Shown one piece after another: positions 1 through 64,000 of a stretch of DNA of 64,000 bases. This DNA is from a virus. The position numbers and the translations under genes were made by a program. Below the pieces are notes generated by a model that ran no database searches, had not been told where the DNA came from, and was given only the letters and a program-made list of their open reading frames with translations. How positions within the stretch are numbered: the stretch's first letter is position 1; each line of letters opens with the position of its first letter. The stretch spans positions 1 to 64,000 of IMG/VR virus record IMGVR_UViG_3300028840_000789, one strand, 5' to 3'.

Positions 1-434
1 CGCATGTCCATTATGAACAAGCTAGAAAGAGTACCTTCAATAGTCATATTAGTAAGCGTACTAAGATACTTACCATCGCCTTTAAATACAACTGTACCAG
101 TGAATGTTCCCGTAAGAGCAAAATCATCTCCTGGATCACCACTTACGTTAATCCACCAATCTTCTGTTGGTGCAGCGTTCATGGCCACCACTAGCTGAGC
201 ATAGGTTTTGAAAGGTGCAGTAGCACTTCCATCTCCAGTAGCATCTGCTGCGGAAGCATCAACATAAACAACATTATCATATAGTGCCGATTCACCACCA
301 GACTCAATCTCATCAATAAGAGTATTGAGACTTTCTACGATGGTGTTCATATCACGAGCACTAATGTTAGCAATATCTTCACCCTTAATTCCAGGGACGT
401 CGATATATTTGCGAGTTACTTTAGTAATAGACAT
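1..434 (-). CDS. Tail fibre / beta-helix adhesin, N-terminal part
   Basis: The gene is cut by the left window edge; 144 codons are visible from an ATG at 434. Residues 1-50 form a short N-terminal segment ending in a likely helix (SLNTLIDEIE). Residues about 53-78 carry the YVD...GDGS..APFKTYAQL motif that opens right-handed parallel beta-helix (pectate-lyase-like) domains, followed by alternating short strands. The same motif occurs in three downstream-neighbour genes, so this is one of a set of related fibres. It is the last visible gene of the minus-strand fibre cluster. A role in host-surface binding or depolymerase activity is inferred; no catalytic residues can be recognised in the fragment. 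Confidence 0.72.
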   Translation of the reverse strand, partial: MSITKVTRKYIDVPGIKGEDIANISARDMNTIVESLNTLIDEIESGGESALYDNVVYVDASAADATGDGSATAPFKTYAQLVVAMNAAPTEDWWINVSGDPGDDFALTGTFTGTVVFKGDGKYLSTLTNMTIEGTLSSLFIMDM

Positions 435-473
435 CGTTATAATATATTTAGAATGTTACAAAATTAATTTCAA

Positions 474-2489
474 TTAAGCTGGTTCACCTAGGTTTACTTC
501 ATTAAGTGCTACTCCATATGCCCAATCAGACGACAGTCCTGTAGTAGCGTAACAAGTATAGAGTAAGCTACCTGTGGTAACATATAGTTGCGTACCAAGA
601 CCGTGTCCGAAGCTAGGTCCAGCTTCAGTTTCATCAGTGGGGGCACTAGGATATACTTGAAATTTAACTAGTGGCTCTCCAAGCATAAAAATCCCACCAC
701 TCGCGCTAAGATCAGCTTGCCATGCATCACTACCCTTAGAGTAGAAAAGCCCCGTTCCTGCTACAGCAATTACAAGAACACCGGTAGAATCTATCATGTA
801 GATATTACCATTATTGGTACTTATACCAAACGTACTTAGTACAACTACATTATTGAGTACCATCACATCCGGTCCGGTGGAACCAGTAACGCCAAATTGA
901 AACTCAAGCGGACTATAGAAGTTATGAATATTGTATGTAGCACCATTAAGAATAGGTCTAAAATGAAATGTACTACCACTTCCAGAATCCTCTACAACAA
1001 GCCCGTTGATATCAAGAGATTCAGCATTAAGTTGATAGTTACTACCACCATCTATTAGCTGTACATCCCTCATCGTCATCGAAGTAAATCTGCGACCGTT
1101 ATCACTAGGCATAACAGGAGCTTCAAGTCTAACGTTCTTGAGATATACTTCAAATAGCACACAATCACTATTAAAAGTAAATTGTGGTATTGTAGGATAC
1201 CTATGTCGATCACCACTACTAAACTTACCATTAATACCTTCTATCATTATCCTAAAGTTATGATTTGTACCAAATACTGTAGGAATATCAATAGGAGTTA
1301 GTATGTCTTTAGCATCTGATAAAAGAATTATCTTAGTACCAGAGCTATTACCATCAGCTGCTGTTAGTGCAGCAAGAAGTGTATCAAACGGTGATTCGGC
1401 AGTGCCATCTCCCCCAGCTGATGCAGCACCATCCACGTAGTAGATATTAGGCCAATCACCGGAACTTGGTATTTCACCTGATGCACCACCTGCAAGTAGA
1501 GGATCAATCTCCTCAAATAACAACTGAGCATTTGTAGCGGACAGATTAGTAAAATTACTATCATCTACAGAACTAACACTAGCTGGTATAGAAGATACTG
1601 CTGTGTACGTTTCATCACCATCACTGTCAGTAGTAATCTTCACGTACTCCTCAGAATCAACACCAGCAGTTTGACCGGGGATTGCGATCGTGATGAAAGT
1701 TGTTAGTCTACTATCACCACCTCCAATTGCAATACCTAATCCTGCTCCAGTAACTGCACCTTCGTTATAATTTAAAGTACCGAGTGCAGGATTACCACTA
1801 ATACCAGCTCCTGTTTCATCAACAGCTGCACACATTAAACGCATATAGATACCATCACCAGCTACGGGTGTATAATCTCCTTCAAGTGCTTGAAGAGTAG
1901 GTTCACCATCATTACTGGCTTCCCACTCTTTGAAACTACCATCACCATTGTCAGTATAGAATCGGATCTTGAGATTAGAAGAAGTCCAATCACCACCAAC
2001 TCTATCCCACCAGTAAGATAAGTCAGAGATTGTAAACCACAAGAACAATGCAGCATGCCATGCAAGAGGATCATTACCATCAAGTGATCCTGCCCAAAGC
2101 GCCGTCATATCCGCAGTAGTTATAACACTAAGTGGATATGGTTCTTCAATAGCTGTAAATGTAGTAGCAGCTACTTCTGCAAGTGATGTAGAATTTTCAC
2201 CAAGTACTAACAAACCAGTCTGATCAAGTGCTGGATTGTCATTAGGTGAAACCCAATTATCAACGTCAGGAGTACCAGGCGTACCTTCAATCTTGTCCAT
2301 CTTAGCAAGATCAAGAGCAGTATCAGCTAGCTCAAGAGCGGCAATGCTTCCGAGAACAGAGTTGTTACCGCTAACCAACTCGTTCACTTTATCCAACATC
2401 CGATTTATGTACTGGGCGGATGGAAGACCAGCTCGTCTACCTTTGATCGTTAGATTACCATCTAACTTCTTCAAATCGAGTGAATCCAT
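474..2489 (-). CDS. Tail fibre protein with beta-helix domain
   Basis: This 671-residue protein has three parts: an N-terminal helical segment (1-60), a beta-rich middle (about 95-330) with a YWWDR.GGDW stretch, and from about residue 348 a YYVDGAASAGGDGT..SPFDT motif starting a right-handed beta-helix region. The C terminus is a small beta domain rich in Gly, Thr and Tyr. No transmembrane segment or signal peptide is seen, as expected for a virion fibre. It lies 34 nt downstream of the 521-residue fibre gene and 39 nt before the next one, apparently in the same operon. Trimeric adhesin/depolymerase is the family-based expectation; the sugar target cannot be read from sequence. Confidence 0.75.
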   Translation of the reverse strand: MDSLDLKKLDGNLTIKGRRAGLPSAQYINRMLDKVNELVSGNNSVLGSIAALELADTALDLAKMDKIEGTPGTPDVDNWVSPNDNPALDQTGLLVLGENSTSLAEVAATTFTAIEEPYPLSVITTADMTALWAGSLDGNDPLAWHAALFLWFTISDLSYWWDRVGGDWTSSNLKIRFYTDNGDGSFKEWEASNDGEPTLQALEGDYTPVAGDGIYMRLMCAAVDETGAGISGNPALGTLNYNEGAVTGAGLGIAIGGGDSRLTTFITIAIPGQTAGVDSEEYVKITTDSDGDETYTAVSSIPASVSSVDDSNFTNLSATNAQLLFEEIDPLLAGGASGEIPSSGDWPNIYYVDGAASAGGDGTAESPFDTLLAALTAADGNSSGTKIILLSDAKDILTPIDIPTVFGTNHNFRIMIEGINGKFSSGDRHRYPTIPQFTFNSDCVLFEVYLKNVRLEAPVMPSDNGRRFTSMTMRDVQLIDGGSNYQLNAESLDINGLVVEDSGSGSTFHFRPILNGATYNIHNFYSPLEFQFGVTGSTGPDVMVLNNVVVLSTFGISTNNGNIYMIDSTGVLVIAVAGTGLFYSKGSDAWQADLSASGGIFMLGEPLVKFQVYPSAPTDETEAGPSFGHGLGTQLYVTTGSLLYTCYATTGLSSDWAYGVALNEVNLGEPA

Positions 2490-2524
2490 ATTTATTATTA
2501 GTTAAACATTAAGAGTAATTCCTT

Positions 2525-4090
2525 TTAAGCTACCGTTGCAATAGATTTATTATCAACTGTAGGATTAGGAGCTTCAGTACCAATACTCGTATAGTCAAAT
2601 AAACTACCAGGATTTATCGCCAGAACAAATCCACCTTGGGGATCACCCGCTGGTAAGTCATTATCAATATCAATATCAGCAGCGATAAAGCCCGCGTATA
2701 AATTAAACTGTGCCGGAACATTAGATGTTGCCGGATTAGTAATTACAGCACCAGGTTCCATACGCCCACCGTAGGCATTAAGAATAGTACCAATCGCATT
2801 ACTAGCAAGAGTAATATCTCGAAGTACTGTATCATAAGAGGTAACAATCATTTGTGCACCTGCCCCTCCCGTAATCGCAAGAACCCTACTTCGATAAAGA
2901 CTAACATTTGAATCAGCCACGAAGAGAGTAGCAAGAGATGAGTTTATAACAGTTAATCCACCAATTCCTAAAGCTCGTACTGTGCCCCCACCATTAGTTA
3001 ATGTCATGTTCTTAATAACAAAGTGTGATTGGGATGTTTGAATATTGCTCGTTAAAGCTACGACAGGCCCATATCCAAGATTACTACCACCTTCACCAAG
3101 AATGGTAACTTTTGCTGTAGATGAAGCATTGATAGTAAATCCAGTACTTACATAACTAGAGTCTGTTCCAGTTCCACGCACCCGTAATAGATATTGGTTT
3201 GTATCAGTTGCACCAAGTCTATCAGTCATAGCACCTCCAAGGGTTGCGTAAGGAGTAAGACGATCTCCATCACCTGTAGTATCGTTACCTTCATCAAGAT
3301 CAACCCATAACTCAACCACATCATTAGATTGAAAAACTTGTGAGGGGGCGTCTGGAATTAGTTCCCAAGCATAAGTAGTTGGATCACTACTGCTATCTTC
3401 AACAAGACGTTTACGTCCACCTGTTCGTATAGTAGGCTGTGCTCGTAAGAATACAAAGTAACCTGATACCTCACTTACTACAGGATGGCTTACACTATTC
3501 AAAGTAACGCTAGCTCCAGGATCTCCAGCACCTGTATATTTAAGAATGACAAGATTCGTTACATCACCTAAACCACCGGGTACTGCATCTACACCTGGTT
3601 CCCACGATCCTGTTCCAAAAGCATCAGCTGTCCAGTTTGTTCCATCATTAAAGTTACCTGCAATAATGTTACTCGTAGCACCATCACGAACAACAACCAC
3701 ACTACCTGGTGTCTGCCATGCGGCCCCAAAATAATAGTAATCAGCGTTGAGAGAACCTAGTGATGCCGCAGTTAAAGCAGCAGCTTGTGCAGCAGTAATT
3801 AGTGTCCAATCGGCACTATCAGTAATTTCAAAGTTATCATTTGCAAATAATGCAGCACAATCATCACCACTAAGCTGATAGCCATATGTTTCGGGTTCAT
3901 TATTATAGGTCACCCCATATGCTACGACTGTCGCTCCAGAATCTGTAATAAGACCAAGCTCATCTTCCGTAGAGGGAAGAGCGGCTATAGCCTCTTCAAG
4001 TGTAGCAACGTCAGTTAGATTCTTCTTTACGAGCCTATCAAGATAACGAAACTTCTCGTTAGTTCTAAAACCTTTATTATTAACACTCAT
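2525..4090 (-). CDS. Tail fibre protein with beta-helix domain
   Basis: This is a 521-residue protein. The N terminus (1-45) is charged and helical (TNEKFRYLDRLVKKNL..ATLEEAIAAL), suited to attaching to a partner in the tail. A beta-rich region follows, then at about residue 260 the WVDLDEGNDTTGDGD...PYATL beta-helix opening motif and a solenoid-like region rich in Val, Ile, Asn and Gly. Its ATG overlaps the stop codon of the 58-residue gene upstream (TAATG), indicating translational coupling. It probably assembles on the distal tail with its paralogous neighbours. Enzymatic activity is possible for beta-helix fibres but not demonstrated by any motif here. Confidence 0.74.
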   Translation of the reverse strand: MSVNNKGFRTNEKFRYLDRLVKKNLTDVATLEEAIAALPSTEDELGLITDSGATVVAYGVTYNNEPETYGYQLSGDDCAALFANDNFEITDSADWTLITAAQAAALTAASLGSLNADYYYFGAAWQTPGSVVVVRDGATSNIIAGNFNDGTNWTADAFGTGSWEPGVDAVPGGLGDVTNLVILKYTGAGDPGASVTLNSVSHPVVSEVSGYFVFLRAQPTIRTGGRKRLVEDSSSDPTTYAWELIPDAPSQVFQSNDVVELWVDLDEGNDTTGDGDRLTPYATLGGAMTDRLGATDTNQYLLRVRGTGTDSSYVSTGFTINASSTAKVTILGEGGSNLGYGPVVALTSNIQTSQSHFVIKNMTLTNGGGTVRALGIGGLTVINSSLATLFVADSNVSLYRSRVLAITGGAGAQMIVTSYDTVLRDITLASNAIGTILNAYGGRMEPGAVITNPATSNVPAQFNLYAGFIAADIDIDNDLPAGDPQGGFVLAINPGSLFDYTSIGTEAPNPTVDNKSIATVA

Positions 4091-4266
4091 TAGTCATCAA
4101 GTTTAAGTTTCTCAATCGGTATAATTCGACCAGTAGTGTACTCTTGTATCACCACTAGGGTTAGACCTTCAGGAAGGTCTTTAAGATAACGTCGAGCTTG
4201 CCCTATGTGCATCGTAGGACGAAACTCCTTATCATCTGCATCTTTTAATGTTAATCGTAGTAACAT
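4090..4266 (-). CDS. Small protein between two fibre genes
   Basis: This is an uninterrupted 58-codon frame from the ATG at 4266. It starts 7 nt after the stop of the 1489-residue fibre gene and ends in TAATG with the start of the 521-residue fibre gene. The product begins MLLRLTLKDADDKEF and ends TGRIIPIEKLKLDD; it is mixed alpha/beta, soluble and acidic at the C terminus. It fills an otherwise empty 183-nt gap. I do not recognise a family. Its position between fibre genes suggests a fibre-assembly factor or small fibre subunit, which is inference only. Confidence 0.7.
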   Translation of the reverse strand: MLLRLTLKDADDKEFRPTMHIGQARRYLKDLPEGLTLVVIQEYTTGRIIPIEKLKLDD

Positions 4267-4273
4267 GATTCTA

Positions 4274-7200
4274 TTATGTTAAACTATCAGGATTTGTAAC
4301 AGTTATAGTAATAGTACCAATATGAATACCACTACTTAAAGCACCATTATCTGTAACTTCAAAGTCCAGAGTAACAGTACCAACATCTGCCGAAGTAAAT
4401 GCAATAAACTCACTTCTAGGATCAGCATTACCAGCCCCAAATGCTCCTCCATTTCTTCGTAAGAAGTAAGTATATGGTGCAGTACCGTTCTTTACGGAAA
4501 CAATTAGATCAGCTGCAGTAATACGAGCAACACCGTTACCTGCTCCATCATCACGTAGTGCAACCGATGCGGTTGTTAATGAGACAGCTTGAATATCGTC
4601 AGTTGTAAGACCATCATCGTATTCAAGAATACCTTCTACTGTTCGTGTAAGATTTACGTCTTCATCGGGTACAGTAATAGTACGAGTAGTAAGAGTGGTG
4701 ATAGCACTTAGATCGAAATCAAGTTCTTTACTTGAATCACTACTATCAAATAACAGGAAGTTAGCTGTACTAAATTGCGTTTGTGACTGTGCTACTCCAC
4801 CACCTGATCCAGTTGCTCCAAGTGCTTCTCCTCGTCTATCAATATAGCCATCAACAGATCCAGTTTCTTCATCAACCACGTTAAAGTATTCACCACCAGC
4901 AGCAGTACTATATCGTAAGACAACAGTACCGAGTAGAATAGCACATCCTTTTGCGGCAGCAACTTCACTAGGCAATGCGGTTATATCATATCCAGCTATA
5001 TCAAGATATGCGTCACTGTTGTTATTATACTTATTCAACGGTAAGAGAACTCCAATACGTGTACCAACTGATTGACTATTTACAAACAGCACCAACGTAA
5101 ATCGGAATCTGGCACCATTTGTAAGAAGTGAAGCACCTGTTGCATCTACTGTAATATCCTCAAGACCATTAATAGATAAGTATGGTGTTGTAGGATGATT
5201 TAAGCAGAACATTGTAGCAGGACTAGTTATCGCACTGAATGATTGTAAGTGCAACTGGTACATCGTACCCGCATCTACTCCCACTTCAACATCATCTGGC
5301 GTTGATGTAGCATCAATATTTAGATTGATTGCTGCACCGCTTTTCCACGTACCACCAAGCTGTCGAATCTTTTCCCGCTCATAGCTAAGCATACCACGAC
5401 CTCCATGAAACAGACCGTCATTATACCTCTGGAATAGATCAACACCAATTGAACCAAATGTAGTTGCATCTCTAATTATCGTAACACCACCCCATGCAAA
5501 TTCTGCTACACCACCAACGGATGGGCTTGTTTCCGATAGGGTTAATTGGGCATTACCATAAGACGTTTCCTCAAAGTAGATATAGACTGTTTTAGCAGTT
5601 GTAGAAGCACCAGTAAATGTAATACCATTAGCAGATCTAAGTTTGCCTCCCGCACCTGAACCAGTAGTAGCGTCAAGTACATAACGTGTTCCATTTAGAA
5701 GCACAGTAATATCACCACCTCCGTCAGTTTCCGCATCTACGTACAGTGAGCCTCCAACATTAACGAATGAGTAGCTAACTTTAGCAAAAGTTACTCCACT
5801 ATCTCTATTTGCAGAACTATCTCGTAGTAACTCAAACTGTTCTACAATCTCGGTAGTAGGGGGTCCTACAAGTCCACCACTTTGAGCTTCAGTAAGACTA
5901 TCTGGCTCCAGTTGAGTACCATGTAAGTCATATGTAGGTAGTGCAACAGCACCGCTCCAGTCAATATCTTGTACAGATACAAATTCTCCATCAAACGTTA
6001 GATCACTATCAACACTGGTAAGAGTTGTTTGTCCGTCTACATGAAAGTCCGTAAGAGTTACAGCACCATTACCACTTTGATTAAGTATTTCTAGATCACC
6101 TGTAAAACGTACTCGTCCAAATTGTAGTGATGCAGTACCACTACCTAAATCTCTTAGTATAACAGTAGAAGCAGAGTTAAGGAAAGTACTCTCAATCCAT
6201 TGTGCATCACCTCCACTTCCTCCATTAAACCGAATTTCAACATCGTGTAGGATAGATCTAAACGCAGACTGTCTCATTATAAGACTCGTCGTACTTGCAG
6301 TAAGATTTATAATTATACTAGCACCAGAAGCATTATTAAGAACAGCACCCTCTTGTAAGGTCACGTTCATGAATGCGCTCCAACTAGTAATAGACATTTG
6401 TCCACCTGCTACAAGATACGTTTGGTTTCCAGAAGTAGTAACAGTAAAGTCAAGTCCATGAGTATGTATGGATGAACCTACACCTGTTACATTACAAGTA
6501 AATGTCATATCAGCTCCACCATCGCCAATGATTGCATAACTAACACCGGCCGTCGCATCAGTAAGTGTACCCGCGTTATCACCCGGATTGCCACTAAGAT
6601 GTATTGTAGCATGATTACCTGAGCCAGGACTAGGTACACTAGCAATAGTATCAAATGGATCATTAGCTGTGCCCACTCCACCAGCAGCAACTGTTGTATC
6701 TACATACCAAATTGTTGATGGTGAGAGAATAGAAAGGTTTACCCCAAGAGCACTAGTATTTACATCAAAAGATTCAGCAGTAGGATTGTAGTTCGCAGCT
6801 GTATTAACATCAAAGTTTGTTATACCCCCACCATAATTAGCAGTTCCACCAATATTAATCTGACCATTATCGAAATCAAATCGACCACCTAGAAGATTCA
6901 AGTCACCTGCAATCGTGTGAACAACGGCTGTATCTACTCTAGCCCTACCATCATAAATAGTAACATCATTAAGTTGGTTGTTCAACTTTAAATTCGTTCC
7001 CTCATATATAAAGATGTCAGTACTGGTATTAAGTGTACCAACACTAAGCCCATCACATCCCATAAAGTGGAACTCCGATCCGGCACTAGCTAGTGACCAG
7101 TTATTACCTGTAATAGTACAGTCAATAGCATAGAACTTAGCAACACATGCTCCTGTTAAACTCGTTGATAGCTGTACATTCTCTGCAACTACCGTTACAT

Positions 7201-8743
7201 CACCATTAATTTTTGGTGCAAGTGAAACATACTTACGTCGGTTATTACCAGCTATTAACTTAAAGTAAACAGGATCACCAGTCGTTAGTGAACTAGTAAA
7301 ATTGTAAGCTATAAACTCTGCTAGATAGATTACGTAAGCATTGCTACTGTCAGCATTCCTAGCTACAACGGCTTCTTCAATAGTCTTAAAGGGACTATTC
7401 CTAGTTCCACTTCCCGTCGTAGCGACATTAGGATCAACATACAATGCCTTCCAAGTATAGTCAGCAAGGTTATCAAGCGCATCACTTACAGTAGTACCAG
7501 GAATAGTAGAGTCATTGATAATATCATCACTACCAAGATTAGCTACAAGCGTATCAAGTGCAAATATCTGATCATCTATATCATCAAATAAGGTTTGTGC
7601 ATCAATACCAATTAGGGTATCGAAGTTAATATCATTAACTACAATAGTGTTAGCTGGAATACCTGCAAGATATGCACCAATAGAATCGAGAGCTGCTGTT
7701 ACAGAAGCTCCCGCCCACGATAGTGAATCATTAGTAATTTGATCTGAACTATAGTCTCCTGCTTGAGCTGTTACAGCTCCAGTTCTTCCGAATACCGAAG
7801 TAACGACATTGACTAGATTAGTATAAACAAATGTCCAGTATATCGCACCACTATCCCCAAGATTACCAGTAAACTCATATACCTTACCATCAGATAATAC
7901 TTGCCATTGCTCTCCATTAGTGATAGTGTTAGCAGCATCCCTTGCAGGAATATCAGCAAACTCACCAGTAATGCCAGCAGCACCAAGCGAAATAGCATTA
8001 GTTAGTGTAGTTTCAAGTGCATCAATATACGTCTGACTATAAGCATAATTATAGACAGCAGTTTCAGTAGTAACCGATGTACTTGGCCCCGTAATAGTGT
8101 CAGTAGGTGTTAAACTAATTAACTCAAGAGCATCAACTCTAGCGACAAGTGCTAGATGGGTAGACTCTTCTACTGGGACAAAGACGCCTGTCGCAATATT
8201 ATCAATGATAGCAGGCTTATTAGCAATAGTATTCCAGTCAGCAAGACCAGCTTGTGCTATCTTCCTCCACGTTGTACCCTCATATATAACCCAATCAAGT
8301 GTGTTAAAAGTTTGATTACCACTACCAAAGTCAATAGTACCCGATTCGGTACATACGTAAAAGAACCCGTTGGTTGTTCCAACAGGTGATGGACCGAGAT
8401 CAGCGATAGCATTTCCATCTTGATTCAGACCTGTAACAGCAGAGAATGTTCCCTTAAATACAACTCCACCCGTGAACGTAGCGTTCAGCGGGAGTAGTTC
8501 CCACTTAGTGTTATCCGCTAGGTTACTTGATGTAGCTAACCAAAAGATAGCAGGTTGACCACCATAGTTCTCAACGGTACAAAGCATGTATGGATAACGA
8601 CGTTGCACTGGAATAGCATCACGTTGTGAAATGCTAGCTTTGTTATGACAACCTCCGTATCCCTCATTAGCATAAGTGGTAGGATAAACATCGCTACCAA
8701 ACTTAGGTCGTATCGGGCCAGTAACAGTTGTTTGAAATGCCAT
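4274..8743 (-). CDS. Large tail fibre with two beta-helix modules
   Basis: This 1489-residue protein is the longest fibre gene. An N-terminal domain (1-210) precedes two separate beta-helix opening motifs, YVDPNVATTGSGT.NSPFKT near residue 433 and YVDTTVAAGGVGT.NDPFDT near 678, so the solenoid appears duplicated. Residues about 1000-1300 are beta-rich. A stretch around 1330-1370 (FLLFDSSDSSKELDFDLS followed by TRTITVPDEDVNL) resembles a segment common in phage tail-fibre C-terminal regions. The last about 90 residues look Ig-like. It overlaps the start of the 315-residue gene's stop by 1 nt. It is probably the main receptor-binding fibre or tailspike. Confidence 0.78.
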   Translation of the reverse strand: MAFQTTVTGPIRPKFGSDVYPTTYANEGYGGCHNKASISQRDAIPVQRRYPYMLCTVENYGGQPAIFWLATSSNLADNTKWELLPLNATFTGGVVFKGTFSAVTGLNQDGNAIADLGPSPVGTTNGFFYVCTESGTIDFGSGNQTFNTLDWVIYEGTTWRKIAQAGLADWNTIANKPAIIDNIATGVFVPVEESTHLALVARVDALELISLTPTDTITGPSTSVTTETAVYNYAYSQTYIDALETTLTNAISLGAAGITGEFADIPARDAANTITNGEQWQVLSDGKVYEFTGNLGDSGAIYWTFVYTNLVNVVTSVFGRTGAVTAQAGDYSSDQITNDSLSWAGASVTAALDSIGAYLAGIPANTIVVNDINFDTLIGIDAQTLFDDIDDQIFALDTLVANLGSDDIINDSTIPGTTVSDALDNLADYTWKALYVDPNVATTGSGTRNSPFKTIEEAVVARNADSSNAYVIYLAEFIAYNFTSSLTTGDPVYFKLIAGNNRRKYVSLAPKINGDVTVVAENVQLSTSLTGACVAKFYAIDCTITGNNWSLASAGSEFHFMGCDGLSVGTLNTSTDIFIYEGTNLKLNNQLNDVTIYDGRARVDTAVVHTIAGDLNLLGGRFDFDNGQINIGGTANYGGGITNFDVNTAANYNPTAESFDVNTSALGVNLSILSPSTIWYVDTTVAAGGVGTANDPFDTIASVPSPGSGNHATIHLSGNPGDNAGTLTDATAGVSYAIIGDGGADMTFTCNVTGVGSSIHTHGLDFTVTTSGNQTYLVAGGQMSITSWSAFMNVTLQEGAVLNNASGASIIINLTASTTSLIMRQSAFRSILHDVEIRFNGGSGGDAQWIESTFLNSASTVILRDLGSGTASLQFGRVRFTGDLEILNQSGNGAVTLTDFHVDGQTTLTSVDSDLTFDGEFVSVQDIDWSGAVALPTYDLHGTQLEPDSLTEAQSGGLVGPPTTEIVEQFELLRDSSANRDSGVTFAKVSYSFVNVGGSLYVDAETDGGGDITVLLNGTRYVLDATTGSGAGGKLRSANGITFTGASTTAKTVYIYFEETSYGNAQLTLSETSPSVGGVAEFAWGGVTIIRDATTFGSIGVDLFQRYNDGLFHGGRGMLSYEREKIRQLGGTWKSGAAINLNIDATSTPDDVEVGVDAGTMYQLHLQSFSAITSPATMFCLNHPTTPYLSINGLEDITVDATGASLLTNGARFRFTLVLFVNSQSVGTRIGVLLPLNKYNNNSDAYLDIAGYDITALPSEVAAAKGCAILLGTVVLRYSTAAGGEYFNVVDEETGSVDGYIDRRGEALGATGSGGGVAQSQTQFSTANFLLFDSSDSSKELDFDLSAITTLTTRTITVPDEDVNLTRTVEGILEYDDGLTTDDIQAVSLTTASVALRDDGAGNGVARITAADLIVSVKNGTAPYTYFLRRNGGAFGAGNADPRSEFIAFTSADVGTVTLDFEVTDNGALSSGIHIGTITITVTNPDSLT

Positions 8744-9690
8744 TATGAAATACGAGTTTTAGTAATACCACCAAAAGGAAACTCACTTCGGAACATCTTA
8801 ACCGTTCGTGGGATTCCATAATCATTTGCAATTGCAAGATCAGGTTGCTGGATAAAGCTAGCAGATAACAGGGCCACACCTGTAGCTGGATCAATATCCG
8901 TAAATCCAATGCCCGCAGTACTTATATCACTCTCAATTCCAATAAAGGAATAGTTATTCGTGAATGTTAGATCAGTAGCTCTACTGGCAGTTAGCAGTTT
9001 TCCACCAAGCCCTTTAAGGGTAGCGAAGTCTGGTATTGAGGTCAATGCACTTGAGCCATACCATATAACAGGTAACCATTCAAGACTTTGATTGCCATTC
9101 GTAGCACCACCTTGATCATCAGTAAGTTGTACATTAATACTAACAGTTGTCCTAGTGTTATATGTAACATTAATACCTGTTATTGTCTTAGGTATTCTAG
9201 GATCAAATGCTTCTTGTGGGAAGATTGCAGGACTAGCAGATACTAGTCCCGCGTTTCCCAGTGCCAGGTTCTCTGGGTTCGCTATACCCAATGTGACGGT
9301 GAGAGAACCACTAAAGGTTTCACCGAACTCGAATGGCCCCTGGTCAAGCGTTATCGAGCTTATCGTTATGCTCTGATAAGGAGCAATTAGATTTTTAATG
9401 ATCGTGATGATCTCCTCATTACTAATATCAGTTCCGGCAGGGATACCACCGAGACTGACAGTTGTAATAGTATTGTCATCCATTATTGGATCACCGATGT
9501 AGTTTAATGCAGAAGGCTGCTTAGTTCCATCCCCAACAAGCAAGGCAACCTTACCATTAGGTAGAAAGACAGCGATGGGTCGTCCTGCTTCAATAGTTTG
9601 AGCTAGGGCATCGACATTAACCTTCTGACCCCTGTCAAAAAGAAAGGGTTTGTTCTTTGAGTTAGTATAATCAATTAATGTTAGTGCCAT
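8743..9690 (-). CDS. Fibre-associated structural protein
   Basis: The 315-residue product starts with a compact segment (FDRGQKVNVDALAQTIEAGRPIAVFLPNGKVALL). A linker with ISNEEIITIIKNLIAPY follows, and then one or two predicted beta-sandwich regions (about 110-230, Thr/Ser/Ile rich). No enzymatic motif or membrane segment is visible. Its stop overlaps the start of the 1489-residue fibre, and it follows the 157-residue gene by 5 nt. It is most likely a short fibre or a connector between fibre and tail hub; the exact role is unknown. Confidence 0.62.
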   Translation of the reverse strand: MALTLIDYTNSKNKPFLFDRGQKVNVDALAQTIEAGRPIAVFLPNGKVALLVGDGTKQPSALNYIGDPIMDDNTITTVSLGGIPAGTDISNEEIITIIKNLIAPYQSITISSITLDQGPFEFGETFSGSLTVTLGIANPENLALGNAGLVSASPAIFPQEAFDPRIPKTITGINVTYNTRTTVSINVQLTDDQGGATNGNQSLEWLPVIWYGSSALTSIPDFATLKGLGGKLLTASRATDLTFTNNYSFIGIESDISTAGIGFTDIDPATGVALLSASFIQQPDLAIANDYGIPRTVKMFRSEFPFGGITKTRIS

Positions 9691-9695
9691 GTCAT

Positions 9696-10169
9696 TTAGA
9701 TTACTTCACCTTCAAATACGGTAGCGGGCGTCTCCCAACCAAGTTGATCACCGGGACCAACATATATAAGACGATCACCATTAGAGCCACCAGGTGGTAG
9801 ACTGATACTACCACTACCACCTGACTGGTTAAGAATGGTTACATTCTCAAGAGATGCTTCAACGTGAGGCCCTATGACCATACCCCATCTATAGGAGTAG
9901 TCAGACATAAGCTGTCTAAGCGTTGCCTCTGTAATTGAATCATCGAAATACAGGACTGCATTGCCATCCGCGTCAATAACATTAAACGTCGGATCATTAA
10001 GTTGTGCAATAATCCAATCAGCTTCTTCAATGTAAAGCATGATTCTATTCCAATCAGCTTGACGTTCACGACCTTTATCTTCAAGGCGTACGAGTTCAGC
10101 AGCTTGGTCGGAGAGCCACTCTTTAGCACTACCAATGAAACTAATAATATCTTCTTGTATCGTAGCCAT
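9696..10169 (-). CDS. Small tail/fibre protein
   Basis: The product has 157 residues. The first about 70 are strongly helical (AKEWLSDQAAELVRLEDKGRERQADWNRIMLYIEEADWII), compatible with a coiled-coil attachment region. The rest is beta-rich with a Gly/Ser linker (QSGGSGSISLPPGGSNGD), ending in a short strand-rich cap. It lies 2 nt after the collagen-like fibre gene and 5 nt before the 315-residue gene. The architecture is typical of a fibre attachment or trimerisation subunit, but no family can be named. Confidence 0.6.
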   Translation of the reverse strand: MATIQEDIISFIGSAKEWLSDQAAELVRLEDKGRERQADWNRIMLYIEEADWIIAQLNDPTFNVIDADGNAVLYFDDSITEATLRQLMSDYSYRWGMVIGPHVEASLENVTILNQSGGSGSISLPPGGSNGDRLIYVGPGDQLGWETPATVFEGEVI

Positions 10170-10171
10170 AA

Positions 10172-13100
10172 TTATTGTCCTTCAAATGAAATTCCATCAA
10201 AACCAATTTGAATAAGCGGTGTTGAAGTAAACTGTTGTATTACTACGTTACCACCTGTTTCAATTCGACCTTCACCTGCTACAATATTTGCGACAAATGT
10301 TCCACCAAATCCATCGCCTATGGTAGCAGGAAGTGTTACATGAGTACGAATCGTATAGTCAGGTCTATAACCTGCTGGTAAATTACCAAGTACACCTGCA
10401 CTATATAATCCACCGCCTCTCATATGTACAATACCTTTTAAATCTTTACGATAATAAACAGTCCATGAGGGACTAAGTTGTATCCATGCAGGGTCATCCC
10501 ATGAGTCACCGTCGGCTCCATCATCACCTATAATGTTGAGCTTTAGCGTCCAAGTACTAGCACCAGTCTTTGAGTAGACATTACCAGTATCTGTTGCAAT
10601 ATACGTATCTCCGACTTCACCAAGTCCACCAGCAGGAGCACCAGTACCGTAAAGTATCTGTGCGCCATCTGCACCATCTGCACCAGGAACACCTACTCCA
10701 TCTTCACCAGCTTTACCAGCAATCCACCTCGGGATGTCCCACGTGAGGCCACCGTCATAAGAGTTACTATACCACACGGCGTTGCTATCGGTAGTACGAT
10801 ACCACCCACCCCCACCAGGATCAGGCCCGGGATAAGTATCATAGGCAGCACCAGGAGTGCTCGGAAGAGTGTCATGGTCGTTACTGTTGTATAGTATCTT
10901 GACTCTATTGTCAGGGAGATCGTTAATACGGAAGTCTGTGGTATAGAGCGGAGGACCAGCCGGTACACCAGTAGGATAAGCGAGAACCGTAACCTGCACA
11001 AACTGGTTGACCTTGTCTTGATCAAGTACCAGATCGGTAGAATTACTATCCTGTAGAATATGTCCACTGGTGTTACCATCATAATTCCCATCACTAATAG
11101 TGAATTTATAATCAAAACCTGCAACAGGTGTAAGACCAGAGCCAGTATTCTGAACCACTTGCGCTGTGATAGTTTTACTATCACCCGCTTGATACGTATA
11201 GAAGTCAAAGTTGCCATCGCTAGAGGTTATATCAAGTCCTGTAAATCCTTCTGGTTCTAAGACTGTAGCAACTTGCATATAGACCTTCTTTGTCTCTGCA
11301 CCGAACGTAACAGTAAGTTCGATGATGGCCTTTGTTTCAGTAGTTGTCCAAGTAATACTAGGCTCGTCAAGTTCAATCCGAGTCTTAGTCCCACCTGCAC
11401 CACCAGTCTGTGTAATGGTAACCCATGCGGTATTTGTAAAGCCGCCTGTAACTGCTGTACACGTAACTGTAAATGCTGAGTTTGTTTGAACAGTGGCTCC
11501 CTTGCGTACTTCGATATCAGCTATAACATCTGATAGTTCACCAGCAAGAGGTGTACCTAACGCATCAACTCTAATTGTCTCTAATGGATTCTCTATGTAC
11601 ACATCAAAAGCAGCTTCACCAGAGACTATCGCTCCAGCATCTACTTTACTAACCATTACCCAATCTTCCAGAGCAGTAAGAGAACCACTAGCATCAACTC
11701 TAGCTCTTACGTAAACATCGTTCGAGCCTACTAACGTGAATATATCTGTAGCAGTAGTAACATCCCCACCAACAAGTACCAGATTATTTTCAGTATCCAC
11801 ATACGTATAAGCGGGTGTTGAAACTCCACTGGGTGAAGTTGCGGTAATTTGTACCCAAGGATCACTAGTAGGATCAGTACCATTAAGATAATCCCATTCA
11901 ACATCATTTTTATCAACATTATCGACTTCAGCCCTTACAATAATAACAGCAGGTAATAGCTCATCAGGAGTTGGAGTAGTATCAAGTAAGAAGCGTGACT
12001 GTGTTGCGGATGCGCTAAGAGCACGTCCGTCAAGACCGTCAACGAAGTCACGTACAGAAATCTCTTCAATAAATACAGGACGGGTTTCATTCGTTCCGTC
12101 TAGCAATGTAGTGGGCGTAACGTAACCCGCAGTAATAGCATCCTGTATCTTAGTATTAAGTCCTGCATCATCAAGTATCATCTCAACCCGATAGATCGCA
12201 CGACCAATAACGTCAGCATTGTTAACGATATGTTGTCTAGCTGTACTAAACACAGCAGGACTAGGAATAAAAGCATTATCGTTATAGATCTTATACCACT
12301 TTTGAGTAATCGTTATAGTAGTATCCGCATAAACGTCTTGCGCACCTTTATATAACTCAGCACGAAGCCAGATATCTTCTGGATCGTGATTCTCAACGCC
12401 ACCAGTAAAAGATGACCTAAAGGTAGGCTCCTCGAACTGGTTGAGATCAATACCTCCATCATCAGCATATACCTGAATAAGATCCGCATATGTAGGTACC
12501 GATGTAAAAGGTCTTGGTGCTGACCACGGTTCTAAGAAGGAACCATCCGGAAGTATTGCACCTTCAATAACGAAGTTAACCTCAAAGTTATTCTCCGCAC
12601 TAAGATAATCAACCCAACCATCAGGAGCAGGATCAACCGTAGTAGGTGTCTCAGCTGCTTGCCAAGTAGGATCGTCATAGTCAGTAAGGATCGGATAGAG
12701 CTTATACTTACGAAGTCGTTGAACTCCGCTTTCCCCGATGATCCTCTCAACTTTCCAATTCGTCCATGAGCCACTTGAACCGGTACGTGTTGCAATATAG
12801 AAGTGAATTGAAGGATCAAAGTCAGCACTAGGTACCCATCCAGCAGCAACCAAGTTGGCTTCGTTACTACCAGTAGCTACATCTTCAGTAGGCCCAACAA
12901 TCGTATCGGGATTAGGCTTACCAGTATTAGAATATCTTACAGTCTCTACATCTTCCTTAACATATTGAGGAACACTCCAACCTTGACTAGTTATTATGTT
13001 CCCGTCCGCTTCTTGGAGAGCAGTGATCTTCCAGAGATAATCAGTTGCAGGGGCAGCAGGAACGCTGTCACTCCAACCAGTAGGACTATTATTTGGAACG

Positions 13101-13867
13101 CCACTACTAGTGAAAGCAGGCGGACGATCAGGTCGATCAGACGATAGGGGAGGTGATCCAGTTTTTGTTCCATTCCGTTTAAAGTAATTGACCTCACGAA
13201 CAAATGTAGTCGAACCTTGAGATCGTGGTATAGGTGGTGTAATGTAACCAACAATTGGTGTATCTGTTTCATCGTAATCAAGATAAGAAATACGATACCA
13301 TCTGTGGCGTGACGTATCTTCAACATCCTCCCACAAGCTTTCGGCACCAGCAGGGTAACCTGTAACACTATCGTATGGTGGACGCTTGGGATAGTCGGGA
13401 TCTTCTGGTAGACCAGGTAATGACCCGTCGTAATCCTCAGCAAACTCAGTTATCTGTGCGTTATCTGGAATAAACTCACTGATAATAGACCAATACTCAT
13501 TCCAGTTATCACTAGTAATATCTCCAATAGAAATGAAATCGGGGTTACGCGACAAGACCACCGTAACCCTCTTGAATCCAATTTTAACTGTAGCCGCCAT
13601 CTGCTCGACCATCCTGTTCGGATGTAGATCAAGCAGACCCGGAGCAGTTCGGTATGGAGGTAAGTAACCGATAGCTTCGCCAGCAGGAGTTGGCCCATCG
13701 CTTGGTGTATCCCAATAAGTAGGATCAGCAGCAGGAGCCTCCAGATAAGGGAAGTTAAACCCTCCCTTTAAGGTGTGACCTATGGCGATTGAAACCTTCT
13801 GATTAAGACTTCGAGGTACATAACCAAGCGAGGTCGAGTAATATTCGTCGGGGTTTATAACTGCCAT
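10172..13867 (-). CDS. Collagen-like tail fibre / host-specificity protein
   Basis: This is a 1231-residue fibre. The N-terminal half is Pro/Trp/Tyr rich with repeated beta domains; residues about 620-1000 look like consecutive Ig-like/FN3-like sandwiches. A short collagen-type Gly-X-Y run lies at about 1049-1067 (GKAGEDGVGVPGADGADGA). The last about 100 residues, with GIVHMRGGGLYSAG and LPAGYRPDYT, match the style of phage fibre C-terminal tip domains that bind receptors. It overlaps the preceding gene's stop at 13867 (ATG/TGA type) and precedes the 157-residue gene by 2 nt. It is probably a central fibre of the adsorption apparatus. Confidence 0.78.
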   Translation of the reverse strand: MAVINPDEYYSTSLGYVPRSLNQKVSIAIGHTLKGGFNFPYLEAPAADPTYWDTPSDGPTPAGEAIGYLPPYRTAPGLLDLHPNRMVEQMAATVKIGFKRVTVVLSRNPDFISIGDITSDNWNEYWSIISEFIPDNAQITEFAEDYDGSLPGLPEDPDYPKRPPYDSVTGYPAGAESLWEDVEDTSRHRWYRISYLDYDETDTPIVGYITPPIPRSQGSTTFVREVNYFKRNGTKTGSPPLSSDRPDRPPAFTSSGVPNNSPTGWSDSVPAAPATDYLWKITALQEADGNIITSQGWSVPQYVKEDVETVRYSNTGKPNPDTIVGPTEDVATGSNEANLVAAGWVPSADFDPSIHFYIATRTGSSGSWTNWKVERIIGESGVQRLRKYKLYPILTDYDDPTWQAAETPTTVDPAPDGWVDYLSAENNFEVNFVIEGAILPDGSFLEPWSAPRPFTSVPTYADLIQVYADDGGIDLNQFEEPTFRSSFTGGVENHDPEDIWLRAELYKGAQDVYADTTITITQKWYKIYNDNAFIPSPAVFSTARQHIVNNADVIGRAIYRVEMILDDAGLNTKIQDAITAGYVTPTTLLDGTNETRPVFIEEISVRDFVDGLDGRALSASATQSRFLLDTTPTPDELLPAVIIVRAEVDNVDKNDVEWDYLNGTDPTSDPWVQITATSPSGVSTPAYTYVDTENNLVLVGGDVTTATDIFTLVGSNDVYVRARVDASGSLTALEDWVMVSKVDAGAIVSGEAAFDVYIENPLETIRVDALGTPLAGELSDVIADIEVRKGATVQTNSAFTVTCTAVTGGFTNTAWVTITQTGGAGGTKTRIELDEPSITWTTTETKAIIELTVTFGAETKKVYMQVATVLEPEGFTGLDITSSDGNFDFYTYQAGDSKTITAQVVQNTGSGLTPVAGFDYKFTISDGNYDGNTSGHILQDSNSTDLVLDQDKVNQFVQVTVLAYPTGVPAGPPLYTTDFRINDLPDNRVKILYNSNDHDTLPSTPGAAYDTYPGPDPGGGGWYRTTDSNAVWYSNSYDGGLTWDIPRWIAGKAGEDGVGVPGADGADGAQILYGTGAPAGGLGEVGDTYIATDTGNVYSKTGASTWTLKLNIIGDDGADGDSWDDPAWIQLSPSWTVYYRKDLKGIVHMRGGGLYSAGVLGNLPAGYRPDYTIRTHVTLPATIGDGFGGTFVANIVAGEGRIETGGNVVIQQFTSTPLIQIGFDGISFEGQ

Positions 13868-14691
13868 TATGATATACTCTTAATTTGAATACGAGAATTA
13901 ATTAGGGCACCATTTACACTACGATACAGATTGTAGCTGATGGATTCCGCCCCGTTGTTATACGTTACGGTCTTAACCAACGTCATAGGATCAGCCAGTG
14001 ATGGATCATTAACATCGTCAAAAACAGGTGTAAGATCAGCACGTACCGCAAAGTATGTGTACCACGATCCACCCGATTTAGTTCCATCTACATACAGACC
14101 AACACCACTTGTATTAATACTGAATGCAAGTGCATCAATAACCGCAATAGCAGCTGCATCACTCGAACCAGATGTTATAAGTGCTTCAACCTCACCGCGG
14201 TAGAAAGCATCGCCGAATCTAAGGTTCTCACTATCAGTCTCTTGGGTTGTACCATCATCCCCTACAAGAGTATAGGTCTGATTAGTAGTTATCACTTGAC
14301 TAGAGTATGTTATCGACTTCGTAGAAATAGGCGTAATCACGTTACCATTTATAGCTTGATCAACATCAATACTCCCACCTCCATCTCTAGTGAACGCCCA
14401 TGAGAGCGTTACATCGGTTACTGTCACACCTCTTAGCGGGGTGTTACCACTCTTCAAGCTAGGACTGCATACAATACTATCGAGAGAAAGAGCAGCACTA
14501 AAACCCACATACGGATTGTAACTAATCGTGAACGTCTTTTTAGTAGGCGTTTCAGTAGTAGTCACAGTAAGAGGAGGTGTAGTATCCGTTTGTACTACGA
14601 TATCCAGAGCGTCACTAGATCCTCCACTAGAGGAACCAGGAACAACAAGACCACTTTGCTTTTCGCAATCGTTACAACCTGTTACAGACAT
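13867..14691 (-). CDS. Tail/fibre structural protein
   Basis: The product has 274 residues. It begins MSVTGCNDCEKQSGLVVPGSSSGGSS: a CxxC pair followed by a Gly/Ser-rich linker. The body is predicted beta-sandwich, rich in Thr, Val and Ser, ending in YNLYRSVNGALINSRIQIKSIS. Its start overlaps the end of the 233-residue gene by 20 nt, which suggests coupled translation, and its stop meets the start of the collagen-like fibre. No catalytic motif is seen. The CNDC pair could bind a metal or form a disulfide. Baseplate or fibre-hub protein is the best guess. Confidence 0.6.
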   Translation of the reverse strand: MSVTGCNDCEKQSGLVVPGSSSGGSSDALDIVVQTDTTPPLTVTTTETPTKKTFTISYNPYVGFSAALSLDSIVCSPSLKSGNTPLRGVTVTDVTLSWAFTRDGGGSIDVDQAINGNVITPISTKSITYSSQVITTNQTYTLVGDDGTTQETDSENLRFGDAFYRGEVEALITSGSSDAAAIAVIDALAFSINTSGVGLYVDGTKSGGSWYTYFAVRADLTPVFDDVNDPSLADPMTLVKTVTYNNGAESISYNLYRSVNGALINSRIQIKSIS

Positions 14692-15373
14692 CTTGTGCAG
14701 ACTTTATAAGTTTACCAGCAGTAAGATAATTTCCCTCAAGTGCAGCAGCACGAAATGCCAACTGCTTGATCTTCAACTCCCGTATATCAATACGTAGTTG
14801 ATTGTCCTTTTCATACTCAAGAGGTTTCAAAGTACGAACCTTTGTATTCATACACTTCCGATAGTAACCATCTATAACGGCATTACAGATTTTGATACCA
14901 GAAGTAGTTTTGATAGCATCAAGATTATCAGATTCAAGGAGTACCCAACTACTACCATCGTAATAGTAAACCTTACTATTATCAGTATTAAAATAGAGAT
15001 CACCAAGAGTACCAGCAGCAACCCTAGTAGTATCCCTCTCGATCGGAAGCATATAGAAGATAAACCAACCATCCTCGGAGTATTCAATTTTAAATCGTGT
15101 AGTATCAGTGTTCGTAAGACCTAAACCATCACCAATACCGACTACTGCATCAGTGTCGTTTGTGGTAGTGGTCTGAGTAACGAAGGATGCTGTACCAGTA
15201 TCTGGATTAACATGCTCCGCGAAGAAGACGAGGCATCTATCAGCCCGATCCGGATTGGTATCTACTCCCCAACCTCCATCACCATCCTGTGAATAGTCAA
15301 GACTATTCTCATCCACAGCAATGAATGAGAGGTCTTGTGAGGGATACCATGCTTGTTTTAGTACTAGTGCCAT
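14672..15373 (-). CDS. Conserved-looking virion protein upstream of fibres
   Basis: The 233-residue protein is the first gene after the giant polymerase gene. It has a beta-rich N-terminal two-thirds (MALVLKQAWYPSQDLSFIAVDE; GDLYFNTDNSKVYYYDGSSW, a typical short fibre hairpin segment) and a helical C-terminal third (about 165-233) with several Cys. The hairpin segment is common in phage structural proteins that show an environment-exposed beta loop. It could be a fibre-docking protein at the tail tip. Function is unproved. Confidence 0.6.
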   Translation of the reverse strand: MALVLKQAWYPSQDLSFIAVDENSLDYSQDGDGGWGVDTNPDRADRCLVFFAEHVNPDTGTASFVTQTTTTNDTDAVVGIGDGLGLTNTDTTRFKIEYSEDGWFIFYMLPIERDTTRVAAGTLGDLYFNTDNSKVYYYDGSSWVLLESDNLDAIKTTSGIKICNAVIDGYYRKCMNTKVRTLKPLEYEKDNQLRIDIRELKIKQLAFRAAALEGNYLTAGKLIKSAQDVCNRL

Positions 15374-15383
15374 AGCTACAATA

Positions 15384-15395
15384 TATTATATAATA
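15384..15395. promoter_or_regulatory. AT-rich perfect palindrome before fibre operon
   Basis: TATTATATAATA is a perfect 12-bp palindrome in the 31-nt gap between the giant gene and the fibre cluster, 10 nt before the ATG at 15373. A similar, longer palindrome (CTATTATATATAATAG) precedes the start codon at 53363. It may be part of a late promoter or an operator. AT-rich starts are usual in Bacteroidota phages, so chance is possible. Confidence 0.3.
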
Positions 15396-15404
15396 GTGTA
15401 ATAA

Positions 15405-18400
15405 TCAATAAATCATTTTACTTGCTGAATAAGCTCGGTAGAATTGCGTGGTCAACGGCATCAACTGGCCCGCTTCCCGCATCCATCTACTATGACCCGC
15501 ATAGATTCCAGACTTAATCTCGTCCTGTCCAAGTATCAGCTTAACAGATGCATCCATAAATGAATACGTATCAGTAATAAGAGATGCGATAGGAATAGGT
15601 CGTCGTATAAGAGTCTCCATTTCAAACGGATTCGCATAGAAGGTAACGTCCATCTGCAATCTTGAAAGAGTATTTAGCAGCGTGTAGATAATTGCCTTCT
15701 GCTGTTCATCATCAGGATTCACCGCCATCTTTAACATCAAAGTTGTTCCTACAATACCAAGCAGGATCACAAGTTCTTGTAGATTCTTACGGAGGTTAGC
15801 AGCATCAACTTCACTAAATCCAGCTTCGTCAAACGTTGTATCAGCAAACATAAGTTTGCGCCCAAGTTGACCAAGTGTGAACAAGGTTGCCTGTGCCCAT
15901 CCCATATCTTCGGTACCAGTAAAAGAGATGAATCCAACTCCGGTATTATAACGACCTTTTCGTTTAACACCAAGTATAGCGTCATCCTTTTCAGCCTCAA
16001 AGCGTTGTGCAAAAGCTTCGCCAATCCACCGTCTAAACTGCATGAACATTTGACCCCATACACTTCGGTCAGCAAGAATAGTAGCAGATGCGTGGTAGTT
16101 ACCATGATTCATATTCTTAACCGATACGATCTTAGCAGCTATATCAGGTTCAGCTTCAGTCTCATGTATCCACTTACCATTAGCATCGTAATGTTCCCAT
16201 GCTTCACTACCGTCCTCCATCTTATGATGCTTCAGCATAGCAACCATAAGCGGCGCGTAGTTCAAGTATTCCGAGCTTGACATCATTGCCAACGGCATCA
16301 ACCTCTGTGGGAACCAACCTTTCTTGCCTACACTGTTACGCTGATACTCATGAGTAAGATCATCCAGATTAAACTTACGAACAAGACTCCGGATTTTCTT
16401 AGCAGTATCAGTAGTTATCATGTTGAAGCTTGCGTTACGTCCAATACTATGAAGTGTTAAACCATAACCCGCAGCAAGTTCCTTCTGTGTATAGAATCTT
16501 CTATCAGCAGCAGTAACCCAGTTAGCAATTACACCGAAGTTAATGTTGTTCCATGCTGAGAAGAAGTTCCAGCCCATCCCCTTCAACTGTACCATCTTCA
16601 TTGCAGCCTTAACAAACTTCGTTGGCTTAATTGTTTGACCGAGATTTTCAAGACGCTGTTCGACACGAGCCTTAGCTTTCTCGTACTCTTCGTGAGCAAG
16701 CTCACCATCGAGATATTGCTTGCGTAACTTGTCGAGAAGATCTTCCATCTCCTTGCGCTCCTGCTTCTCTTCTGTAGTCAACCACTTGCCCCAGCTACCT
16801 TCGTGTTCTTGAGGGATGCCATAGAAGTGTCGCATGAATTGATCAAGTGCACGACGTTGCATTGCAAAAGCTCCTACATTATCCTTATACATTAACTTCT
16901 TTGTTGCACGATCAATCACGTTTCGACCGTCAGCAGTACGCTGTACCTCTGCGGCATTACTCATGATACGAGATGCGAGTTTAACCGCCGGCTCAACTCT
17001 AGCTTTGTGCTTATAGCTAAGTCCCATCATTACCGAATACTTGAGAGCGGCTTCAAGATCAAATCTCTTATCATGCGCAACCTTATCTCTAGCTACAGCT
17101 ATCATCTCCCGTCTTTCAGCGAGTGTTGGCTCCTGACCATTGTCAGCAATATGTGCAAGACGCATCTTATCAACGATATCATCAACAGCAGCTTTATCAG
17201 AGGGTATCTTTATATTAAATCCTGTTACAGCTTCGCCCGTAATTGGATCAGTAGATACGAATGCACTCTCTCTTTCATTCTGTGCAATCATCTTATTAGC
17301 TGCATCCATAATGACACCGATACCAGCTGTAAGACTACCACTGTTCACGATCAGATCACCCACTGACTTCTTGAGATATGCAACTGAGTTTTGACTCATG
17401 TGCTCCACCGCGTGGTCTGGAAGTATCTGCCGGACGTGTCGCATCTGTCTGGTGTAGTAATCATAGAAGCGCAACAAATCTTCATCTGATGCAATCTCCT
17501 TAAAGTTCTCATCAGCATATTCATCAGTACGTGCGATAGAAGGAACATAATCATTCTCCGTTTTCTTCACATCCTTCAGTGCACCACGTACCTTAGTATT
17601 ATCACCATCAATAACACGCTCGCCATACCAATAAGGACTGTTCTCCTTCACCCATTTCCGGATCAACTTGTTACGCTCTTCCTCGTCCTTGATCTCCTCA
17701 GTAATCATTTCTTTAGCATGCTCATAATCGGACTTGTAATTCTCAAGAGCTTCGGCAGCTTGCCCCATCATCTTCTCATACTCCGCGTCACCAATGATCT
17801 CTCGTATTTCATCACGATGTGCTTGATCACCTTCCTTCATTGCAGCCGATAGGAACGTATGATTGTATGCACGATCCTCCTCACTTTCAAAGACTTCATC
17901 AATCTTGAATAATCTTCGGAAATCGAACGTCAGGTTATTCTTACGAATGAAGTCATAATACTTAGTCCAAGCTTCGCCACCTTCTTTCTTAGCTTCATTA
18001 GCAAGCTTCGTTCGCATCCAGTAATACTCCGGCGTGAAGGGTGAAACAGTCCAACCTGTATAACGACCACGTTCATCTTTCTGTCTGAATAGATCATACA
18101 ACCTATCACCCTTATAGCCTCGTTCCTTGAGTTTCTTAATAGCTTTCTCAGCAATACCATTGAACTCTTCTTCAAACTCCGCTAGTTCGTTCTTGAAGTG
18201 CATGTCAGCATCCCAAACAAACTTACTAATAACTTGGAACATGGCATTATCAAAACGACTAATATCTAACGTCTGGGCATGTAGCCAGTCCACGTCTTTC
18301 GACTCTTGGAGTATTTGATCAATACCTTTTTTAACACCTACCGACTCCATGTACTTGTTCATCAATTTATCACGACCCTCAGAAAGACGACCTTCAAGTC

Positions 18401-21400
18401 GTTCAGCAGTATTCTTGTACTCCTCTAACTTAGCAACTAGTTCATTATCAGGATCTTCACGTTCTTCTTGAGTGAACAGCACGTCCATCGACTTCTTCCA
18501 AAGGTTCACGATTCGTTCCGCCTCGAAGAAATGTTCAGGTCTCATATCATCACCCTTAGCTACAATCTGTCTAACTCGATCAAGATCACGAGCAGCAAAC
18601 AGATCAATCTTCTTGAGTGTCTTACGATTCCGCAAGTTCTTTATCTCACGATTTAGTACTCGAATACGGGATTCAAGTTCCTGTACTCGAAGGATAGATC
18701 CCTTAACACCACGTATCTGAGCGATAGTACCTTGGATCTCCTTGACACGTTGTTGCCGGTCAGCTATGATCTTGTCAACTCCCTTGGGCGGTCCCGTACG
18801 TGCATATGGATCGGCTTCTATTGGAGCAACAGCACCTGTTTCAAAAGCATGTCCACTAGCCTTCTTACCAATTTCCTGTCTCTTAGTGTAAGTAACCTGT
18901 AGTGCGATTTCCATCGCTCTAGTAAGAGCAGAATTAGGATCGTAGGCATCACCCTCTAAGGATGCGGATATAAGTTTAACAACACCATCTTTAATGTCAT
19001 CCGATGTATTAGCACGTCGTTTGAGAGACTTAGGAAGTTGGATCTTATTCAAGATCTTCTGTACCGCCTTGTCTGTAAGAATCTCAACAGCAAACTCATG
19101 TATCGCTGTTTCACCTTCAAGCTGTCGCAACCTGCTCTTGAGTGCTTCATCTTCAAGATCATCAATTGCGGCAAACATCTTAGGCTTCACATACTTCATG
19201 ATCTCTTCCAACTCTGCATAGAGCTTCTTCATGGTTGAATCAGTCTCTCGCTTCTTCATAACATCCTCCAGCTGCTCCCATGTTACCACGTGGAACAACT
19301 CGTGGAAGATCACCCGCATTACATCTTCACGTGAGTAACGTCGTTGATGCATTGCCTTACGATAGAATGTAATACTTACCTTACCATCCTCAGTCACTTT
19401 AAAGAGTGCATCCTTGTCCGTTTCATCCTTACTAGTCTCATCATCATTAACGATAGTTACCTGATTCATTACATCACGGAACCCATCCAGCAGATAGTTA
19501 GCAAAGTACTCGTATGCAGGAACACCAGTTATACCAGTAACGTGTTCCAAGAGTCTAGTTGCTTTCGGAAACGCAGGAAGAGCATCGTAGACAGCAGATT
19601 GTCGTGGACGTTTAGGCGTCGTAGACTCTGTCTTAATAACAGGGTTCGTACTATCAGTACTGTTAGGTAGAGTACTATTCGGATTCTCAAGTTCTTGGAA
19701 AGCACGTCTATTGTTCTTTTCCATCAACGACTGAATAGGACTATCACCAACTGTACGAACATACTCACTCATACCAAACGTACCGAGAACTGGTATCTGC
19801 TTGTAGATATATTCACCTTCAGCATTAGAACCATCGAAGACATACAATGACCATTGCGGCTTCTTATTTACGATCCGTCGTACCGAGAAGTACTTCATTG
19901 GCCCACCCTTATCTTTCTCATCCATACTCACCAATTCGTTCTGCCACTTCTCATTACCTTCAAGTGCTTCCGGATCAACCATCAGTACCTTAGCTTTACC
20001 AATCTCTTCGTTATCACTAGCAACGAACATACCAGAGTTACTAGCAGTGATACGCTTAGCATGGTAAGGCTTGTGTTGGTAATACTGCATGAGGAATGCT
20101 TCTGGCTTCATACGTTCACTATCATGCCAAAGAGTATTATCCTTACCAACAGCTCTTTCTAGAAGTCGTCGTCGTAATGGGAACGGTACGTACCGCGAGA
20201 ATGAACGAGCATCATGATTTCCAGATAGAATATCATACATCGCCAGATCCATAGCAAGATCATTGGTAGTATATTCTTTACCATTAAACGTACCAAGTGG
20301 TCTATTCTCCTCTAGCAGACTCATGAAACCAGCATGAATGTGCTCCTCTGTTATACGTCGTGCTGATGCATTCTCAATATAAACAAGAGAAAGACCATCG
20401 TTCTTCTTAGTAACATGATGCTTCAATAACCTAAAGAATGCATTGTCAGCAAGCTTACTCTGCTCCTTCAACATCTTGACAATCGAAGCAAGAGATTTAT
20501 TAGTCTTAGTATCTTTAGTAAGACGTCCTCGGAGCTGTTGAACATTCTCTGTGAGAGCTGAACTCATATAAGAGGCAACTTCGAGAGAGATTTGATGTCG
20601 TAGTGCGCCTCTTGCGTCGTGGCCTCTATTCCGTAAGCCAGACGTATGTTCTATACGAGAAACAACCTCATTAAAGAAATCGTTATCGTAGGGAAGTATC
20701 GTTCTCCAAAGTTGGTTGTTGATATGTAAACCAAACTTATAAGCAAGACCATTAATAGTACGAGGATTGAAACTAGTAAGTTCTAAACCTTCATCTGCTT
20801 CTTCTATGTTCTCAAAGAAGTCACCAAGTAGTGCAGGAGCATTATATATCTTTAGCTGACCTAGCTTCCGTGCATCTTCCTCTTTCAATACCGAGTGAGA
20901 GTAGAACTTAGGAATACCTTTACTATCACTGTTAATTGCAGTAGTAGCAGTCCGTAGGTCATCCCCGAATCGTTTGATATGTACAAAGTACTCAAGTAAA
21001 GCACGCTGTGTTTCAATGTCACTTTCAGTATTAATCTGATCCATCATAGTATCAGAACTAATTTGACGTGCCATATTAAGAAGCATATAATCTTCATTAG
21101 ATTCTTGCAACGTCTGCTCGAACTCCGGTGAATTATACTTCTCAACTACTTCGGCATAAGCCAACTTAGCAGCACCATTGTTGTCAGCATCTTCTACAAA
21201 CGTACCTTGATACTTATTAAGTGCTGTAACATAATCTCTAACGATAGGCTGATTAATGAAAGCTGATATTGTACGCTCATCAAAACCACTAACAATCAAT
21301 GCGTTAATAACAGGATAGGTAGAGTTATTAATATTAAGCTTACTTAATGCACCAATCTTTTCATCATCAAGTGCTGCATTCTGGAAGTAAGCCGCAACTT

Positions 21401-24400
21401 GTGACTTACGAACACCACCATGACCTAACGGATTATCCATACGTGTACCATACTGCTCTCCGAATCGGAACCGTATTTCATGTAACCTACCAGTATTCTC
21501 GTTCTTAGTAGCAAAGTACATCGGCTTCCCTGACATCTGTACCGTACTCATGAAGGTAGTTACCAGTGAGAATACACCGACGCCTGCCTTAGCTTGACGT
21601 CCAGATAAGTACCTATCTCTCTGATACATACTAGTAGCAGGACTAAAGACACCAGCACTGTTTAGCTTCGAGTCGATCTCGGCAGCAAGCTCTTCCAACT
21701 GACCGTAACCAATAGGATTGGTCATCAGGTCATAAGTCTCGGGCCGTGACATCACCTCTAAGTGTATCTCATGCTGTTCATCCTGGAGCCGCTTAATCTT
21801 ACTCTGTAGAATGGCATCTTCCTTATCCCAGATCGTATTAACACTAGCATCGTTCTCACGTTCTTCATCAAGACGTGCTTTCTCAGCCGCCCACTTCTTC
21901 TCAATCTCTGCTTCACTATGCTGATACCTACGCATCTTAACTTGACCATCAGTATCGGTATACGTCTCAAAGTTGAAGAAGTTCATGTACAACTTATCCA
22001 CGTCAAAGTCAGATCCCATCTGTGCAACGAAGTCCCTAGTAGCAATGACCATGTTCTGCTCCATCGGTAAGAACCCTACTATCTCAACCTCCGCCATCGA
22101 AGACTGATTAGATGTAGGAATACGATAGGCAAAGCTACGTAATAGTTCCGCAGGAATCCTAGTCATATCAATACGTCCATCGTCATTCATGAATTGCTCC
22201 ATCGGAATGACGTTGCCATTATGATCTCTAAAGTTCCACGGTACGATCACCTGTGCAGGTCGAACACGTTTTTGGGGAACAGCTTTCTTACCAAGCGAAC
22301 GTTTTTCCACGAAAGTATTTCGGATCGCAGCTTTGATAGCATCTCGACCTTTGTTCGTATTACCGAAGGCAAGAACTATACCAGTATTAGGTTTAAGCTT
22401 TGGTAGTTCGTCAAGCTCTCTCCAACCTACAAACCCATCAGCAGGGGTATAATAAGTGACATACCACTTGTCAGTAAGATTATCATAGAGGCTAACTTTC
22501 TTACCTTGATCAATAGCCATCTGAGCAGTCCATGCTCCCTGATCTTCAAGATGATCACCATTGAATCGACCAGTCATGATAATCTCACTAGACTCCATAA
22601 CAACACGGTGACTAGCGCGTATATGCGCTCTAACCAACCTGCCCTTATCACCTTCCGGTATTGATTTGTTAGGTAAGGAAAGAGCCGCTTGCTCTAGTGC
22701 ATTACTTGCAGCAGTCTCTTGACCTTCACTAAGTCGAATTGTATTAGCAAGATTTGAAGGAGTTTCCCTATGATGATATGCTGATATGTTAAGATTAAAC
22801 TCGGCAGCCAGTTCTTCTAGAACCATATTCTGATCACCGCCTTCAGTATTAATCTGGAACGCACCACCAGCAAATGTTTCAGTAAATTCTGTCTCGGCGG
22901 GTTCCAGGATTAACTGTACATGATCTTCGTAACCGATGCCGCGTACGGCTTCACCAGTTTCTTCGGCACTTGCGCGTCGCCAGTTAGCTCGAACGTTTTC
23001 AACATCAAGACCTTGCACCTTAGCAAACTCTTCGGGAGTAGTCTCTGATGCTTCTCGCTTCTGTACGATCTTATAGAAGGCAGCCTCACTTGGCCCCTCA
23101 ACTCGAATAACATCACCTTCAGCAAGTGTATCAAACTCTTTATACTGTGTACTGATACCAGTAGCTTCACCACTTTTAAGAGCACCAAATAATGTCTTAG
23201 CCTTCATGCCCTTCGCAGGCTTGTTGTTATCTTTATACGCAACATCAACCTTAACTGACTTCTTATGTCCACCCTTAGCAACGAGAGCCTTAACTCGCTC
23301 CATGCGGTTAACCTCCTCGAACTGCTCTTCTTCAACCATTCGATCCTCTAGTTTCGCAGGCTTTAGTTCACCTTTATAATTATCGGTAAACACAATACCG
23401 TTACCAGGACTATCTAGGAACTTTTGTAAGGCCGCCTCATCATCGAGCATCTCCTTGTTCAGCTTCCAACCATCCTCCGATACCAGTACGTGACCAGCAC
23501 CAGGTACTTTATTCTCAAGAACTTTGTTCTGCACAATAGAGTTGAGCAGACTTTCAACACGAGTTCTACTGTTAGAGAACGGAAGTTGAGCTATAAACTC
23601 TGCTTCCGGCAAAGCAAGAAGTGCAATATCGTTATTAGGATAACCACGAGCTATTGCTTCTTCGTGTAGCTTCTTCTGTACGACGGAAACATTCAGCTCT
23701 CTAACACCGGTCTCCTCATTCTTAGGTGACAGTGTGTTAAGTAGGTATTCAGCCTTTGCTTCAAAGAGCTGAGTATAGTTATCCATATATCTCTTAGCAA
23801 TCTCGGACATCTCGGGATGCTGCAACAGGTCAACTAACAAGAGCTTCCGTTGCTGAGTAGCATCTTTAATACGAGACTTATTAGGATTATAAGGTATGTC
23901 CTGCTGAATCCTAAAGCCCTCTAAGGGTAGTGCCAGAGTATTTGTAGCATCAAATTCAAAGTCGTCTCTTACATCACCATTTTCATCCCAAAGTTGTGAA
24001 GTACTAGTATCACCATCTTGAGATATTAATGCACCCAACTTCCAAGCAGAACGTGAAGCAACACGATCTACCCTACCTTGGATCATCTTCTGTCGAACCT
24101 TATCAATCTCCAAGCCTTCAGTCAGCTGCTTGATCAATGGGATAGAAGATGACTTGATATATACAGCACGTTCAGTTAAGCCATCATCTGCACGTCGGTA
24201 GTTCCAACGATAGACAGGCTTCTGAGGTTGTAATGCTTTAGTAAGTTCAAAGATCTGTGACAAGTCTTGCTTGGATAGTTGCTTCTTATCTTCAAGACGT
24301 AACCATCTTTCTGCTTGCTCACGAGGTATCATACCTTGACTTACAAGTACATCAAGATGTTCTTCAAGAGTAGTCCACTCCTGTGAGTCAGCACCTTTAA

Positions 24401-27400
24401 TAGCAGCGTACTCCTTATGTTTTTTAGCAAGTTCTTCATTAAGTGACCTAGCTTTACGATCATCAACTATACCGTAAATGATGTTTCTCTTAACGGGATT
24501 GAGTACACGCGGACGACCGGGTGCATCATCACCAGCAAGTCGTTTACCAATGTTATCGAATGTGTTACGAACTTGAGCTTGTACATCAGCACCTTTAGTC
24601 CAAAAGAGTGCAGGATCACCAGCAAACAACTTAAAGATGTTTGTATTAGCTACGAGTGAGTTCATCAAGAAGTCCATTGCCACATACTTCATGAGTTTCT
24701 CACCACTAGCTGCACTCATGTTTTTGGCATGAGTAAGATAAGAACCATCAACATTCTTGAGATACTTCTTACCATTAGATGAGGTCTGAATGATCCCGTG
24801 TTCTTCCCACTTTGCTATAAGGTCGTTTAGCTTTGACTGGAAGTGCGACGCTACAATATCCTTAATGTTCTGAATATGAGTCTTACCATTACTAGCAACT
24901 TCGGTTTCCAGATCTGCCATTGGAAGTAAGACTCCATCTTCATCATACAGCTCCTGTACGAGAGTACTACCACCTTCATGATTAAGTTCCGGAACAAAGT
25001 AGAACAATCCTTTACCGCCTTGCATCTGTGGGTTGTCCACGTTGACATTCGTGAAAGCGTGTATCCTATCCATATCAGGCTTAACCATCTCCTCGAATAA
25101 GATATCAACCATATCGTCTGCTAGATTCTCTTCCGAGTTCATTGCAGTATCAACACCTACAGTAGTCAATGCAGTCAGGTTTTTCTTACCAGTATTTGGG
25201 TAGAGCATATGAACGATACGCTTCGTACCCTTATTCCGCATACGACCATTGTTTGTAAAGAGAGCAAGTTCCAGTACACTAAGTTCTGGATCAGTTAACT
25301 CACCAGTCTCTTTACCTTTCTGACGACCCTCAGACTTATATGCATCAACGAGGAACATATCGAAGACCTCCTGCATGTCGGGATCACTTTCCAACAGCTT
25401 GGCCCAACGAGCATTCTTGTTGTACGCCATCTCCTTGAGGTTCTCAAGGAGACTTTGTTGAGGATCAAGTAGTAATCTAAAACGATCATTCATATACTTA
25501 TTATAAGCATATCCATAGATCATTTTATTCTTACCATTATAAAAGCTATGTGCATGGACGTCATTGCGGAATATAGCATTATGACTTGCCATACGACGTA
25601 TAGCGTTATCTTCAAAGAGAGAAACTTCTTCAATACTTTGACCAGTCTTAGCACTCTGCTGAGCACGCTCCAATAGTATAACAAGCGCACCAGTCTTAGG
25701 CTTAATGCGCTGTGTCCATATACCATTATGCGTAACGGATTCCTCAAGTGCAAGAGGTTCGAGTTCGATACCAAAATGAGAGAGATACTGATCATACAAC
25801 CGTACTGCTGTATCTAGCCATTCTTGGTAGTCCTTATTCTCTGGCCCCAATCGGTTCTTGACATGCTGCTTGACAGTATTGAAATCCTTCTCAATCTGTT
25901 CAACATCCTCTGCTGTATAACGTACATCACCATCTTCCGTCTGGAACATATCGTCGTTTGCCCGTAGGTTCGACATCCACATATCCATCAGCGTCCGTCC
26001 TTCAGCAGTTCTGTTCGAGTCAACTACCTTCATACTTTGACCGTCCTGGATGACATACTTCATCTTGACAGCACCCTTAGTCATTTCAGTAGCAAACTCA
26101 TTCTGAACTTGCTCACCAGCAGCTTCAAGCTTATCAACTACTTGTGCAAGGTACGGCTGTACGTTACGATCTCTAGCAGATTTGAGTCGAGCAATAACCT
26201 CACTATACTTAGGTGCAGCACCTGCTAAGATAGCTTGCAGTGCAGCATATACTTCATCATGAGCCTCAAACAGTTCAACCATTAAATAAGAAGCACGCTT
26301 CTTACCATCAGGTCGTCGTCTATCAACTTGGTTGATACCAGATAGGAACAGCTTTAACCGTCCCGATAAGGTATCGTGAGGATTCAATTCAATATTAGTC
26401 TTATCGTAATCAGTCTTCTCGTTGTATCCTTCAATATCAAGAGACTCATTAGCTTCTTGGTGATCATCATTAGTGTTACCTTCACTAATCTTGATACCAT
26501 TGATTCGCTTTAGTCTACTCTTAATAGCCTCAGCAATCTTCGGCCAGTTCTTATCACTGATAATATTTGCAACCTTGTCTGCAACTTCATCGTTACCATC
26601 GGCACGTACGTTCCTTTCTTGCGCCTCAAGATTAGCTTTAATTTCAGCAATGATCTGACCGTAGCTTAGTTTCTTACCCTGTTTTGCAACAAGCTGATTA
26701 AGAACACCAAATGCAAATGAGCTGACAAGTTCGTGTTGCTGTAAAGCAGTAATGCCATCAACACGGAACCTTGCGTATTCATCAATGGCCTCTTGGATTA
26801 TAGGATCACTAATGTCACCTTTCTCTGGTTCAGCAGCAACTGCACCAGTTACAAACGAAGTACCTAATTCATCATCACCGTACTTCTTAGGCTCGGGCTT
26901 AGGTTTAGTCTGTATAGGAGCATCCTCAACAGTAGTACCCTCAAGCTTAGCACGAATCTTTTCAATAACAGCGTTAGGAGTATCCGATCCTAATATTGGA
27001 ATATCTAAACCTTTTGCAACAGATCGTAGTGCATTAGTAATAAAGGCAGGAACACCACCTTCATCTATACTATCAAGTATTTCACGCGCCTTAGATTCAA
27101 CTGTAGTAGGACTACCCTTCTTCTTAGGTTCAGTCTTAACTTCAACATCCTCGACCGGTCCCGGCACTTCCGTAGGAACAGTAACAGTTATATTAGGTTG
27201 TTGGAATACAGTATAGTTACCATCACCCAGATCAAACTGTACGACATTAGTAGTATGTACACCTTTAAGAAATGTATCATAAGCCGTCTCAACAATTTTT
27301 GCATCTCCCGTTTCTGTAATAAGAGGATACTTAATCTTACCTGTCTCAAAAGGAGTTTGACCTTGTTGAGCTGGATCAAGACTAGCGTGGAAATAACTAA

Positions 27401-30400
27401 GGGCAACAACATCAGCAACACCTTGATAGAACTCTTCGGAATCAATCAGTACACTATCTTCACCAAGACCAGATCGAAACACCATGTTCTGATCTTCATC
27501 AAGCATTGCTGTCATGTATAGCTTATTCCCACCTATCGCAATGTCAATACCGTTAGGTGTAATATGTATAAAGGAATCGTTTTCGTTCTCAACCGTCTCC
27601 ATCTTGTCGCGGAGGTACTCACCCTTTTCAAGGTGTGCAGTATCCATAAAGAGACGTACATAATTCTCAAGACCTTTGGCAGTAGATAAGTTAAAGCCAG
27701 CTTTTTCAGCAGCTTTAAAAGCTTCTGTAGTAAGGTTTTGTGTAAGATGTAAACGAATAGCTTCTACAATAGAAGTAACGATTTCAGGTCGTGTGTCTAG
27801 TCTTGTAGACATAAGAGGTATAGCAAAGTAGCTATCCTTTGTCTTAGGTACGAACGCATACAAGTGACCACTATTAAGATCGTGTCCAACATACTCACCC
27901 GCAGGTGACTTACCGTTAAAGTATTGAATACCTTTAGAAGTTTTAACACCAATAGAAACATTGGGATCTTTGAAAGCCTCTGCAACACTCATGGGCTTCT
28001 TACCAGCAGTAAAGGCTAAGTGACCTTGACTCTTATGCTCGATCTTCGATTGGTAAACTCCCTGCTTCACAATAGCTTCACGTGCTATCCGTAGCATCTC
28101 TAAATCATCCTCAACATTCTCACCAACAACGCGATTAGGTATGCTATCAGTATCTGCTAGATAACCAATAATCTTACCATTCTCATTCTTGATGGCAATA
28201 GGAATGTGATCATACTTCTGGTTACCTTCCTTATCAGCACCTTTCTCAACAAGTGATGCGTAAGTATTAGTACCATCATCATAATCACGATCAACTTCCA
28301 ATGTAACCTTAGTACCCTCGGTATAGAACCCGATAGCCAGCATCAACGGATCACGAAGTTCTTGACTCAGCTCATTACCCTCATCAGTAATCTGATCACC
28401 GTTCCTTTGGAAAGGTCTAGAAACATAAGATATTTTATTGTGACCCCACAACAGTAACTTGTTATCGAGATGAACTGTTTGTCCATTCTCATCAGTTATA
28501 GTCTCACTAGCTTCCTTGTCAAGATCTTTAGCAATACGGTTAATCTCAAGCGGCTTCTCCGTATTAGTCGTATTAGTAGTTGATACATTAGCAGGGTTCT
28601 TAGGATTCGTAGCTCCAGTTCCTGGCTTTGCACTACCACCATCCTGACCGTCCCCGCTTTCAGCAGCCTCCTCAGGCGTAAACTTATCAGCAATTTGTTC
28701 CCATATCTTCTCTTCCTCACCACGCTTAATCGTGCCTTCTATAGGAAGCATGGCAGCGTTCAGACCCTGCATCATGATCACTCGATCGACGGTGTCCTTC
28801 TTGTAGAAGATCTTAACCATCGCCTTCTTACCATTATCACCAATACCGTCAACAGTAACTTGCGACGGATTCTCATTAGGCTTATATACTTTAGGTGGTT
28901 TCTTAGGATCAGTAACTACACCGGTACCTGTCTCTTCCGTCTTCTTGGCACCATCTTCTTTCTTACCATCAGTACTCTTACCAGCAACTGTGGGATCAGT
29001 GTTCTCCTCACCAGATTCTTTCTCAGTCTGCTTCTTAGCAATCTTCTTACCAGCACGTTTCTCTCGCTTAGCCTTAGCTGCATCCTTCTTACGTTGAGCT
29101 TTGTCAGCCTCAGCTTTCTCTTTCATCAGCTTCTTAGCCAACTCAAAGTCTTTCTTAGCTTGCTCTAAGCTAGTAGCATTAGCAAGCTGACTTGTGACGG
29201 AATCCTTGAAACTTCTAATAATAGCTCGTTCCTTGAGATCACGACTAAGTTCATGATCACCATCAAACTCATTAGACTCAATCGTTGCTTGCTTACGATC
29301 AATAGCAGCCAGGTTATCTTGATGCACCTTAATCTTACCTTCCAACTGATCACGTTGCGCCTTCATCTTATTGATCTGACGCGTAATCGTATTAGTAGGA
29401 GTCTTTTTATGAGGAGGCTCAAGACCCTTATCCTCAAGCATCTTGATCGTACTATTACGTTTCTGAATCTCTTGCTTCATAGCCTCATGCTCTTCAATAA
29501 GAGTATTCAGCTCATCACGCTCTTTAGTTGCAACATGAATATCAATATCGTCTGCATTGATAGCATCCCCACGTTCCCGTGCGAGATCGGAGAGTAACTT
29601 CTCCTTGCGGGCACTAATTTTATTGTCAACTTCTTCAAGATGTTTATTAGCAAGTTCTTGATGACGTGACAATCTAAAGATCTCTTTAAGTCGAGGTTGG
29701 AATACAGGATTAGAGTACTTAGCACGTAGTCCTAAGAACTGGTTCTCCATCGTGATCATCCGCTTCTGAAACTGATTAAGTTCAGCCAGTTCCTCTTCGA
29801 GCATAGCAGTGTTCTCATTCGCATCCTTAGCAGCCTTAATTTCAGCCTGCTTATCAGATACCGCACCTTCGAGCGTACGTTCCAACTTATCCGTAGTACC
29901 ACGTTCAAAGTTCTCGTATGCTAAATCAATAAAGCTATCTTCCCGTATATATTCAGCAGCAGCACTCTCACCTTGATTCGTAGCTTGACGTAATGCAATA
30001 CCACGATTGATTTGCTCCTGCAACTTGTTCTCGACATAAGCATTGTTACGCTTAATTTGCTCCTGTTGCTTGGTGTAGTCCTCATTGATACGGTCTTTGT
30101 TCATGAGGTCACCAGGACCTTGTATAATACCATATTGTATTGGGCCACCAAGGAATCCCATAACACCTTCAAGAAGAGCTTGTTCACTAGTAGCAAACGA
30201 CCACAAACGTTCCTGCATCGTTGTCGGAATACCATAGTCAAAGACTACACCAGCACGATCCTTAGCTTGAAACTTCGCCTCCTTCTGAATGACGTTCTGA
30301 CCAATTTCTTCTACAGATTCACCAACTGCTTGTACAAGTGGGTTATCGACAGATAGCTTCTTAAAGGAATCTCTAAATGCTTTAGCTCCAAGTTGACGTG

Positions 30401-31400
30401 CTTCACGGCGAGTAGATCCAAAACCTCTCATTATATTACCGAGTGCTAACGCATCAGTAAAGATGAAAGCCCGGTTCCACGCCAGCATATCATCAGCAGC
30501 TTCTCCTGCAATAGTTCTCATTTGCTCCTCAGACATCTCGGGGTTTGATGCCTTCAGTTCGGCCAACGTCTCTTCATACGTCTCCATTGCCATCATCTTA
30601 CCTTCCCCGTAGTTAGTAATCATGGCAGAGGTAAATTGTTGACCTCTCGCACCAAGACCCTCTAGGTAAGGTGATATACCCTCAAGATACTTTCCTAGAC
30701 GAGCTTGACGAACAGCCTGTGCTGCACCACGAGTTCTTGCCAAACCCGCAAGACCTTTACCTGCCCACTTTCCTAATGCTTTTACACCAGTACCAACTCC
30801 AAGACCGGTAACACCAAAGCCGACTGCTGAATCTAACAGTGATGCAAAAGCACCCCAGTAAAAGCCGGAGTCTCCCATATCAATAATAGAACCAGGATCA
30901 CGTCGATAGATCGGAGCAATATCTTCTCGTAATGCTTCTTTACCTTGTTTAGCAAGATCAGCGATCCAGTTACTACCTGCATCTTCCTCACCCTGTAGCA
31001 AACCTAGATGACTTTCAACATCAAGAATATAAGATGCATCCTCAATAGCTGTTAGAAGACCACCACCAATACCTTGTACAAATGAGTTAGCAGCTTGATG
31101 TGTCCACGGTTGATGTTCAGCACGCCACGTAGTTTGGTTAGCACCATAAGGCATATTCTTATCATACTTACCAAGCTTTTGATAAGGTGAAGCAAGGTCA
31201 AGCATACCATTGTCCATGCCACCTTGTTGCGCATTCTGCTTTAACCACTCTAAGTCTTCATCAGTAGCATCTGGGACAGCTCCTATTGGTATAGGCTCTT
31301 TAATAGGATCATCCTTTAAAGGCTCTACTCCAAGAGCTTTAGCTAACTCTTCATCGGTCATAAAACCGTCCTGTCGATTCTGTTCGTTTATATCAGCCAT
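15405..31400 (-). CDS. Giant virion protein: RNA polymerase and metalloprotease
   Basis: This single 5331-codon frame covers a quarter of the window. Visible parts in order are: a hydrophobic Gly-rich region about 175-220 (possible membrane-penetrating segment for ejection); coiled coils about 430-800 ending in a Lys/Glu-rich linker; and a region about 2935-3025 with MTGRFNGDHLEDQGAWTAQM and KVSLYDN, resembling SLOG/DprA-type nucleotide-binding folds. RIP at 3093-3095 is followed by SDFDVDKLY with DFDVD at 3131-3135, which matches the metal-binding loop of two-barrel RNA polymerases and of crAss virion RNA polymerase. The metalloprotease signature HELFH lies at 4033-4037, with IHEFAVE at 4101 as probable third ligand. 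Coiled coils follow, and a hydrophobic-amphipathic C terminus. Known crAss polymerases are packaged and ejected to transcribe early genes. The upstream gene overlaps its start. Whether the chain is cleaved is unknown. Confidence 0.85.
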   Translation of the reverse strand: MADINEQNRQDGFMTDEELAKALGVEPLKDDPIKEPIPIGAVPDATDEDLEWLKQNAQQGGMDNGMLDLASPYQKLGKYDKNMPYGANQTTWRAEHQPWTHQAANSFVQGIGGGLLTAIEDASYILDVESHLGLLQGEEDAGSNWIADLAKQGKEALREDIAPIYRRDPGSIIDMGDSGFYWGAFASLLDSAVGFGVTGLGVGTGVKALGKWAGKGLAGLARTRGAAQAVRQARLGKYLEGISPYLEGLGARGQQFTSAMITNYGEGKMMAMETYEETLAELKASNPEMSEEQMRTIAGEAADDMLAWNRAFIFTDALALGNIMRGFGSTRREARQLGAKAFRDSFKKLSVDNPLVQAVGESVEEIGQNVIQKEAKFQAKDRAGVVFDYGIPTTMQERLWSFATSEQALLEGVMGFLGGPIQYGIIQGPGDLMNKDRINEDYTKQQEQIKRNNAYVENKLQEQINRGIALRQATNQGESAAAEYIREDSFIDLAYENFERGTTDKLERTLEGAVSDKQAEIKAAKDANENTAMLEEELAELNQFQKRMITMENQFLGLRAKYSNPVFQPRLKEIFRLSRHQELANKHLEEVDNKISARKEKLLSDLARERGDAINADDIDIHVATKERDELNTLIEEHEAMKQEIQKRNSTIKMLEDKGLEPPHKKTPTNTITRQINKMKAQRDQLEGKIKVHQDNLAAIDRKQATIESNEFDGDHELSRDLKERAIIRSFKDSVTSQLANATSLEQAKKDFELAKKLMKEKAEADKAQRKKDAAKAKREKRAGKKIAKKQTEKESGEENTDPTVAGKSTDGKKEDGAKKTEETGTGVVTDPKKPPKVYKPNENPSQVTVDGIGDNGKKAMVKIFYKKDTVDRVIMMQGLNAAMLPIEGTIKRGEEEKIWEQIADKFTPEEAAESGDGQDGGSAKPGTGATNPKNPANVSTTNTTNTEKPLEINRIAKDLDKEASETITDENGQTVHLDNKLLLWGHNKISYVSRPFQRNGDQITDEGNELSQELRDPLMLAIGFYTEGTKVTLEVDRDYDDGTNTYASLVEKGADKEGNQKYDHIPIAIKNENGKIIGYLADTDSIPNRVVGENVEDDLEMLRIAREAIVKQGVYQSKIEHKSQGHLAFTAGKKPMSVAEAFKDPNVSIGVKTSKGIQYFNGKSPAGEYVGHDLNSGHLYAFVPKTKDSYFAIPLMSTRLDTRPEIVTSIVEAIRLHLTQNLTTEAFKAAEKAGFNLSTAKGLENYVRLFMDTAHLEKGEYLRDKMETVENENDSFIHITPNGIDIAIGGNKLYMTAMLDEDQNMVFRSGLGEDSVLIDSEEFYQGVADVVALSYFHASLDPAQQGQTPFETGKIKYPLITETGDAKIVETAYDTFLKGVHTTNVVQFDLGDGNYTVFQQPNITVTVPTEVPGPVEDVEVKTEPKKKGSPTTVESKAREILDSIDEGGVPAFITNALRSVAKGLDIPILGSDTPNAVIEKIRAKLEGTTVEDAPIQTKPKPEPKKYGDDELGTSFVTGAVAAEPEKGDISDPIIQEAIDEYARFRVDGITALQQHELVSSFAFGVLNQLVAKQGKKLSYGQIIAEIKANLEAQERNVRADGNDEVADKVANIISDKNWPKIAEAIKSRLKRINGIKISEGNTNDDHQEANESLDIEGYNEKTDYDKTNIELNPHDTLSGRLKLFLSGINQVDRRRPDGKKRASYLMVELFEAHDEVYAALQAILAGAAPKYSEVIARLKSARDRNVQPYLAQVVDKLEAAGEQVQNEFATEMTKGAVKMKYVIQDGQSMKVVDSNRTAEGRTLMDMWMSNLRANDDMFQTEDGDVRYTAEDVEQIEKDFNTVKQHVKNRLGPENKDYQEWLDTAVRLYDQYLSHFGIELEPLALEESVTHNGIWTQRIKPKTGALVILLERAQQSAKTGQSIEEVSLFEDNAIRRMASHNAIFRNDVHAHSFYNGKNKMIYGYAYNKYMNDRFRLLLDPQQSLLENLKEMAYNKNARWAKLLESDPDMQEVFDMFLVDAYKSEGRQKGKETGELTDPELSVLELALFTNNGRMRNKGTKRIVHMLYPNTGKKNLTALTTVGVDTAMNSEENLADDMVDILFEEMVKPDMDRIHAFTNVNVDNPQMQGGKGLFYFVPELNHEGGSTLVQELYDEDGVLLPMADLETEVASNGKTHIQNIKDIVASHFQSKLNDLIAKWEEHGIIQTSSNGKKYLKNVDGSYLTHAKNMSAASGEKLMKYVAMDFLMNSLVANTNIFKLFAGDPALFWTKGADVQAQVRNTFDNIGKRLAGDDAPGRPRVLNPVKRNIIYGIVDDRKARSLNEELAKKHKEYAAIKGADSQEWTTLEEHLDVLVSQGMIPREQAERWLRLEDKKQLSKQDLSQIFELTKALQPQKPVYRWNYRRADDGLTERAVYIKSSSIPLIKQLTEGLEIDKVRQKMIQGRVDRVASRSAWKLGALISQDGDTSTSQLWDENGDVRDDFEFDATNTLALPLEGFRIQQDIPYNPNKSRIKDATQQRKLLLVDLLQHPEMSEIAKRYMDNYTQLFEAKAEYLLNTLSPKNEETGVRELNVSVVQKKLHEEAIARGYPNNDIALLALPEAEFIAQLPFSNSRTRVESLLNSIVQNKVLENKVPGAGHVLVSEDGWKLNKEMLDDEAALQKFLDSPGNGIVFTDNYKGELKPAKLEDRMVEEEQFEEVNRMERVKALVAKGGHKKSVKVDVAYKDNNKPAKGMKAKTLFGALKSGEATGISTQYKEFDTLAEGDVIRVEGPSEAAFYKIVQKREASETTPEEFAKVQGLDVENVRANWRRASAEETGEAVRGIGYEDHVQLILEPAETEFTETFAGGAFQINTEGGDQNMVLEELAAEFNLNISAYHHRETPSNLANTIRLSEGQETAASNALEQAALSLPNKSIPEGDKGRLVRAHIRASHRVVMESSEIIMTGRFNGDHLEDQGAWTAQMAIDQGKKVSLYDNLTDKWYVTYYTPADGFVGWRELDELPKLKPNTGIVLAFGNTNKGRDAIKAAIRNTFVEKRSLGKKAVPQKRVRPAQVIVPWNFRDHNGNVIPMEQFMNDDGRIDMTRIPAELLRSFAYRIPTSNQSSMAEVEIVGFLPMEQNMVIATRDFVAQMGSDFDVDKLYMNFFNFETYTDTDGQVKMRRYQHSEAEIEKKWAAEKARLDEERENDASVNTIWDKEDAILQSKIKRLQDEQHEIHLEVMSRPETYDLMTNPIGYGQLEELAAEIDSKLNSAGVFSPATSMYQRDRYLSGRQAKAGVGVFSLVTTFMSTVQMSGKPMYFATKNENTGRLHEIRFRFGEQYGTRMDNPLGHGGVRKSQVAAYFQNAALDDEKIGALSKLNINNSTYPVINALIVSGFDERTISAFINQPIVRDYVTALNKYQGTFVEDADNNGAAKLAYAEVVEKYNSPEFEQTLQESNEDYMLLNMARQISSDTMMDQINTESDIETQRALLEYFVHIKRFGDDLRTATTAINSDSKGIPKFYSHSVLKEEDARKLGQLKIYNAPALLGDFFENIEEADEGLELTSFNPRTINGLAYKFGLHINNQLWRTILPYDNDFFNEVVSRIEHTSGLRNRGHDARGALRHQISLEVASYMSSALTENVQQLRGRLTKDTKTNKSLASIVKMLKEQSKLADNAFFRLLKHHVTKKNDGLSLVYIENASARRITEEHIHAGFMSLLEENRPLGTFNGKEYTTNDLAMDLAMYDILSGNHDARSFSRYVPFPLRRRLLERAVGKDNTLWHDSERMKPEAFLMQYYQHKPYHAKRITASNSGMFVASDNEEIGKAKVLMVDPEALEGNEKWQNELVSMDEKDKGGPMKYFSVRRIVNKKPQWSLYVFDGSNAEGEYIYKQIPVLGTFGMSEYVRTVGDSPIQSLMEKNNRRAFQELENPNSTLPNSTDSTNPVIKTESTTPKRPRQSAVYDALPAFPKATRLLEHVTGITGVPAYEYFANYLLDGFRDVMNQVTIVNDDETSKDETDKDALFKVTEDGKVSITFYRKAMHQRRYSREDVMRVIFHELFHVVTWEQLEDVMKKRETDSTMKKLYAELEEIMKYVKPKMFAAIDDLEDEALKSRLRQLEGETAIHEFAVEILTDKAVQKILNKIQLPKSLKRRANTSDDIKDGVVKLISASLEGDAYDPNSALTRAMEIALQVTYTKRQEIGKKASGHAFETGAVAPIEADPYARTGPPKGVDKIIADRQQRVKEIQGTIAQIRGVKGSILRVQELESRIRVLNREIKNLRNRKTLKKIDLFAARDLDRVRQIVAKGDDMRPEHFFEAERIVNLWKKSMDVLFTQEEREDPDNELVAKLEEYKNTAERLEGRLSEGRDKLMNKYMESVGVKKGIDQILQESKDVDWLHAQTLDISRFDNAMFQVISKFVWDADMHFKNELAEFEEEFNGIAEKAIKKLKERGYKGDRLYDLFRQKDERGRYTGWTVSPFTPEYYWMRTKLANEAKKEGGEAWTKYYDFIRKNNLTFDFRRLFKIDEVFESEEDRAYNHTFLSAAMKEGDQAHRDEIREIIGDAEYEKMMGQAAEALENYKSDYEHAKEMITEEIKDEEERNKLIRKWVKENSPYWYGERVIDGDNTKVRGALKDVKKTENDYVPSIARTDEYADENFKEIASDEDLLRFYDYYTRQMRHVRQILPDHAVEHMSQNSVAYLKKSVGDLIVNSGSLTAGIGVIMDAANKMIAQNERESAFVSTDPITGEAVTGFNIKIPSDKAAVDDIVDKMRLAHIADNGQEPTLAERREMIAVARDKVAHDKRFDLEAALKYSVMMGLSYKHKARVEPAVKLASRIMSNAAEVQRTADGRNVIDRATKKLMYKDNVGAFAMQRRALDQFMRHFYGIPQEHEGSWGKWLTTEEKQERKEMEDLLDKLRKQYLDGELAHEEYEKAKARVEQRLENLGQTIKPTKFVKAAMKMVQLKGMGWNFFSAWNNINFGVIANWVTAADRRFYTQKELAAGYGLTLHSIGRNASFNMITTDTAKKIRSLVRKFNLDDLTHEYQRNSVGKKGWFPQRLMPLAMMSSSEYLNYAPLMVAMLKHHKMEDGSEAWEHYDANGKWIHETEAEPDIAAKIVSVKNMNHGNYHASATILADRSVWGQMFMQFRRWIGEAFAQRFEAEKDDAILGVKRKGRYNTGVGFISFTGTEDMGWAQATLFTLGQLGRKLMFADTTFDEAGFSEVDAANLRKNLQELVILLGIVGTTLMLKMAVNPDDEQQKAIIYTLLNTLSRLQMDVTFYANPFEMETLIRRPIPIASLITDTYSFMDASVKLILGQDEIKSGIYAGHSRWMREAGQLMPLTTQFYRAYSASKMIY

Positions 31401-33394
31401 TATTGGTAGATTCCATTAGATGCCGCAAAATATCGAGCAACTTGTTTAATAGATAGTCTTGCTGGTTTCCCATTGATCGTTGTTCTAAAGAAAGTTCCTT
31501 TACCTATATATTGATCATTATCATCAAATGCATAGTCAGCTTCCCACGTTCCAGTTAGATCACCTAGGGTACCGAGATTAATAGTAGTGGGTTCCGACAC
31601 GCGTGTCTCTCCTAGCATCACTTGCCTAGCACCCTCAAAGCCCGCTGCATTAATCTGACGTTCAATTTCATCAGATTGCATCCAATACGTCTCACCTTGG
31701 ATTGTCCACTCCATCGCCTCCTTATCTACAAGTGGAATATTAAGACCAGCAAGTTGTACTTGGGACTTAAACTTGCGCATCTCATCACCATCGTTTAAAT
31801 CGACACCAGCTTTCTTAGCAAGCTCATGAATAGTATGTTGTTTTCCATCCTTATCAAAGAGCAATGTGCCTGTAAGTGCACCAAACTCTGCGGAGGCATC
31901 ATCACCACGATATACACGTTCAATAGTTTTATGAGTGTCTTCACCAGCAGGAAATCCTATAGGTGTCATAGTTTCATGCTCATCAATAAAGCTATTGTAA
32001 CGATTCTGAATCTTTTCATCAAGTTCCGCTATTAAGGGTGCGCTAGGATCAATCATTCCTTCACCTTTGGGCTTCATCAACTCTTTAAATACGTCCTCAT
32101 GTCCAGCTTCTTTATACACATCCTCCATTATTCCGAGCATTCCTCTATGCGTAGTATTGAAAGCTTCCTTATCAAAGGTTCCATCACTCTTACGATAAAT
32201 ATCAACATACTCTGTTATATTAGTAACAGGTTGTTCTGAAAGCCGTCTTGCGACAAGATATTCATTCCGTATTGCTGGATCAAGACCTTGTAAGAACGCA
32301 TCTGTGAGACCATTACGTTCCATCTCGCCAAAGCTAAAGGTATCAAGAGTAGGATCACTTTGTACAATAGCCATTCGTGCTTTACGAAGTCGTGAATTAA
32401 TGTGGCTTGTTATAGCTTCCTTATTAACCTTCTTAAAGTCTTTAGCAACTGGGTTATTAACAACATGCCGTTTAGTTAGAGCTTGTGACCAGATGTTATT
32501 CTTAGCACCTTCACCTGAAGGATTAAGTGCTCCAGGTATCTGAAAGTTACTCTCAACTCTACTATGCTTTTGATTTGAACCCGCTTGATACAAGTAGTTA
32601 TACAAGTAGTCGCGTACACCTTTCTTTAGCGTACCATCAGCATTACGGATCTCACCCAAACCATTCTCCATTGCAACACGTCGAGCTAACTGATTACCAC
32701 CTTGTGTTGAATCGGCAAATTCGTCAAGGACTTCATCCACACGATCTCTAATCCGTTGGTCAGTAATACCACTATACTTGCTGGTCTTTAACATATTGAC
32801 AGTACCAGCAGCAGTACTTAAACCCATCACCTGCGGGTCACCTGTACTCATATTAGCAATGAGCTTATCCATATGACGTTTAGCATCCGATAGATGATCA
32901 AGAGCTAACTCCTTACCATGCTTATACGAATGCCAGTTACCTTCATCATCTTGCCATGTACCCGTAGGCGCATTCGGAGTAAAGTCCCAAATAGTCTGAC
33001 CCTTTGCCCTCGACTCTCTCATAAACTGCTTCTCGAACTTCTTTTCATCAGCAGTATCTTTCATAGCTTGTATTCTAGGATCAGCTACATACTTACGAAT
33101 AAGTTGTTTGGCACTCCGTTGGAATTGCTTACTCTCAAATGCACCATCATAATCTTCTAACATCAAACCAATATCCTCATCAAATTCACCAGCAAGTGCA
33201 TTACGAATATCTTGATCGTTAGCATCTACTTCCATAGTGCCTAGTATCTCCTTTGCCTGCTCCGTAATGAGTTCACCCTCTTCATACTTCTTGACGAGGG
33301 TGTCCTGCATTCCCGAGAAAGCACCAGTAGTATCAATAGGAGTTGGTAGGTTAAACGGTTGGAAGTTAAATCCAAGTTGCGCCTTTTGTGCCAT
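31400..33394 (-). CDS. Cargo/ejection-type virion protein
   Basis: The product has 664 residues. It is mostly helical and charged in residues 30-140 and 330-560, with an N terminus MAQKAQLGFNFQPFNLPTPID that is Phe/Pro rich. No enzymatic motif is recognised. Its stop codon overlaps the start of the giant polymerase gene, and it follows the 560-residue gene by 5 nt. In crAss-like phages the genes next to the virion polymerase encode proteins packaged in the head and released with DNA; this one has the size and position of such a cargo protein. The assignment rests on context. Confidence 0.65.
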   Translation of the reverse strand: MAQKAQLGFNFQPFNLPTPIDTTGAFSGMQDTLVKKYEEGELITEQAKEILGTMEVDANDQDIRNALAGEFDEDIGLMLEDYDGAFESKQFQRSAKQLIRKYVADPRIQAMKDTADEKKFEKQFMRESRAKGQTIWDFTPNAPTGTWQDDEGNWHSYKHGKELALDHLSDAKRHMDKLIANMSTGDPQVMGLSTAAGTVNMLKTSKYSGITDQRIRDRVDEVLDEFADSTQGGNQLARRVAMENGLGEIRNADGTLKKGVRDYLYNYLYQAGSNQKHSRVESNFQIPGALNPSGEGAKNNIWSQALTKRHVVNNPVAKDFKKVNKEAITSHINSRLRKARMAIVQSDPTLDTFSFGEMERNGLTDAFLQGLDPAIRNEYLVARRLSEQPVTNITEYVDIYRKSDGTFDKEAFNTTHRGMLGIMEDVYKEAGHEDVFKELMKPKGEGMIDPSAPLIAELDEKIQNRYNSFIDEHETMTPIGFPAGEDTHKTIERVYRGDDASAEFGALTGTLLFDKDGKQHTIHELAKKAGVDLNDGDEMRKFKSQVQLAGLNIPLVDKEAMEWTIQGETYWMQSDEIERQINAAGFEGARQVMLGETRVSEPTTINLGTLGDLTGTWEADYAFDDNDQYIGKGTFFRTTINGKPARLSIKQVARYFAASNGIYQ

Positions 33395-33399
33395 CGTTA

Positions 33400-35082
33400 T
33401 TAAGTATTAAGATCTAAATCAGGGTTACTAATTCTTTCCATAAACTGATCAACAGTAAGACCAAGAGACTTAGCCGCTCTTTCGATAACGCCTGTATCAG
33501 CTTGACCCAAGAACTTCAAGAAGTTGGCCTTATTCACACCACGTTCCATTCTACCAGCTTGTACTTGATTCAGTACGTTCTGGATAGCAGACTGACGAGC
33601 AGCTTGGGTAAGTCCACGGCGTTGGTTACGACGTTGCATGTTCTGCGCCATTGTACTATTAACAGTAGCACGGTTAAACATATCTTGACGTCTCTCCTGT
33701 TGATCTTGTGCGAGATTAAACTGATTCTCAGCTTGCGCTTCTTTCAGTGCAATATCAGTATCAGCTCCAAGAACCTTAGCCATCATCGCATTGAGATCAG
33801 CACCTGTTACATCTGGACGTTTACTAAAGGTATTGAATTGACCTTCAGCGCGGTTCATCATCTCGTTACGTACAGATCGAAATGGTGTACTACGTGACGT
33901 TGAAAGAGTAGGAGTTATATCACTCTCCAATCTCTTAGCATCCTGTATGTTCTGAAAGCCACCAACAAGGGCAGAGATATTGGCAAGTGTACTACCAAAC
34001 TCTGGAGAAGTAACTTTATTTCCTATGTTGCGTATGAAGTCACCTGCATCAGTACGCCACTTTCCACCACCTTCTGGTATATCCATCATTGGAAGAGTCG
34101 TGGGTAAACCGGGATCAGTTACACCAGGAAGTTGAGGAGGTATAGACTGTAGAGGAAGACCTAGACCATCTTGGGCCTTCATCTTACCACCATATCCTAG
34201 ATAAGCCGCAATATTAACAGGTCTCTTATGAAATGATCCGCCCATCCCCATTGTCTTAGAAAGAGTAGCAGGAACATTAGGACTATTAATAGCAGGTTGT
34301 GGAGCCTTAGGCTCGATAGTTGTAGGTTTATATCTTGCGTTCTCTACCATACGTTTAAGTACATCAACAGTATCTTTAAGTTCTTTGTTCTCCATCATCG
34401 CATCCATACCTCTATTAAAGACATTTTCCAAAGCAGTTAAAGGACTTCTCTTCGGATCAGTTCCGAGATCAATTCCATCTTCAGCAAAGTTCTTAGCAAA
34501 GTTTGCCATCTGTACCTCATTCTTTGAGTACTGCTCTTTGTTGGCCATAACTTTATTAGCGGCTTCTTTAACAGACATACCACGACGTTTTGCCCAACGG
34601 GTAAATTTACCACGATTCTCTGGCTTGATCTTAATGCTACCGCCAGCTTTCATCGTCTGTGTCTTACGAGGGGCAGACCCTACCACATCTGCTATCGGAC
34701 CAGTAGGTCTTTGTGAACCCGCATAACCTGTGACAGCTTTATCACCAATCATTATTTCAACAGGTTTACCTGGAGTAAAGTCTGATTCTGGATCGACACT
34801 TATAGGAATACCATCAACGTCAAATGATCGTTGAGCATTTGATGCAAGGTCGATTAGAAGTTGTGCAACCTTTTTCTCTGATAGATTGGGAGCAGCTTCT
34901 TGTATATCCTTTGGACTGACAACAACTCCGCCATCAGCATAAATAGTTTTGGCAGTACCTTTAACTAAAGTACCGCCAATAGGCATTCTTTTACGTCTGT
35001 TACTGAGATAACGTCTACCGTTTTCACCTAGTTCGGTAACGCTACCACCAGTAGCCTTAGACCATCTTCTATTACGTGACAT
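33400..35082 (-). CDS. Cargo/ejection-type virion protein with KPENRGKFT motif
   Basis: The product has 560 residues and a very basic N terminus (MSRNRRWSKATGG...SNRRKRMPIGG). Residues about 150-200 contain KPENRGKFTRWAKRRG, then MSVKEAANKVMANKEQYSK and NEVQMANFAKNF. This motif is typical of structural or internal proteins of large Bacteroidota phages. A Pro-rich middle (about 250-340) is followed by a helical Gln/Arg-rich C-terminal region. It lies between the small glycine-rich ejection-like gene and the 664-residue cargo gene. It probably binds DNA or polymerase inside the capsid. The motif family is known to me by pattern only; its function is not established. Confidence 0.65.
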   Translation of the reverse strand: MSRNRRWSKATGGSVTELGENGRRYLSNRRKRMPIGGTLVKGTAKTIYADGGVVVSPKDIQEAAPNLSEKKVAQLLIDLASNAQRSFDVDGIPISVDPESDFTPGKPVEIMIGDKAVTGYAGSQRPTGPIADVVGSAPRKTQTMKAGGSIKIKPENRGKFTRWAKRRGMSVKEAANKVMANKEQYSKNEVQMANFAKNFAEDGIDLGTDPKRSPLTALENVFNRGMDAMMENKELKDTVDVLKRMVENARYKPTTIEPKAPQPAINSPNVPATLSKTMGMGGSFHKRPVNIAAYLGYGGKMKAQDGLGLPLQSIPPQLPGVTDPGLPTTLPMMDIPEGGGKWRTDAGDFIRNIGNKVTSPEFGSTLANISALVGGFQNIQDAKRLESDITPTLSTSRSTPFRSVRNEMMNRAEGQFNTFSKRPDVTGADLNAMMAKVLGADTDIALKEAQAENQFNLAQDQQERRQDMFNRATVNSTMAQNMQRRNQRRGLTQAARQSAIQNVLNQVQAGRMERGVNKANFLKFLGQADTGVIERAAKSLGLTVDQFMERISNPDLDLNT

Positions 35083-35092
35083 AGTTCTAGTA

Positions 35093-35824
35093 TTAGAATC
35101 GTTCTTTACTTAATTTACTAAATTCTTGTGTAGCAAACAAATCTTGATATAATATTTCTACTCGATCAAGCATTGCTAACGAGGTGTTAATGGTTGGCAC
35201 GTCTAACGTGTCCATCTTCTCCTCATAGTCTTTCTTATACGAGGCCAGTTTTTCAGCAATTTTGGCATAAGAATCCCTTTTAAAACTAAATCCAAACTCC
35301 TTAGCTCTATCAACAAAGTCATTTGGCACCTTCAACCGCTTTGAAAACACTGCATCATTCTTTATGACCTCACCACCTTCTACCTCAACCTCTGCTACTC
35401 CATCAAGATTGACATCAACGTCCACTCCACCATTTGCATGGCCAGGGCCGTTTACTCGCATAACATCGCTTGCAATACGACTAGGGTTGACTTCCATCCC
35501 TAGACCCTGTAAGGGTTGATTAGGATTCGTTGCAGCACTCAAATCCATACCAAATGCAGCTTCATTAAACTGATTGTTAAACGCTATAGCGTCATTCATG
35601 TCAGCGATGTACTGAGCAGAATCAGCAAAGCGTTGTTGACGTGCCCGTGCTTGCGCTGCCTCTTTTTCAGCCTTAGCATCGCCGAGCAACTTACTAGCAA
35701 CACCGAAGACGGCACCGACACCCATACCAACAGGACCACCACCGATCCCGCCTACTGCACCTTGTGCAGCGGCACCTAAGATACCACCGACATCGCGTCT
35801 TGTTTTCATTCTAAAGCATCCCAT
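35093..35824 (-). CDS. Small ejection-type protein with hydrophobic N terminus
   Basis: The product has 243 residues. Residues about 10-48 are Gly/Ala/Val-rich and hydrophobic (GGILGAAAQGAVGGIGGG), like membrane-inserting segments of podovirus ejection proteins. A helical stretch follows, then GHANGGVDVDVNLDGVAEVEVEGGEVI (about 126-152). That motif recurs in virion proteins of large phages and has been seen by me as a family signature without an assigned activity. The C terminus is helical. An alternative start is Met6 (MKTRRD). The gene overlaps the stop of the 1311-residue tail gene by 1 nt, consistent with coupling. It probably acts in DNA ejection or pore formation. Confidence 0.62.
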   Translation of the reverse strand: MGCFRMKTRRDVGGILGAAAQGAVGGIGGGPVGMGVGAVFGVASKLLGDAKAEKEAAQARARQQRFADSAQYIADMNDAIAFNNQFNEAAFGMDLSAATNPNQPLQGLGMEVNPSRIASDVMRVNGPGHANGGVDVDVNLDGVAEVEVEGGEVIKNDAVFSKRLKVPNDFVDRAKEFGFSFKRDSYAKIAEKLASYKKDYEEKMDTLDVPTINTSLAMLDRVEILYQDLFATQEFSKLSKERF

Positions 35825-38800
35825 TATCTTACTACTTGATTTAGTCCAACATCTATTTCATTGACTTCAAGATCGTCCTGATCTGTATTGTCATAAGTTA
35901 ATTTAACAGCTAAATACATATCAACGAATCGTCTCTTAGCAGCGAGACCAACAGCACTCAAGCGGAGCTTGTTAAATCTCCAGGTGCGGAAACTTCGTCG
36001 TAGGTTGTACGGTGTGTACACACTAGTAAGTTGATCAAGATCTTGTTCACCCAGATCAATCTCGCTATTCCAAGCCTGTATCTTGCTAAAGGTCTTATCA
36101 TTGTTATAGACACCATTCGTACTAATACTAGTGTTCCACCCCACGTTAAAGTAATGCTTCGTTAGATCAGCAGGTTCGGAGAACACCGCTGTCAACGTCG
36201 TATCTTTAACTTGACCATCATAACCAACAGCACGATTATCTATATTGTGTTGGAACAGTTGCCCGTTTTCAACAGCTAATAGATACTTACTAGTGTTAAA
36301 GAACTTAGTATCAATATAGTCGAACTGGCTCTCCCATGCACCTTGCTCACCTATCTTAGTAGCATAAGACCAAGTCTCGGAAGTGTTGCTCCCTTTGTTG
36401 AACGAAATCATTAGTCTGTCGTAACGATCATCGTAAGCAACTGACATACCCCCCGTATAATTCGGATCAGCGGTATTTTGTAGGTAAGGATTGTCACCAA
36501 TTCCATCAATAAGATCTCTGAAGTAGTAACTCATACCTTGCTCACTTATCTGCTTCAACCCTTTCGATAGGATGAATATACGACCATTAGTTTCAAAGAC
36601 ATATCCAAGTCGAGTAGTCTTATTGAAGAACTTCTTATCACTACCTAGGTAACCCTCCTCAGCAAAGACAGGTTCTTTAGGTATAGGATCAAATATGTCA
36701 CTAGTCCCAAGAACAACTTCATCAACATTAGTAGCAAGCTTCTCACTACCCTTCGTGAGGAATAGTCCCCGCTCGTGGTGTATCAGTATTTTATCAGTAT
36801 CAAGTGTAGCAAGATTCGTTATCGTACCACGATCTCGATTCTGCTCATAGTAATCATCAGGTAGAAAGATCCGCCATGATGATAGTTCACTCTCTACGTT
36901 CTGCTTAGGAGAACGAATAACTCGATAAGGATACTCGTCAATATCACTACCTTGCATCTCAGCCGCCCGTGTAAGATTAGCTGCTATATGACCACGATTC
37001 ATATCAATATATGTATCATAAGCCATCGCAGTTCGATAGCGATAGACAGCTTGACCACTTACATCATAATCTGGATACTGTGCAATTACAGCTTCGTCTG
37101 GTGGAAATAACGTATCAATAGCAGCCTCATACCATATGTCCTCATTAAAACGTCTTAACGCCATGTTGTATCTACTACGAACTGGGATCACCATTGATTT
37201 CCACGGGATGAAGTCTTGTAATGCTGTATTACTTTCAGGCCACTCACTAATTCGTGTCTCATAGAGATTAGTATAAGTATCACCACCATAAAGTTCCGCA
37301 ACCTCATAGATCTTAGGTGCAGGATCAATAGATGTTTGAGTTAATCCCAAACTACTAATACCTGCATTCTCTAATCTAAAGACACGTCCAGTTGTTAAAC
37401 GTATTTGTGCATCAAAAGGTTGGTAGTAGTTAGTCTTTTCATTCAATAGTAAAGCAGCGGCTCTCCAATCACTAAGAGTACTTTCGGCACCATTTCTTGT
37501 TGTAGTTCTAATATGACCCTCACCACCTTTATTCTCTTGCGCCGAGTTATTATATTGGATGTACTTTTGGTCAACTACTTCAAGATTCCAATCCTCAACA
37601 GGTATTGATGCAGGAGGCGATGTATATCCAGGAAGTATATCAGCCTCCAATAGTCGTTCATTATGCGGATCTTGACGTACCTCATAGACAAACGTAGATT
37701 TAAGATTAGTAATACTTAGACTGGGCTTATCTAATAGTAATCCAAAAGCATGAACTCTTTGCTCGGTACCGATAGTAGATGTATCAAAAGGCTCTTTAGG
37801 GAAGACATATCCTTCTTCAATTACACGACTGTTGGCTGTGGTTCTCTTAGCATACAGTATCTCAAACCCCTGTACCTTATCTAATATACCTTGTGGTACT
37901 TGAATATTACTAACCGTAATACCAGTAGGCTTAGTATAGATGGTTGCCTGATCTTCTGCTCCTGTATCAGTTTCAACTGACCAGAAACCACTAATAGCCC
38001 AGTTTCCATCTTGAGCAAAAAATGGACTTCCACTACCAGCAATTGATGTAGATACAGTAAGAAATATATAATCATCAGTATCTACATCAATTTTAACAAC
38101 ACCCGCTATAGTGGCAGTATAGGCGTTTCCTGCACCCCCAGCCTCAGCAAAATAATCCGTCTCTTCAATAGTAAAAGTACGAATTGGTTTATGCGTATCC
38201 TCATCACCTTTACTTGTAGCACGCCAAAGAACCACTCTATATTTAGGTGCACCCCCTTTAGTGGTAGCGGTTATATCAACATTAAGCTTTAGTACAAGTG
38301 GATCACCACTAGGAGCCTTCCAGAAGGCGTTGTTTTCAACCGTACCGTACGTTCCAGTAACACTACTAGTCGTAATTAGTGTGCCGAATGGTACTTTATT
38401 CCTAATAACATCAGTAGCTTGTAGAGTTTTATGAATACTATTATCAGCAGCTGGCGTAGGTTCACTGACCTCAAGAAGTGTAGATATGTGATCATCTAGT
38501 TCTTTAGTAGTAAACTTATGGAAGCGGATATACTTTGTATTCAATGACGGGAAGAGTTCTGTAGGATAGCCTAGATCAGCAGGATATCTTTCATCATTCT
38601 GGTGGTAGCTCATATTCGCACCTAAGTTCTCAGCAGGTATAAACCAATCACCAAGTGCAACACCATCCATTCCGTACCATCTTATAAAGAAGGCATATAC
38701 TTCGTTGTCTTGAAAAGCAACACGATTATATATAACCAGAGGATCAGCGTAGCTACCTTGTTTAGTATCCAAAGGCAACTCGTCTCCATAAACCGCACCA

Positions 38801-39759
38801 ATTTCAATGTCATTCGCATATTCTTGATAGTCTATTACAGCGTCAGTTGAGAGATCAGCAGCGTAGAGACGACCTCCCGCTGTAGTAAAGTCTCCAATAC
38901 GATCATAACTAGGACGCTGTACTAGCAACTCGATTGGATCAATACTGTTCATACCATCTTCTACTATTGTAACCGCACGTGACAATATACTATCAGCGTC
39001 ATATTCAGTTGGACAAGCAAGAGTATAGTTAGTTTCAAATGCAAAAGTACCTTCATCAATTTGCTGTAGAACAGCAATCTTAAAGTCGTCAAACTTTTCA
39101 TCGAAGTCACGTATATTAACAGATAGTGAAGCATCATTATCTTCAACTACAATAATATTAGATAGTCCTACCCAATTAGTAAACCCTTCACCTGCATCAT
39201 ACTGGTACGAGATAGAGACCTGGTATGTACCAGCTTTCCACCCACCACCAGACCCAACTGCATTGAGTTCAAAGGTAGGTACTTTAATTTCCGGAAATAG
39301 TAATGTATCAGCAAGAGTGTCCTGGAGTATACCAGTAGATGCTCCAGTAGTCTGATTTATTTCAATAGTAATAAGACGAGGACGAGTTACAGCATCAGTA
39401 AAAACAACTTCGATATTCAGCTCCCGTGTGTACTTCGCCTTAGCCCTAATAGGGGATGAGGTTGTCCAGCCATAATCAAAAGTATTGATAACTTCCGTAG
39501 ACCAATCCTTACGAACTCGTACGATACGATTCGGAAAAAGACCACTCCCTGTATAATCAACTAAGAAGAACAGTAACGTCTCGTCAGGCAATACCAGCTC
39601 ACCTATCGGGATGTAGTCACCGAACGTAACTTTCGATTCAACTCCCCATGTATTAGTATAGACTCCGTTAGCATATGCAGCATTACGTGCATCACGAAGT
39701 CTACCATTCGGATGATACTGAATAGGAGGATCTTTTACAACACCTAATATTGTTTTCAT
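35824..39759 (-). CDS. Tail stabilisation / muzzle-type tail protein
   Basis: The product has 1311 residues. The start (MKTILGVVKDPPIQYHPNGRLRDARNAAYANG) and the beta-rich, Tyr/Asp-heavy body fit the large tail hub or stabilisation protein (P22 gp10-like) that crAss-like phages encode right after the tail tubular protein. No enzymatic motif is seen. Residues about 200-420 and 900-1250 contain many short beta repeats with Trp and Tyr, compatible with propeller-like or beta-sandwich folds. It overlaps the 289-residue gene by 4 nt at its start and the 243-residue gene at its end. Assignment is by position, length and the N-terminal pattern. Confidence 0.72.
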   Translation of the reverse strand: MKTILGVVKDPPIQYHPNGRLRDARNAAYANGVYTNTWGVESKVTFGDYIPIGELVLPDETLLFFLVDYTGSGLFPNRIVRVRKDWSTEVINTFDYGWTTSSPIRAKAKYTRELNIEVVFTDAVTRPRLITIEINQTTGASTGILQDTLADTLLFPEIKVPTFELNAVGSGGGWKAGTYQVSISYQYDAGEGFTNWVGLSNIIVVEDNDASLSVNIRDFDEKFDDFKIAVLQQIDEGTFAFETNYTLACPTEYDADSILSRAVTIVEDGMNSIDPIELLVQRPSYDRIGDFTTAGGRLYAADLSTDAVIDYQEYANDIEIGAVYGDELPLDTKQGSYADPLVIYNRVAFQDNEVYAFFIRWYGMDGVALGDWFIPAENLGANMSYHQNDERYPADLGYPTELFPSLNTKYIRFHKFTTKELDDHISTLLEVSEPTPAADNSIHKTLQATDVIRNKVPFGTLITTSSVTGTYGTVENNAFWKAPSGDPLVLKLNVDITATTKGGAPKYRVVLWRATSKGDEDTHKPIRTFTIEETDYFAEAGGAGNAYTATIAGVVKIDVDTDDYIFLTVSTSIAGSGSPFFAQDGNWAISGFWSVETDTGAEDQATIYTKPTGITVSNIQVPQGILDKVQGFEILYAKRTTANSRVIEEGYVFPKEPFDTSTIGTEQRVHAFGLLLDKPSLSITNLKSTFVYEVRQDPHNERLLEADILPGYTSPPASIPVEDWNLEVVDQKYIQYNNSAQENKGGEGHIRTTTRNGAESTLSDWRAAALLLNEKTNYYQPFDAQIRLTTGRVFRLENAGISSLGLTQTSIDPAPKIYEVAELYGGDTYTNLYETRISEWPESNTALQDFIPWKSMVIPVRSRYNMALRRFNEDIWYEAAIDTLFPPDEAVIAQYPDYDVSGQAVYRYRTAMAYDTYIDMNRGHIAANLTRAAEMQGSDIDEYPYRVIRSPKQNVESELSSWRIFLPDDYYEQNRDRGTITNLATLDTDKILIHHERGLFLTKGSEKLATNVDEVVLGTSDIFDPIPKEPVFAEEGYLGSDKKFFNKTTRLGYVFETNGRIFILSKGLKQISEQGMSYYFRDLIDGIGDNPYLQNTADPNYTGGMSVAYDDRYDRLMISFNKGSNTSETWSYATKIGEQGAWESQFDYIDTKFFNTSKYLLAVENGQLFQHNIDNRAVGYDGQVKDTTLTAVFSEPADLTKHYFNVGWNTSISTNGVYNNDKTFSKIQAWNSEIDLGEQDLDQLTSVYTPYNLRRSFRTWRFNKLRLSAVGLAAKRRFVDMYLAVKLTYDNTDQDDLEVNEIDVGLNQVVR

Positions 39760-40625
39760 ATGAGATAAGCATTATAGAAACCAGGGTTCTGTTCTTGACC
39801 TTTAAAGAAATAATCAGACGCATAAGGATCAAACTTCCACGATGTCCACATCTTAGCAAACCTATCTTGCTTGTCAATGTTCAAGATCCTTGCTTCATTA
39901 GATGCTCTATGACGATAACTTTCCCAATACTCATGAGCCTTATCATAGTTGAACTCTGGATGTTTGTGACCTTGTAATATAAGACGACTTAGTACATAGA
40001 AGAATACTGCCTGCTTATATTTGAAAGTATCTACAATCTGAGGTATACCATCTTCATCCATTGGAAACAGCTTGCCGTAGATCCGGATATTACCACTAGG
40101 AAACGAAGTCGTAATACCATCTTCATCTAGTTGATAATAATGACCAAGAGCAACTGTATTAATATTGTTAACACCAAGACTTCCTGCAAGCTTGATGATC
40201 TTCTCTAACAATTCGTCCTGCAACGCTTGTAGTTCTAAGACATAGCTTGGTGTTGCAGTATCTTTCATATCTTCAAGTGCTTGCCATTGAGCATTGAGAC
40301 GATTAAGTTCATCAAGTCGATATGGATCAGTATCCATCGTATCCTCAACAGTAGAACCAATAGCAGCAGCAGTTAGGTCTGCTCCTAACGGCAGGCGTCG
40401 ATTCATATATTCAACATGACTAATTCGTTCAAATCCATATGGGAAAGGAGCTTTATGGTCAGTAACCGTAGCATCCTTATAACCTTTCTTAGTGTTGGCA
40501 TGATAGCCAATACCAACGATGGCCTCGCCTATCATGTCGTAAGCATCACCAACCCAGTCGTTACTAATAGGTTTGATGTCTCTCATTATCATATCAATGA
40601 TAACCTTACAGCTAATTTTCTTCAT
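39756..40625 (-). CDS. Tail tubular / ring protein
   Basis: The product has 289 residues and is helical at the ends. It starts with MKKISCKVIIDMIMRDIKPIS and a following AYDMIGEAIVGIGYHA, then a beta-rich middle (about 150-200, YQLDEDGITTSFPSGNIRIYG). The C terminus is helical. It sits between the HU/IHF-like gene (14-nt overlap) and the large tail stabilisation gene (4-nt overlap), the position of the tail tubular (P22 gp4-like) adaptor in the crAss structural block. It would form a ring under the portal. Confidence 0.68.
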   Translation of the reverse strand: MKKISCKVIIDMIMRDIKPISNDWVGDAYDMIGEAIVGIGYHANTKKGYKDATVTDHKAPFPYGFERISHVEYMNRRLPLGADLTAAAIGSTVEDTMDTDPYRLDELNRLNAQWQALEDMKDTATPSYVLELQALQDELLEKIIKLAGSLGVNNINTVALGHYYQLDEDGITTSFPSGNIRIYGKLFPMDEDGIPQIVDTFKYKQAVFFYVLSRLILQGHKHPEFNYDKAHEYWESYRHRASNEARILNIDKQDRFAKMWTSWKFDPYASDYFFKGQEQNPGFYNAYLI

Positions 40626-41103
40626 ATCGAAGTCTCTTTAATGGATCACTACATGATTTAGATAGCAAGGCTTTCGGCTGTTTGGTTACCTGTAGCTTAT
40701 AGCGATTACCGCCTTCTTCTACAAACATATTGTTACCAACATTCCAATGATAGAAAACCTCGTCAGTATGATAAACAAACCAAGGTTCACCACCATTATC
40801 GCCTTTGAGAGGGGTAATACCTTGATCTACTAATTGTTGTCGATAGCGTAGACTAGCTGGCATACTAAGAACAGGTTTATTGTAATCCCGCTGTTTAGCA
40901 CTAATACGAAAGGTACCAATCGGTGTACGGACTTGATGTCCATCAACAACCTCCTCAATCAGCCTCTTTAACGTCATCGTTACAACTGACCGGAACTGTT
41001 CGTAAGGTACTTGCTTGCGGAGTGGGAATGTCTTATATGCCCTCTTTAGGTCTGGCTTCATCAATCTGAATTTCAGGTTCGTAGTCTTTACGGTTAGTTT
41101 CAA
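40612..41103 (-). CDS. HU/IHF-like structural-block protein
   Basis: The product has 163 residues. Residues about 34-72 read YEQFRSVVTMTLKRLIEEVV then DGHQVRTPIGTFRISAKQRD: a helix followed by a strand carrying a G..V..PIGTFRI pattern like the GFGTF arm region of HU/IHF proteins. A mixed alpha/beta tail follows. In the crAss structural block a gene of this family (often called IHF-like) lies just before the tail tubular gene, exactly as here. DNA binding is inferred; it may instead use the fold as a connector. It overlaps its downstream neighbour by 14 nt. Confidence 0.55.
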   Translation of the reverse strand: MKLTVKTTNLKFRLMKPDLKRAYKTFPLRKQVPYEQFRSVVTMTLKRLIEEVVDGHQVRTPIGTFRISAKQRDYNKPVLSMPASLRYRQQLVDQGITPLKGDNGGEPWFVYHTDEVFYHWNVGNNMFVEEGGNRYKLQVTKQPKALLSKSCSDPLKRLRYEEN

Positions 41104-41662
41104 AGTAGAGCTTTTTCATTGCATGAAACAAGTCGTCTGGTATCTCTAGTACAGGAATACAAGGTACACCATTTGCATTCTTTATACGACCAACAGTAAG
41201 TAAATCAGCAAACACTGCTCTAACAGATACATACTTGATGTTATCAAAGAAGTATAAGTAACCGTTAGCATAGAAGTAATACTGACTTTTGGAAAACTTA
41301 GTGGTGCGGTAGGCTAGTCGCTCGGGTGTTATAAAAGAGTGGAGGCTTTGTCCATCTGTTCCGCTAACTGATATAAAACCAGGTGCGTCATCTTGATACA
41401 TAATAGGTTTAGGAATCTGTTCAACAGTTCGATAAACTTTCTGAGTACTACCAGGCGATAAGCTGAGCGTATCCTCCACTAGAGCAAGTCGCTCAAGCGT
41501 ATGTGCATGCATATGAGGTACTGTACGACGCTTCGTAATCTCACGTCTTAGTATCTCGCCTCTTGCTATCGAGAGATCACGTCGAATCCGCAACTTGTTC
41601 TTAGTTGAATCCGACTGGCCCTCATAAGCAGCAATGTTATCAACAGCTTCTTTGAATAGCAT
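41033..41662 (-). CDS. Head-tail connector / ring-type protein
   Basis: The start is placed at the ATG at 41662 (MLFKEAVDNIAAYEG). An upstream in-frame ATG at 41761 would make the coding region run through the terminator at 41690-41718, so it is rejected. The 209-residue product has an N-terminal helical, Arg-rich part (KLRIRRDLSIARGEILRREI) and a beta-rich centre with SQYYFYANGYLYFFDN. It overlaps the IHF-like gene by 71 nt in another frame. The position between capsid genes and the tail adaptor, plus size, suits a connector ring protein. No enzymatic motif is seen. Confidence 0.6.
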   Translation of the reverse strand: MLFKEAVDNIAAYEGQSDSTKNKLRIRRDLSIARGEILRREITKRRTVPHMHAHTLERLALVEDTLSLSPGSTQKVYRTVEQIPKPIMYQDDAPGFISVSGTDGQSLHSFITPERLAYRTTKFSKSQYYFYANGYLYFFDNIKYVSVRAVFADLLTVGRIKNANGVPCIPVLEIPDDLFHAMKKLYFETNRKDYEPEIQIDEARPKEGI

Positions 41663-41689
41663 AATATATGTCAAGTTTTTTATACAATA

Positions 41690-41718
41690 AAAAAGGTACG
41701 AAAAAATCGTACCTTTTT
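41690..41718 (-). terminator. Rho-independent terminator inside structural block
   Basis: A perfect 12-bp stem (AAAAAGGTACGA / TCGTACCTTTTT) has a 5-nt loop and flanking A/T runs on both sides, so it can work in either direction. On the minus strand it lies 52 nt after the stop of the 429-residue gene and 27 nt before the ATG at 41662. It separates a head-protein unit from the tail unit. Confidence 0.85.
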
Positions 41719-41770
41719 CAAGTAAAAGTATAGCGAAAGTCAGAGAAAGACTCACTATCATTAGATGATA

Positions 41771-43060
41771 TTAAATACCACCTAAACCATCAGCACCGTT
41801 CAGAAGCACTCCAAGTACGTCCTCAAACTCAGCTTGACCTCCGTTGTTATCCGTTGACGGGAAAGCAACTTTCAAATGCTGGAATAGTTTGTGGGCAGTC
41901 TTAGCGGTAGCACCCGTTCCGACCTGATGAGGTAATTGATAAACGAAATCGTACTGATCGTAAGTCTCCGTAGATACAGTCTTGAGGTCATCAAGAGGCA
42001 TGTACCTGTGAATAAAGTCAGCAGTACCTTTCAGTCCGCGGGCCTCATTCTCATCGGCTTGTACGTCAGCAGCAATACCTGCACCCTTAGTTCCTGAAAC
42101 CAGGTAAGAGACTTCGGCATCCTCATATACACTACCAGAGCCAGTAGCGAGTGAGAAGTTGCGTCCTCTTACTTGACTAACAATAGTCAGACCTAAATTG
42201 GTCGTCGGGGCAGTAGCACCAAGGTCTCTTGCATTAGCATTGGCAATCGTTGCACTTGCAAACGGCCATGCCCTATCAAGAACCAAAGTAGTAGTAGCAG
42301 TTCCAGTCTGTGCTTGGAAGAGCTGTCCATTCAAGGAAACATAGTCACCTACACCTACACCATGATTGGCGGAAGTAGTAAGAGAGGTTGAACCAAGAAC
42401 AGCGGCAACCGTAGCAGAGTTAGCAAAAGCAGAGCCTCCACCATCAGCAATTGAAACACTAGCTGCAACCCAGCTGTATTTTGTGTCAGCCTCAATAAGA
42501 GCGGCCAGCTTCAACAGCATGGAAAGATCCGTTTCTGAATCATCAGCAGTGGTATTTACATTGAAGATATCTCTGTAAATTGCACCACCTTGATCTGAAT
42601 TTTCAGTATCCAGAATCTTAATCTCAAGAGCGTCATACTTGCTAACAGCAACAGGCGTATTGAGATCACCAGCTGAAACCGTAGCGGGAGTGGAAGGATC
42701 AACTACATAGCCAATACCGAACACCTGATAAACAGGAGCAGTATAAGCAGCAGCTTTATACTTCACAAGACCGTTTGACGGCACAGGAATGGGTTGAGAA
42801 ACTTGAGCACCAGATGAAGTTCCAACAGCAATCACAACATGATCACCATCAAAAGAACTATCAGGCACTTTACCAGCGGCATCCGCGCCACCGTCAATGA
42901 TAAGGGCTTGCTTGTATGCGTTGTTCGTACTAGTAGGAGAAATCCCATAGATACCAACAGCACCTTCTCTCAGATCCACCGGAGTGAGAGCGGTGTTAGC
43001 ACCAGCACTAGACTTGTTGTCAGCATACGCCAAGTCCTTCATAATCATTACTTTACGCAT
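41771..43060 (-). CDS. Abundant-type virion protein, own transcription unit
   Basis: The product has 429 residues and is low in Cys. It is rich in Ala/Gly/Thr/Val with a beta-sandwich-like composition; residues about 205-290 look Ig-like. The start may also be Met7 (MKDLAYADNKSSAG). The gene is bounded by a strong terminator 52 nt downstream and a 48-nt AT-rich gap upstream, unlike its overlapping neighbours. That organisation suggests independent, high-level expression, as for decoration or auxiliary capsid proteins. It lies between two connector-type genes. I do not recognise the fold family with confidence, so the head-decoration role is an inference. Confidence 0.6.
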   Translation of the reverse strand: MRKVMIMKDLAYADNKSSAGANTALTPVDLREGAVGIYGISPTSTNNAYKQALIIDGGADAAGKVPDSSFDGDHVVIAVGTSSGAQVSQPIPVPSNGLVKYKAAAYTAPVYQVFGIGYVVDPSTPATVSAGDLNTPVAVSKYDALEIKILDTENSDQGGAIYRDIFNVNTTADDSETDLSMLLKLAALIEADTKYSWVAASVSIADGGGSAFANSATVAAVLGSTSLTTSANHGVGVGDYVSLNGQLFQAQTGTATTTLVLDRAWPFASATIANANARDLGATAPTTNLGLTIVSQVRGRNFSLATGSGSVYEDAEVSYLVSGTKGAGIAADVQADENEARGLKGTADFIHRYMPLDDLKTVSTETYDQYDFVYQLPHQVGTGATAKTAHKLFQHLKVAFPSTDNNGGQAEFEDVLGVLLNGADGLGGI

Positions 43061-43108
43061 CGTGTATGATATTTAGATGTTAAACAAATAGATAAATAAT
43101 TACAAGTA

Positions 43109-43756
43109 TTAACCTTTGAGGTTAGCTATCTTCTCCTGTCGTTGTTCGACGAAGGTGGCTATCTCAACGGTAGCAATATCAATAATACGATATATTGCTT
43201 TATTAGTCAAGGGATAAGTATCATTTGGTGACCCCTGGATGTCCCAAACCGTCGGCTGTTTATAGTACAGCATCTTAGCTAAGAGTACATCGAAAGTACT
43301 ATTCTTATATAACCGTAGTTGACTACCTTCAATAATACCATTAACAGATTCAACATGCGTTCCGTAATACGAATCGTCATTTAGCTCCCATATCTTCTCA
43401 CTATCTATAATATCAACTCCGTTCCAAGTAGGATCAGGTTGACATCCACTAGAACCAGTTTGTGTTTGAGCACTAACTTGGATATAGTCTCGGTAATCCG
43501 AAGGTAGATTGAATAGGACTGAATCACTTTGTGTAGAAGCAGGATTAAGATCACCAGATGTAACTCTTAGGTAACGTAAATAATCTTGAGATGTCTCACG
43601 ATCATCATGGTCACTATTAAGAATTGAATCAATAAAGTCGTTAGTAGCTTTCAAAAGAAAGAGGTCTATCTCCTCCGGTTCTAGATTACCGTAAAGGAGA
43701 TAGCCTCTTGTTTGTAGCTTAGTCTCTAAGAGCAATACAGCTTCTTGCTGTGTCAT
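43109..43756 (-). CDS. Connector/adaptor ring protein
   Basis: The product has 215 residues. The first about 60 residues are helical (MTQQEAVLLLETKLQTRGYL then LEPEEIDLFLLKATNDFIDS). The middle has YRDYIQVSAQTQ and a beta-rich region, and the C terminus is helical (IIDIATVEIATFVEQRQEKI). This helix/beta/helix outline and the position shortly after the capsid genes fit the ring-forming head-tail adaptor proteins of crAss-like podoviruses. Its start overlaps the end of the 358-residue gene by 4 nt (ATGA). Confidence 0.62.
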   Translation of the reverse strand: MTQQEAVLLLETKLQTRGYLLYGNLEPEEIDLFLLKATNDFIDSILNSDHDDRETSQDYLRYLRVTSGDLNPASTQSDSVLFNLPSDYRDYIQVSAQTQTGSSGCQPDPTWNGVDIIDSEKIWELNDDSYYGTHVESVNGIIEGSQLRLYKNSTFDVLLAKMLYYKQPTVWDIQGSPNDTYPLTNKAIYRIIDIATVEIATFVEQRQEKIANLKG

Positions 43757-44829
43757 TTCCTAGCGTTCTTTAGTCTCTGTTTCAAGACCGTCAGAGTTTG
43801 ACTAAAGGAGGGTGATTTGAGTGAAGCAAGAGCTTCGTCATCGTCGGAACCTACTGGTTCACGTTCATTCATCACGACGTTTCCTTCACGTCTAAGTATG
43901 CCATGACTGATAAACGATTCGAGCAGAGCTTTCCACTCCAAATCAGGATCACTCACAACACCATTAAACTCTTCTGGTCGTTGTTCTTTAAATTCCTCAA
44001 GTGCGAGTTCCTTATCATCATCATCCAGATCACTAACCCGGAACACGCCTCTGAGTGTAGGAGGAACATAGCCTGTAGCACCATCCATTGGCACACTGGT
44101 TTTAACACCACGTCGTGCAACTTCAAGAACCCAATCTCGTCTTGTCTCAGCACCAGCTGCGGTAAGTTCGAGATATGCTCTGCCAGCTTCTTTGCGTGCG
44201 TTCTTACGCGCCACCTTGTCTGTCTTGAGCACTGCCTTATCCTCGATATACGCGATGTAGAATCCTATGTCCAAGTCTTGAACTTCCGCCCAAGAGTTAG
44301 CAACTCTAGGATGCTTCATTGCGTGACGATACATCATTATGTCTCTCATGTACTCCCGTTGGAATACAACGTCACCTTTCCAATTAATAGGCACCTTGAT
44401 GACACGTCCTTCATCAAAGGGTATAGTGATTGAGAAATCATTATAAAAGGTGTCAACTTCGACCCCAAACTTGGGATCATTTGCACTAAGTCCGATTAAC
44501 TCTATTGCAACTTCCGCTAACTCTTCATCAGTAAGAGATCTGTATGCGTGACGGGCACCTGGTTCAGCAAATGCACCAACACGTGTTCTCGTCTCCGACT
44601 GAACTTCTTTAGGAAGGGTAATAAAAGATCGGGTTGCCCTGATCGTTACTTCCTTATAACCTACTACTTTCGATTCGTCCTTCTCTTCGGTTATAGGAGC
44701 AACTGGGGGAGCCGCCTGCTGAGCTACAGGTTGTTCTTCTACTACAGTCTCTGCTACAGCTTCGGCTGTCTTAGTAGATGAAGCATTAGTACTCTTAGCA
44801 ATCGGCTTCCCTTTAGTTGTTCCTGCCAT
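43753..44829 (-). CDS. Capsid-block conserved-type protein
   Basis: The product has 358 residues. The first about 55 residues are a low-complexity Ala/Thr/Glu/Pro segment (QPVAQQAAPPVAPITEE), likely disordered. Then comes a folded part with ITLPKEVQSETRTRVGAFAEPG and a central helical region with DDDDKELALEEFKEQRPEEF. The start is 6 nt after the major capsid gene stop and the stop overlaps the adaptor gene. In crAss-like phages a gene of this size follows the capsid gene; its role is not settled (possibly capsid vertex or connector). No catalytic motif is seen. Confidence 0.6.
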   Translation of the reverse strand: MAGTTKGKPIAKSTNASSTKTAEAVAETVVEEQPVAQQAAPPVAPITEEKDESKVVGYKEVTIRATRSFITLPKEVQSETRTRVGAFAEPGARHAYRSLTDEELAEVAIELIGLSANDPKFGVEVDTFYNDFSITIPFDEGRVIKVPINWKGDVVFQREYMRDIMMYRHAMKHPRVANSWAEVQDLDIGFYIAYIEDKAVLKTDKVARKNARKEAGRAYLELTAAGAETRRDWVLEVARRGVKTSVPMDGATGYVPPTLRGVFRVSDLDDDDKELALEEFKEQRPEEFNGVVSDPDLEWKALLESFISHGILRREGNVVMNEREPVGSDDDEALASLKSPSFSQTLTVLKQRLKNARK

Positions 44830-44834
44830 CAGTA

Positions 44835-46310
44835 TTATCCGTTAATTGTGTTGAAAACTTTCAAACAGTTCGTTGGCCGCTTGATCACGATGCCTTGCGT
44901 CTTCATCCTTTCAATGCTAGATGCATCAATGTCAGAAGCAGCAAACATGCTGTCATCAATACCAGGTATCCTTGCCATACCTTGAACGACCTTCTTGATC
45001 TCCTCACGTCCTTTTTCAGACACGTATTGAACATTAGGCTCACCTTCGTAGATGGACATATCGACAGCGTACATATTGTACGACTCTATCGGGTATCCTT
45101 CTATCGGGTGCTCACCGGAGATCTCAGCCATCGGGCCTCTATCGAACATCGGGTGGTAACGGAAGTTCACTTTATGACCTTCTCTAGTAACGTAACTTGA
45201 GAAGAAGGGGCCATTCAGCATGTACTTACCATCACCTTGCTTTTGCATGATCTTCTGCTCAACGAGGGTGAATGACTTGATCTTATCTTCCATAGCACGG
45301 GATACTTCATTCATACCACCAGTACCAGTGAAGATTTCGATTGTAACTTTCTGTGCGCCACTAGCATTGAAAACGAGATCATTAACAATGGTCTCAATCT
45401 TCTTGGTAGTCATCTTAACATAGGTATCTACGTTATCAATCTGCTGAAGCAGACCAGCACCAGAAGTAACAACCTCACCAGAGTCTTCGTCATCGTTATG
45501 GATCACACCATCAGCATCCTTGTTGTACTGTGAATGCCACAGGTCATGCTCCAACTTCTCCCTTAACTGGATGTCCGACAAGTACATCTCCCACTGTGAC
45601 CAGAACTGGAAGGTTCGACCATCAGCTTTGATGTTGTAGACCATCACTTTGTTCCCCATGTTACCAACGATGTTGTAGGTATCCCTGACAACTGACAGTT
45701 GGTTTTGGAGAGCATACGGAGTGTAAGAACGATGTTCAACACCTCTGGAACGATTCTTACTTACCTTAGCAATACCTTGCGCCCACTTAACGCCAGCAAC
45801 AATGTCTTTATAAGGTACGTAAGTATTAGGATTGTTCGTTATGATCTTGAACCTGTAGAGAAATTCTCCATCATTTGGTTTAGGATCACCTTGAACACGA
45901 ACCTCAATCTTAGAGGGAGTGTAAACAGTCTGAGACTTGAAGAACCAACGATCCTTGAAGGGAACGATAAATTCTTGGAATCCTTTACCAGGAGTATCAG
46001 TACTAGAGTACAACGACCTACTAATTGTAGAGGTCTTCTTGGGTCTTCCCAAGACAGGCCATTTGTATGACAGGTCGGCGGAACCGATCTGTACAGACTT
46101 AGCGACCCTTCCGAGACCTTCCGTCAGCCACAGCATCGGGAAAGCATAACTTGAATAGGACTGGCTTCCATCACCGTACAAGAATGTACTTGCTTGGGAG
46201 AGCCACTCGCTGTGACTAAGGAAAGCTCTAGCTAAGTGATTCTCAGCAGTGAACTCCTTGTCGTTGAATTGTGCAGTGTACAACTGCAAATCTTGATTAA
46301 AAGCAGCCAT
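44835..46310 (-). CDS. Major capsid protein
   Basis: The 491-residue product starts MAAFNQDLQLYTAQFNDKEF. It includes KSVQIGSADLSYKWPVLGRPKK (about residues 72-93), a pattern seen in crAss-like major capsid proteins, and an HK97-type composition: a long helical segment with WSQWEMYLSDIQLREKLEHD, then a beta-rich domain. It is the expected length for crAss MCPs. It follows the acidic scaffold-like gene by 44 nt, and the gap is AT-rich. It forms the icosahedral shell. Assignment rests on motif, length and gene order. Confidence 0.82.
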   Translation of the reverse strand: MAAFNQDLQLYTAQFNDKEFTAENHLARAFLSHSEWLSQASTFLYGDGSQSYSSYAFPMLWLTEGLGRVAKSVQIGSADLSYKWPVLGRPKKTSTISRSLYSSTDTPGKGFQEFIVPFKDRWFFKSQTVYTPSKIEVRVQGDPKPNDGEFLYRFKIITNNPNTYVPYKDIVAGVKWAQGIAKVSKNRSRGVEHRSYTPYALQNQLSVVRDTYNIVGNMGNKVMVYNIKADGRTFQFWSQWEMYLSDIQLREKLEHDLWHSQYNKDADGVIHNDDEDSGEVVTSGAGLLQQIDNVDTYVKMTTKKIETIVNDLVFNASGAQKVTIEIFTGTGGMNEVSRAMEDKIKSFTLVEQKIMQKQGDGKYMLNGPFFSSYVTREGHKVNFRYHPMFDRGPMAEISGEHPIEGYPIESYNMYAVDMSIYEGEPNVQYVSEKGREEIKKVVQGMARIPGIDDSMFAASDIDASSIERMKTQGIVIKRPTNCLKVFNTING

Positions 46311-46354
46311 TTGTTCTTCTTTACTTTATAAATTAACTTCTAAAACTTAAACAA

Positions 46355-47611
46355 TTAAAATCCGAGCTTTTTACTATTAGCAATCCCCTCAAAGTCAAGA
46401 AGTGGAATACTACCACTACGGCTAGCACTTCCACCACTTCCTCCTCCAGGAGGAGTACGTTTACTATTATCTTTGTTAGCCTTACCAAACAGGAGCTTGC
46501 TTGTGTTTGTCACTATATTAGGTAGTTTGAAATCTTTGTACACAATATAGTCTAACCATAGTTTTTGTGCAAGCGTTAGCTTAGAATATTTTTCATCAGA
46601 CATAGTAGTTACACCATCAGACTTCACAACCTTACCAACATAGTTTTTGAAACCTTCGATGTCCGCAGTAGGAATCTTCAATCCACCACCAAAATCATTC
46701 TTAGTAACGATCTCAATAGCTTGATTACGTTCCTGCTGTAATGCTTCAAGTTGTGCATCAACAGCAGCTTGTTCTTCCTTCTCATACGCCTCAATCTGCG
46801 CATCAAAGTCCGCACTTAGCATTTGCTTGGCAGCTTCAGCAGTATCAGCCATCTTACCACCATCTTGGGCAGTCTTAACAATAGCTTCGATAGCTACGTC
46901 ATCCACACCCTTTGATTTGTAAGCCTGACGAATCAACTGCTCATATACCTTAGTAACATTAGCTTTAGCTTTGTCATCCATCTCGTCGGTAATCTTTGGT
47001 AACTCATTGGCGAGTATGGCAGGCTTCTGCTGTCGCATGAACAAGCTTTGTATCGGGAGCTTCTTATCCAAGTGCTCCTTCACTTGCTTCAACATCGGTT
47101 GATCCTCGAAGTAGTTCTGTAACTTCTTCTCGAACGCAACTTCATCTCTCTTAGCTAAGTATGCTTGTAACCCTTCCATTGAGTTATCAAACGTACCTTC
47201 CTCAAGGAAACCTTCAGCTTGCATCAACTGTAATACCGAGTTGTCCTTGCTAACGTAAGCCTCTACAGCTTCCGCATTATCTTCGAGGAACTTCTTCTCC
47301 TCGTCCGTGAGGTTCTCCTCACCTTTTTCAGCAAGCTCCGCTATACGAGCTTCCACTTCTGCACCATCATCTTGCTTTTGGGTAGCAACGAAATCTTTAT
47401 GCTTCTCAAGAAGGGCCTTCTCTTCGTCACTGCGCTGATTTTCATCAACACCTAGCAATTGGGTGATCTGTTCCTTTAGCTGATCCGTCAGCTCATCTCC
47501 ACCATCACCTGGTTCTTCCGGTGGATCTGGTGGTTCGGGTGATCCACCACCTAGTGGTTTCTTCACCTCAAAGGCAGCTAACTTTTCAATAGGAATTTCT
47601 GGGCCATCCAT
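46355..47611 (-). CDS. Scaffold-type acidic coiled-coil protein
   Basis: The product has 418 residues and is Glu/Asp/Lys/Gln rich. A Pro-rich acidic N terminus (GGGSPEPPDPPEEPGDGG) is followed by long predicted coiled coils (about 45-140 and 255-300). The C terminus is Gly/Ser-rich with basic residues (TPPGGGSGGSASRSGSIPLL), reminiscent of scaffold C termini that bind capsid. It sits between portal and major capsid genes, the standard place for scaffold or capsid-assembly factors. No protease motif is seen. A fused or separate maturation protease could not be identified in this gene. Confidence 0.62.
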   Translation of the reverse strand: MDGPEIPIEKLAAFEVKKPLGGGSPEPPDPPEEPGDGGDELTDQLKEQITQLLGVDENQRSDEEKALLEKHKDFVATQKQDDGAEVEARIAELAEKGEENLTDEEKKFLEDNAEAVEAYVSKDNSVLQLMQAEGFLEEGTFDNSMEGLQAYLAKRDEVAFEKKLQNYFEDQPMLKQVKEHLDKKLPIQSLFMRQQKPAILANELPKITDEMDDKAKANVTKVYEQLIRQAYKSKGVDDVAIEAIVKTAQDGGKMADTAEAAKQMLSADFDAQIEAYEKEEQAAVDAQLEALQQERNQAIEIVTKNDFGGGLKIPTADIEGFKNYVGKVVKSDGVTTMSDEKYSKLTLAQKLWLDYIVYKDFKLPNIVTNTSKLLFGKANKDNSKRTPPGGGSGGSASRSGSIPLLDFEGIANSKKLGF

Positions 47612-47622
47612 AATATACTAGT

Positions 47623-50049
47623 TTATTTATCAAAACGGTTTTTATTCTCTTTCGCTATCTTGACCTTGTTGATCGAGTCCTGGTGTTTCTGAGCAATTTC
47701 GGAACGCTTAACATTAAGCTCTTCCCTCCGTGCTTGATTAGCTTCGAACTCCTTCTCAACGTCGGCTGTATCAACACCCTCGACGGGGGCTCCAGTAAGG
47801 GCACCAGCGAGTTGGCTATTGGCCTGTATGCTAGCAACCTCGATACGTGTTTGATTATCTTCATCAGTCTTATACTTCTGGAAGTCAAGTTTCTGTTGTT
47901 CAATAGCATTCTGTGCTTCAGCAGCAACTTGTTGTGCACGAGAAGCTTCAGCTTGCTGACTCTGTATTGCCTTCTCCATATCATCGAGTGATCTCATAAG
48001 AGCATCGAAGTTATTAGCCTGGAGAATCTTACCAACCATTGTTGGAGTAGCAGAGTTCTGAGCAAATGCTTGTGTGAGCTGTCGCATCGTGTTCAACTTC
48101 TCACGCTCCTGCTTGTTACCTTTCACAAAGATAGATAGATCAACAGCAGCCATTTCAAGTGGAGCCACATCAAGCCAATTCAATTCACCTTGAGGATTCA
48201 AGAACTGAGCCTTCTTACCTTCAGCCCACGCATACTTAGATAGATCAAGTAGACATTGGAAATCTCGCTCTAAGTAATCTTCTACCTGTAAGAACATCTC
48301 TTCCAGAATAAGACTACCTTGTGCAAGAGCGAACTGTGTATTACCAACATCGTCAGAGGCTTTGATGTCTGCCATCTTCTGCCTCGGTATTCCTGCGATC
48401 TCCATGTATTCCAATCGGATTGTCGTTGCAATATCATGCAGGAACTTAATATACTCTCTCATACTACCATCAAGAACCTTGAGAGCATTGAGAGCTTGTA
48501 ATTTCTTAGGATCAGATTCATCAACGAATAGATAACCATGATAGTCACCATAGTACATCATTGAGAACATATCGAGATCAGCTTCCGGATCGTCAGGTAT
48601 AATACCATAAGGCATTACTGTCATCTTATCCTTATTTTTAGCCATAGTACGTTCCATCCTATACTTTATAATATTGTATAGTTCTTGGTGACTGCGACCT
48701 TTCTTAACTGGTGTGTTAGGTATCGCACCACGATTACCAAATACACGACCATTGTAAGGTAGCTTAGCCGAAGGCTTTTGAGCTGTACCACGTTGTATTG
48801 GAAGAGGTCTGATATACTTGTAGAACCTATCGGCAATATTATAACCTTCCCATACTTCATCAACCCATTCCCATATAATCTCATCGCCCGGCATAGGTTT
48901 GTAATCTTCAGTAACTTCTATCGTTTGGCTCCCATCCCCCGTTAGGGATAGTGATGTGAGGAATCCAAGCTTTCGCTTTGACCTCCATGTTACGTGACGT
49001 ACCTCAACGCCATCATATCGAATATGCTTACGGTCAGCAAAGATGTTACCCATCAGTATGTTAACGGCACCTTCTCTACTGGTATAGTCCATATCAGTAC
49101 TAGAGTAGTCGTACTTACTGTCAGCAGTAAAGCCACCATAGTGTGATTCAAGCCAATCAATCTCATCATCATCAAGCTCCTCTCGGAACTTATCAATCAC
49201 ATCACTCACTGTCATGCGTCGTAGTGACCAGGCTGCTTCACCGTCCTCTATGTACTCACAATGTTCATCCGCTATGTAGTCTATCTGCATTGGCGAATAG
49301 ACATCAAATACTGTATCAGATCGGAAGACATCACGGAGCGTGTACATCCTACCTACAGTCAGGTAGTCGTACAAGAGCGTTCGTATCTTCCTGTCAATCT
49401 CGTTGTAGTAGCGTATGTAGTCCAGGGAGTTCTGACCTTTAACAGTCATAGCATCCGGAATGTTCTCTGCTTTGTTCAAGGTCTCTTCCACCTTCATCAT
49501 CATATCCTCCATCTGAGCAGGATCTTGCTCAAAGCCAGTAGAGATCTCACCGCCTGTTTGCAATGCCAGGTCATTCTGGAACTGCTGTATAATAACAGAT
49601 CGGAGACTATCCTTAATCATAGCTTGTCGCCTATCCTCCACATCAGAGTTAGTAGCAACAACAGAAAAGCTAGTATCTCGCACCACGAAGTCACCTATCA
49701 TCCTGCTAATAACAGGACTAATGATATCGTAGTTACGCATCCTAGCAGGGTCACCTTGAAGCTGTGAGCGTTTACGTTGCTCGTTACCATAAGGATACAA
49801 TACGTGAGTATAATCATCCTCATCAAGTTCTCCAGAAGAGAGACGGTAGAGCACTCGCATCTCGTTCCGCATCTGGGGAGTAATCGTTGATTGGGCACCG
49901 AACCATTCAACGCAATGCATCCCCCACTCTTTCGTCTTCTTCGACTGGGGGATCTTCTGTGGAGGGCGTGCTGTTGTACGACCACCGATGTCACGGTCAA
50001 ACTTCGTTCGACCAGGAGTTCCAATTCTATAGTTATCTGGTTTAGCCAT
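47623..50049 (-). CDS. Portal protein
   Basis: The product has 808 residues. The N-terminal part has RMRNYDIISPVISRMIGDFV (about residues 103-122), a stretch typical of crAss-like portals. Predominantly helical clip/stem regions follow, and the C-terminal about 130 residues form a Gln/Ala-rich coiled coil (barrel/crown) with KAIQSQQAEASRAQQ. The start overlaps the terminase stop at 50049. The portal forms the dodecameric vertex through which DNA and the virion polymerase pass. Length and position fit the group. Confidence 0.82.
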   Translation of the reverse strand: MAKPDNYRIGTPGRTKFDRDIGGRTTARPPQKIPQSKKTKEWGMHCVEWFGAQSTITPQMRNEMRVLYRLSSGELDEDDYTHVLYPYGNEQRKRSQLQGDPARMRNYDIISPVISRMIGDFVVRDTSFSVVATNSDVEDRRQAMIKDSLRSVIIQQFQNDLALQTGGEISTGFEQDPAQMEDMMMKVEETLNKAENIPDAMTVKGQNSLDYIRYYNEIDRKIRTLLYDYLTVGRMYTLRDVFRSDTVFDVYSPMQIDYIADEHCEYIEDGEAAWSLRRMTVSDVIDKFREELDDDEIDWLESHYGGFTADSKYDYSSTDMDYTSREGAVNILMGNIFADRKHIRYDGVEVRHVTWRSKRKLGFLTSLSLTGDGSQTIEVTEDYKPMPGDEIIWEWVDEVWEGYNIADRFYKYIRPLPIQRGTAQKPSAKLPYNGRVFGNRGAIPNTPVKKGRSHQELYNIIKYRMERTMAKNKDKMTVMPYGIIPDDPEADLDMFSMMYYGDYHGYLFVDESDPKKLQALNALKVLDGSMREYIKFLHDIATTIRLEYMEIAGIPRQKMADIKASDDVGNTQFALAQGSLILEEMFLQVEDYLERDFQCLLDLSKYAWAEGKKAQFLNPQGELNWLDVAPLEMAAVDLSIFVKGNKQEREKLNTMRQLTQAFAQNSATPTMVGKILQANNFDALMRSLDDMEKAIQSQQAEASRAQQVAAEAQNAIEQQKLDFQKYKTDEDNQTRIEVASIQANSQLAGALTGAPVEGVDTADVEKEFEANQARREELNVKRSEIAQKHQDSINKVKIAKENKNRFDK

Positions 50050-52175
50050 TACGCACAGAGTTTTGTTCCGAAGAACTTCCTAACAGATTCTTTATGTTTA
50101 CGCGCGCTTGCTACACGTGTTTGATACTCAAGCTCTTTCATATGATACATACCTATCTTTAACGCAGAAACACGGTCAAAGTTTCCTTTGCCGTACATTA
50201 TAAGCTCTTTCAATAGTCCGGGGTCGTTTATCATGTGGAGGTTCTTGACAACCTTTCCATCAGCGGTTACGTGTCTGACCTCATTTAAGAAGTCTCGAAT
50301 AAAGACATCACCAGTACGACTCTTCTTATTCTCACGACCACCAGCGATACTCATCCCATAACCACGTCCCAAGTTGTTTTGCATTGTATCAGTCCAGCCA
50401 AATTGGAACTCGGGTTCGAGATATTTAAAGAGATGCTTATTTCTTTTAGCATATCCAACTACATCACCACGGTCATTCTCAATACCTATCTTAGCATTAT
50501 AGTACATGGCCAAATCAAACAACCGTTTGTTGTAAGTGTCCATGTCCTCCGGACGACCAATATAACTAGCAACGATAAGATCACCCGCTTCAAAACCCGG
50601 AACGATATTGTTCGGGTTCATCAGCACATACGTTACACCGAGAGATTCAGTATTAGTACTCTTATCAAAGTCATAAGGGTCATGGCATATAATATACAAA
50701 TCTTCTGGCACAAATCCACCTATTTTATAAGGAGGAAAATACTGCACAATAGCACCCTCATAACTAGTAAGATCTTTATGAGGATATTGTAGTATAGGCT
50801 TTAATGTAAGATCAGGCCAAAAACGAAGTTCCCCGTTTTGATCTACTCTAAGAGTACCGGAAGTTCCGTGTCTCCAAAGTTGATTAGACTCAACTGTACG
50901 TAGGTGCTCTTCCAGCTCCTCTACAGGGAAGATGTTACTACGAGCACGAGAGAAAGCTTCACTTGGTGTGAGTGCTTCCTCCATCTTGTGTCTACGTAAC
51001 AGTTCCGGGTCTTGAGTAGATTGTGCTATCTTAGTTCGTATAGACTCTTGGAAAGTATAAGCAGTCTTACGATCACTATTGCCTTGCTTATCAATGAAAC
51101 CAATCTTATTCAGATCATCAGGAAAGAAGTAACCACCCCAAGTACCTTGGGCACCCTTGTCCCAGTCGTTGTGTATCCGCATGAAATTGTTAGCAGCGGG
51201 GCCATAGAAGTTATCCTCGAACGTCTCCCAGTTAGTGTTGTCACCACCACCAGTACCAAAGAGGAGGAGGATTCCGGTAGTATAGATACCGTCCTTTAGT
51301 GTAGGAAGAGTGGAGGCTAGAGTAGCAGCTAGGTTCGGCCACTTACCAGCTTCTTCCATTAGGATGAGGGTTGCATCCTTACCACGAAGTGCATCAGGAT
51401 TATCTCTACAAGTAGATGAAATAATCTGACTCTTATAACCCTTTTCTATTTCAACACCATCAAGTACAAGCTTATATGCATCTTTCTGGTGGTCAATTCT
51501 ATCAATAGTTTTACGACGTCTCCAACTAGTAAATTCGTTGTAGAAGTCCACATACTTGTCCACCATAGCAGTAGTACCTTCCGGATAAAGGTAGGCACTA
51601 TCATATGCTCCAATAACAGATATACTATCAGGCTCTCTCTTAAAACGATTTGCTGCAACAGCCGCATTCTTGTATGAGAAACCTTTACGACGGGCTTTGC
51701 CTACAATAACATGCTTACCACCATATATGTCATCAGGATGGACTGTTACCATCATCTGAAGCTTCTCGATGTACTTTTTACTAGCTCCCCATCTGGCAAT
51801 ATCTAATATATGGAAGTAGTCATAGTCACCATCCCAAAAGTCAGGAAAGGTTACAATCTTCTTTCCCGCCCGTTGGTTCATGTTCTTCATCTCCTTACGA
51901 CTAACCAGACCTTCATAGTTCTGATTAGCAGTAAGCTTGATCTGACTAAAGTTTAGATAGTTATAATGATCTCCAGTAATTCTGACCCCACCAACACTAT
52001 ATCCCTGTATACACCTCCGCTCTTGCTCCTTCCAGTAGGTCTGGTACTCAGAATAGGGATCACGGGATACTGGGGCATTAGTATAGTATCCATACTTCTC
52101 GAATGTACGAGCTTCTTCACGAAAGACCTCACTGTTAATCCATATACCATCAGGATTTCTTATATCATGATTCAT
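50049..52175 (-). CDS. terL: Terminase large subunit
   Basis: The product has 708 residues. The ATPase domain has a Walker A-like motif GKARRKGFSYKNA at about residues 157-169 and a Walker B plus catalytic Glu in LILMEEAGKW at about 269-278. The C-terminal RNase H-type nuclease shows acidic motifs IICHDPYDFD (about 492-501) and IGIENDRGDVVGYAKRN (about 559-575). The altered Walker A (no classical GxxGxGKS) is characteristic of crAss-like and some other terminases. It packages DNA through the portal encoded next (overlap at 50049). Confidence 0.9.
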   Translation of the reverse strand: MNHDIRNPDGIWINSEVFREEARTFEKYGYYTNAPVSRDPYSEYQTYWKEQERRCIQGYSVGGVRITGDHYNYLNFSQIKLTANQNYEGLVSRKEMKNMNQRAGKKIVTFPDFWDGDYDYFHILDIARWGASKKYIEKLQMMVTVHPDDIYGGKHVIVGKARRKGFSYKNAAVAANRFKREPDSISVIGAYDSAYLYPEGTTAMVDKYVDFYNEFTSWRRRKTIDRIDHQKDAYKLVLDGVEIEKGYKSQIISSTCRDNPDALRGKDATLILMEEAGKWPNLAATLASTLPTLKDGIYTTGILLLFGTGGGDNTNWETFEDNFYGPAANNFMRIHNDWDKGAQGTWGGYFFPDDLNKIGFIDKQGNSDRKTAYTFQESIRTKIAQSTQDPELLRRHKMEEALTPSEAFSRARSNIFPVEELEEHLRTVESNQLWRHGTSGTLRVDQNGELRFWPDLTLKPILQYPHKDLTSYEGAIVQYFPPYKIGGFVPEDLYIICHDPYDFDKSTNTESLGVTYVLMNPNNIVPGFEAGDLIVASYIGRPEDMDTYNKRLFDLAMYYNAKIGIENDRGDVVGYAKRNKHLFKYLEPEFQFGWTDTMQNNLGRGYGMSIAGGRENKKSRTGDVFIRDFLNEVRHVTADGKVVKNLHMINDPGLLKELIMYGKGNFDRVSALKIGMYHMKELEYQTRVASARKHKESVRKFFGTKLCA

Positions 52176-52463
52176 CTATGACATTGATTTTAAACCCATA
52201 TCGTTGTCCCGCTTATATCGTTGGATCTTGTCAGCTATCTGCTTTGGTGAACCAAGTACTGTAACGAGACTACCGTTATAGTAATGAATAATAGTTTTAG
52301 GCCGAGGATCATCACCAAACCACTGTCCACTATCGTTATTCTCTTCAAGAGCTTGAATAGCATGTACAGGGTCTTGCACAATATAGGAAGTAACCTCAGT
52401 AGGACCGTATGTTTTGTCAGCCCTCTGTGCTCGTGATATCCTCTCTAGCTTTAACATAGTCAT
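52176..52463 (-). CDS. Small protein upstream of terminase
   Basis: The ATG at 52463 (MTMLKLERISRAQRADKTYG) is preferred over a longer in-frame start; Met at 52457 is also possible. About 95 residues result. The core is beta-rich and ends in IIHYYNGSLVTVLGSPKQIADKI, a pattern similar in shape to short FlbD-like domains. It overlaps the upstream 211-residue gene by 47 nt and lies 1 nt before the terminase ORF. Function unknown; a packaging accessory role is inferred from position only. Confidence 0.55.
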   Translation of the reverse strand: MTMLKLERISRAQRADKTYGPTEVTSYIVQDPVHAIQALEENNDSGQWFGDDPRPKTIIHYYNGSLVTVLGSPKQIADKIQRYKRDNDMGLKSMS

Positions 52464-53052
52464 TATAAGTTTTACGATCTGGATCTTCAAAAACATTTTT
52501 AACTCCCCCTCCTTTCATACGACCTCCGCTTGCGCCAAGTCGTAGAGCTTCAATCATCTCTTCAAGGTTGTTCTTAATCTGCTTAACTTCTTTCAGTGCC
52601 CTAAGCACCTCCGTCGGTCTATAAAGGAAATTACCTTTACTATCCCGCTTATCATAATCAACATTCTCAAAATATGTTATAGTTGCATTTGCAGCAGCAT
52701 AGGCTGAACGAAGTAGACGAACATCGGTTTCCTGATCCATGAACCAGCGATAAACCTCTATCGCTTCCTTCACCTTCTTGTCAGGCTTCCAATCTGTCAG
52801 CTTCAACCGCTCTCTTACCTCAGCATCTCGATCATCCCATTGTGTGTCCAATGGATACTTCTCGATTGCCCATGACTTGTAGTGTACCATGTAGTGTACG
52901 TACAGGAACTCCTGTAGTACGTTTGATTCGGCTTTTGCCGCACTAACACCTCCGCGTCTCTGACGTGCGAAGAGTTCCTTAAACTCCGGCAGACACTTGG
53001 CCTCCTTGTTTGGAACGGGCCGCCCGTTCTCGTCTTCGATAACTAGATCCAT
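52417..53052 (-). CDS. Conserved crAss-type protein, small-terminase candidate
   Basis: The product has 211 residues. Residues about 22-50 carry PEFKELFARQRRGGVSAAKA then ESNVLQEFLYVHYM. Later it has RDSKGNFLYRPTEVLRALKE and a helical NLEEMIEALRLGAS. It is strongly helical and basic/acidic mixed, with an Arg/Gly-rich loop (GGRMKGGGVKN). This protein type lies just upstream of terminase in crAss-like phages. A helix-rich DNA-recognition partner of terminase is a reasonable hypothesis, but no small terminase motif can be proved by eye. Confidence 0.55.
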   Translation of the reverse strand: MDLVIEDENGRPVPNKEAKCLPEFKELFARQRRGGVSAAKAESNVLQEFLYVHYMVHYKSWAIEKYPLDTQWDDRDAEVRERLKLTDWKPDKKVKEAIEVYRWFMDQETDVRLLRSAYAAANATITYFENVDYDKRDSKGNFLYRPTEVLRALKEVKQIKNNLEEMIEALRLGASGGRMKGGGVKNVFEDPDRKTYNDYVKAREDITSTEG

Positions 53053-53200
53053 TCTTATTACGCTTTACAAACTTACCAATATATGGTAGCCTAACTGGAT
53101 CTTCACCTTCTTCCATCTGTGTCTGGACTTCTCTGAAGAAATGTTCGACTATTCTTTTCTCAATACTTTCATGCACCAGGTGCTCTACGTGCTTTACCAT
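52979..53200 (-). CDS. Small HU/IHF-arm-like protein
   Basis: The product has 73 residues. An N-terminal helix (MVKHVEHLVHESIEKRIVEH) is followed by VRLPYIGKFVKRNKNGSSYR, which echoes the beta-arm segment of HU/IHF-type proteins and of the 163-residue protein at 40612. The C terminus is basic (RRRERAARSKQ). It overlaps the next gene by 74 nt and the previous by 32 nt, a dense arrangement. DNA binding is plausible. It may be a remnant or a genuine short paralogue. Confidence 0.5.
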   Translation of the reverse strand: MVKHVEHLVHESIEKRIVEHFFREVQTQMEEGEDPVRLPYIGKFVKRNKNGSSYRRRERAARSKQGGQVSAGV

Positions 53201-53363
53201 AGTTTACCAACTTAAACTCAAGGCGGTACTTCTCACCTTCCATGTTCGCTATATTATACATAAGAATGAGTTTCTCCTGCCGTGCGAACGCTCGTGCCCA
53301 ATCTATCAGGTACATTACCTCCTGCATCGTATCGAAGATCTCATTAGTACGTATTTGTGTCAT
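53169..53363 (-). CDS. Small unknown protein, first gene after terminator
   Basis: The start is set at the ATG at 53363 (MTQIRTNEIFDTMQEVMYLI), which follows a terminator and a palindrome; the upstream in-frame ATG at 53399 lies inside the terminator. The product has 64 residues and is helical, with a Lys/Arg-rich end (NYGKARRAPGA). No recognised family. It appears to be the first gene of the packaging/head transcription unit. Confidence 0.5.
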   Translation of the reverse strand: MTQIRTNEIFDTMQEVMYLIDWARAFARQEKLILMYNIANMEGEKYRLEFKLVNYGKARRAPGA

Positions 53364-53367
53364 ACAC

Positions 53368-53383
53368 CTATTATATATAATAG
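53368..53383. promoter_or_regulatory. 16-bp perfect AT-rich palindrome
   Basis: CTATTATATATAATAG is perfectly palindromic and sits between the terminator at 53388-53410 and the ATG at 53363. It is the only non-coding room for a promoter of the packaging unit. A shorter version occurs at 15384-15395. Promoter core or operator function is inferred. Confidence 0.4.
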
Positions 53384-53387
53384 TAAC

Positions 53388-53410
53388 GAAAAAAGCCACA
53401 TTAAGTGGCT
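53388..53410 (-). terminator. Rho-independent terminator
   Basis: On the minus strand AGCCAC-TTAAT-GTGGCT is followed by TTTTTTC. The TAA stop of the zinc-ribbon gene lies in the loop, so the stem's first half is coding. It ends the small-gene block and separates it from the packaging unit. Confidence 0.85.
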
Positions 53411-53673
53411 ATAAATTTTGTATAATTACAAGTAACACATCTAGTAGCAGTCCTACCACTAGCCATTCGTATTCGCTCATGAGTTGTGGGGCCTGCGCAC
53501 TTCCCGCAATAGTGGTAGAGGTCTTTAGCTCTAGTCACTATATATCTCTCCTTTAGTGTAACACTAGGAGGTAGTTGTTCAGCGTTATCTTTCAAAGCGC
53601 GGATCAGCCTCTTATGTCGAGGCTGATCTTGTTTGCGCTTGATAACTTTATTCAAGAGAGATGTCCTTGCCAT
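53401..53673 (-). CDS. Zinc-ribbon small protein
   Basis: The product has 90 residues. Two CxxC pairs, CGKC at 56-59 and CVTC at 79-82, are 19 residues apart and form a classic zinc ribbon near the C terminus. The N-terminal half is basic (KVIKRKQDQPRHKRLIRAL) and may contact nucleic acid. It overlaps the GroES-like gene by 26 nt and ends inside a terminator hairpin. It resembles small transcription or recombination zinc ribbons, but the exact family is unclear. Confidence 0.7.
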   Translation of the reverse strand: MARTSLLNKVIKRKQDQPRHKRLIRALKDNAEQLPPSVTLKERYIVTRAKDLYHYCGKCAGPTTHERIRMASGRTATRCVTCNYTKFIAT

Positions 53674-54091
53674 CGCTACCTACGATTCCAAGAGTATTCT
53701 TTCTTAACTGTTCCTTATTCTCAGCAGCTTTTTCCTTAGCCTTGTCAGCGCGCTCCTGCACTTCTTTCTTGTAGGCTTCCAGATCAAACCCATCCGGAGC
53801 AAACCCACATACATCTTCCGCACGGTTAAGCGAGTAGAAATGGCCTTTAATGTTGACCACACTAATATCACTATACGGTGCGAGATATACATAAGTACCA
53901 ACGGTGATTCCAAGATCTTCTGCATACCGACTAGTTGCTACTACGCGATACGCCACTTCTGGCTTGGCATCCTCAAGTACTTGGGCTATCCCATCTTTGA
54001 GTAAGATTAGACCTCCTTTAGTAACTTCCTCCTTCTCCAGGTCTAACAGGATGAAGGGATTAATAGGTTTATAATTCAGGTTTGTGTCCAT
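53648..54091 (-). CDS. GroES-like co-chaperonin
   Basis: The start is chosen at 54091 (MDTNLNYKPINPFILLDLEK), giving 147 residues. Residues 8-100 follow the GroES outline: KPINPFILLDLEKEEVTKGG then LILLKD (roof/first strands), VAYRVVATSRYAEDLGITVGTYVYL, and a closing NIKGHFYSLNRAEDVCGF matching the GroES pattern that ends in a D-I/V after 'e-y' strands. The C-terminal about 45 residues form a Lys/Glu helix (EVQERADKAKEKAAENKEQL) not present in GroES. Phage co-chaperonins such as T4 gp31 help fold capsid proteins with host GroEL. Recognition is by pattern, so moderate certainty. Confidence 0.6.
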   Translation of the reverse strand: MDTNLNYKPINPFILLDLEKEEVTKGGLILLKDGIAQVLEDAKPEVAYRVVATSRYAEDLGITVGTYVYLAPYSDISVVNIKGHFYSLNRAEDVCGFAPDGFDLEAYKKEVQERADKAKEKAAENKEQLRKNTLGIVGSDGKDISLE

Positions 54092-54509
54092 CAGGTATTG
54101 ATTTAAGAAGTTGTTCAGTAGCTTCAATAATCTGGTCGTCTATCTTCCGCAACGCTTCTTCGACCTCGCTATCGTCACCAGTAAAGTACATCGTATTATA
54201 CATATTGTAGAGAAAATTCTGTCTCAGAGAATGTACTGAAATAACGTTAAGGAGCTGATGCCAAACCACCCCTGTAGGAACTACGGTTGTCACACCGCCT
54301 GCAAGCGTGTAGAGCAGACCCCGCACCTCATATAAGTTTTTGAGATGGATTGTATCCGCTACGAACTTCATGTGTTCCTTTTTAACAGGTGGTTCAGCAC
54401 GACGCGTCTCAACGGTAGTCTTTCCTTTCACCTCCTCTAACGTCACTTGCTTAACACGAGGACGTGGTTCAACCTTCTCTGTACTTTTCCTTGCACTATT
54501 GAACGCCAT
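54069..54509 (-). CDS. Unknown helical protein
   Basis: The ATG at 54509 (MAFNSARKSTEKVEPRPRVK) is used because it overlaps the stop of the preceding membrane-protein gene; 146 residues result. A basic, probably disordered N terminus (1-45) is followed by a helical hydrophobic part (LYEVRGLLYTLAGGVTTVVP) and an acidic helical C terminus (DDSEVEEALRKIDDQIIEAT). The end overlaps the GroES-like gene by 23 nt. No known family is recognised. Confidence 0.55.
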   Translation of the reverse strand: MAFNSARKSTEKVEPRPRVKQVTLEEVKGKTTVETRRAEPPVKKEHMKFVADTIHLKNLYEVRGLLYTLAGGVTTVVPTGVVWHQLLNVISVHSLRQNFLYNMYNTMYFTGDDSEVEEALRKIDDQIIEATEQLLKSIPDGHKPEL

Positions 54510-54970
54510 TAGAGAACTAGTATTAATGATATGAGATACAGCATTCCACCAATTGAAGCAATACGCCACCTAGCTGTCCAGCTCAAGTTGATCTTAGCTG
54601 TACTCGTATTACTAGGATTAGCTTTAAAACCGGCAGGATAAGGTAACGCGGCTCCATCTTCATTAGCAATCCTATTACGCGCCATGTAGTACGACCCATT
54701 ATGTATAAATGAGTACGTAAACACTAACGGCAACAGTACGATTGCCATAAGTATAGGAGTACCAGTAAAGGCTCCCACACCACCAGCTACGAAGCCGAAC
54801 AATAAGATTGCGGCTCGCATAGCAACTAACATAACATGCTCGTTCTTACGAATACCTTTATCATAAGAATCGGCTCCTTGTCTCGCCCATATAAGAGCGT
54901 CGTTTTCGCCCATTAACCACCAGATAGCATTACCTAGTATAAACAGACTGATCATTAGAAAAACATCCAT
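54509..54970 (-). CDS. Integral membrane protein, four helices
   Basis: The product has 153 residues. Hydrophobic segments at about 2-20, 48-65, 69-86 and 135-153 suggest four transmembrane helices, with a polar loop about 95-130 (SYYMARNRIANEDGAALPYP). No holin signature can be assigned. It could affect envelope properties or lysis timing. It lies 2 nt after the 50-residue gene and shares its stop region with the following gene's start. Confidence 0.65.
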   Translation of the reverse strand: MDVFLMISLFILGNAIWWLMGENDALIWARQGADSYDKGIRKNEHVMLVAMRAAILLFGFVAGGVGAFTGTPILMAIVLLPLVFTYSFIHNGSYYMARNRIANEDGAALPYPAGFKANPSNTSTAKINLSWTARWRIASIGGMLYLISLILVL

Positions 54971-54972
54971 AA

Positions 54973-55125
54973 CTATTTACTATATCGTTTTCTTGGTTCA
55001 CCATCAAATAAAGGAGTGTACTTTATAGTAAGACGATTACCGTTACTATATTGAGCACTACTACCCCAGTACTTACCATCTTTAGTAAAGATGTACCAAA
55101 TGCAGAGAGCGTGTTTTACTTCCAT
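54973..55125 (-). CDS. Small unknown protein (50 aa)
   Basis: This is a 50-codon frame from the ATG at 55125 to TAG at 54973. The product starts MEVKHALCIWYIFTKDGKYW and ends FDGEPRKRYSK; it is beta-rich and basic at the end. It overlaps the upstream gene's stop by 10 nt and precedes the membrane-protein gene by 2 nt, filling a gap of 145 nt. Dense packing in the operon supports it. No family is recognised. Confidence 0.65.
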   Translation of the reverse strand: MEVKHALCIWYIFTKDGKYWGSSAQYSNGNRLTIKYTPLFDGEPRKRYSK

Positions 55126-55436
55126 TCTATTCCAAGTTTATCACAACGTTCCTTTAAAGCCTCAAGACCAGCACTACCGCATACTACCTCCCATCCGTCT
55201 CCTTCACTAGTCATTACTGCTCTAAACGCATCATCATCAAGTGCTAGAAAGAAGGCCACTCCCCAGACCTGGATCTTTGGGGGTGGTCGGTTGAGTATAT
55301 CGTCTACGAGTTCCTCAAAGATCTCGTCTAATATCTCCCTAGTTAGCTTCGGATACACTTTATTATCCTTCGCTATCTGAGCCATCAAACCTTTACCATA
55401 AGGTACATTAGCTTCATCCTCTATCCCCAGTGCCAT
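55116..55436 (-). CDS. Unknown soluble protein
   Basis: The ATG at 55436 (MALGIEDEANVPYGKGLMAQ) is preferred because the longer frame would overlap the zinc-finger gene by 92 nt; 106 residues result. Acidic helical part (ILDEIFEELVDDIL), then WGVAFFLALDDDAFRAVMTS and a helical C terminus (EALKERCDKLGIEWK). It overlaps both neighbours by short stretches. No motif identifies a function. Confidence 0.55.
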   Translation of the reverse strand: MALGIEDEANVPYGKGLMAQIAKDNKVYPKLTREILDEIFEELVDDILNRPPPKIQVWGVAFFLALDDDAFRAVMTSEGDGWEVVCGSAGLEALKERCDKLGIEWK

Positions 55437-55773
55437 ACCAGATTGTATTTTCAATACGTTCAAACAATTCCTGTGCTTTTTCATCAAACTTAGGAAGAGC
55501 CGCATGCCACATCTCTATTAGTTCAGCAGCAGAATATATCTTCCTAAGATGATCAAGTTCATCATCACAAGAGAGGAATAGACGACCAAGCTTTTTACCA
55601 TTTACTTCTAAGGTCGGACCAATAATAACCCTCTCTTTTTTGATCTCTTCATGATCATGTTCACAAATTGGGGCATGTGCACCAGTAGTCCTCTCGACCA
55701 TGTGACCACATACATCACATACATATGTACCAATGACCGGCCCCTTATCACGACGTCTAGCTACTAATCTCAT
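55414..55773 (-). CDS. Zinc-finger-like small protein
   Basis: The start at 55773 (MRLVARRRDKGPVIG) forms TAATG with the previous stop. The 119-residue product has CDVC at 19-22 and C37 with His39 and His41 (APICEHDHEEI), a plausible Cys3His zinc site near the N terminus. The rest is helical with LFLSCDDELDHLRKIYSAAE. It may be a regulator or a host-targeting protein. Function unknown. Confidence 0.6.
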   Translation of the reverse strand: MRLVARRRDKGPVIGTYVCDVCGHMVERTTGAHAPICEHDHEEIKKERVIIGPTLEVNGKKLGRLFLSCDDELDHLRKIYSAAELIEMWHAALPKFDEKAQELFERIENTIWYGTGDRG

Positions 55774-56000
55774 TATAGTTCCCATTTGTTTCTTCCACTA
55801 GCTTGATCTAACATCTGTAATGCTTCTGCGAGCTTCCTCACGTCTGGATCTTTGAATTGACCGTAGTTCTTTATGTTCTCCTTCTTGATCACATTCAATA
55901 CTAAAAGACGTGCAGCCTCAATAACCTCAACGTAACCAACTGGTACACGAACAGGTTCAAAACCTTCATATATAGGTACATGATCATCCTTCGGTACCAT
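55773..56000 (-). CDS. Small unknown protein
   Basis: The product has 75 residues: MVPKDDHVPIYEGFEPVRVP, then a helical stretch GYVEVIEAARLLVLNVIKKE and an acidic/helical end with KLAEALQMLDQASGRNKWEL. It overlaps the papain-like gene by 17 nt and the zinc-finger gene by 1 nt. No family is recognised; it is probably real because of its fit in the overlapping chain. Confidence 0.55.
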   Translation of the reverse strand: MVPKDDHVPIYEGFEPVRVPVGYVEVIEAARLLVLNVIKKENIKNYGQFKDPDVRKLAEALQMLDQASGRNKWEL

Positions 56001-56553
56001 AATTATGATCTAGTTCTATAACATCAAAATCAATACGACTTAGTAATTCTGCAGTATGGATCTTGTACCAATCCTTAAACATAAACTTCCATACCCAGGC
56101 TGCAAACTCCGAGCAGTATAGCTTCTTGATTGCTTTATCACCTTTGGGGCCTATCCATAGTATACCAAGTGTAAGAATATGTATAGCTTGCGTAAGAAGT
56201 GCCCAGAAATCATAAGGTGTACCTACAGCATCAAGCATCTTCTTACGATCTCCTGGTAAAAGCTCAGCACCGATAGGTCGTATAACCATCCACTCTTTCC
56301 TCCCGTAACCTGTCCATACTTCATACCGCCTCATGGTTAAACCTTTAGCAACAGCATCTATAACATAGGGCACACCAGTAGTGCTTACATAAATAACACC
56401 ACTATGATTCCATCTGGCCCACATACGTTTCCGTACGTCTAACCATTGAAAGATGCGAATCATCAGTGACAAGTACGTGAGAGGCTTGTTCCATCGGAAT
56501 TTAGTATGCTCTATTACTATGTCACCAGTTTTAAGTTCTTTAAAATTCATCAT
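55984..56553 (-). CDS. Papain-like NlpC/P60-type hydrolase, lysis candidate
   Basis: The product has 189 residues. The start motif LKTGDIVI (7-14) and a His in RWNHSGVIYV (His50) come before a Cys in LYCSEFAAWVW (Cys147). A His first and Cys last order is typical of the circularly permuted papain-like (YiiX/YebB type) branch of NlpC/P60 hydrolases. Such enzymes cut peptide or amide bonds, often in cell wall. A hydrophobic segment at about 115-140 (LLTQAIHILTLGILWIG) is notable. It lies 2 genes from a small membrane protein (56732-56980), a holin candidate, so a lysis role is reasonable. Other crAss-like phages carry similar enzymes. Confidence 0.62.
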   Translation of the reverse strand: MMNFKELKTGDIVIEHTKFRWNKPLTYLSLMIRIFQWLDVRKRMWARWNHSGVIYVSTTGVPYVIDAVAKGLTMRRYEVWTGYGRKEWMVIRPIGAELLPGDRKKMLDAVGTPYDFWALLTQAIHILTLGILWIGPKGDKAIKKLYCSEFAAWVWKFMFKDWYKIHTAELLSRIDFDVIELDHNYGTEG

Positions 56554-56735
56554 GATCTCTTTTTCTTAGGGTTACAATAACTACATAATACAGGAGGAGC
56601 AGGCTGCGGATCAGCTTCATGCTCACCAAGCACTTCTATCCGCTTCATAAACTTCATGAACTCGTCATGTTCGAGCTTGTTGAAGTAATACATCTTTTCG
56701 TTGATGCGTACAGGTATCTTAGGTTCTAAACTCAT
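56550..56735 (-). CDS. Small CxxC protein
   Basis: The ATG at 56735 overlaps the previous stop (ATGA), giving 61 residues: MSLEPKIPVRINEKMYYFNK, then HDEFMKFMKRIEVLGEHEAD and a Pro-rich C terminus with CSYC followed by NPKKKRS. A single CxxC suggests either half of a zinc site or a redox pair. Longer in-frame starts overlap the membrane-protein gene and are less likely. Its ATGA-like overlap with the hydrolase gene (4 nt) fits coupling. Confidence 0.5.
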   Translation of the reverse strand: MSLEPKIPVRINEKMYYFNKLEHDEFMKFMKRIEVLGEHEADPQPAPPVLCSYCNPKKKRS

Positions 56736-56980
56736 TTCCATATACTTAACCACCGTACACCAAATGACAGCAAACCAATCCATACTATGTTAATAGTGAA
56801 CAGGCTGGTTACAATGTCCATACCTACTTTCCAGTTTGCCATGAGAAAGACTATTCCTATTGCAAACAGTAGTAAACCTATTCCTAATTGGAATAGCAAC
56901 TGGTTCTTTTTAAATCCGGCACTCACCATGAGGAGGCCAGTCGAGACGCAGACAACTGCAACAATTAAATAAAGTATCAT
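56732..56980 (-). CDS. Small membrane protein, holin candidate
   Basis: The product has 82 residues. Three hydrophobic segments are visible: about 1-22 (MILYLIVAVVCVSTGLLMVS), 29-48 (LLFQLGIGLLLFAIGIVFLM) and 56-76 (IVTSLFTINIVWIGLLSFGV), with a short charged tail (RWLSIWK). Three-helix small membrane proteins next to a wall hydrolase often act as holins. Sequence alone cannot distinguish this from an exclusion protein. It overlaps its neighbours by 4 nt on each side. Confidence 0.55.
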   Translation of the reverse strand: MILYLIVAVVCVSTGLLMVSAGFKKNQLLFQLGIGLLLFAIGIVFLMANWKVGMDIVTSLFTINIVWIGLLSFGVRWLSIWK

Positions 56981-57402
56981 ATCAATCTTTCATTAAATAG
57001 TTCACCAGTATGTTGTGTGTTCTCTTGATTCCGAGACACGTGAGGATTAGGTACGTTGGTACCATTAAGAGTACGACCTGCCCCACCTCTTATATCATAA
57101 ACTACAAGTTGGTCACCTATAAGGGCAACACGTGTAGTAGGATTATCCAGCATCTGACCCATTAGTTCAGTATCTGGAACCTCAGCTGACATCGTAAAAG
57201 GTTCTGCTATCTTGGCCAACCTTTTATTATTACGTATCTTCTCAAGGTCTATTTCGTTACGTAGTTGTCGAATCTCTTCTTCAAGGTCAGCAATTTTACA
57301 AAAGACTTCTTCAATGTCTTTAACACGTACGAGAGCACGACCACCTCCTGCTTTTTCTATCAGGTGCAGTACCTGTCGGTTAATATAATCATCATTTCCC
57401 AT
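56977..57402 (-). CDS. Coiled-coil protein, unknown
   Basis: The product has 141 residues. The first about 70 form a coiled coil (KDIEEVFCKIADLEEEIRQL then RNEIDLEKIRNNKRLAKI). The rest is beta-prone with DNPTTRVALIGDQLVVYDIRG and an Asn-rich tail. It follows the 116-residue gene by 33 nt and overlaps the membrane protein by 4 nt. No family is recognised. Confidence 0.55.
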   Translation of the reverse strand: MGNDDYINRQVLHLIEKAGGGRALVRVKDIEEVFCKIADLEEEIRQLRNEIDLEKIRNNKRLAKIAEPFTMSAEVPDTELMGQMLDNPTTRVALIGDQLVVYDIRGGAGRTLNGTNVPNPHVSRNQENTQHTGELFNERLI

Positions 57403-57435
57403 TTATACCAATTAATTTTTCAATCTCTTTAAAAT

Positions 57436-57786
57436 TCATAACGCATTAAATCCAATAATACCCTTTATTTGTCTTTCACTCATTCTTGATTCCCCCTTGC
57501 ATGAGCAACGGAAATGTAACCCATCTATTACGTCATCAAACTGGATGATGTTGTTTGTCCAGACATTCTGTATCTTCAGCATCTTACAATACTGTAGAAA
57601 CTGCGTAAATATGGGTTCCGGTAGGATAATGTGAACACCTAGTGGTGTCGTGGGTTCTCCTGTAACAGGGCTAATTCTAGCATCAGTCTTGTACGACTCT
57701 AAGTGCTCTAGCAGTTTATAACCAGTACTATACTCCGTTATTTCCAGCTTCGGGACTTTGCTTGACAATAGATTCTCCGGCATCAC
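57436..57786 (-). CDS. Unknown soluble protein
   Basis: The product has 116 residues: MMPENLLSSKVPKLEITEYS and later FTQFLQYCKMLKIQNVW, with a Cys pair in FRCSCKGESRMSERQIKG. The final part ends IIGFNAL and is hydrophobic. It overlaps the upstream gene by 59 nt. The CSC pair may bind a metal. Function unknown; no family is recognised. Confidence 0.5.
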   Translation of the reverse strand: MMPENLLSSKVPKLEITEYSTGYKLLEHLESYKTDARISPVTGEPTTPLGVHIILPEPIFTQFLQYCKMLKIQNVWTNNIIQFDDVIDGLHFRCSCKGESRMSERQIKGIIGFNAL

Positions 57787-58027
57787 AAATTGGGTTATTA
57801 GTTCTTATTAAACAAGGATCTTCATTAATACCACGATATACCTTATAGGCTCTATCGGTATTGATATCTACGATACGAAATTCAGTCTTAGTGCCTAATG
57901 CACCACGTCTGGCATTGTTCGTCTCCAGGTTGAGCACATTCGTCAAGGCCCACTCTTTATCACCATAGTACACTTCTGTAGGTAGTACTTCACCATCCAC
58001 TATTAGGACTAGCCTCAAATTCGGCAT
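57728..58027 (-). CDS. Small unknown protein
   Basis: The ATG at 58027 (MPNLRLVLIVDGEVLPTEVY) follows the previous stop directly; 99 residues. The first half looks like a compact beta domain (LRLVLIVDGEVLPTEVYYGD; TEFRIVDINTDRAYKVYRGI), the end is polar (VKQSPEAGNNGV). An earlier in-frame start would run inside the preceding gene and is rejected. No family is recognised. Confidence 0.5.
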   Translation of the reverse strand: MPNLRLVLIVDGEVLPTEVYYGDKEWALTNVLNLETNNARRGALGTKTEFRIVDINTDRAYKVYRGINEDPCLIRTNNPICDAGESIVKQSPEAGNNGV

Positions 58028-58028
58028 C

Positions 58029-58352
58029 CTAAACAAAGGAATTAACTGCTTCATCAGGTTTTGTACGTTTGTCAATAGTTTCGTTAAATTCTCTCTGACC
58101 ATACGCATCAATAGCGCGGCTGATAAGACGTTCTGTATCACGTCCCCAAATCTTAAAGATCACACGGTTCACGTAATGATCGTACACCTCCACTAGGAAG
58201 GGTTCCTTCAACTTCTCGGATGCAAACAAATGGTCGGAATCTTTCAGCAACGCTGTGTAACGCTTCATCTTCTTGACTTTCTTCTGCGCGTTCTTCACTG
58301 GTGGCTGTGCCTTACTGACCTTCGCTTGCTTGAGCATCTGCTTTAAACTCAT
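58029..58352 (-). CDS. Basic unknown protein
   Basis: The product has 107 residues. The N-terminal 35 residues are Lys/Gln rich (MSLKQMLKQAKVSKAQPPVK; KKVKKMKRY), then PFLVEVYDHYVNRVIFKIWG and a helical C terminus. A nucleic-acid-binding role is possible because of the basic region. It overlaps the winged-helix gene by 4 nt and lies directly before the 99-residue gene. Confidence 0.5.
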   Translation of the reverse strand: MSLKQMLKQAKVSKAQPPVKNAQKKVKKMKRYTALLKDSDHLFASEKLKEPFLVEVYDHYVNRVIFKIWGRDTERLISRAIDAYGQREFNETIDKRTKPDEAVNSFV

Positions 58353-58666
58353 CTCTTATGTATTCTCTGTATATTAAGACCTACTAAATTAACCTTATAC
58401 ACCCCTCTGGCTGTTCCAGTGGGACGTGTTATAAAACGATGTTCGTAAAGACGACTAATATATCTCTTTACTGTTATCGTACTGATACCTAAAGCCTGAC
58501 TTATTGCTTCACGATTGGGTATATCATTATGCCATATATCACCATTCGCTTGCAATAGGATCATCTTTAAGACCTGTGCGGACTGAGGGCCGGCTCTTGT
58601 AGCAACCTCAAAAATATCGTACCGTCCTAGAGGCATTAGTCGGAGAGTAACTCGCTTGCTTTCCAT
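58349..58666 (-). CDS. Winged-helix DNA-binding protein, RepL-like
   Basis: The product has 105 residues. Residues about 48-95 read DIPNREAISQALGISTITVK then RYISRLYEHRFITRPTGTAR and GVYKVN: helix-turn-helix (AISQALGISTITVKRYISRL) followed by a wing, as in RepL plasmid replication initiators and related regulators. It is the first minus-strand gene at the divergent junction, with its promoter next to four phased repeats at 58774-58863. Regulator of the divergent promoters or replication initiator is inferred; the family call is by pattern. Confidence 0.62.
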   Translation of the reverse strand: MESKRVTLRLMPLGRYDIFEVATRAGPQSAQVLKMILLQANGDIWHNDIPNREAISQALGISTITVKRYISRLYEHRFITRPTGTARGVYKVNLVGLNIQRIHKR

Positions 58667-58694
58667 TTGCTATACTTAAACATACTGCAATATA

Positions 58695-58701
58695 CAAAGG
58701 T
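58695..58701 (-). promoter_or_regulatory. Promoter-like CCTTTG box of minus block
   Basis: On the minus strand ACCTTTGTATATT lies with its TTTG about 29 nt upstream of the ATG at 58666. The plus-strand boxes at 59950 and 60940 read TACTTTG at 29 and 33 nt from their ATG. It resembles the -7 element (TAnnTTTG) of Bacteroidota promoters. Prediction by comparison only. Confidence 0.4.
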
Positions 58702-58773
58702 CTTACTCCATTTCCTAATTAGTAACGAAAATAATGTAGAAAATATTTGGTTCAATATTTAGCTCCTAAAAAT

Positions 58774-58863
58774 GGTTCAAGATGTTGGTCTTAGAGAGTA
58801 CCGTCCTGTTGGTCTTTGGAGTACCAAGATATTGGTCTTTAGAAGGCACAGGATGTTGAACCA
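58774..58863. repeat. Four phased iteron-like repeats
   Basis: TTGGTCTT begins at 58785, 58809 and 58832, and a fourth TTG(AACC) at 58856, so spacing is 24, 23 and 24 bp. The fullest unit shares TGTTGGTCTT.GAG.ACC. GGTTCAA at 58749 and 58774 and its inverse TTGAACC at 58856 bracket the array. Regular spacing suggests a protein-binding iteron array, perhaps a replication origin or operator for the adjacent winged-helix gene. Confidence 0.55.
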
Positions 58864-58873
58864 GGAATCGACC

Positions 58874-58900
58874 TTAACTTCTTCTCTGTCAGAGAGTTAA
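58874..58900. promoter_or_regulatory. Inverted repeat in divergent region
   Basis: TTAAC / GTTAA arms (58874-58878, 58896-58900) enclose TCTCT / AGAGA (58883-58887, 58891-58895) with a 3-nt loop. It could be an operator or a weak hairpin. No U-tract follows in either direction, so it is not a typical terminator. Confidence 0.35.
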
Positions 58901-58960
58901 CCCTCTATCCCCCTATAAAAGTTACACATATAGAAATAATATTCCATATTATACTTATGA

Positions 58961-59341
58961 ACCACGAAGTCGGATCAATTAGTATTCCCATCATGGGTAA
59001 CTTTACTACCCGCTTACCTTCGTGGGTAACTGTATCACTAGGTGCTCCCCTGCTAGGTAGCCTATCGTCATGGCCCGATAGGGATGCTAAGTGTGTAATA
59101 GCAACGAGTTACCCTTACTATGATACAAGATACGGGTGATATTGCCCTTACTTTGTTACACGTGTCGTATAGGGTGGTCATAGAAAAGACGGTACCTCTA
59201 TATATGCTGATAATAGACCCCCGGGTGGTATATATGCTGATTTTTCATGGCCATAGAAATTTTGGTAGTGTTTTTACGGACGTGGGAACCACCTTAAAGA
59301 ACCGACCCCTCCGAAAGGAAGAGGGTTCATACCCCCGTGGT
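58961..59341 (+). other. Foldable non-coding leader before first early gene
   Basis: Between the iterons and the ATG at 59368 I see no supportable gene. Several stems are visible: CCACGAAG (58962-58969) with CTTCGTGG (59018-59025); CCCA/TGGG (58987-58997); CCTATCG (59061-59067) with CGATAGG (59076-59082); ACCAC (59288-59292) with GTGGT (59337-59341) enclosing a GAAA-loop hairpin. GGGTAAC occurs twice and GTTACCC once (59108-59114), allowing exclusive pairings. It may be a structured 5' leader or ncRNA. Confidence 0.35.
59171..59260. repeat. Paired promoter-like repeats
   Basis: TATATATGCTGAT occurs at 59199-59211 and 59229-59241, and GG(T/C)CATAGAAA at 59176-59186 and 59249-59259, in the order a-b-b-a. 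GGGTGGT precedes both halves. They lie 110-190 nt before the first plus-strand gene. Binding sites for a polymerase or regulator are inferred. Confidence 0.4.
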
Positions 59342-59343
59342 CT

Positions 59344-59350
59344 TACTTTA
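59344..59350 (+). promoter_or_regulatory. TACTTTA box before first early gene
   Basis: TTACTTTAACTAAAA starts 24-25 nt before the ATG at 59368. The same TACTTTR core precedes 59806, 59979 and 60973. It is a candidate -7-type element or phage promoter core. Confidence 0.4.
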
Positions 59351-59367
59351 ACTAAAATAATTATCTT

Positions 59368-59667
59368 ATGAGCTTTTCAGAATTATTCAAAGGTTCAGCT
59401 AAAATGGCTGACGTAAAAGATCTTGAAATCGGCGATGCTGCTGATGGCATATTGACTTCAGTATGGACGAACAGCGACGCGTCGCATTTCTTCGGGTCTG
59501 TCACCGTTGGTGACAAAAAAGTACGTGGTATCATAGGTTCTGTTGAAGACTATGATGCTGAGACACTTGCCGATAAGATCGGTACAACAGTCGAAGCGGA
59601 GTATCGCGGCACGTACACGGATGATAATGATAACGAGCGTCCATCTTGGGCACTTCGTGGCATCTAA
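59368..59667 (+). CDS. First early gene, small acidic protein
   Basis: The 99-residue product starts MSFSELFKGSAKMADVKDLE and is acidic and beta-rich, with FFGSVTVGDKKVRGIIGSVE and a last part TVEAEYRGTYTDDNDNERPS. An OB-like or similar small beta fold is possible, but no family can be named. It is flanked by a TACTTTA box 24 nt upstream and a strong terminator 4 nt downstream, so it seems to be a single-gene, highly expressed early unit. Confidence 0.7.
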   Translation: MSFSELFKGSAKMADVKDLEIGDAADGILTSVWTNSDASHFFGSVTVGDKKVRGIIGSVEDYDAETLADKIGTTVEAEYRGTYTDDNDNERPSWALRGI

Positions 59668-59670
59668 ACT

Positions 59671-59692
59671 AAGGGAGCTTCGCTCCCTTTTA
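59671..59692 (+). terminator. Rho-independent terminator
   Basis: AAGGGAG-CTTCG-CTCCCTT is followed by TTATTTATAT: a 7-bp GC-rich stem with short loop directly after the stop of the first early gene. The A/T flanks are symmetrical on the stem base. Confidence 0.85.
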
Positions 59693-59778
59693 TTTATATG
59701 AGATTTAATGTCAATCGGTTGTCTGGCACACCACATACACTTACAACTTTTTTAATGAGGTGAACAGTCAAACGATTG

Positions 59779-59785
59779 TACTTTA
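59779..59785 (+). promoter_or_regulatory. TACTTTA box before micro-ORF
   Basis: TGTACTTTAGGTATACTTACTATAAAT precedes the ATG at 59806 by 27 nt and matches the box seen upstream of 59368, 59979 and 60973. Confidence 0.35.
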
Positions 59786-59805
59786 GGTATACTTACTATA
59801 AATAT

Positions 59806-59868
59806 ATGTACTACAATCCAGATGGTACTATTAATGTTACTGGTGATCGCAGTTGGGACGCTAAGTAA
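59806..59868 (+). CDS. Possible 20-residue micro-protein
   Basis: A 21-codon frame, MYYNPDGTINVTGDRSWDAK, runs from an ATG preceded by the shared TACTTTR box and an AT-rich leader, and ends in TAA. It is polar and has no membrane segment. The leader match is the main support. The surrounding 59693-59978 stretch contains no longer gene. Confidence 0.4.
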   Translation: MYYNPDGTINVTGDRSWDAK

Positions 59869-59877
59869 CTAATAGTA

Positions 59878-59945
59878 CTTGATATAGATGTGACACATCT
59901 AACGATGCACATCGACTCAAGCAGGTGAAGTATAGTAACCTGCTT
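59878..59945 (+). ncRNA. Three-hairpin element
   Basis: Adjacent inverted repeats are visible: TAGATGTG-A-CACATCTA (59885-59901, 8 bp), CGATG-CA-CATCG (59903-59914) and AAGCAGGT...ACCTGCTT (59919-59945, 8 bp, 11-nt loop). CTTGA (59878-59882) can also pair with TCAAG (59917-59921) to close the first two. The last hairpin abuts GTTTTACTTTG, so it may serve as terminator for the upstream unit while a promoter starts. DNA-level operator use is also possible. Confidence 0.4.
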
Positions 59946-59949
59946 GTTT

Positions 59950-59956
59950 TACTTTG
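59950..59956 (+). promoter_or_regulatory. TACTTTG box
   Basis: TTTTACTTTGTATCTCACTAAC lies 29 nt before the ATG at 59979 and directly after a hairpin. An almost identical arrangement, hairpin then TTTTACTTTG and CACTAACATACA, occurs at 60937-60964. Confidence 0.45.
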
Positions 59957-59978
59957 TATCTCACTAACTAACATACAT

Positions 59979-60359
59979 ATGATACATGAAAAATGGTTTG
60001 CTATAATCGCAGCAGCTGCTTTTATAGCTCTTGTTACAATCCTTGGTACTCAATGTGAAAGCAGGAGTGGCAAGCTTTCTAAAGCTCAAGCAATGGAGGG
60101 TGTTACACACCGAGCTGAATTTGGTGTCAGTGATTATACATTGCATCTTGATGATACTATTATTGGTCATGAGAACATACTTGGTATGTCTCAAAATGAA
60201 GAGATGATAGTATTGATCAAGCAAGAAGACAGTGTCGAGTACACATGTACTTTATTTGATGATGAGTTTACTGCTGTTTATCACATACCACGTCATGGTA
60301 ATCCTGTGCTTGCAGCGTGTATTGCTCATGTTCCTGTTGAGTGGCATAAGACAGAGTAA
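59979..60359 (+). CDS. Membrane-anchored or lipoprotein-like early protein
   Basis: The ATG at 59979 is used because a shared leader (TTTTACTTTG... CTAACATACAT) ends there; a longer in-frame start would contain the leader. The 126-residue product has a hydrophobic segment at 7-23 (FAIIAAAAFIALVTILG) ending near TQCES, which might serve as a lipobox. The rest is a small soluble domain with three further Cys. It probably acts at the inner membrane or periplasm. No family is recognised. Confidence 0.65.
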   Translation: MIHEKWFAIIAAAAFIALVTILGTQCESRSGKLSKAQAMEGVTHRAEFGVSDYTLHLDDTIIGHENILGMSQNEEMIVLIKQEDSVEYTCTLFDDEFTAVYHIPRHGNPVLAACIAHVPVEWHKTE

Positions 60360-60378
60360 CTTTAATAACCACAACCTA

Positions 60379-60492
60379 ATGTTACTCTTCTTTATTGCCT
60401 ACAGCTTGCTAGGCTTGCTGTGGATGAGTGCATCTGTTCTTGATGCACCTTATGGAATTGAAACTCCAAATGGTTTAATCATAATCAAATGA
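60379..60492 (+). CDS. Micro-membrane protein (37 aa)
   Basis: A 37-residue frame starts MLLFFIAYSLLGLLWMSASV and ends PNGLIIIK. One hydrophobic helix (about 1-18) is followed by a polar end. It begins 19 nt after the previous stop, and its stop lies 4 nt before the next micro-ORF, which fits an operon. Small single-helix proteins often modulate host membrane enzymes. Real status is likely but unproved. Confidence 0.5.
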   Translation: MLLFFIAYSLLGLLWMSASVLDAPYGIETPNGLIIIK

Positions 60493-60496
60493 AAAC

Positions 60497-60613
60497 ATGG
60501 AAACTCTAAAGAAAGTGCGTGTTGGTAAGGAGTTACGCAAGAAGCAGATTGAAATAATCCTAGTCATTTCTACGATGCTCGGATTATTTAGCCTTGCGGT
60601 AGCTCAACTATAA
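60497..60613 (+). CDS. Micro-membrane protein (38 aa)
   Basis: A 38-residue frame starts METLKKVRVGKELRKKQIEI and ends with the helix IILVISTMLGLFSLAVAQL: a basic N terminus followed by one transmembrane helix, as in type II small membrane proteins. It starts 4 nt after the previous micro-ORF and is followed after 17 nt by the structured RNA. No family is recognised. Confidence 0.5.
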   Translation: METLKKVRVGKELRKKQIEIILVISTMLGLFSLAVAQL

Positions 60614-60618
60614 ATTAT

Positions 60619-60675
60619 ATGATGAAAATGATCAGCGATACTTTAACTAGTATCGCTGGTTTCACCGTCGAATGA
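60619..60675 (+). CDS. Possible leader peptide (18 aa)
   Basis: MMKMISDTLTSIAGFTVE is encoded from an ATG 5 nt after the preceding stop, over the first hairpin (60631-60660) of the structured RNA and ending in the next stem. A leader peptide of attenuator type is possible. It may equally be chance within the RNA. Confidence 0.25.
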   Translation: MMKMISDTLTSIAGFTVE

Positions 60676-60938
60676 TCACCTCAACGTGGTGACGGTGTCT
60701 AGTAGCCCATTACGCGGTGAAGCTAACGATCATAAGGGAAAAGGATGTCTATCAGTTAGTGATAATTCCGTACTAAAAGCACTAACGATACTAGCCTTAC
60801 CGCTAGACAGGATCTAGTGAGTAGACTAATAACTATGCAAGCGTATACGCTGTTAGTCATAGTAAGTCGCTGTTTGATCAGCAGAGATGTAAGCAAGGTG
60901 ACACATGGTCGGACATGATGTGAGACATCCTTTCCCTT
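60631..60938 (+). ncRNA. Large structured RNA, unassigned class
   Basis: No gene of size fits this 308-nt stretch, but helices are strong. Closing helix: 60734-60750 with 60923-60938, 15 or more bp with one bulge, pairing across 172 nt. Others: 60631-60641/60650-60660 (11 bp); 60663-60667/60693-60697; 60714-60720/60797-60803 (7 bp, crossing the closing helix, so a pseudoknot); 60751-60761/60780-60789; 60832-60837/60858-60863 around GCG-TATA-CGC; 60869-60872/60879-60882; 60902-60906/60918-60922. TTTTACTTTG follows directly. I know no matching tRNA, tmRNA, RNase P or group I core. Confidence 0.6.
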
Positions 60939-60939
60939 T

Positions 60940-60946
60940 TACTTTG
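60940..60946 (+). promoter_or_regulatory. TACTTTG box after structured RNA
   Basis: CCCTTTTACTTTGAAACTTTC is followed by CACTAACATACAATATACT and the ATG at 60973 (33 nt from the box). The U-rich start could also act as the 3' end of the RNA. Confidence 0.45.
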
Positions 60947-60972
60947 AAACTTTCACTAACATACAATATACT

Positions 60973-61167
60973 ATGAAAGAGTTCAGACTATATACTAGAG
61001 ACGATGGTGCTACGTGTCACATTAAGTATGCTGATCAATTGGCACCTAGTGTAATTTACAAATGTACTGCTCCTGCTACTCATGTCATTGGTAAGGGCAG
61101 ACTACGTTGTAAAGAGCACTTCGAGAAATGGTTGAAAAAACAATCACGTAAACATAATACACTATGA
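60973..61167 (+). CDS. Small basic Cys/His protein
   Basis: The product has 64 residues: MKEFRLYTRDDGATCHIKYA and later CTAPATHVIGKGRLRCKEHF followed by a basic tail. Three Cys and several His (C15, C31, C46, H49) could form a small zinc site. It overlaps the next gene by 4 nt (ATGA). Function unknown; nucleic-acid or protein binding is plausible. Confidence 0.6.
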   Translation: MKEFRLYTRDDGATCHIKYADQLAPSVIYKCTAPATHVIGKGRLRCKEHFEKWLKKQSRKHNTL

Positions 61168-61475
61168 GTAGATTTCATATTCAATTAGACGAACATAGAT
61201 CAATGTCTTATGGTTATGATCGTCCACTTCAAGGATACTTCATTCAGATATATGATGAACGATATGCTTGGAAAGAAGAGAATACACCAGAAGAAAATGA
61301 GGCAGCGGAAGCTGTTGATTGGACTGGTGAAGGTGAGGTAGAGAGTTATGCTACTAATAATATGCTTCTTGCAAAGAAGGTTGTTAGTCGTAGCAGGATA
61401 CTTGAGATACTTGAGGAGAATGGTGTTCCAGAAGATCACCTACATCAAGTGGCTCTTGATCTACCAATCGTATAA
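61164..61475 (+). CDS. Unknown early protein
   Basis: The product has 103 residues. It begins MSRFHIQLDEHRSMSYGYDR then PLQGYFIQIYDERYAWKEEN, a beta-rich start, with an acidic centre (NTPEENEAAEAVDWTGEGEV) and a helical C terminus (SRILEILEENGVPEDHLHQV). Similar small proteins appear in phage and plasmid accessory regions as far as I can recall, without known function. It is coupled to the upstream gene by ATGA overlap. Confidence 0.62.
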   Translation: MSRFHIQLDEHRSMSYGYDRPLQGYFIQIYDERYAWKEENTPEENEAAEAVDWTGEGEVESYATNNMLLAKKVVSRSRILEILEENGVPEDHLHQVALDLPIV

Positions 61476-61481
61476 GAAAAC

Positions 61482-61552
61482 AGGAGTGATGTGCCTGCTG
61501 GCAGTACCGCAATTATTTCCATAATGCCTGATGGCCAGTCGCCTTCACTCCT
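61482..61552 (+). ncRNA. Compact 71-nt hairpin RNA
   Basis: An 8-bp outer helix AGGAGTGA (61482-61489) / TCACTCCT (61545-61552) encloses CTGGC (61498-61502) / GCCAG (61534-61538) and ATTAT-TTCC-ATAAT (61512-61525). It fills the 108-nt gap between two genes. It could be a regulatory leader, a small RNA or an RNase-type processing stem. There is no U-tract after it. Confidence 0.45.
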
Positions 61553-61583
61553 TAACAAAGAAACTAACTTAAACAAATATACT

Positions 61584-61832
61584 ATGGGAACATTTAAAGA
61601 AATGCTACTTCAACATCCAGATGTTGAATATGTCACAATACCATCTAAAACAGATGCGGACTTCCAGAAGGTGCTGAACCAATGGAAGCATGATTATTAC
61701 TTTGTCCTCCTTGATCACCATTGGTATCGAGGTAAAGATGATAAGCTGTTTCATGGAGCACTCGTTGCTCGTGTTTCTAGAGAGATTGCTTATAGTTTAA
61801 TTGATCTTGAACATAGATTACTTAATTCTTAA
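61584..61832 (+). CDS. Small unknown protein
   Basis: The start at 61584 (MGTFKEMLLQHPDVEYVTIP) follows AAACAAATATACTATG. An upstream in-frame ATG at 61491 would translate through the hairpin and is rejected. The 82-residue product is mixed alpha/beta with DYYFVLLDHHWYRGKDDKLF and a helical end. No family is recognised. Confidence 0.6.
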   Translation: MGTFKEMLLQHPDVEYVTIPSKTDADFQKVLNQWKHDYYFVLLDHHWYRGKDDKLFHGALVARVSREIAYSLIDLEHRLLNS

Positions 61833-61836
61833 CGTC

Positions 61837-62112
61837 ATGGAAGATTATTATGAAGATTATTATGAAGAAGATCTGGACGAGTGTCATGCTCCCCCTTTAG
61901 ATGATCCTGATGATCCTTATCATGCTGAAAATAAAGCTCATTTTCAAGAGCTTGATTTTATTGATGGTAAGCGGAATGTTTATGATCGTGAGTATGATCT
62001 TGTACGCGATCCGAAACATACGAATGATGGTATCCAATTTGATCACAACTTGCTGATTATTATTGGTATTATAATTTTGGGCATACTGATTGGTATGGCC
62101 GGTAATGTCTAA
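61837..62112 (+). CDS. Acidic membrane-anchored protein
   Basis: The start at 61837 (MEDYYEDYYEEDLDECHAPP) is 4 nt after the previous stop. The 91-residue product is very acidic and Tyr-rich in the first 40 residues, with one C-terminal transmembrane helix (LLIIIGIIILGILIGMAG), so it is probably tail-anchored with an acidic cytoplasmic part. The acidic segment could mimic nucleic acid. The host target is unknown. Confidence 0.6.
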   Translation: MEDYYEDYYEEDLDECHAPPLDDPDDPYHAENKAHFQELDFIDGKRNVYDREYDLVRDPKHTNDGIQFDHNLLIIIGIIILGILIGMAGNV

Positions 62113-62129
62113 CTAAAACAAATAAACTA

Positions 62130-62462
62130 ATGAAACGATTCCTGATTGCTTTAAGCATCCTGTCTATCTTATTGATAGCAGGATGCCTCAATTACACCTT
62201 TGGTCAACAAACTCGCTTTGGTAAAAGCGGTACAATTGGTCGTGGTGTTTACTCATGTCCTACTTACACTGGTCACGATCCATTCTTTGCAAAGAAAGTA
62301 AAGATACGTGGTTCAAAGAGTGTAAGAGAGATAAGAAAGATTGAGCGTAAACGAGACAAGTCACCTTACTGGTACAAGACTCGTGCTCAAATGATTGCTG
62401 AAAAGATATTGCCCTGGAATTGGGGTGATCGAAACCGCAGAAGAAATGTATGCAGAAGGTGA
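62130..62462 (+). CDS. Basic lipoprotein-like early protein
   Basis: The product has 110 residues with an N-terminal signal MKRFLIALSILSILLIAGCL, whose LIAG-C fits a lipobox (Cys19). The mature part is basic (KKVKIRGSKSVREIRKIERK, later RNRRRNVCRR), with Trp/Tyr-rich SPYWYK. A periplasmic or outer-membrane-facing small protein is likely, possibly exclusion-related. It ends 17 nt before a strong terminator. Confidence 0.65.
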   Translation: MKRFLIALSILSILLIAGCLNYTFGQQTRFGKSGTIGRGVYSCPTYTGHDPFFAKKVKIRGSKSVREIRKIERKRDKSPYWYKTRAQMIAEKILPWNWGDRNRRRNVCRR

Positions 62463-62679
62463 TGAAAGTGGATGGAAGAAGTGGACAGGTCATCTACGAC
62501 CTTGTCCACTTGTTTTTTGTCTCAGACTTAAACGTGGCTGGAGAGTACATTTTAAACAACAAGATGACTTAGCTTATGCTGATTATTATAATCAGCGTGG
62601 AGAGTTAATCTTGTTAGTTCACTTAAAGATGAACTTAATTAAAGTTGATCAACAATTTACCGATTTTATACTTAACTAA
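62446..62679 (+). CDS. Doubtful ORF across a terminator
   Basis: A 77-codon frame (MYAEGDESGWKKWTGHLRPC then PLVFCLRLKRGWRVHFKQQD) overlaps the lipoprotein stop by 17 nt and includes the terminator stem at 62479-62518. If expressed it would need read-through. The C-terminal part looks protein-like (YADYYNQRGELILLVHLKMN), so it may be a remnant. Confidence 0.3.
   Translation: MYAEGDESGWKKWTGHLRPCPLVFCLRLKRGWRVHFKQQDDLAYADYYNQRGELILLVHLKMNLIKVDQQFTDFILN
62479..62518 (+). terminator. Strong rho-independent terminator
   Basis: GTGGACA-GGTC / GACC-TTGTCCAC, 11 bp with one bulged T and a 6-nt loop, is followed by TTGTTTTTT. It ends the lipoprotein unit. A second hairpin GCTGATT/AATCAGC lies at 62578-62596. 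Confidence 0.85.
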
Positions 62680-62686
62680 TGAAACA

Positions 62687-63049
62687 ATGAACAAGATTCA
62701 ATTGATTGTACTAAGTGTACTCACGGTAGGCTTTGGGCTTACCTTGTACGGTGTTGTAGTCGATAGCAGTGTATTCACGCTGTCAGGTGCTACAGTAATG
62801 TTCGGAACCATGCTATGGTTCTTGCTGACAATGATAGGCGGTGAGGATAAGTCACAGTTTGTAACTCAATACCATCTTCTATCAGTGTTGGAACAGCTTG
62901 CTGAAACAGATAAGCTGATAATAGATCGAGTAGATGCTCATCATAAGGTTCTTGAGCTTCATACAAAGGCTCTTGAGGTGCTTGGTGACAAAGTATTTCC
63001 TGTCAAATCTAAAGATTTTACTGATGCACTTCGTAGGTCACAAAATTAG
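62687..63049 (+). CDS. Two-helix membrane protein
   Basis: The start at 62687 (MNKIQLIVLSVLTVGFGLTL) follows CTTAACTAATGAAACA; 120 residues. Hydrophobic helices at about 5-22 and 32-51 (SGATVMFGTMLWFLLTMIGG) are followed by a cytoplasmic helical part rich in Glu, His and Leu (LSVLEQLAETDKLIIDRVDA). Its end overlaps the next start by 26 nt. It may modify the host membrane. No family is recognised. Confidence 0.62.
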   Translation: MNKIQLIVLSVLTVGFGLTLYGVVVDSSVFTLSGATVMFGTMLWFLLTMIGGEDKSQFVTQYHLLSVLEQLAETDKLIIDRVDAHHKVLELHTKALEVLGDKVFPVKSKDFTDALRRSQN

Positions 63050-63916
63050 TCTGATTGTATTGGCACTAGTTGTGCTGATTATGCCAGCTTGTCTAACAGA
63101 CAAAGAAGAAGTTGAAGTATATGTAGGTGAAGGATACTATCGTGCCATAATATTGATTTTGATGGTGCTACTAGTTATTCACCTATCGCATACATACAAC
63201 CGATTAGTACGTATAACCTACGTAATGCGCGTGTTGCTGGAGATTCTGTTCTAGAACTAGTTGACAAAATAGTAACTGATTGTTTCACTCTTGAAACACA
63301 CAGATGCTATGATGGACCAATTGGTGCTACAACACTTAACGCTCTTGGTGGTAAGTTTGGATTTAACTTAATCTGGAATGATGATTGTGATGTTACTGAT
63401 ATTACAGTAATCAAGAATGAATTATCTTCCAAGCGATATCCTAATCCGTTCTCTACCTATGAGTTTAATGTAGGCACATTCTGGACAGAAGGATCAGTCT
63501 TCGATAAAGATGATATTTATACATCTCCTTATCGAGAACCTGATACAGGTATAATCTGGATACCAGAGCTGTACGCTCCAAGCGAACCAACATACAACTG
63601 GAAGTTTTGGCTTTCAATCAATGGTAAAACTTACAAGCTTGAGACGCAAATACGTTTCGATAATAATACTCTTATTCCAGAGGATGCGAAATGTACAGCA
63701 TTTGCGTTGCCTGTTACTTGGATATCTGTTGATGTAACACGTAGTGGTTATTGTAATTTGTTCACATTTACTGTTGCAGAGCAGATTGATGTGAACTATT
63801 ATGAGATTCAGTTTTCAACTGATGCTGTTGAGTGGGAGACTGTCGGAATGGTAGCTCCTCTTGATTTTGATAAAGGAACTTATACTTATGACTTTGAACA
63901 TTGTAACAATGAGTGA
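63024..63916 (+). pseudogene. Lipoprotein-like gene with apparent -1 frameshift
   Basis: The ATG at 63024 opens a frame with a lipoprotein-type signal (MHFVGHKISLIVLALVVLIM then PACLTDKEE) that runs to TAG at 63254. From 63131 to TGA at 63914 the neighbouring frame is open without an ATG for about 260 codons and encodes NIDFDGATSYSP and a long beta-rich domain, ending with VNYYEIQFSTDAVEWETVGM. That end resembles beta-domains in secreted Bacteroidota proteins. One missing base between about 63131 and 63155 would join both frames. Mutation, programmed frameshift or sequencing error cannot be told apart here. Confidence 0.55.
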
Positions 63917-64000
63917 AAAGAAAAATGAATTAGCAACAAAACATGTTACTGTAATTGGTGGTACTCTCATTAACCTACGAGATGCGGATACTTTTGGTGA
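63909..64000 (+). CDS. Partial gene at right edge
   Basis: The start at 63909 overlaps the previous TGA (ATGAGTGA). Thirty codons are visible: MSEKKNELATKHVTVIGGTL then INLRDADTFG, cut by the window edge. The VTVIGGTL segment is beta-prone. Nothing more can be said. Confidence 0.5.
   Translation, partial: MSEKKNELATKHVTVIGGTLINLRDADTFG

What the first reader, a model, noticed from the sequence alone, without database searches (positions are those of the whole stretch)
60631..60938. 308-nt structured RNA of unrecognised class
A long-range 15-bp helix (60734-60750 with 60923-60938), at least six local hairpins and a 7-bp pseudoknot-type pairing (GCGGTGA 60714-60720 with TTACCGC 60797-60803) occupy an early intergenic gap without a fitting gene. 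ATGATC (60672-60677) with GATCAT (60728-60733), and TCTAG with several CTAGA partners, give mutually exclusive folds. The helix ends at TTTT followed by a promoter-like box, so a discrete transcript is plausible. It does not match tRNA, tmRNA, RNase P or group I intron landmarks I can check by eye.
Basis: seen in the sequence. Interest (0 to 1): 0.82.

Follow-up and report, generated by a model that had tools for sequence, protein, structure and literature searches.

The report
Self-cutting RNA between phage genes
The unrecognised RNA contains what looks like a small self-cutting RNA of the hepatitis-delta kind, lying between two early genes of a phage related to crAss-like phages and followed by a stretch whose two ends pair with each other; whether it really cuts has not been tested.

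Summary
A descriptor with theta-type L3 had 0 hits in 1.4 Gb of random sequence. A model built without the window hits this site first (21.7 bits, E 0.0005). Rfam's RF02682 scores it 17.5 bits, below its gathering score 44. Upstream lies a 12-bp hairpin; immediately downstream a 16-bp helix closes a 205-nt segment whose interior is no more stable than shuffles. Best explanation: the ribozyme splits an early polycistronic transcript between two small genes. Against it: no variant homologue was found, so no covariation test; P1.1 is imperfect, while 10 of 10 control loci have it whole; the predicted minimum fold is an inactive one. Catalysis is inferred, not shown. No tRNA was found in the record. 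Theta ribozymes away from tRNAs are already published, so this is a new member of a known kind.

The parts
60497..60613 (+). upstream small gene (38 aa), whose transcript would be cut behind it
   Evidence: ORF list; no PHROG match
60631..60660 (+). 12-bp hairpin followed by UU before the predicted cleavage site; inferred to cap the upstream RNA's 3' end
   Evidence: z -8.3, 0 of 200 shuffles as stable. The terminator scan lists this stem only as a minus-strand terminator-like site
60663..60733 (+). HDV-like, theta-type ribozyme; cleavage predicted before C60663 (or before C60665 if P1 is 5 bp)
   Evidence: descriptor, model R2 built without the window, RF02682 17.5 bits below gathering
60663..60669 (+). 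P1 5' strand CACCGUC, pairs with GACGGUG 60691-60697
60672..60677 (+). P2 5' strand AUGAUC, pairs with GAUCAU 60728-60733
60678..60690 (+). P3 ACC/GGU with L3 UCAACGU
60691..60697 (+). P1 3' strand GACGGUG
60714..60721 (+). possible decoy strand GCGGUGAA, 8 bp with UUCACCGU 60661-60668 across the cleavage site
   Evidence: -11.7 kcal/mol duplex; inference
60722..60727 (+). J4/2 GCUAAC with the presumed catalytic C60723
60728..60733 (+). P2 3' strand GAUCAU
60734..60938 (+). 205-nt segment closed by a 16-bp helix (60734-60750 with 60923-60938, one bulge)
   Evidence: z -4.6, 0 of 200 shuffles as stable; interior z -0.76
60797..60803 (+).
   Evidence: 22% of 500 shuffles as long
60937..60977 (+). 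leader repeated at 59947-59990
   Evidence: 80% over 45 columns, E 3e-4; the next best matches in the record have E 0.3 or more
60973..61167 (+). downstream small gene (64 aa)
   Evidence: ORF list; no PHROG match; only copies of this phage found in viral contigs

Best explanation
60663-60733 is an HDV-like, theta-type self-cleaving ribozyme at the junction of two small early genes. It is transcribed with the rightward genes, folds into the nested double pseudoknot and cuts itself 5' of P1. The upstream mRNA then ends in a hairpin with a 2',3'-cyclic phosphate; the downstream RNA starts with a 5'-OH and the compact ribozyme, followed by the helix-closed segment and the next gene. The effect is to split one transcript into two units of separate stability. 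Shown by sequence: ribozyme anatomy, hairpin, closing helix. Inferred: catalysis, the cleavage site, that both genes share a transcript, and the role in mRNA processing. The function of the 205-nt segment is not established; most simply it shields the new 5' end or steers the ribozyme's folding.
For: P1, P2, P3, L3 and the J4/2 C are all present in order. The descriptor gives 2 hits in 38.4 Mb and 56 in 1.4 Gb of random sequence, none of the 56 with theta-type L3. RF02682, which owes nothing to this window, has its best placement exactly here, 60663-60733. A model from 8 other phage ribozymes puts 60663-60697 first in the window, E 0.0005 against 0.69 for the next. The same core occurs behind tmRNA or tRNA genes in other phages. 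It lies in a gene-free gap on the coding strand, between a stable hairpin and the next gene.
Against: The descriptor was written after seeing the site, and the 8 model sequences were fetched with a 16-mer taken from it, so the core is partly circular; the R2 match covers P1 to P1' only (model positions 9-46 of 78). RF02682 stays far below gathering. With a 7-bp P1 only 1 of 2 P1.1 pairs forms, with a 5-bp P1 both; 10 of 10 control loci (8 distinct sequences) have P1 of 6-7 bp and both pairs. No clear local P4. The minimum fold is an inactive one, 5.7 to 9.4 kcal/mol better than forced P1+P3 at the lengths from 60722 on, while P2 adds about -4.5. No variant homologue, so no covariation. The upstream hairpin is terminator-like on the minus strand, not the plus strand. 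The swap control of the catalytic C was not clean: A, G and T versions gave 5, 2 and 1 hits, all at loci already hit with C, by a shift of register.
Confidence: 0.55

Rival explanations
1. A relic or very slow ribozyme: the HDV-like fold is homologous but no longer cuts usefully, and the gap's role lies in the hairpin and the closed segment.
For: Imperfect P1.1 and no clear P4, unlike 10 of 10 control loci; a more stable inactive fold.
Against: P1, P2, P3, L3 and the J4/2 C are intact, which drift would be expected to spoil.
Confidence: 0.2
2. A discrete non-coding RNA, about 60663-60940: the ribozyme makes its 5' end and the closing helix with TTTT its 3' end; the RNA itself is the product, acting on phage or host.
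For: The closing helix starts directly behind P2' and ends at TTTT; a leader for the next gene begins there.
Against: Interior no more structured than shuffles; the terminator scan lists no plus-strand terminator here; no homologue.
Confidence: 0.15
3. An inserted 205-bp element: the closing helix is a pair of terminal inverted repeats and has no RNA role.
For: 16-bp inverted repeats at the very ends around a featureless interior.
Against: No second copy in the own record; in phage records only two matches of 28-29 nt at E 1 and 4; no target duplication seen by eye at the flanks.
Confidence: 0.05
4. Chance: no ribozyme at all, only a gap with a hairpin and an inverted repeat.
For: Below Rfam gathering; no covariation available; a loose descriptor hit that is likely false also occurs in L011 and in L244.
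Against: 0 hits with theta-type L3 and 56 loose hits in 1.4 Gb of random sequence, about 0.005 expected for this window; placement by RF02682.
Confidence: 0.05

Closest known systems
Theta ribozymes (Kienbeck et al. 2024, PMC10879173)
   Same: Minimal HDV-like layout, theta-type L3, C at the start of J4/2, phage of probable Bacteroidota hosts. The paper also counts 526 hits away from tRNAs, 493 of them in non-coding regions, with unknown function.
   Different: No tRNA in the record; imperfect P1.1; long stretch without a clear P4; a helix-closed segment directly behind.
Rfam RF02682 HDV-F-prausnitzii
   Same: Best library match, spanning the whole model at 60663-60733.
   Different: 17.5 bits against a gathering score of 44. 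Among 5 control loci carrying such ribozymes only L034 reaches gathering, 46.2 bits.
HDV ribozyme RF00094 and other HDV-like ribozymes
   Same: Same nested double-pseudoknot plan (recalled).
   Different: RF00094 is not among the 5 matches up to E 10 in this stretch.

Membership tests
HDV-like ribozyme | P1 of about 6-7 bp with P1' directly behind P3' | tested here: met
   CACCGUC/GACGGUG, 7 of 7 pairs
HDV-like ribozyme | P2 pseudoknot closing behind J4/2 | tested here: met
   AUGAUC/GAUCAU, 6 of 6 pairs
HDV-like ribozyme | P3 and L3 of the family type | tested here: met
   ACC/GGU and UCAACGU; the one L3 base where it differs also varies between controls
HDV-like ribozyme | catalytic C at the start of J4/2 | tested here: met
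   C60723 in GCUAAC; the role of that C is from the paper
HDV-like ribozyme | two-pair P1.1 | tested here: inconclusive
   1 of 2 pairs with a 7-bp P1, 2 of 2 with a 5-bp P1; 10 of 10 control loci have both with 6-7 bp
HDV-like ribozyme | self-cleavage in Mg2+ | not testable with these tools
   needs an in vitro assay
tRNA-associated theta ribozyme | cleavage site within 5 nt of a tRNA 3' end | tested here: not met
   no tRNA or tmRNA called in 1-64000 or 56000-67686 (L152)
Rfam RF02682 | gathering score 44 bits | tested here: not met
   17.5 bits
HDV-like ribozyme with a conserved downstream segment | paired changes in relatives | not testable with these tools
   the only copies found are identical over the 371-nt query

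The most novel reading that the evidence does not exclude
A gated ribozyme: the decoy strand GCGGUGAA (60714-60721) first masks P1 and the cleavage site, and only after the polymerase has made the downstream segment does UUACCGC (60797-60803) capture the decoy and let the ribozyme cut, so that cleavage of the early transcript is timed by transcription of the helix-closed segment.
Probability: 0.1. Interest if true: 0.75.

Novelty: new member of a known kind. Interest (0 to 1): 0.45.

Why it matters
Published theta ribozymes are explained by making tRNA 3' ends; the several hundred away from tRNAs have no known function. This one lies at a gene-gene junction with a strong hairpin just upstream, which makes an mRNA-splitting role directly testable in vitro. 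It also shows that such a ribozyme can sit far below Rfam's gathering score and be missed.

Tried and rejected
Rfam at gathering: nothing in the window. DNA relatives in phage records: only two matches of 28-29 nt, E 1 and 4. The neighbouring 103-aa protein: no match in phage records at E 1. Relatives through flanking genes: only two contigs, 100% identical in the proteins searched and over the 371-nt query. In one search one of the 13 flanking proteins (59979 gene) was translated out of frame by my slip, so its tblastn line is void; one search had it in frame. Terminase relatives: 7 loci; the best 80 of 299 were kept, including those 7. I gave 46 of the 80 to a search with model R1, which contains the window's own sequence: 0 of 46 records matched at E 0.01; many are fragments, and the tool warns that an empty answer shows nothing. 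The two nearest (63-64% terminase, L079, L080) are fragments that would end short of this place if gene order is kept. A 15-bp helix behind the ribozyme of L034/L062/L064 was rejected: AT-rich, inside an ORF, z -0.99. Literature: the listings show no paper whose title or abstract start treats theta ribozymes between mRNAs of crAss-like phages; only these searches back that. Supplements could not be opened, so I do not know whether this site is already in the theta paper's tables.

Full report
What was checked. The gap 60614-60972 holds no convincing gene. 60631-60938 is more stable than all of 100 shuffles (z -6.2). Taken apart: the hairpin 60631-60662 has z -8.3 and the closed segment 60734-60938 z -4.6, but its interior 60751-60922 only z -0.76, and 60663-60733 only z -0.82 (that program does not model pseudoknots). 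Two elements carry the stability, and the many hairpins are not above chance. The closing helix heads the list of 6 inverted repeats in 56000-67686; random 64-kb sequences hold 0.85 helices of 15 bp or more within 300 nt on average.

What it is. Rfam at gathering gives nothing in the window. In permissive mode the best of 5 matches in 60400-61050 is HDV-F-prausnitzii at 60663-60733, 17.5 bits, E 1.1. Following that lead, the HDV-like elements are present in order: P1 CACCGUC/GACGGUG, P2 AUGAUC/GAUCAU, P3 ACC/GGU, L3 UCAACGU and J4/2 GCUAAC; P1.1 is imperfect and P4 unclear. A scan for CACCTCNACGTGGTGA in viral contigs returned 68 stretches. Ten meet the full descriptor at the motif: two are this phage (L012, L020), eight are others (L034, L041, L048, L062, L064, L066, L068, L070). 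L071 fits with a 6-bp P1. The other 57 do not meet it. L034, L062 and L064 carry the same ribozyme sequence, so the nine other loci give seven distinct ones. In 7 of the 9 a T-arm-like sequence precedes the ribozyme by eye; ARAGORN calls an adjoining gene in 3 of 9, two tmRNAs (L034, L062) and one tRNA-Lys (L070).

How sure. The descriptor gives 2 hits in 38.4 Mb and 56 in 1.4 Gb of random sequence, 0 with theta-type L3; it was written after the site was seen. In 152 real sources (1.62 Mb) it gave 17 hits: 8 at this phage's copies, 8 at the other ribozymes and 1, in L011, that looks false. Replacing the catalytic C by A, G or T in the descriptor still gave 5, 2 and 1 hits, all at loci already hit with C, because the J4/2 rule allows a shift; so that control is not clean. 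A model from 8 sequences without the window puts 60663-60697 first, 21.7 bits, E 0.0005, next best E 0.69, but covers only P1 to P1'. L168, also outside that model, scores 42.4 bits, so this site is a divergent member.

Weak points. With a 7-bp P1, one of two P1.1 pairs forms; with a 5-bp P1, both. All 10 control loci (8 distinct sequences) have P1 of 6-7 bp and both pairs. GCGGUGAA 60714-60721 can pair with UUCACCGU 60661-60668 across the cleavage site (-11.7 kcal/mol), and the predicted minimum fold is inactive. The gap to forced P1+P3 is 7.9 kcal/mol when transcription has reached 60722, 9.1 at 60752, 6.1 at 60808, 5.7 at 60890 and 9.4 at 60945; P2 adds about -4.5. The capture strand UUACCGC is not above chance. 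Gating is therefore speculation, kept as the boldest reading. The upstream hairpin is listed as terminator-like only for the minus strand, so its role as a 3' cap is an inference.

Genome context. The record is 67,686 bases. Its capsid protein matches 97 phage records, the best rows mostly crAss-like phages at 28-31%; its terminase matches 157, the best rows being Flavobacterium phages at about 35%; PHROGs names both. A 5331-codon gene is open in table 11, so recoding is unlikely. No tRNA was called. The only contigs with this locus are identical over the 371-nt query, so covariation cannot be tested with what I hold.

Comparison with what is known. Kienbeck et al. 2024 (PMC10879173; abstract, Results, one Methods section and Discussion read) describe theta ribozymes: 742 of 1281 occurrences (58%) tRNA-associated; 526 not, 493 of these in non-coding regions, over 96% in the sense of the closest gene, function unknown; about 90% of predicted hosts Bacteroidota. 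Four tRNA-linked examples cut in vitro and lost activity with C to U. This site fits the non-tRNA group by anatomy. It fails the tRNA-associated definition and RF02682's gathering score; but of 5 control loci scanned, only L034 passes that score, so the score is a poor judge for this group.

Verdict. A likely HDV-like ribozyme that most plausibly splits an early phage transcript. New member of a known kind, with an unusual helix-closed segment behind it whose meaning stays open.

Noticed in passing
L034 249-689 (also L062): A phage tmRNA (249-620) is directly followed at 621 by an HDV-like ribozyme that reaches RF02682's gathering score (46.2 bits): the ribozyme would make the 3' end of a tmRNA. 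L064 carries the same ribozyme, but no tmRNA is called there.
   Followed up: partly
L068 2362, L168 396, L071 about 882: HDV-like ribozymes not directly behind a called tRNA; in L068 and L168 the cleavage site follows a shared AACGAAGCCC, perhaps the end of an unnamed structured RNA between tRNA genes. L068 also holds a GOLLD RNA (275 bits).
   Followed up: no
59947-59990 and 60937-60977: A leader of about 45 nt occurs twice, 80% identical, each time directly behind a helix and in front of a small early gene.
   Followed up: partly
61482-61554: Intergenic stretch folding into one long imperfect hairpin closed by AGGAGUGA/UCACUCCU; the folded piece 61470-61560 has z -3.55, 0 of 200 shuffles as stable.
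   Followed up: no
59695-59952: Another gene-poor structured gap, z -3.5, 0 of 200 shuffles as stable, ending in a hairpin CAAGCAGGU/ACCUGCUUG plus UUUU.
   Followed up: no
66600-66719 and 64680-64799 of the record (the window ends at 64000): Lowest fold z-scores of a plus-strand scan from 58500 on, -4.0 and -3.5 with 25 simulations each.
   Followed up: no
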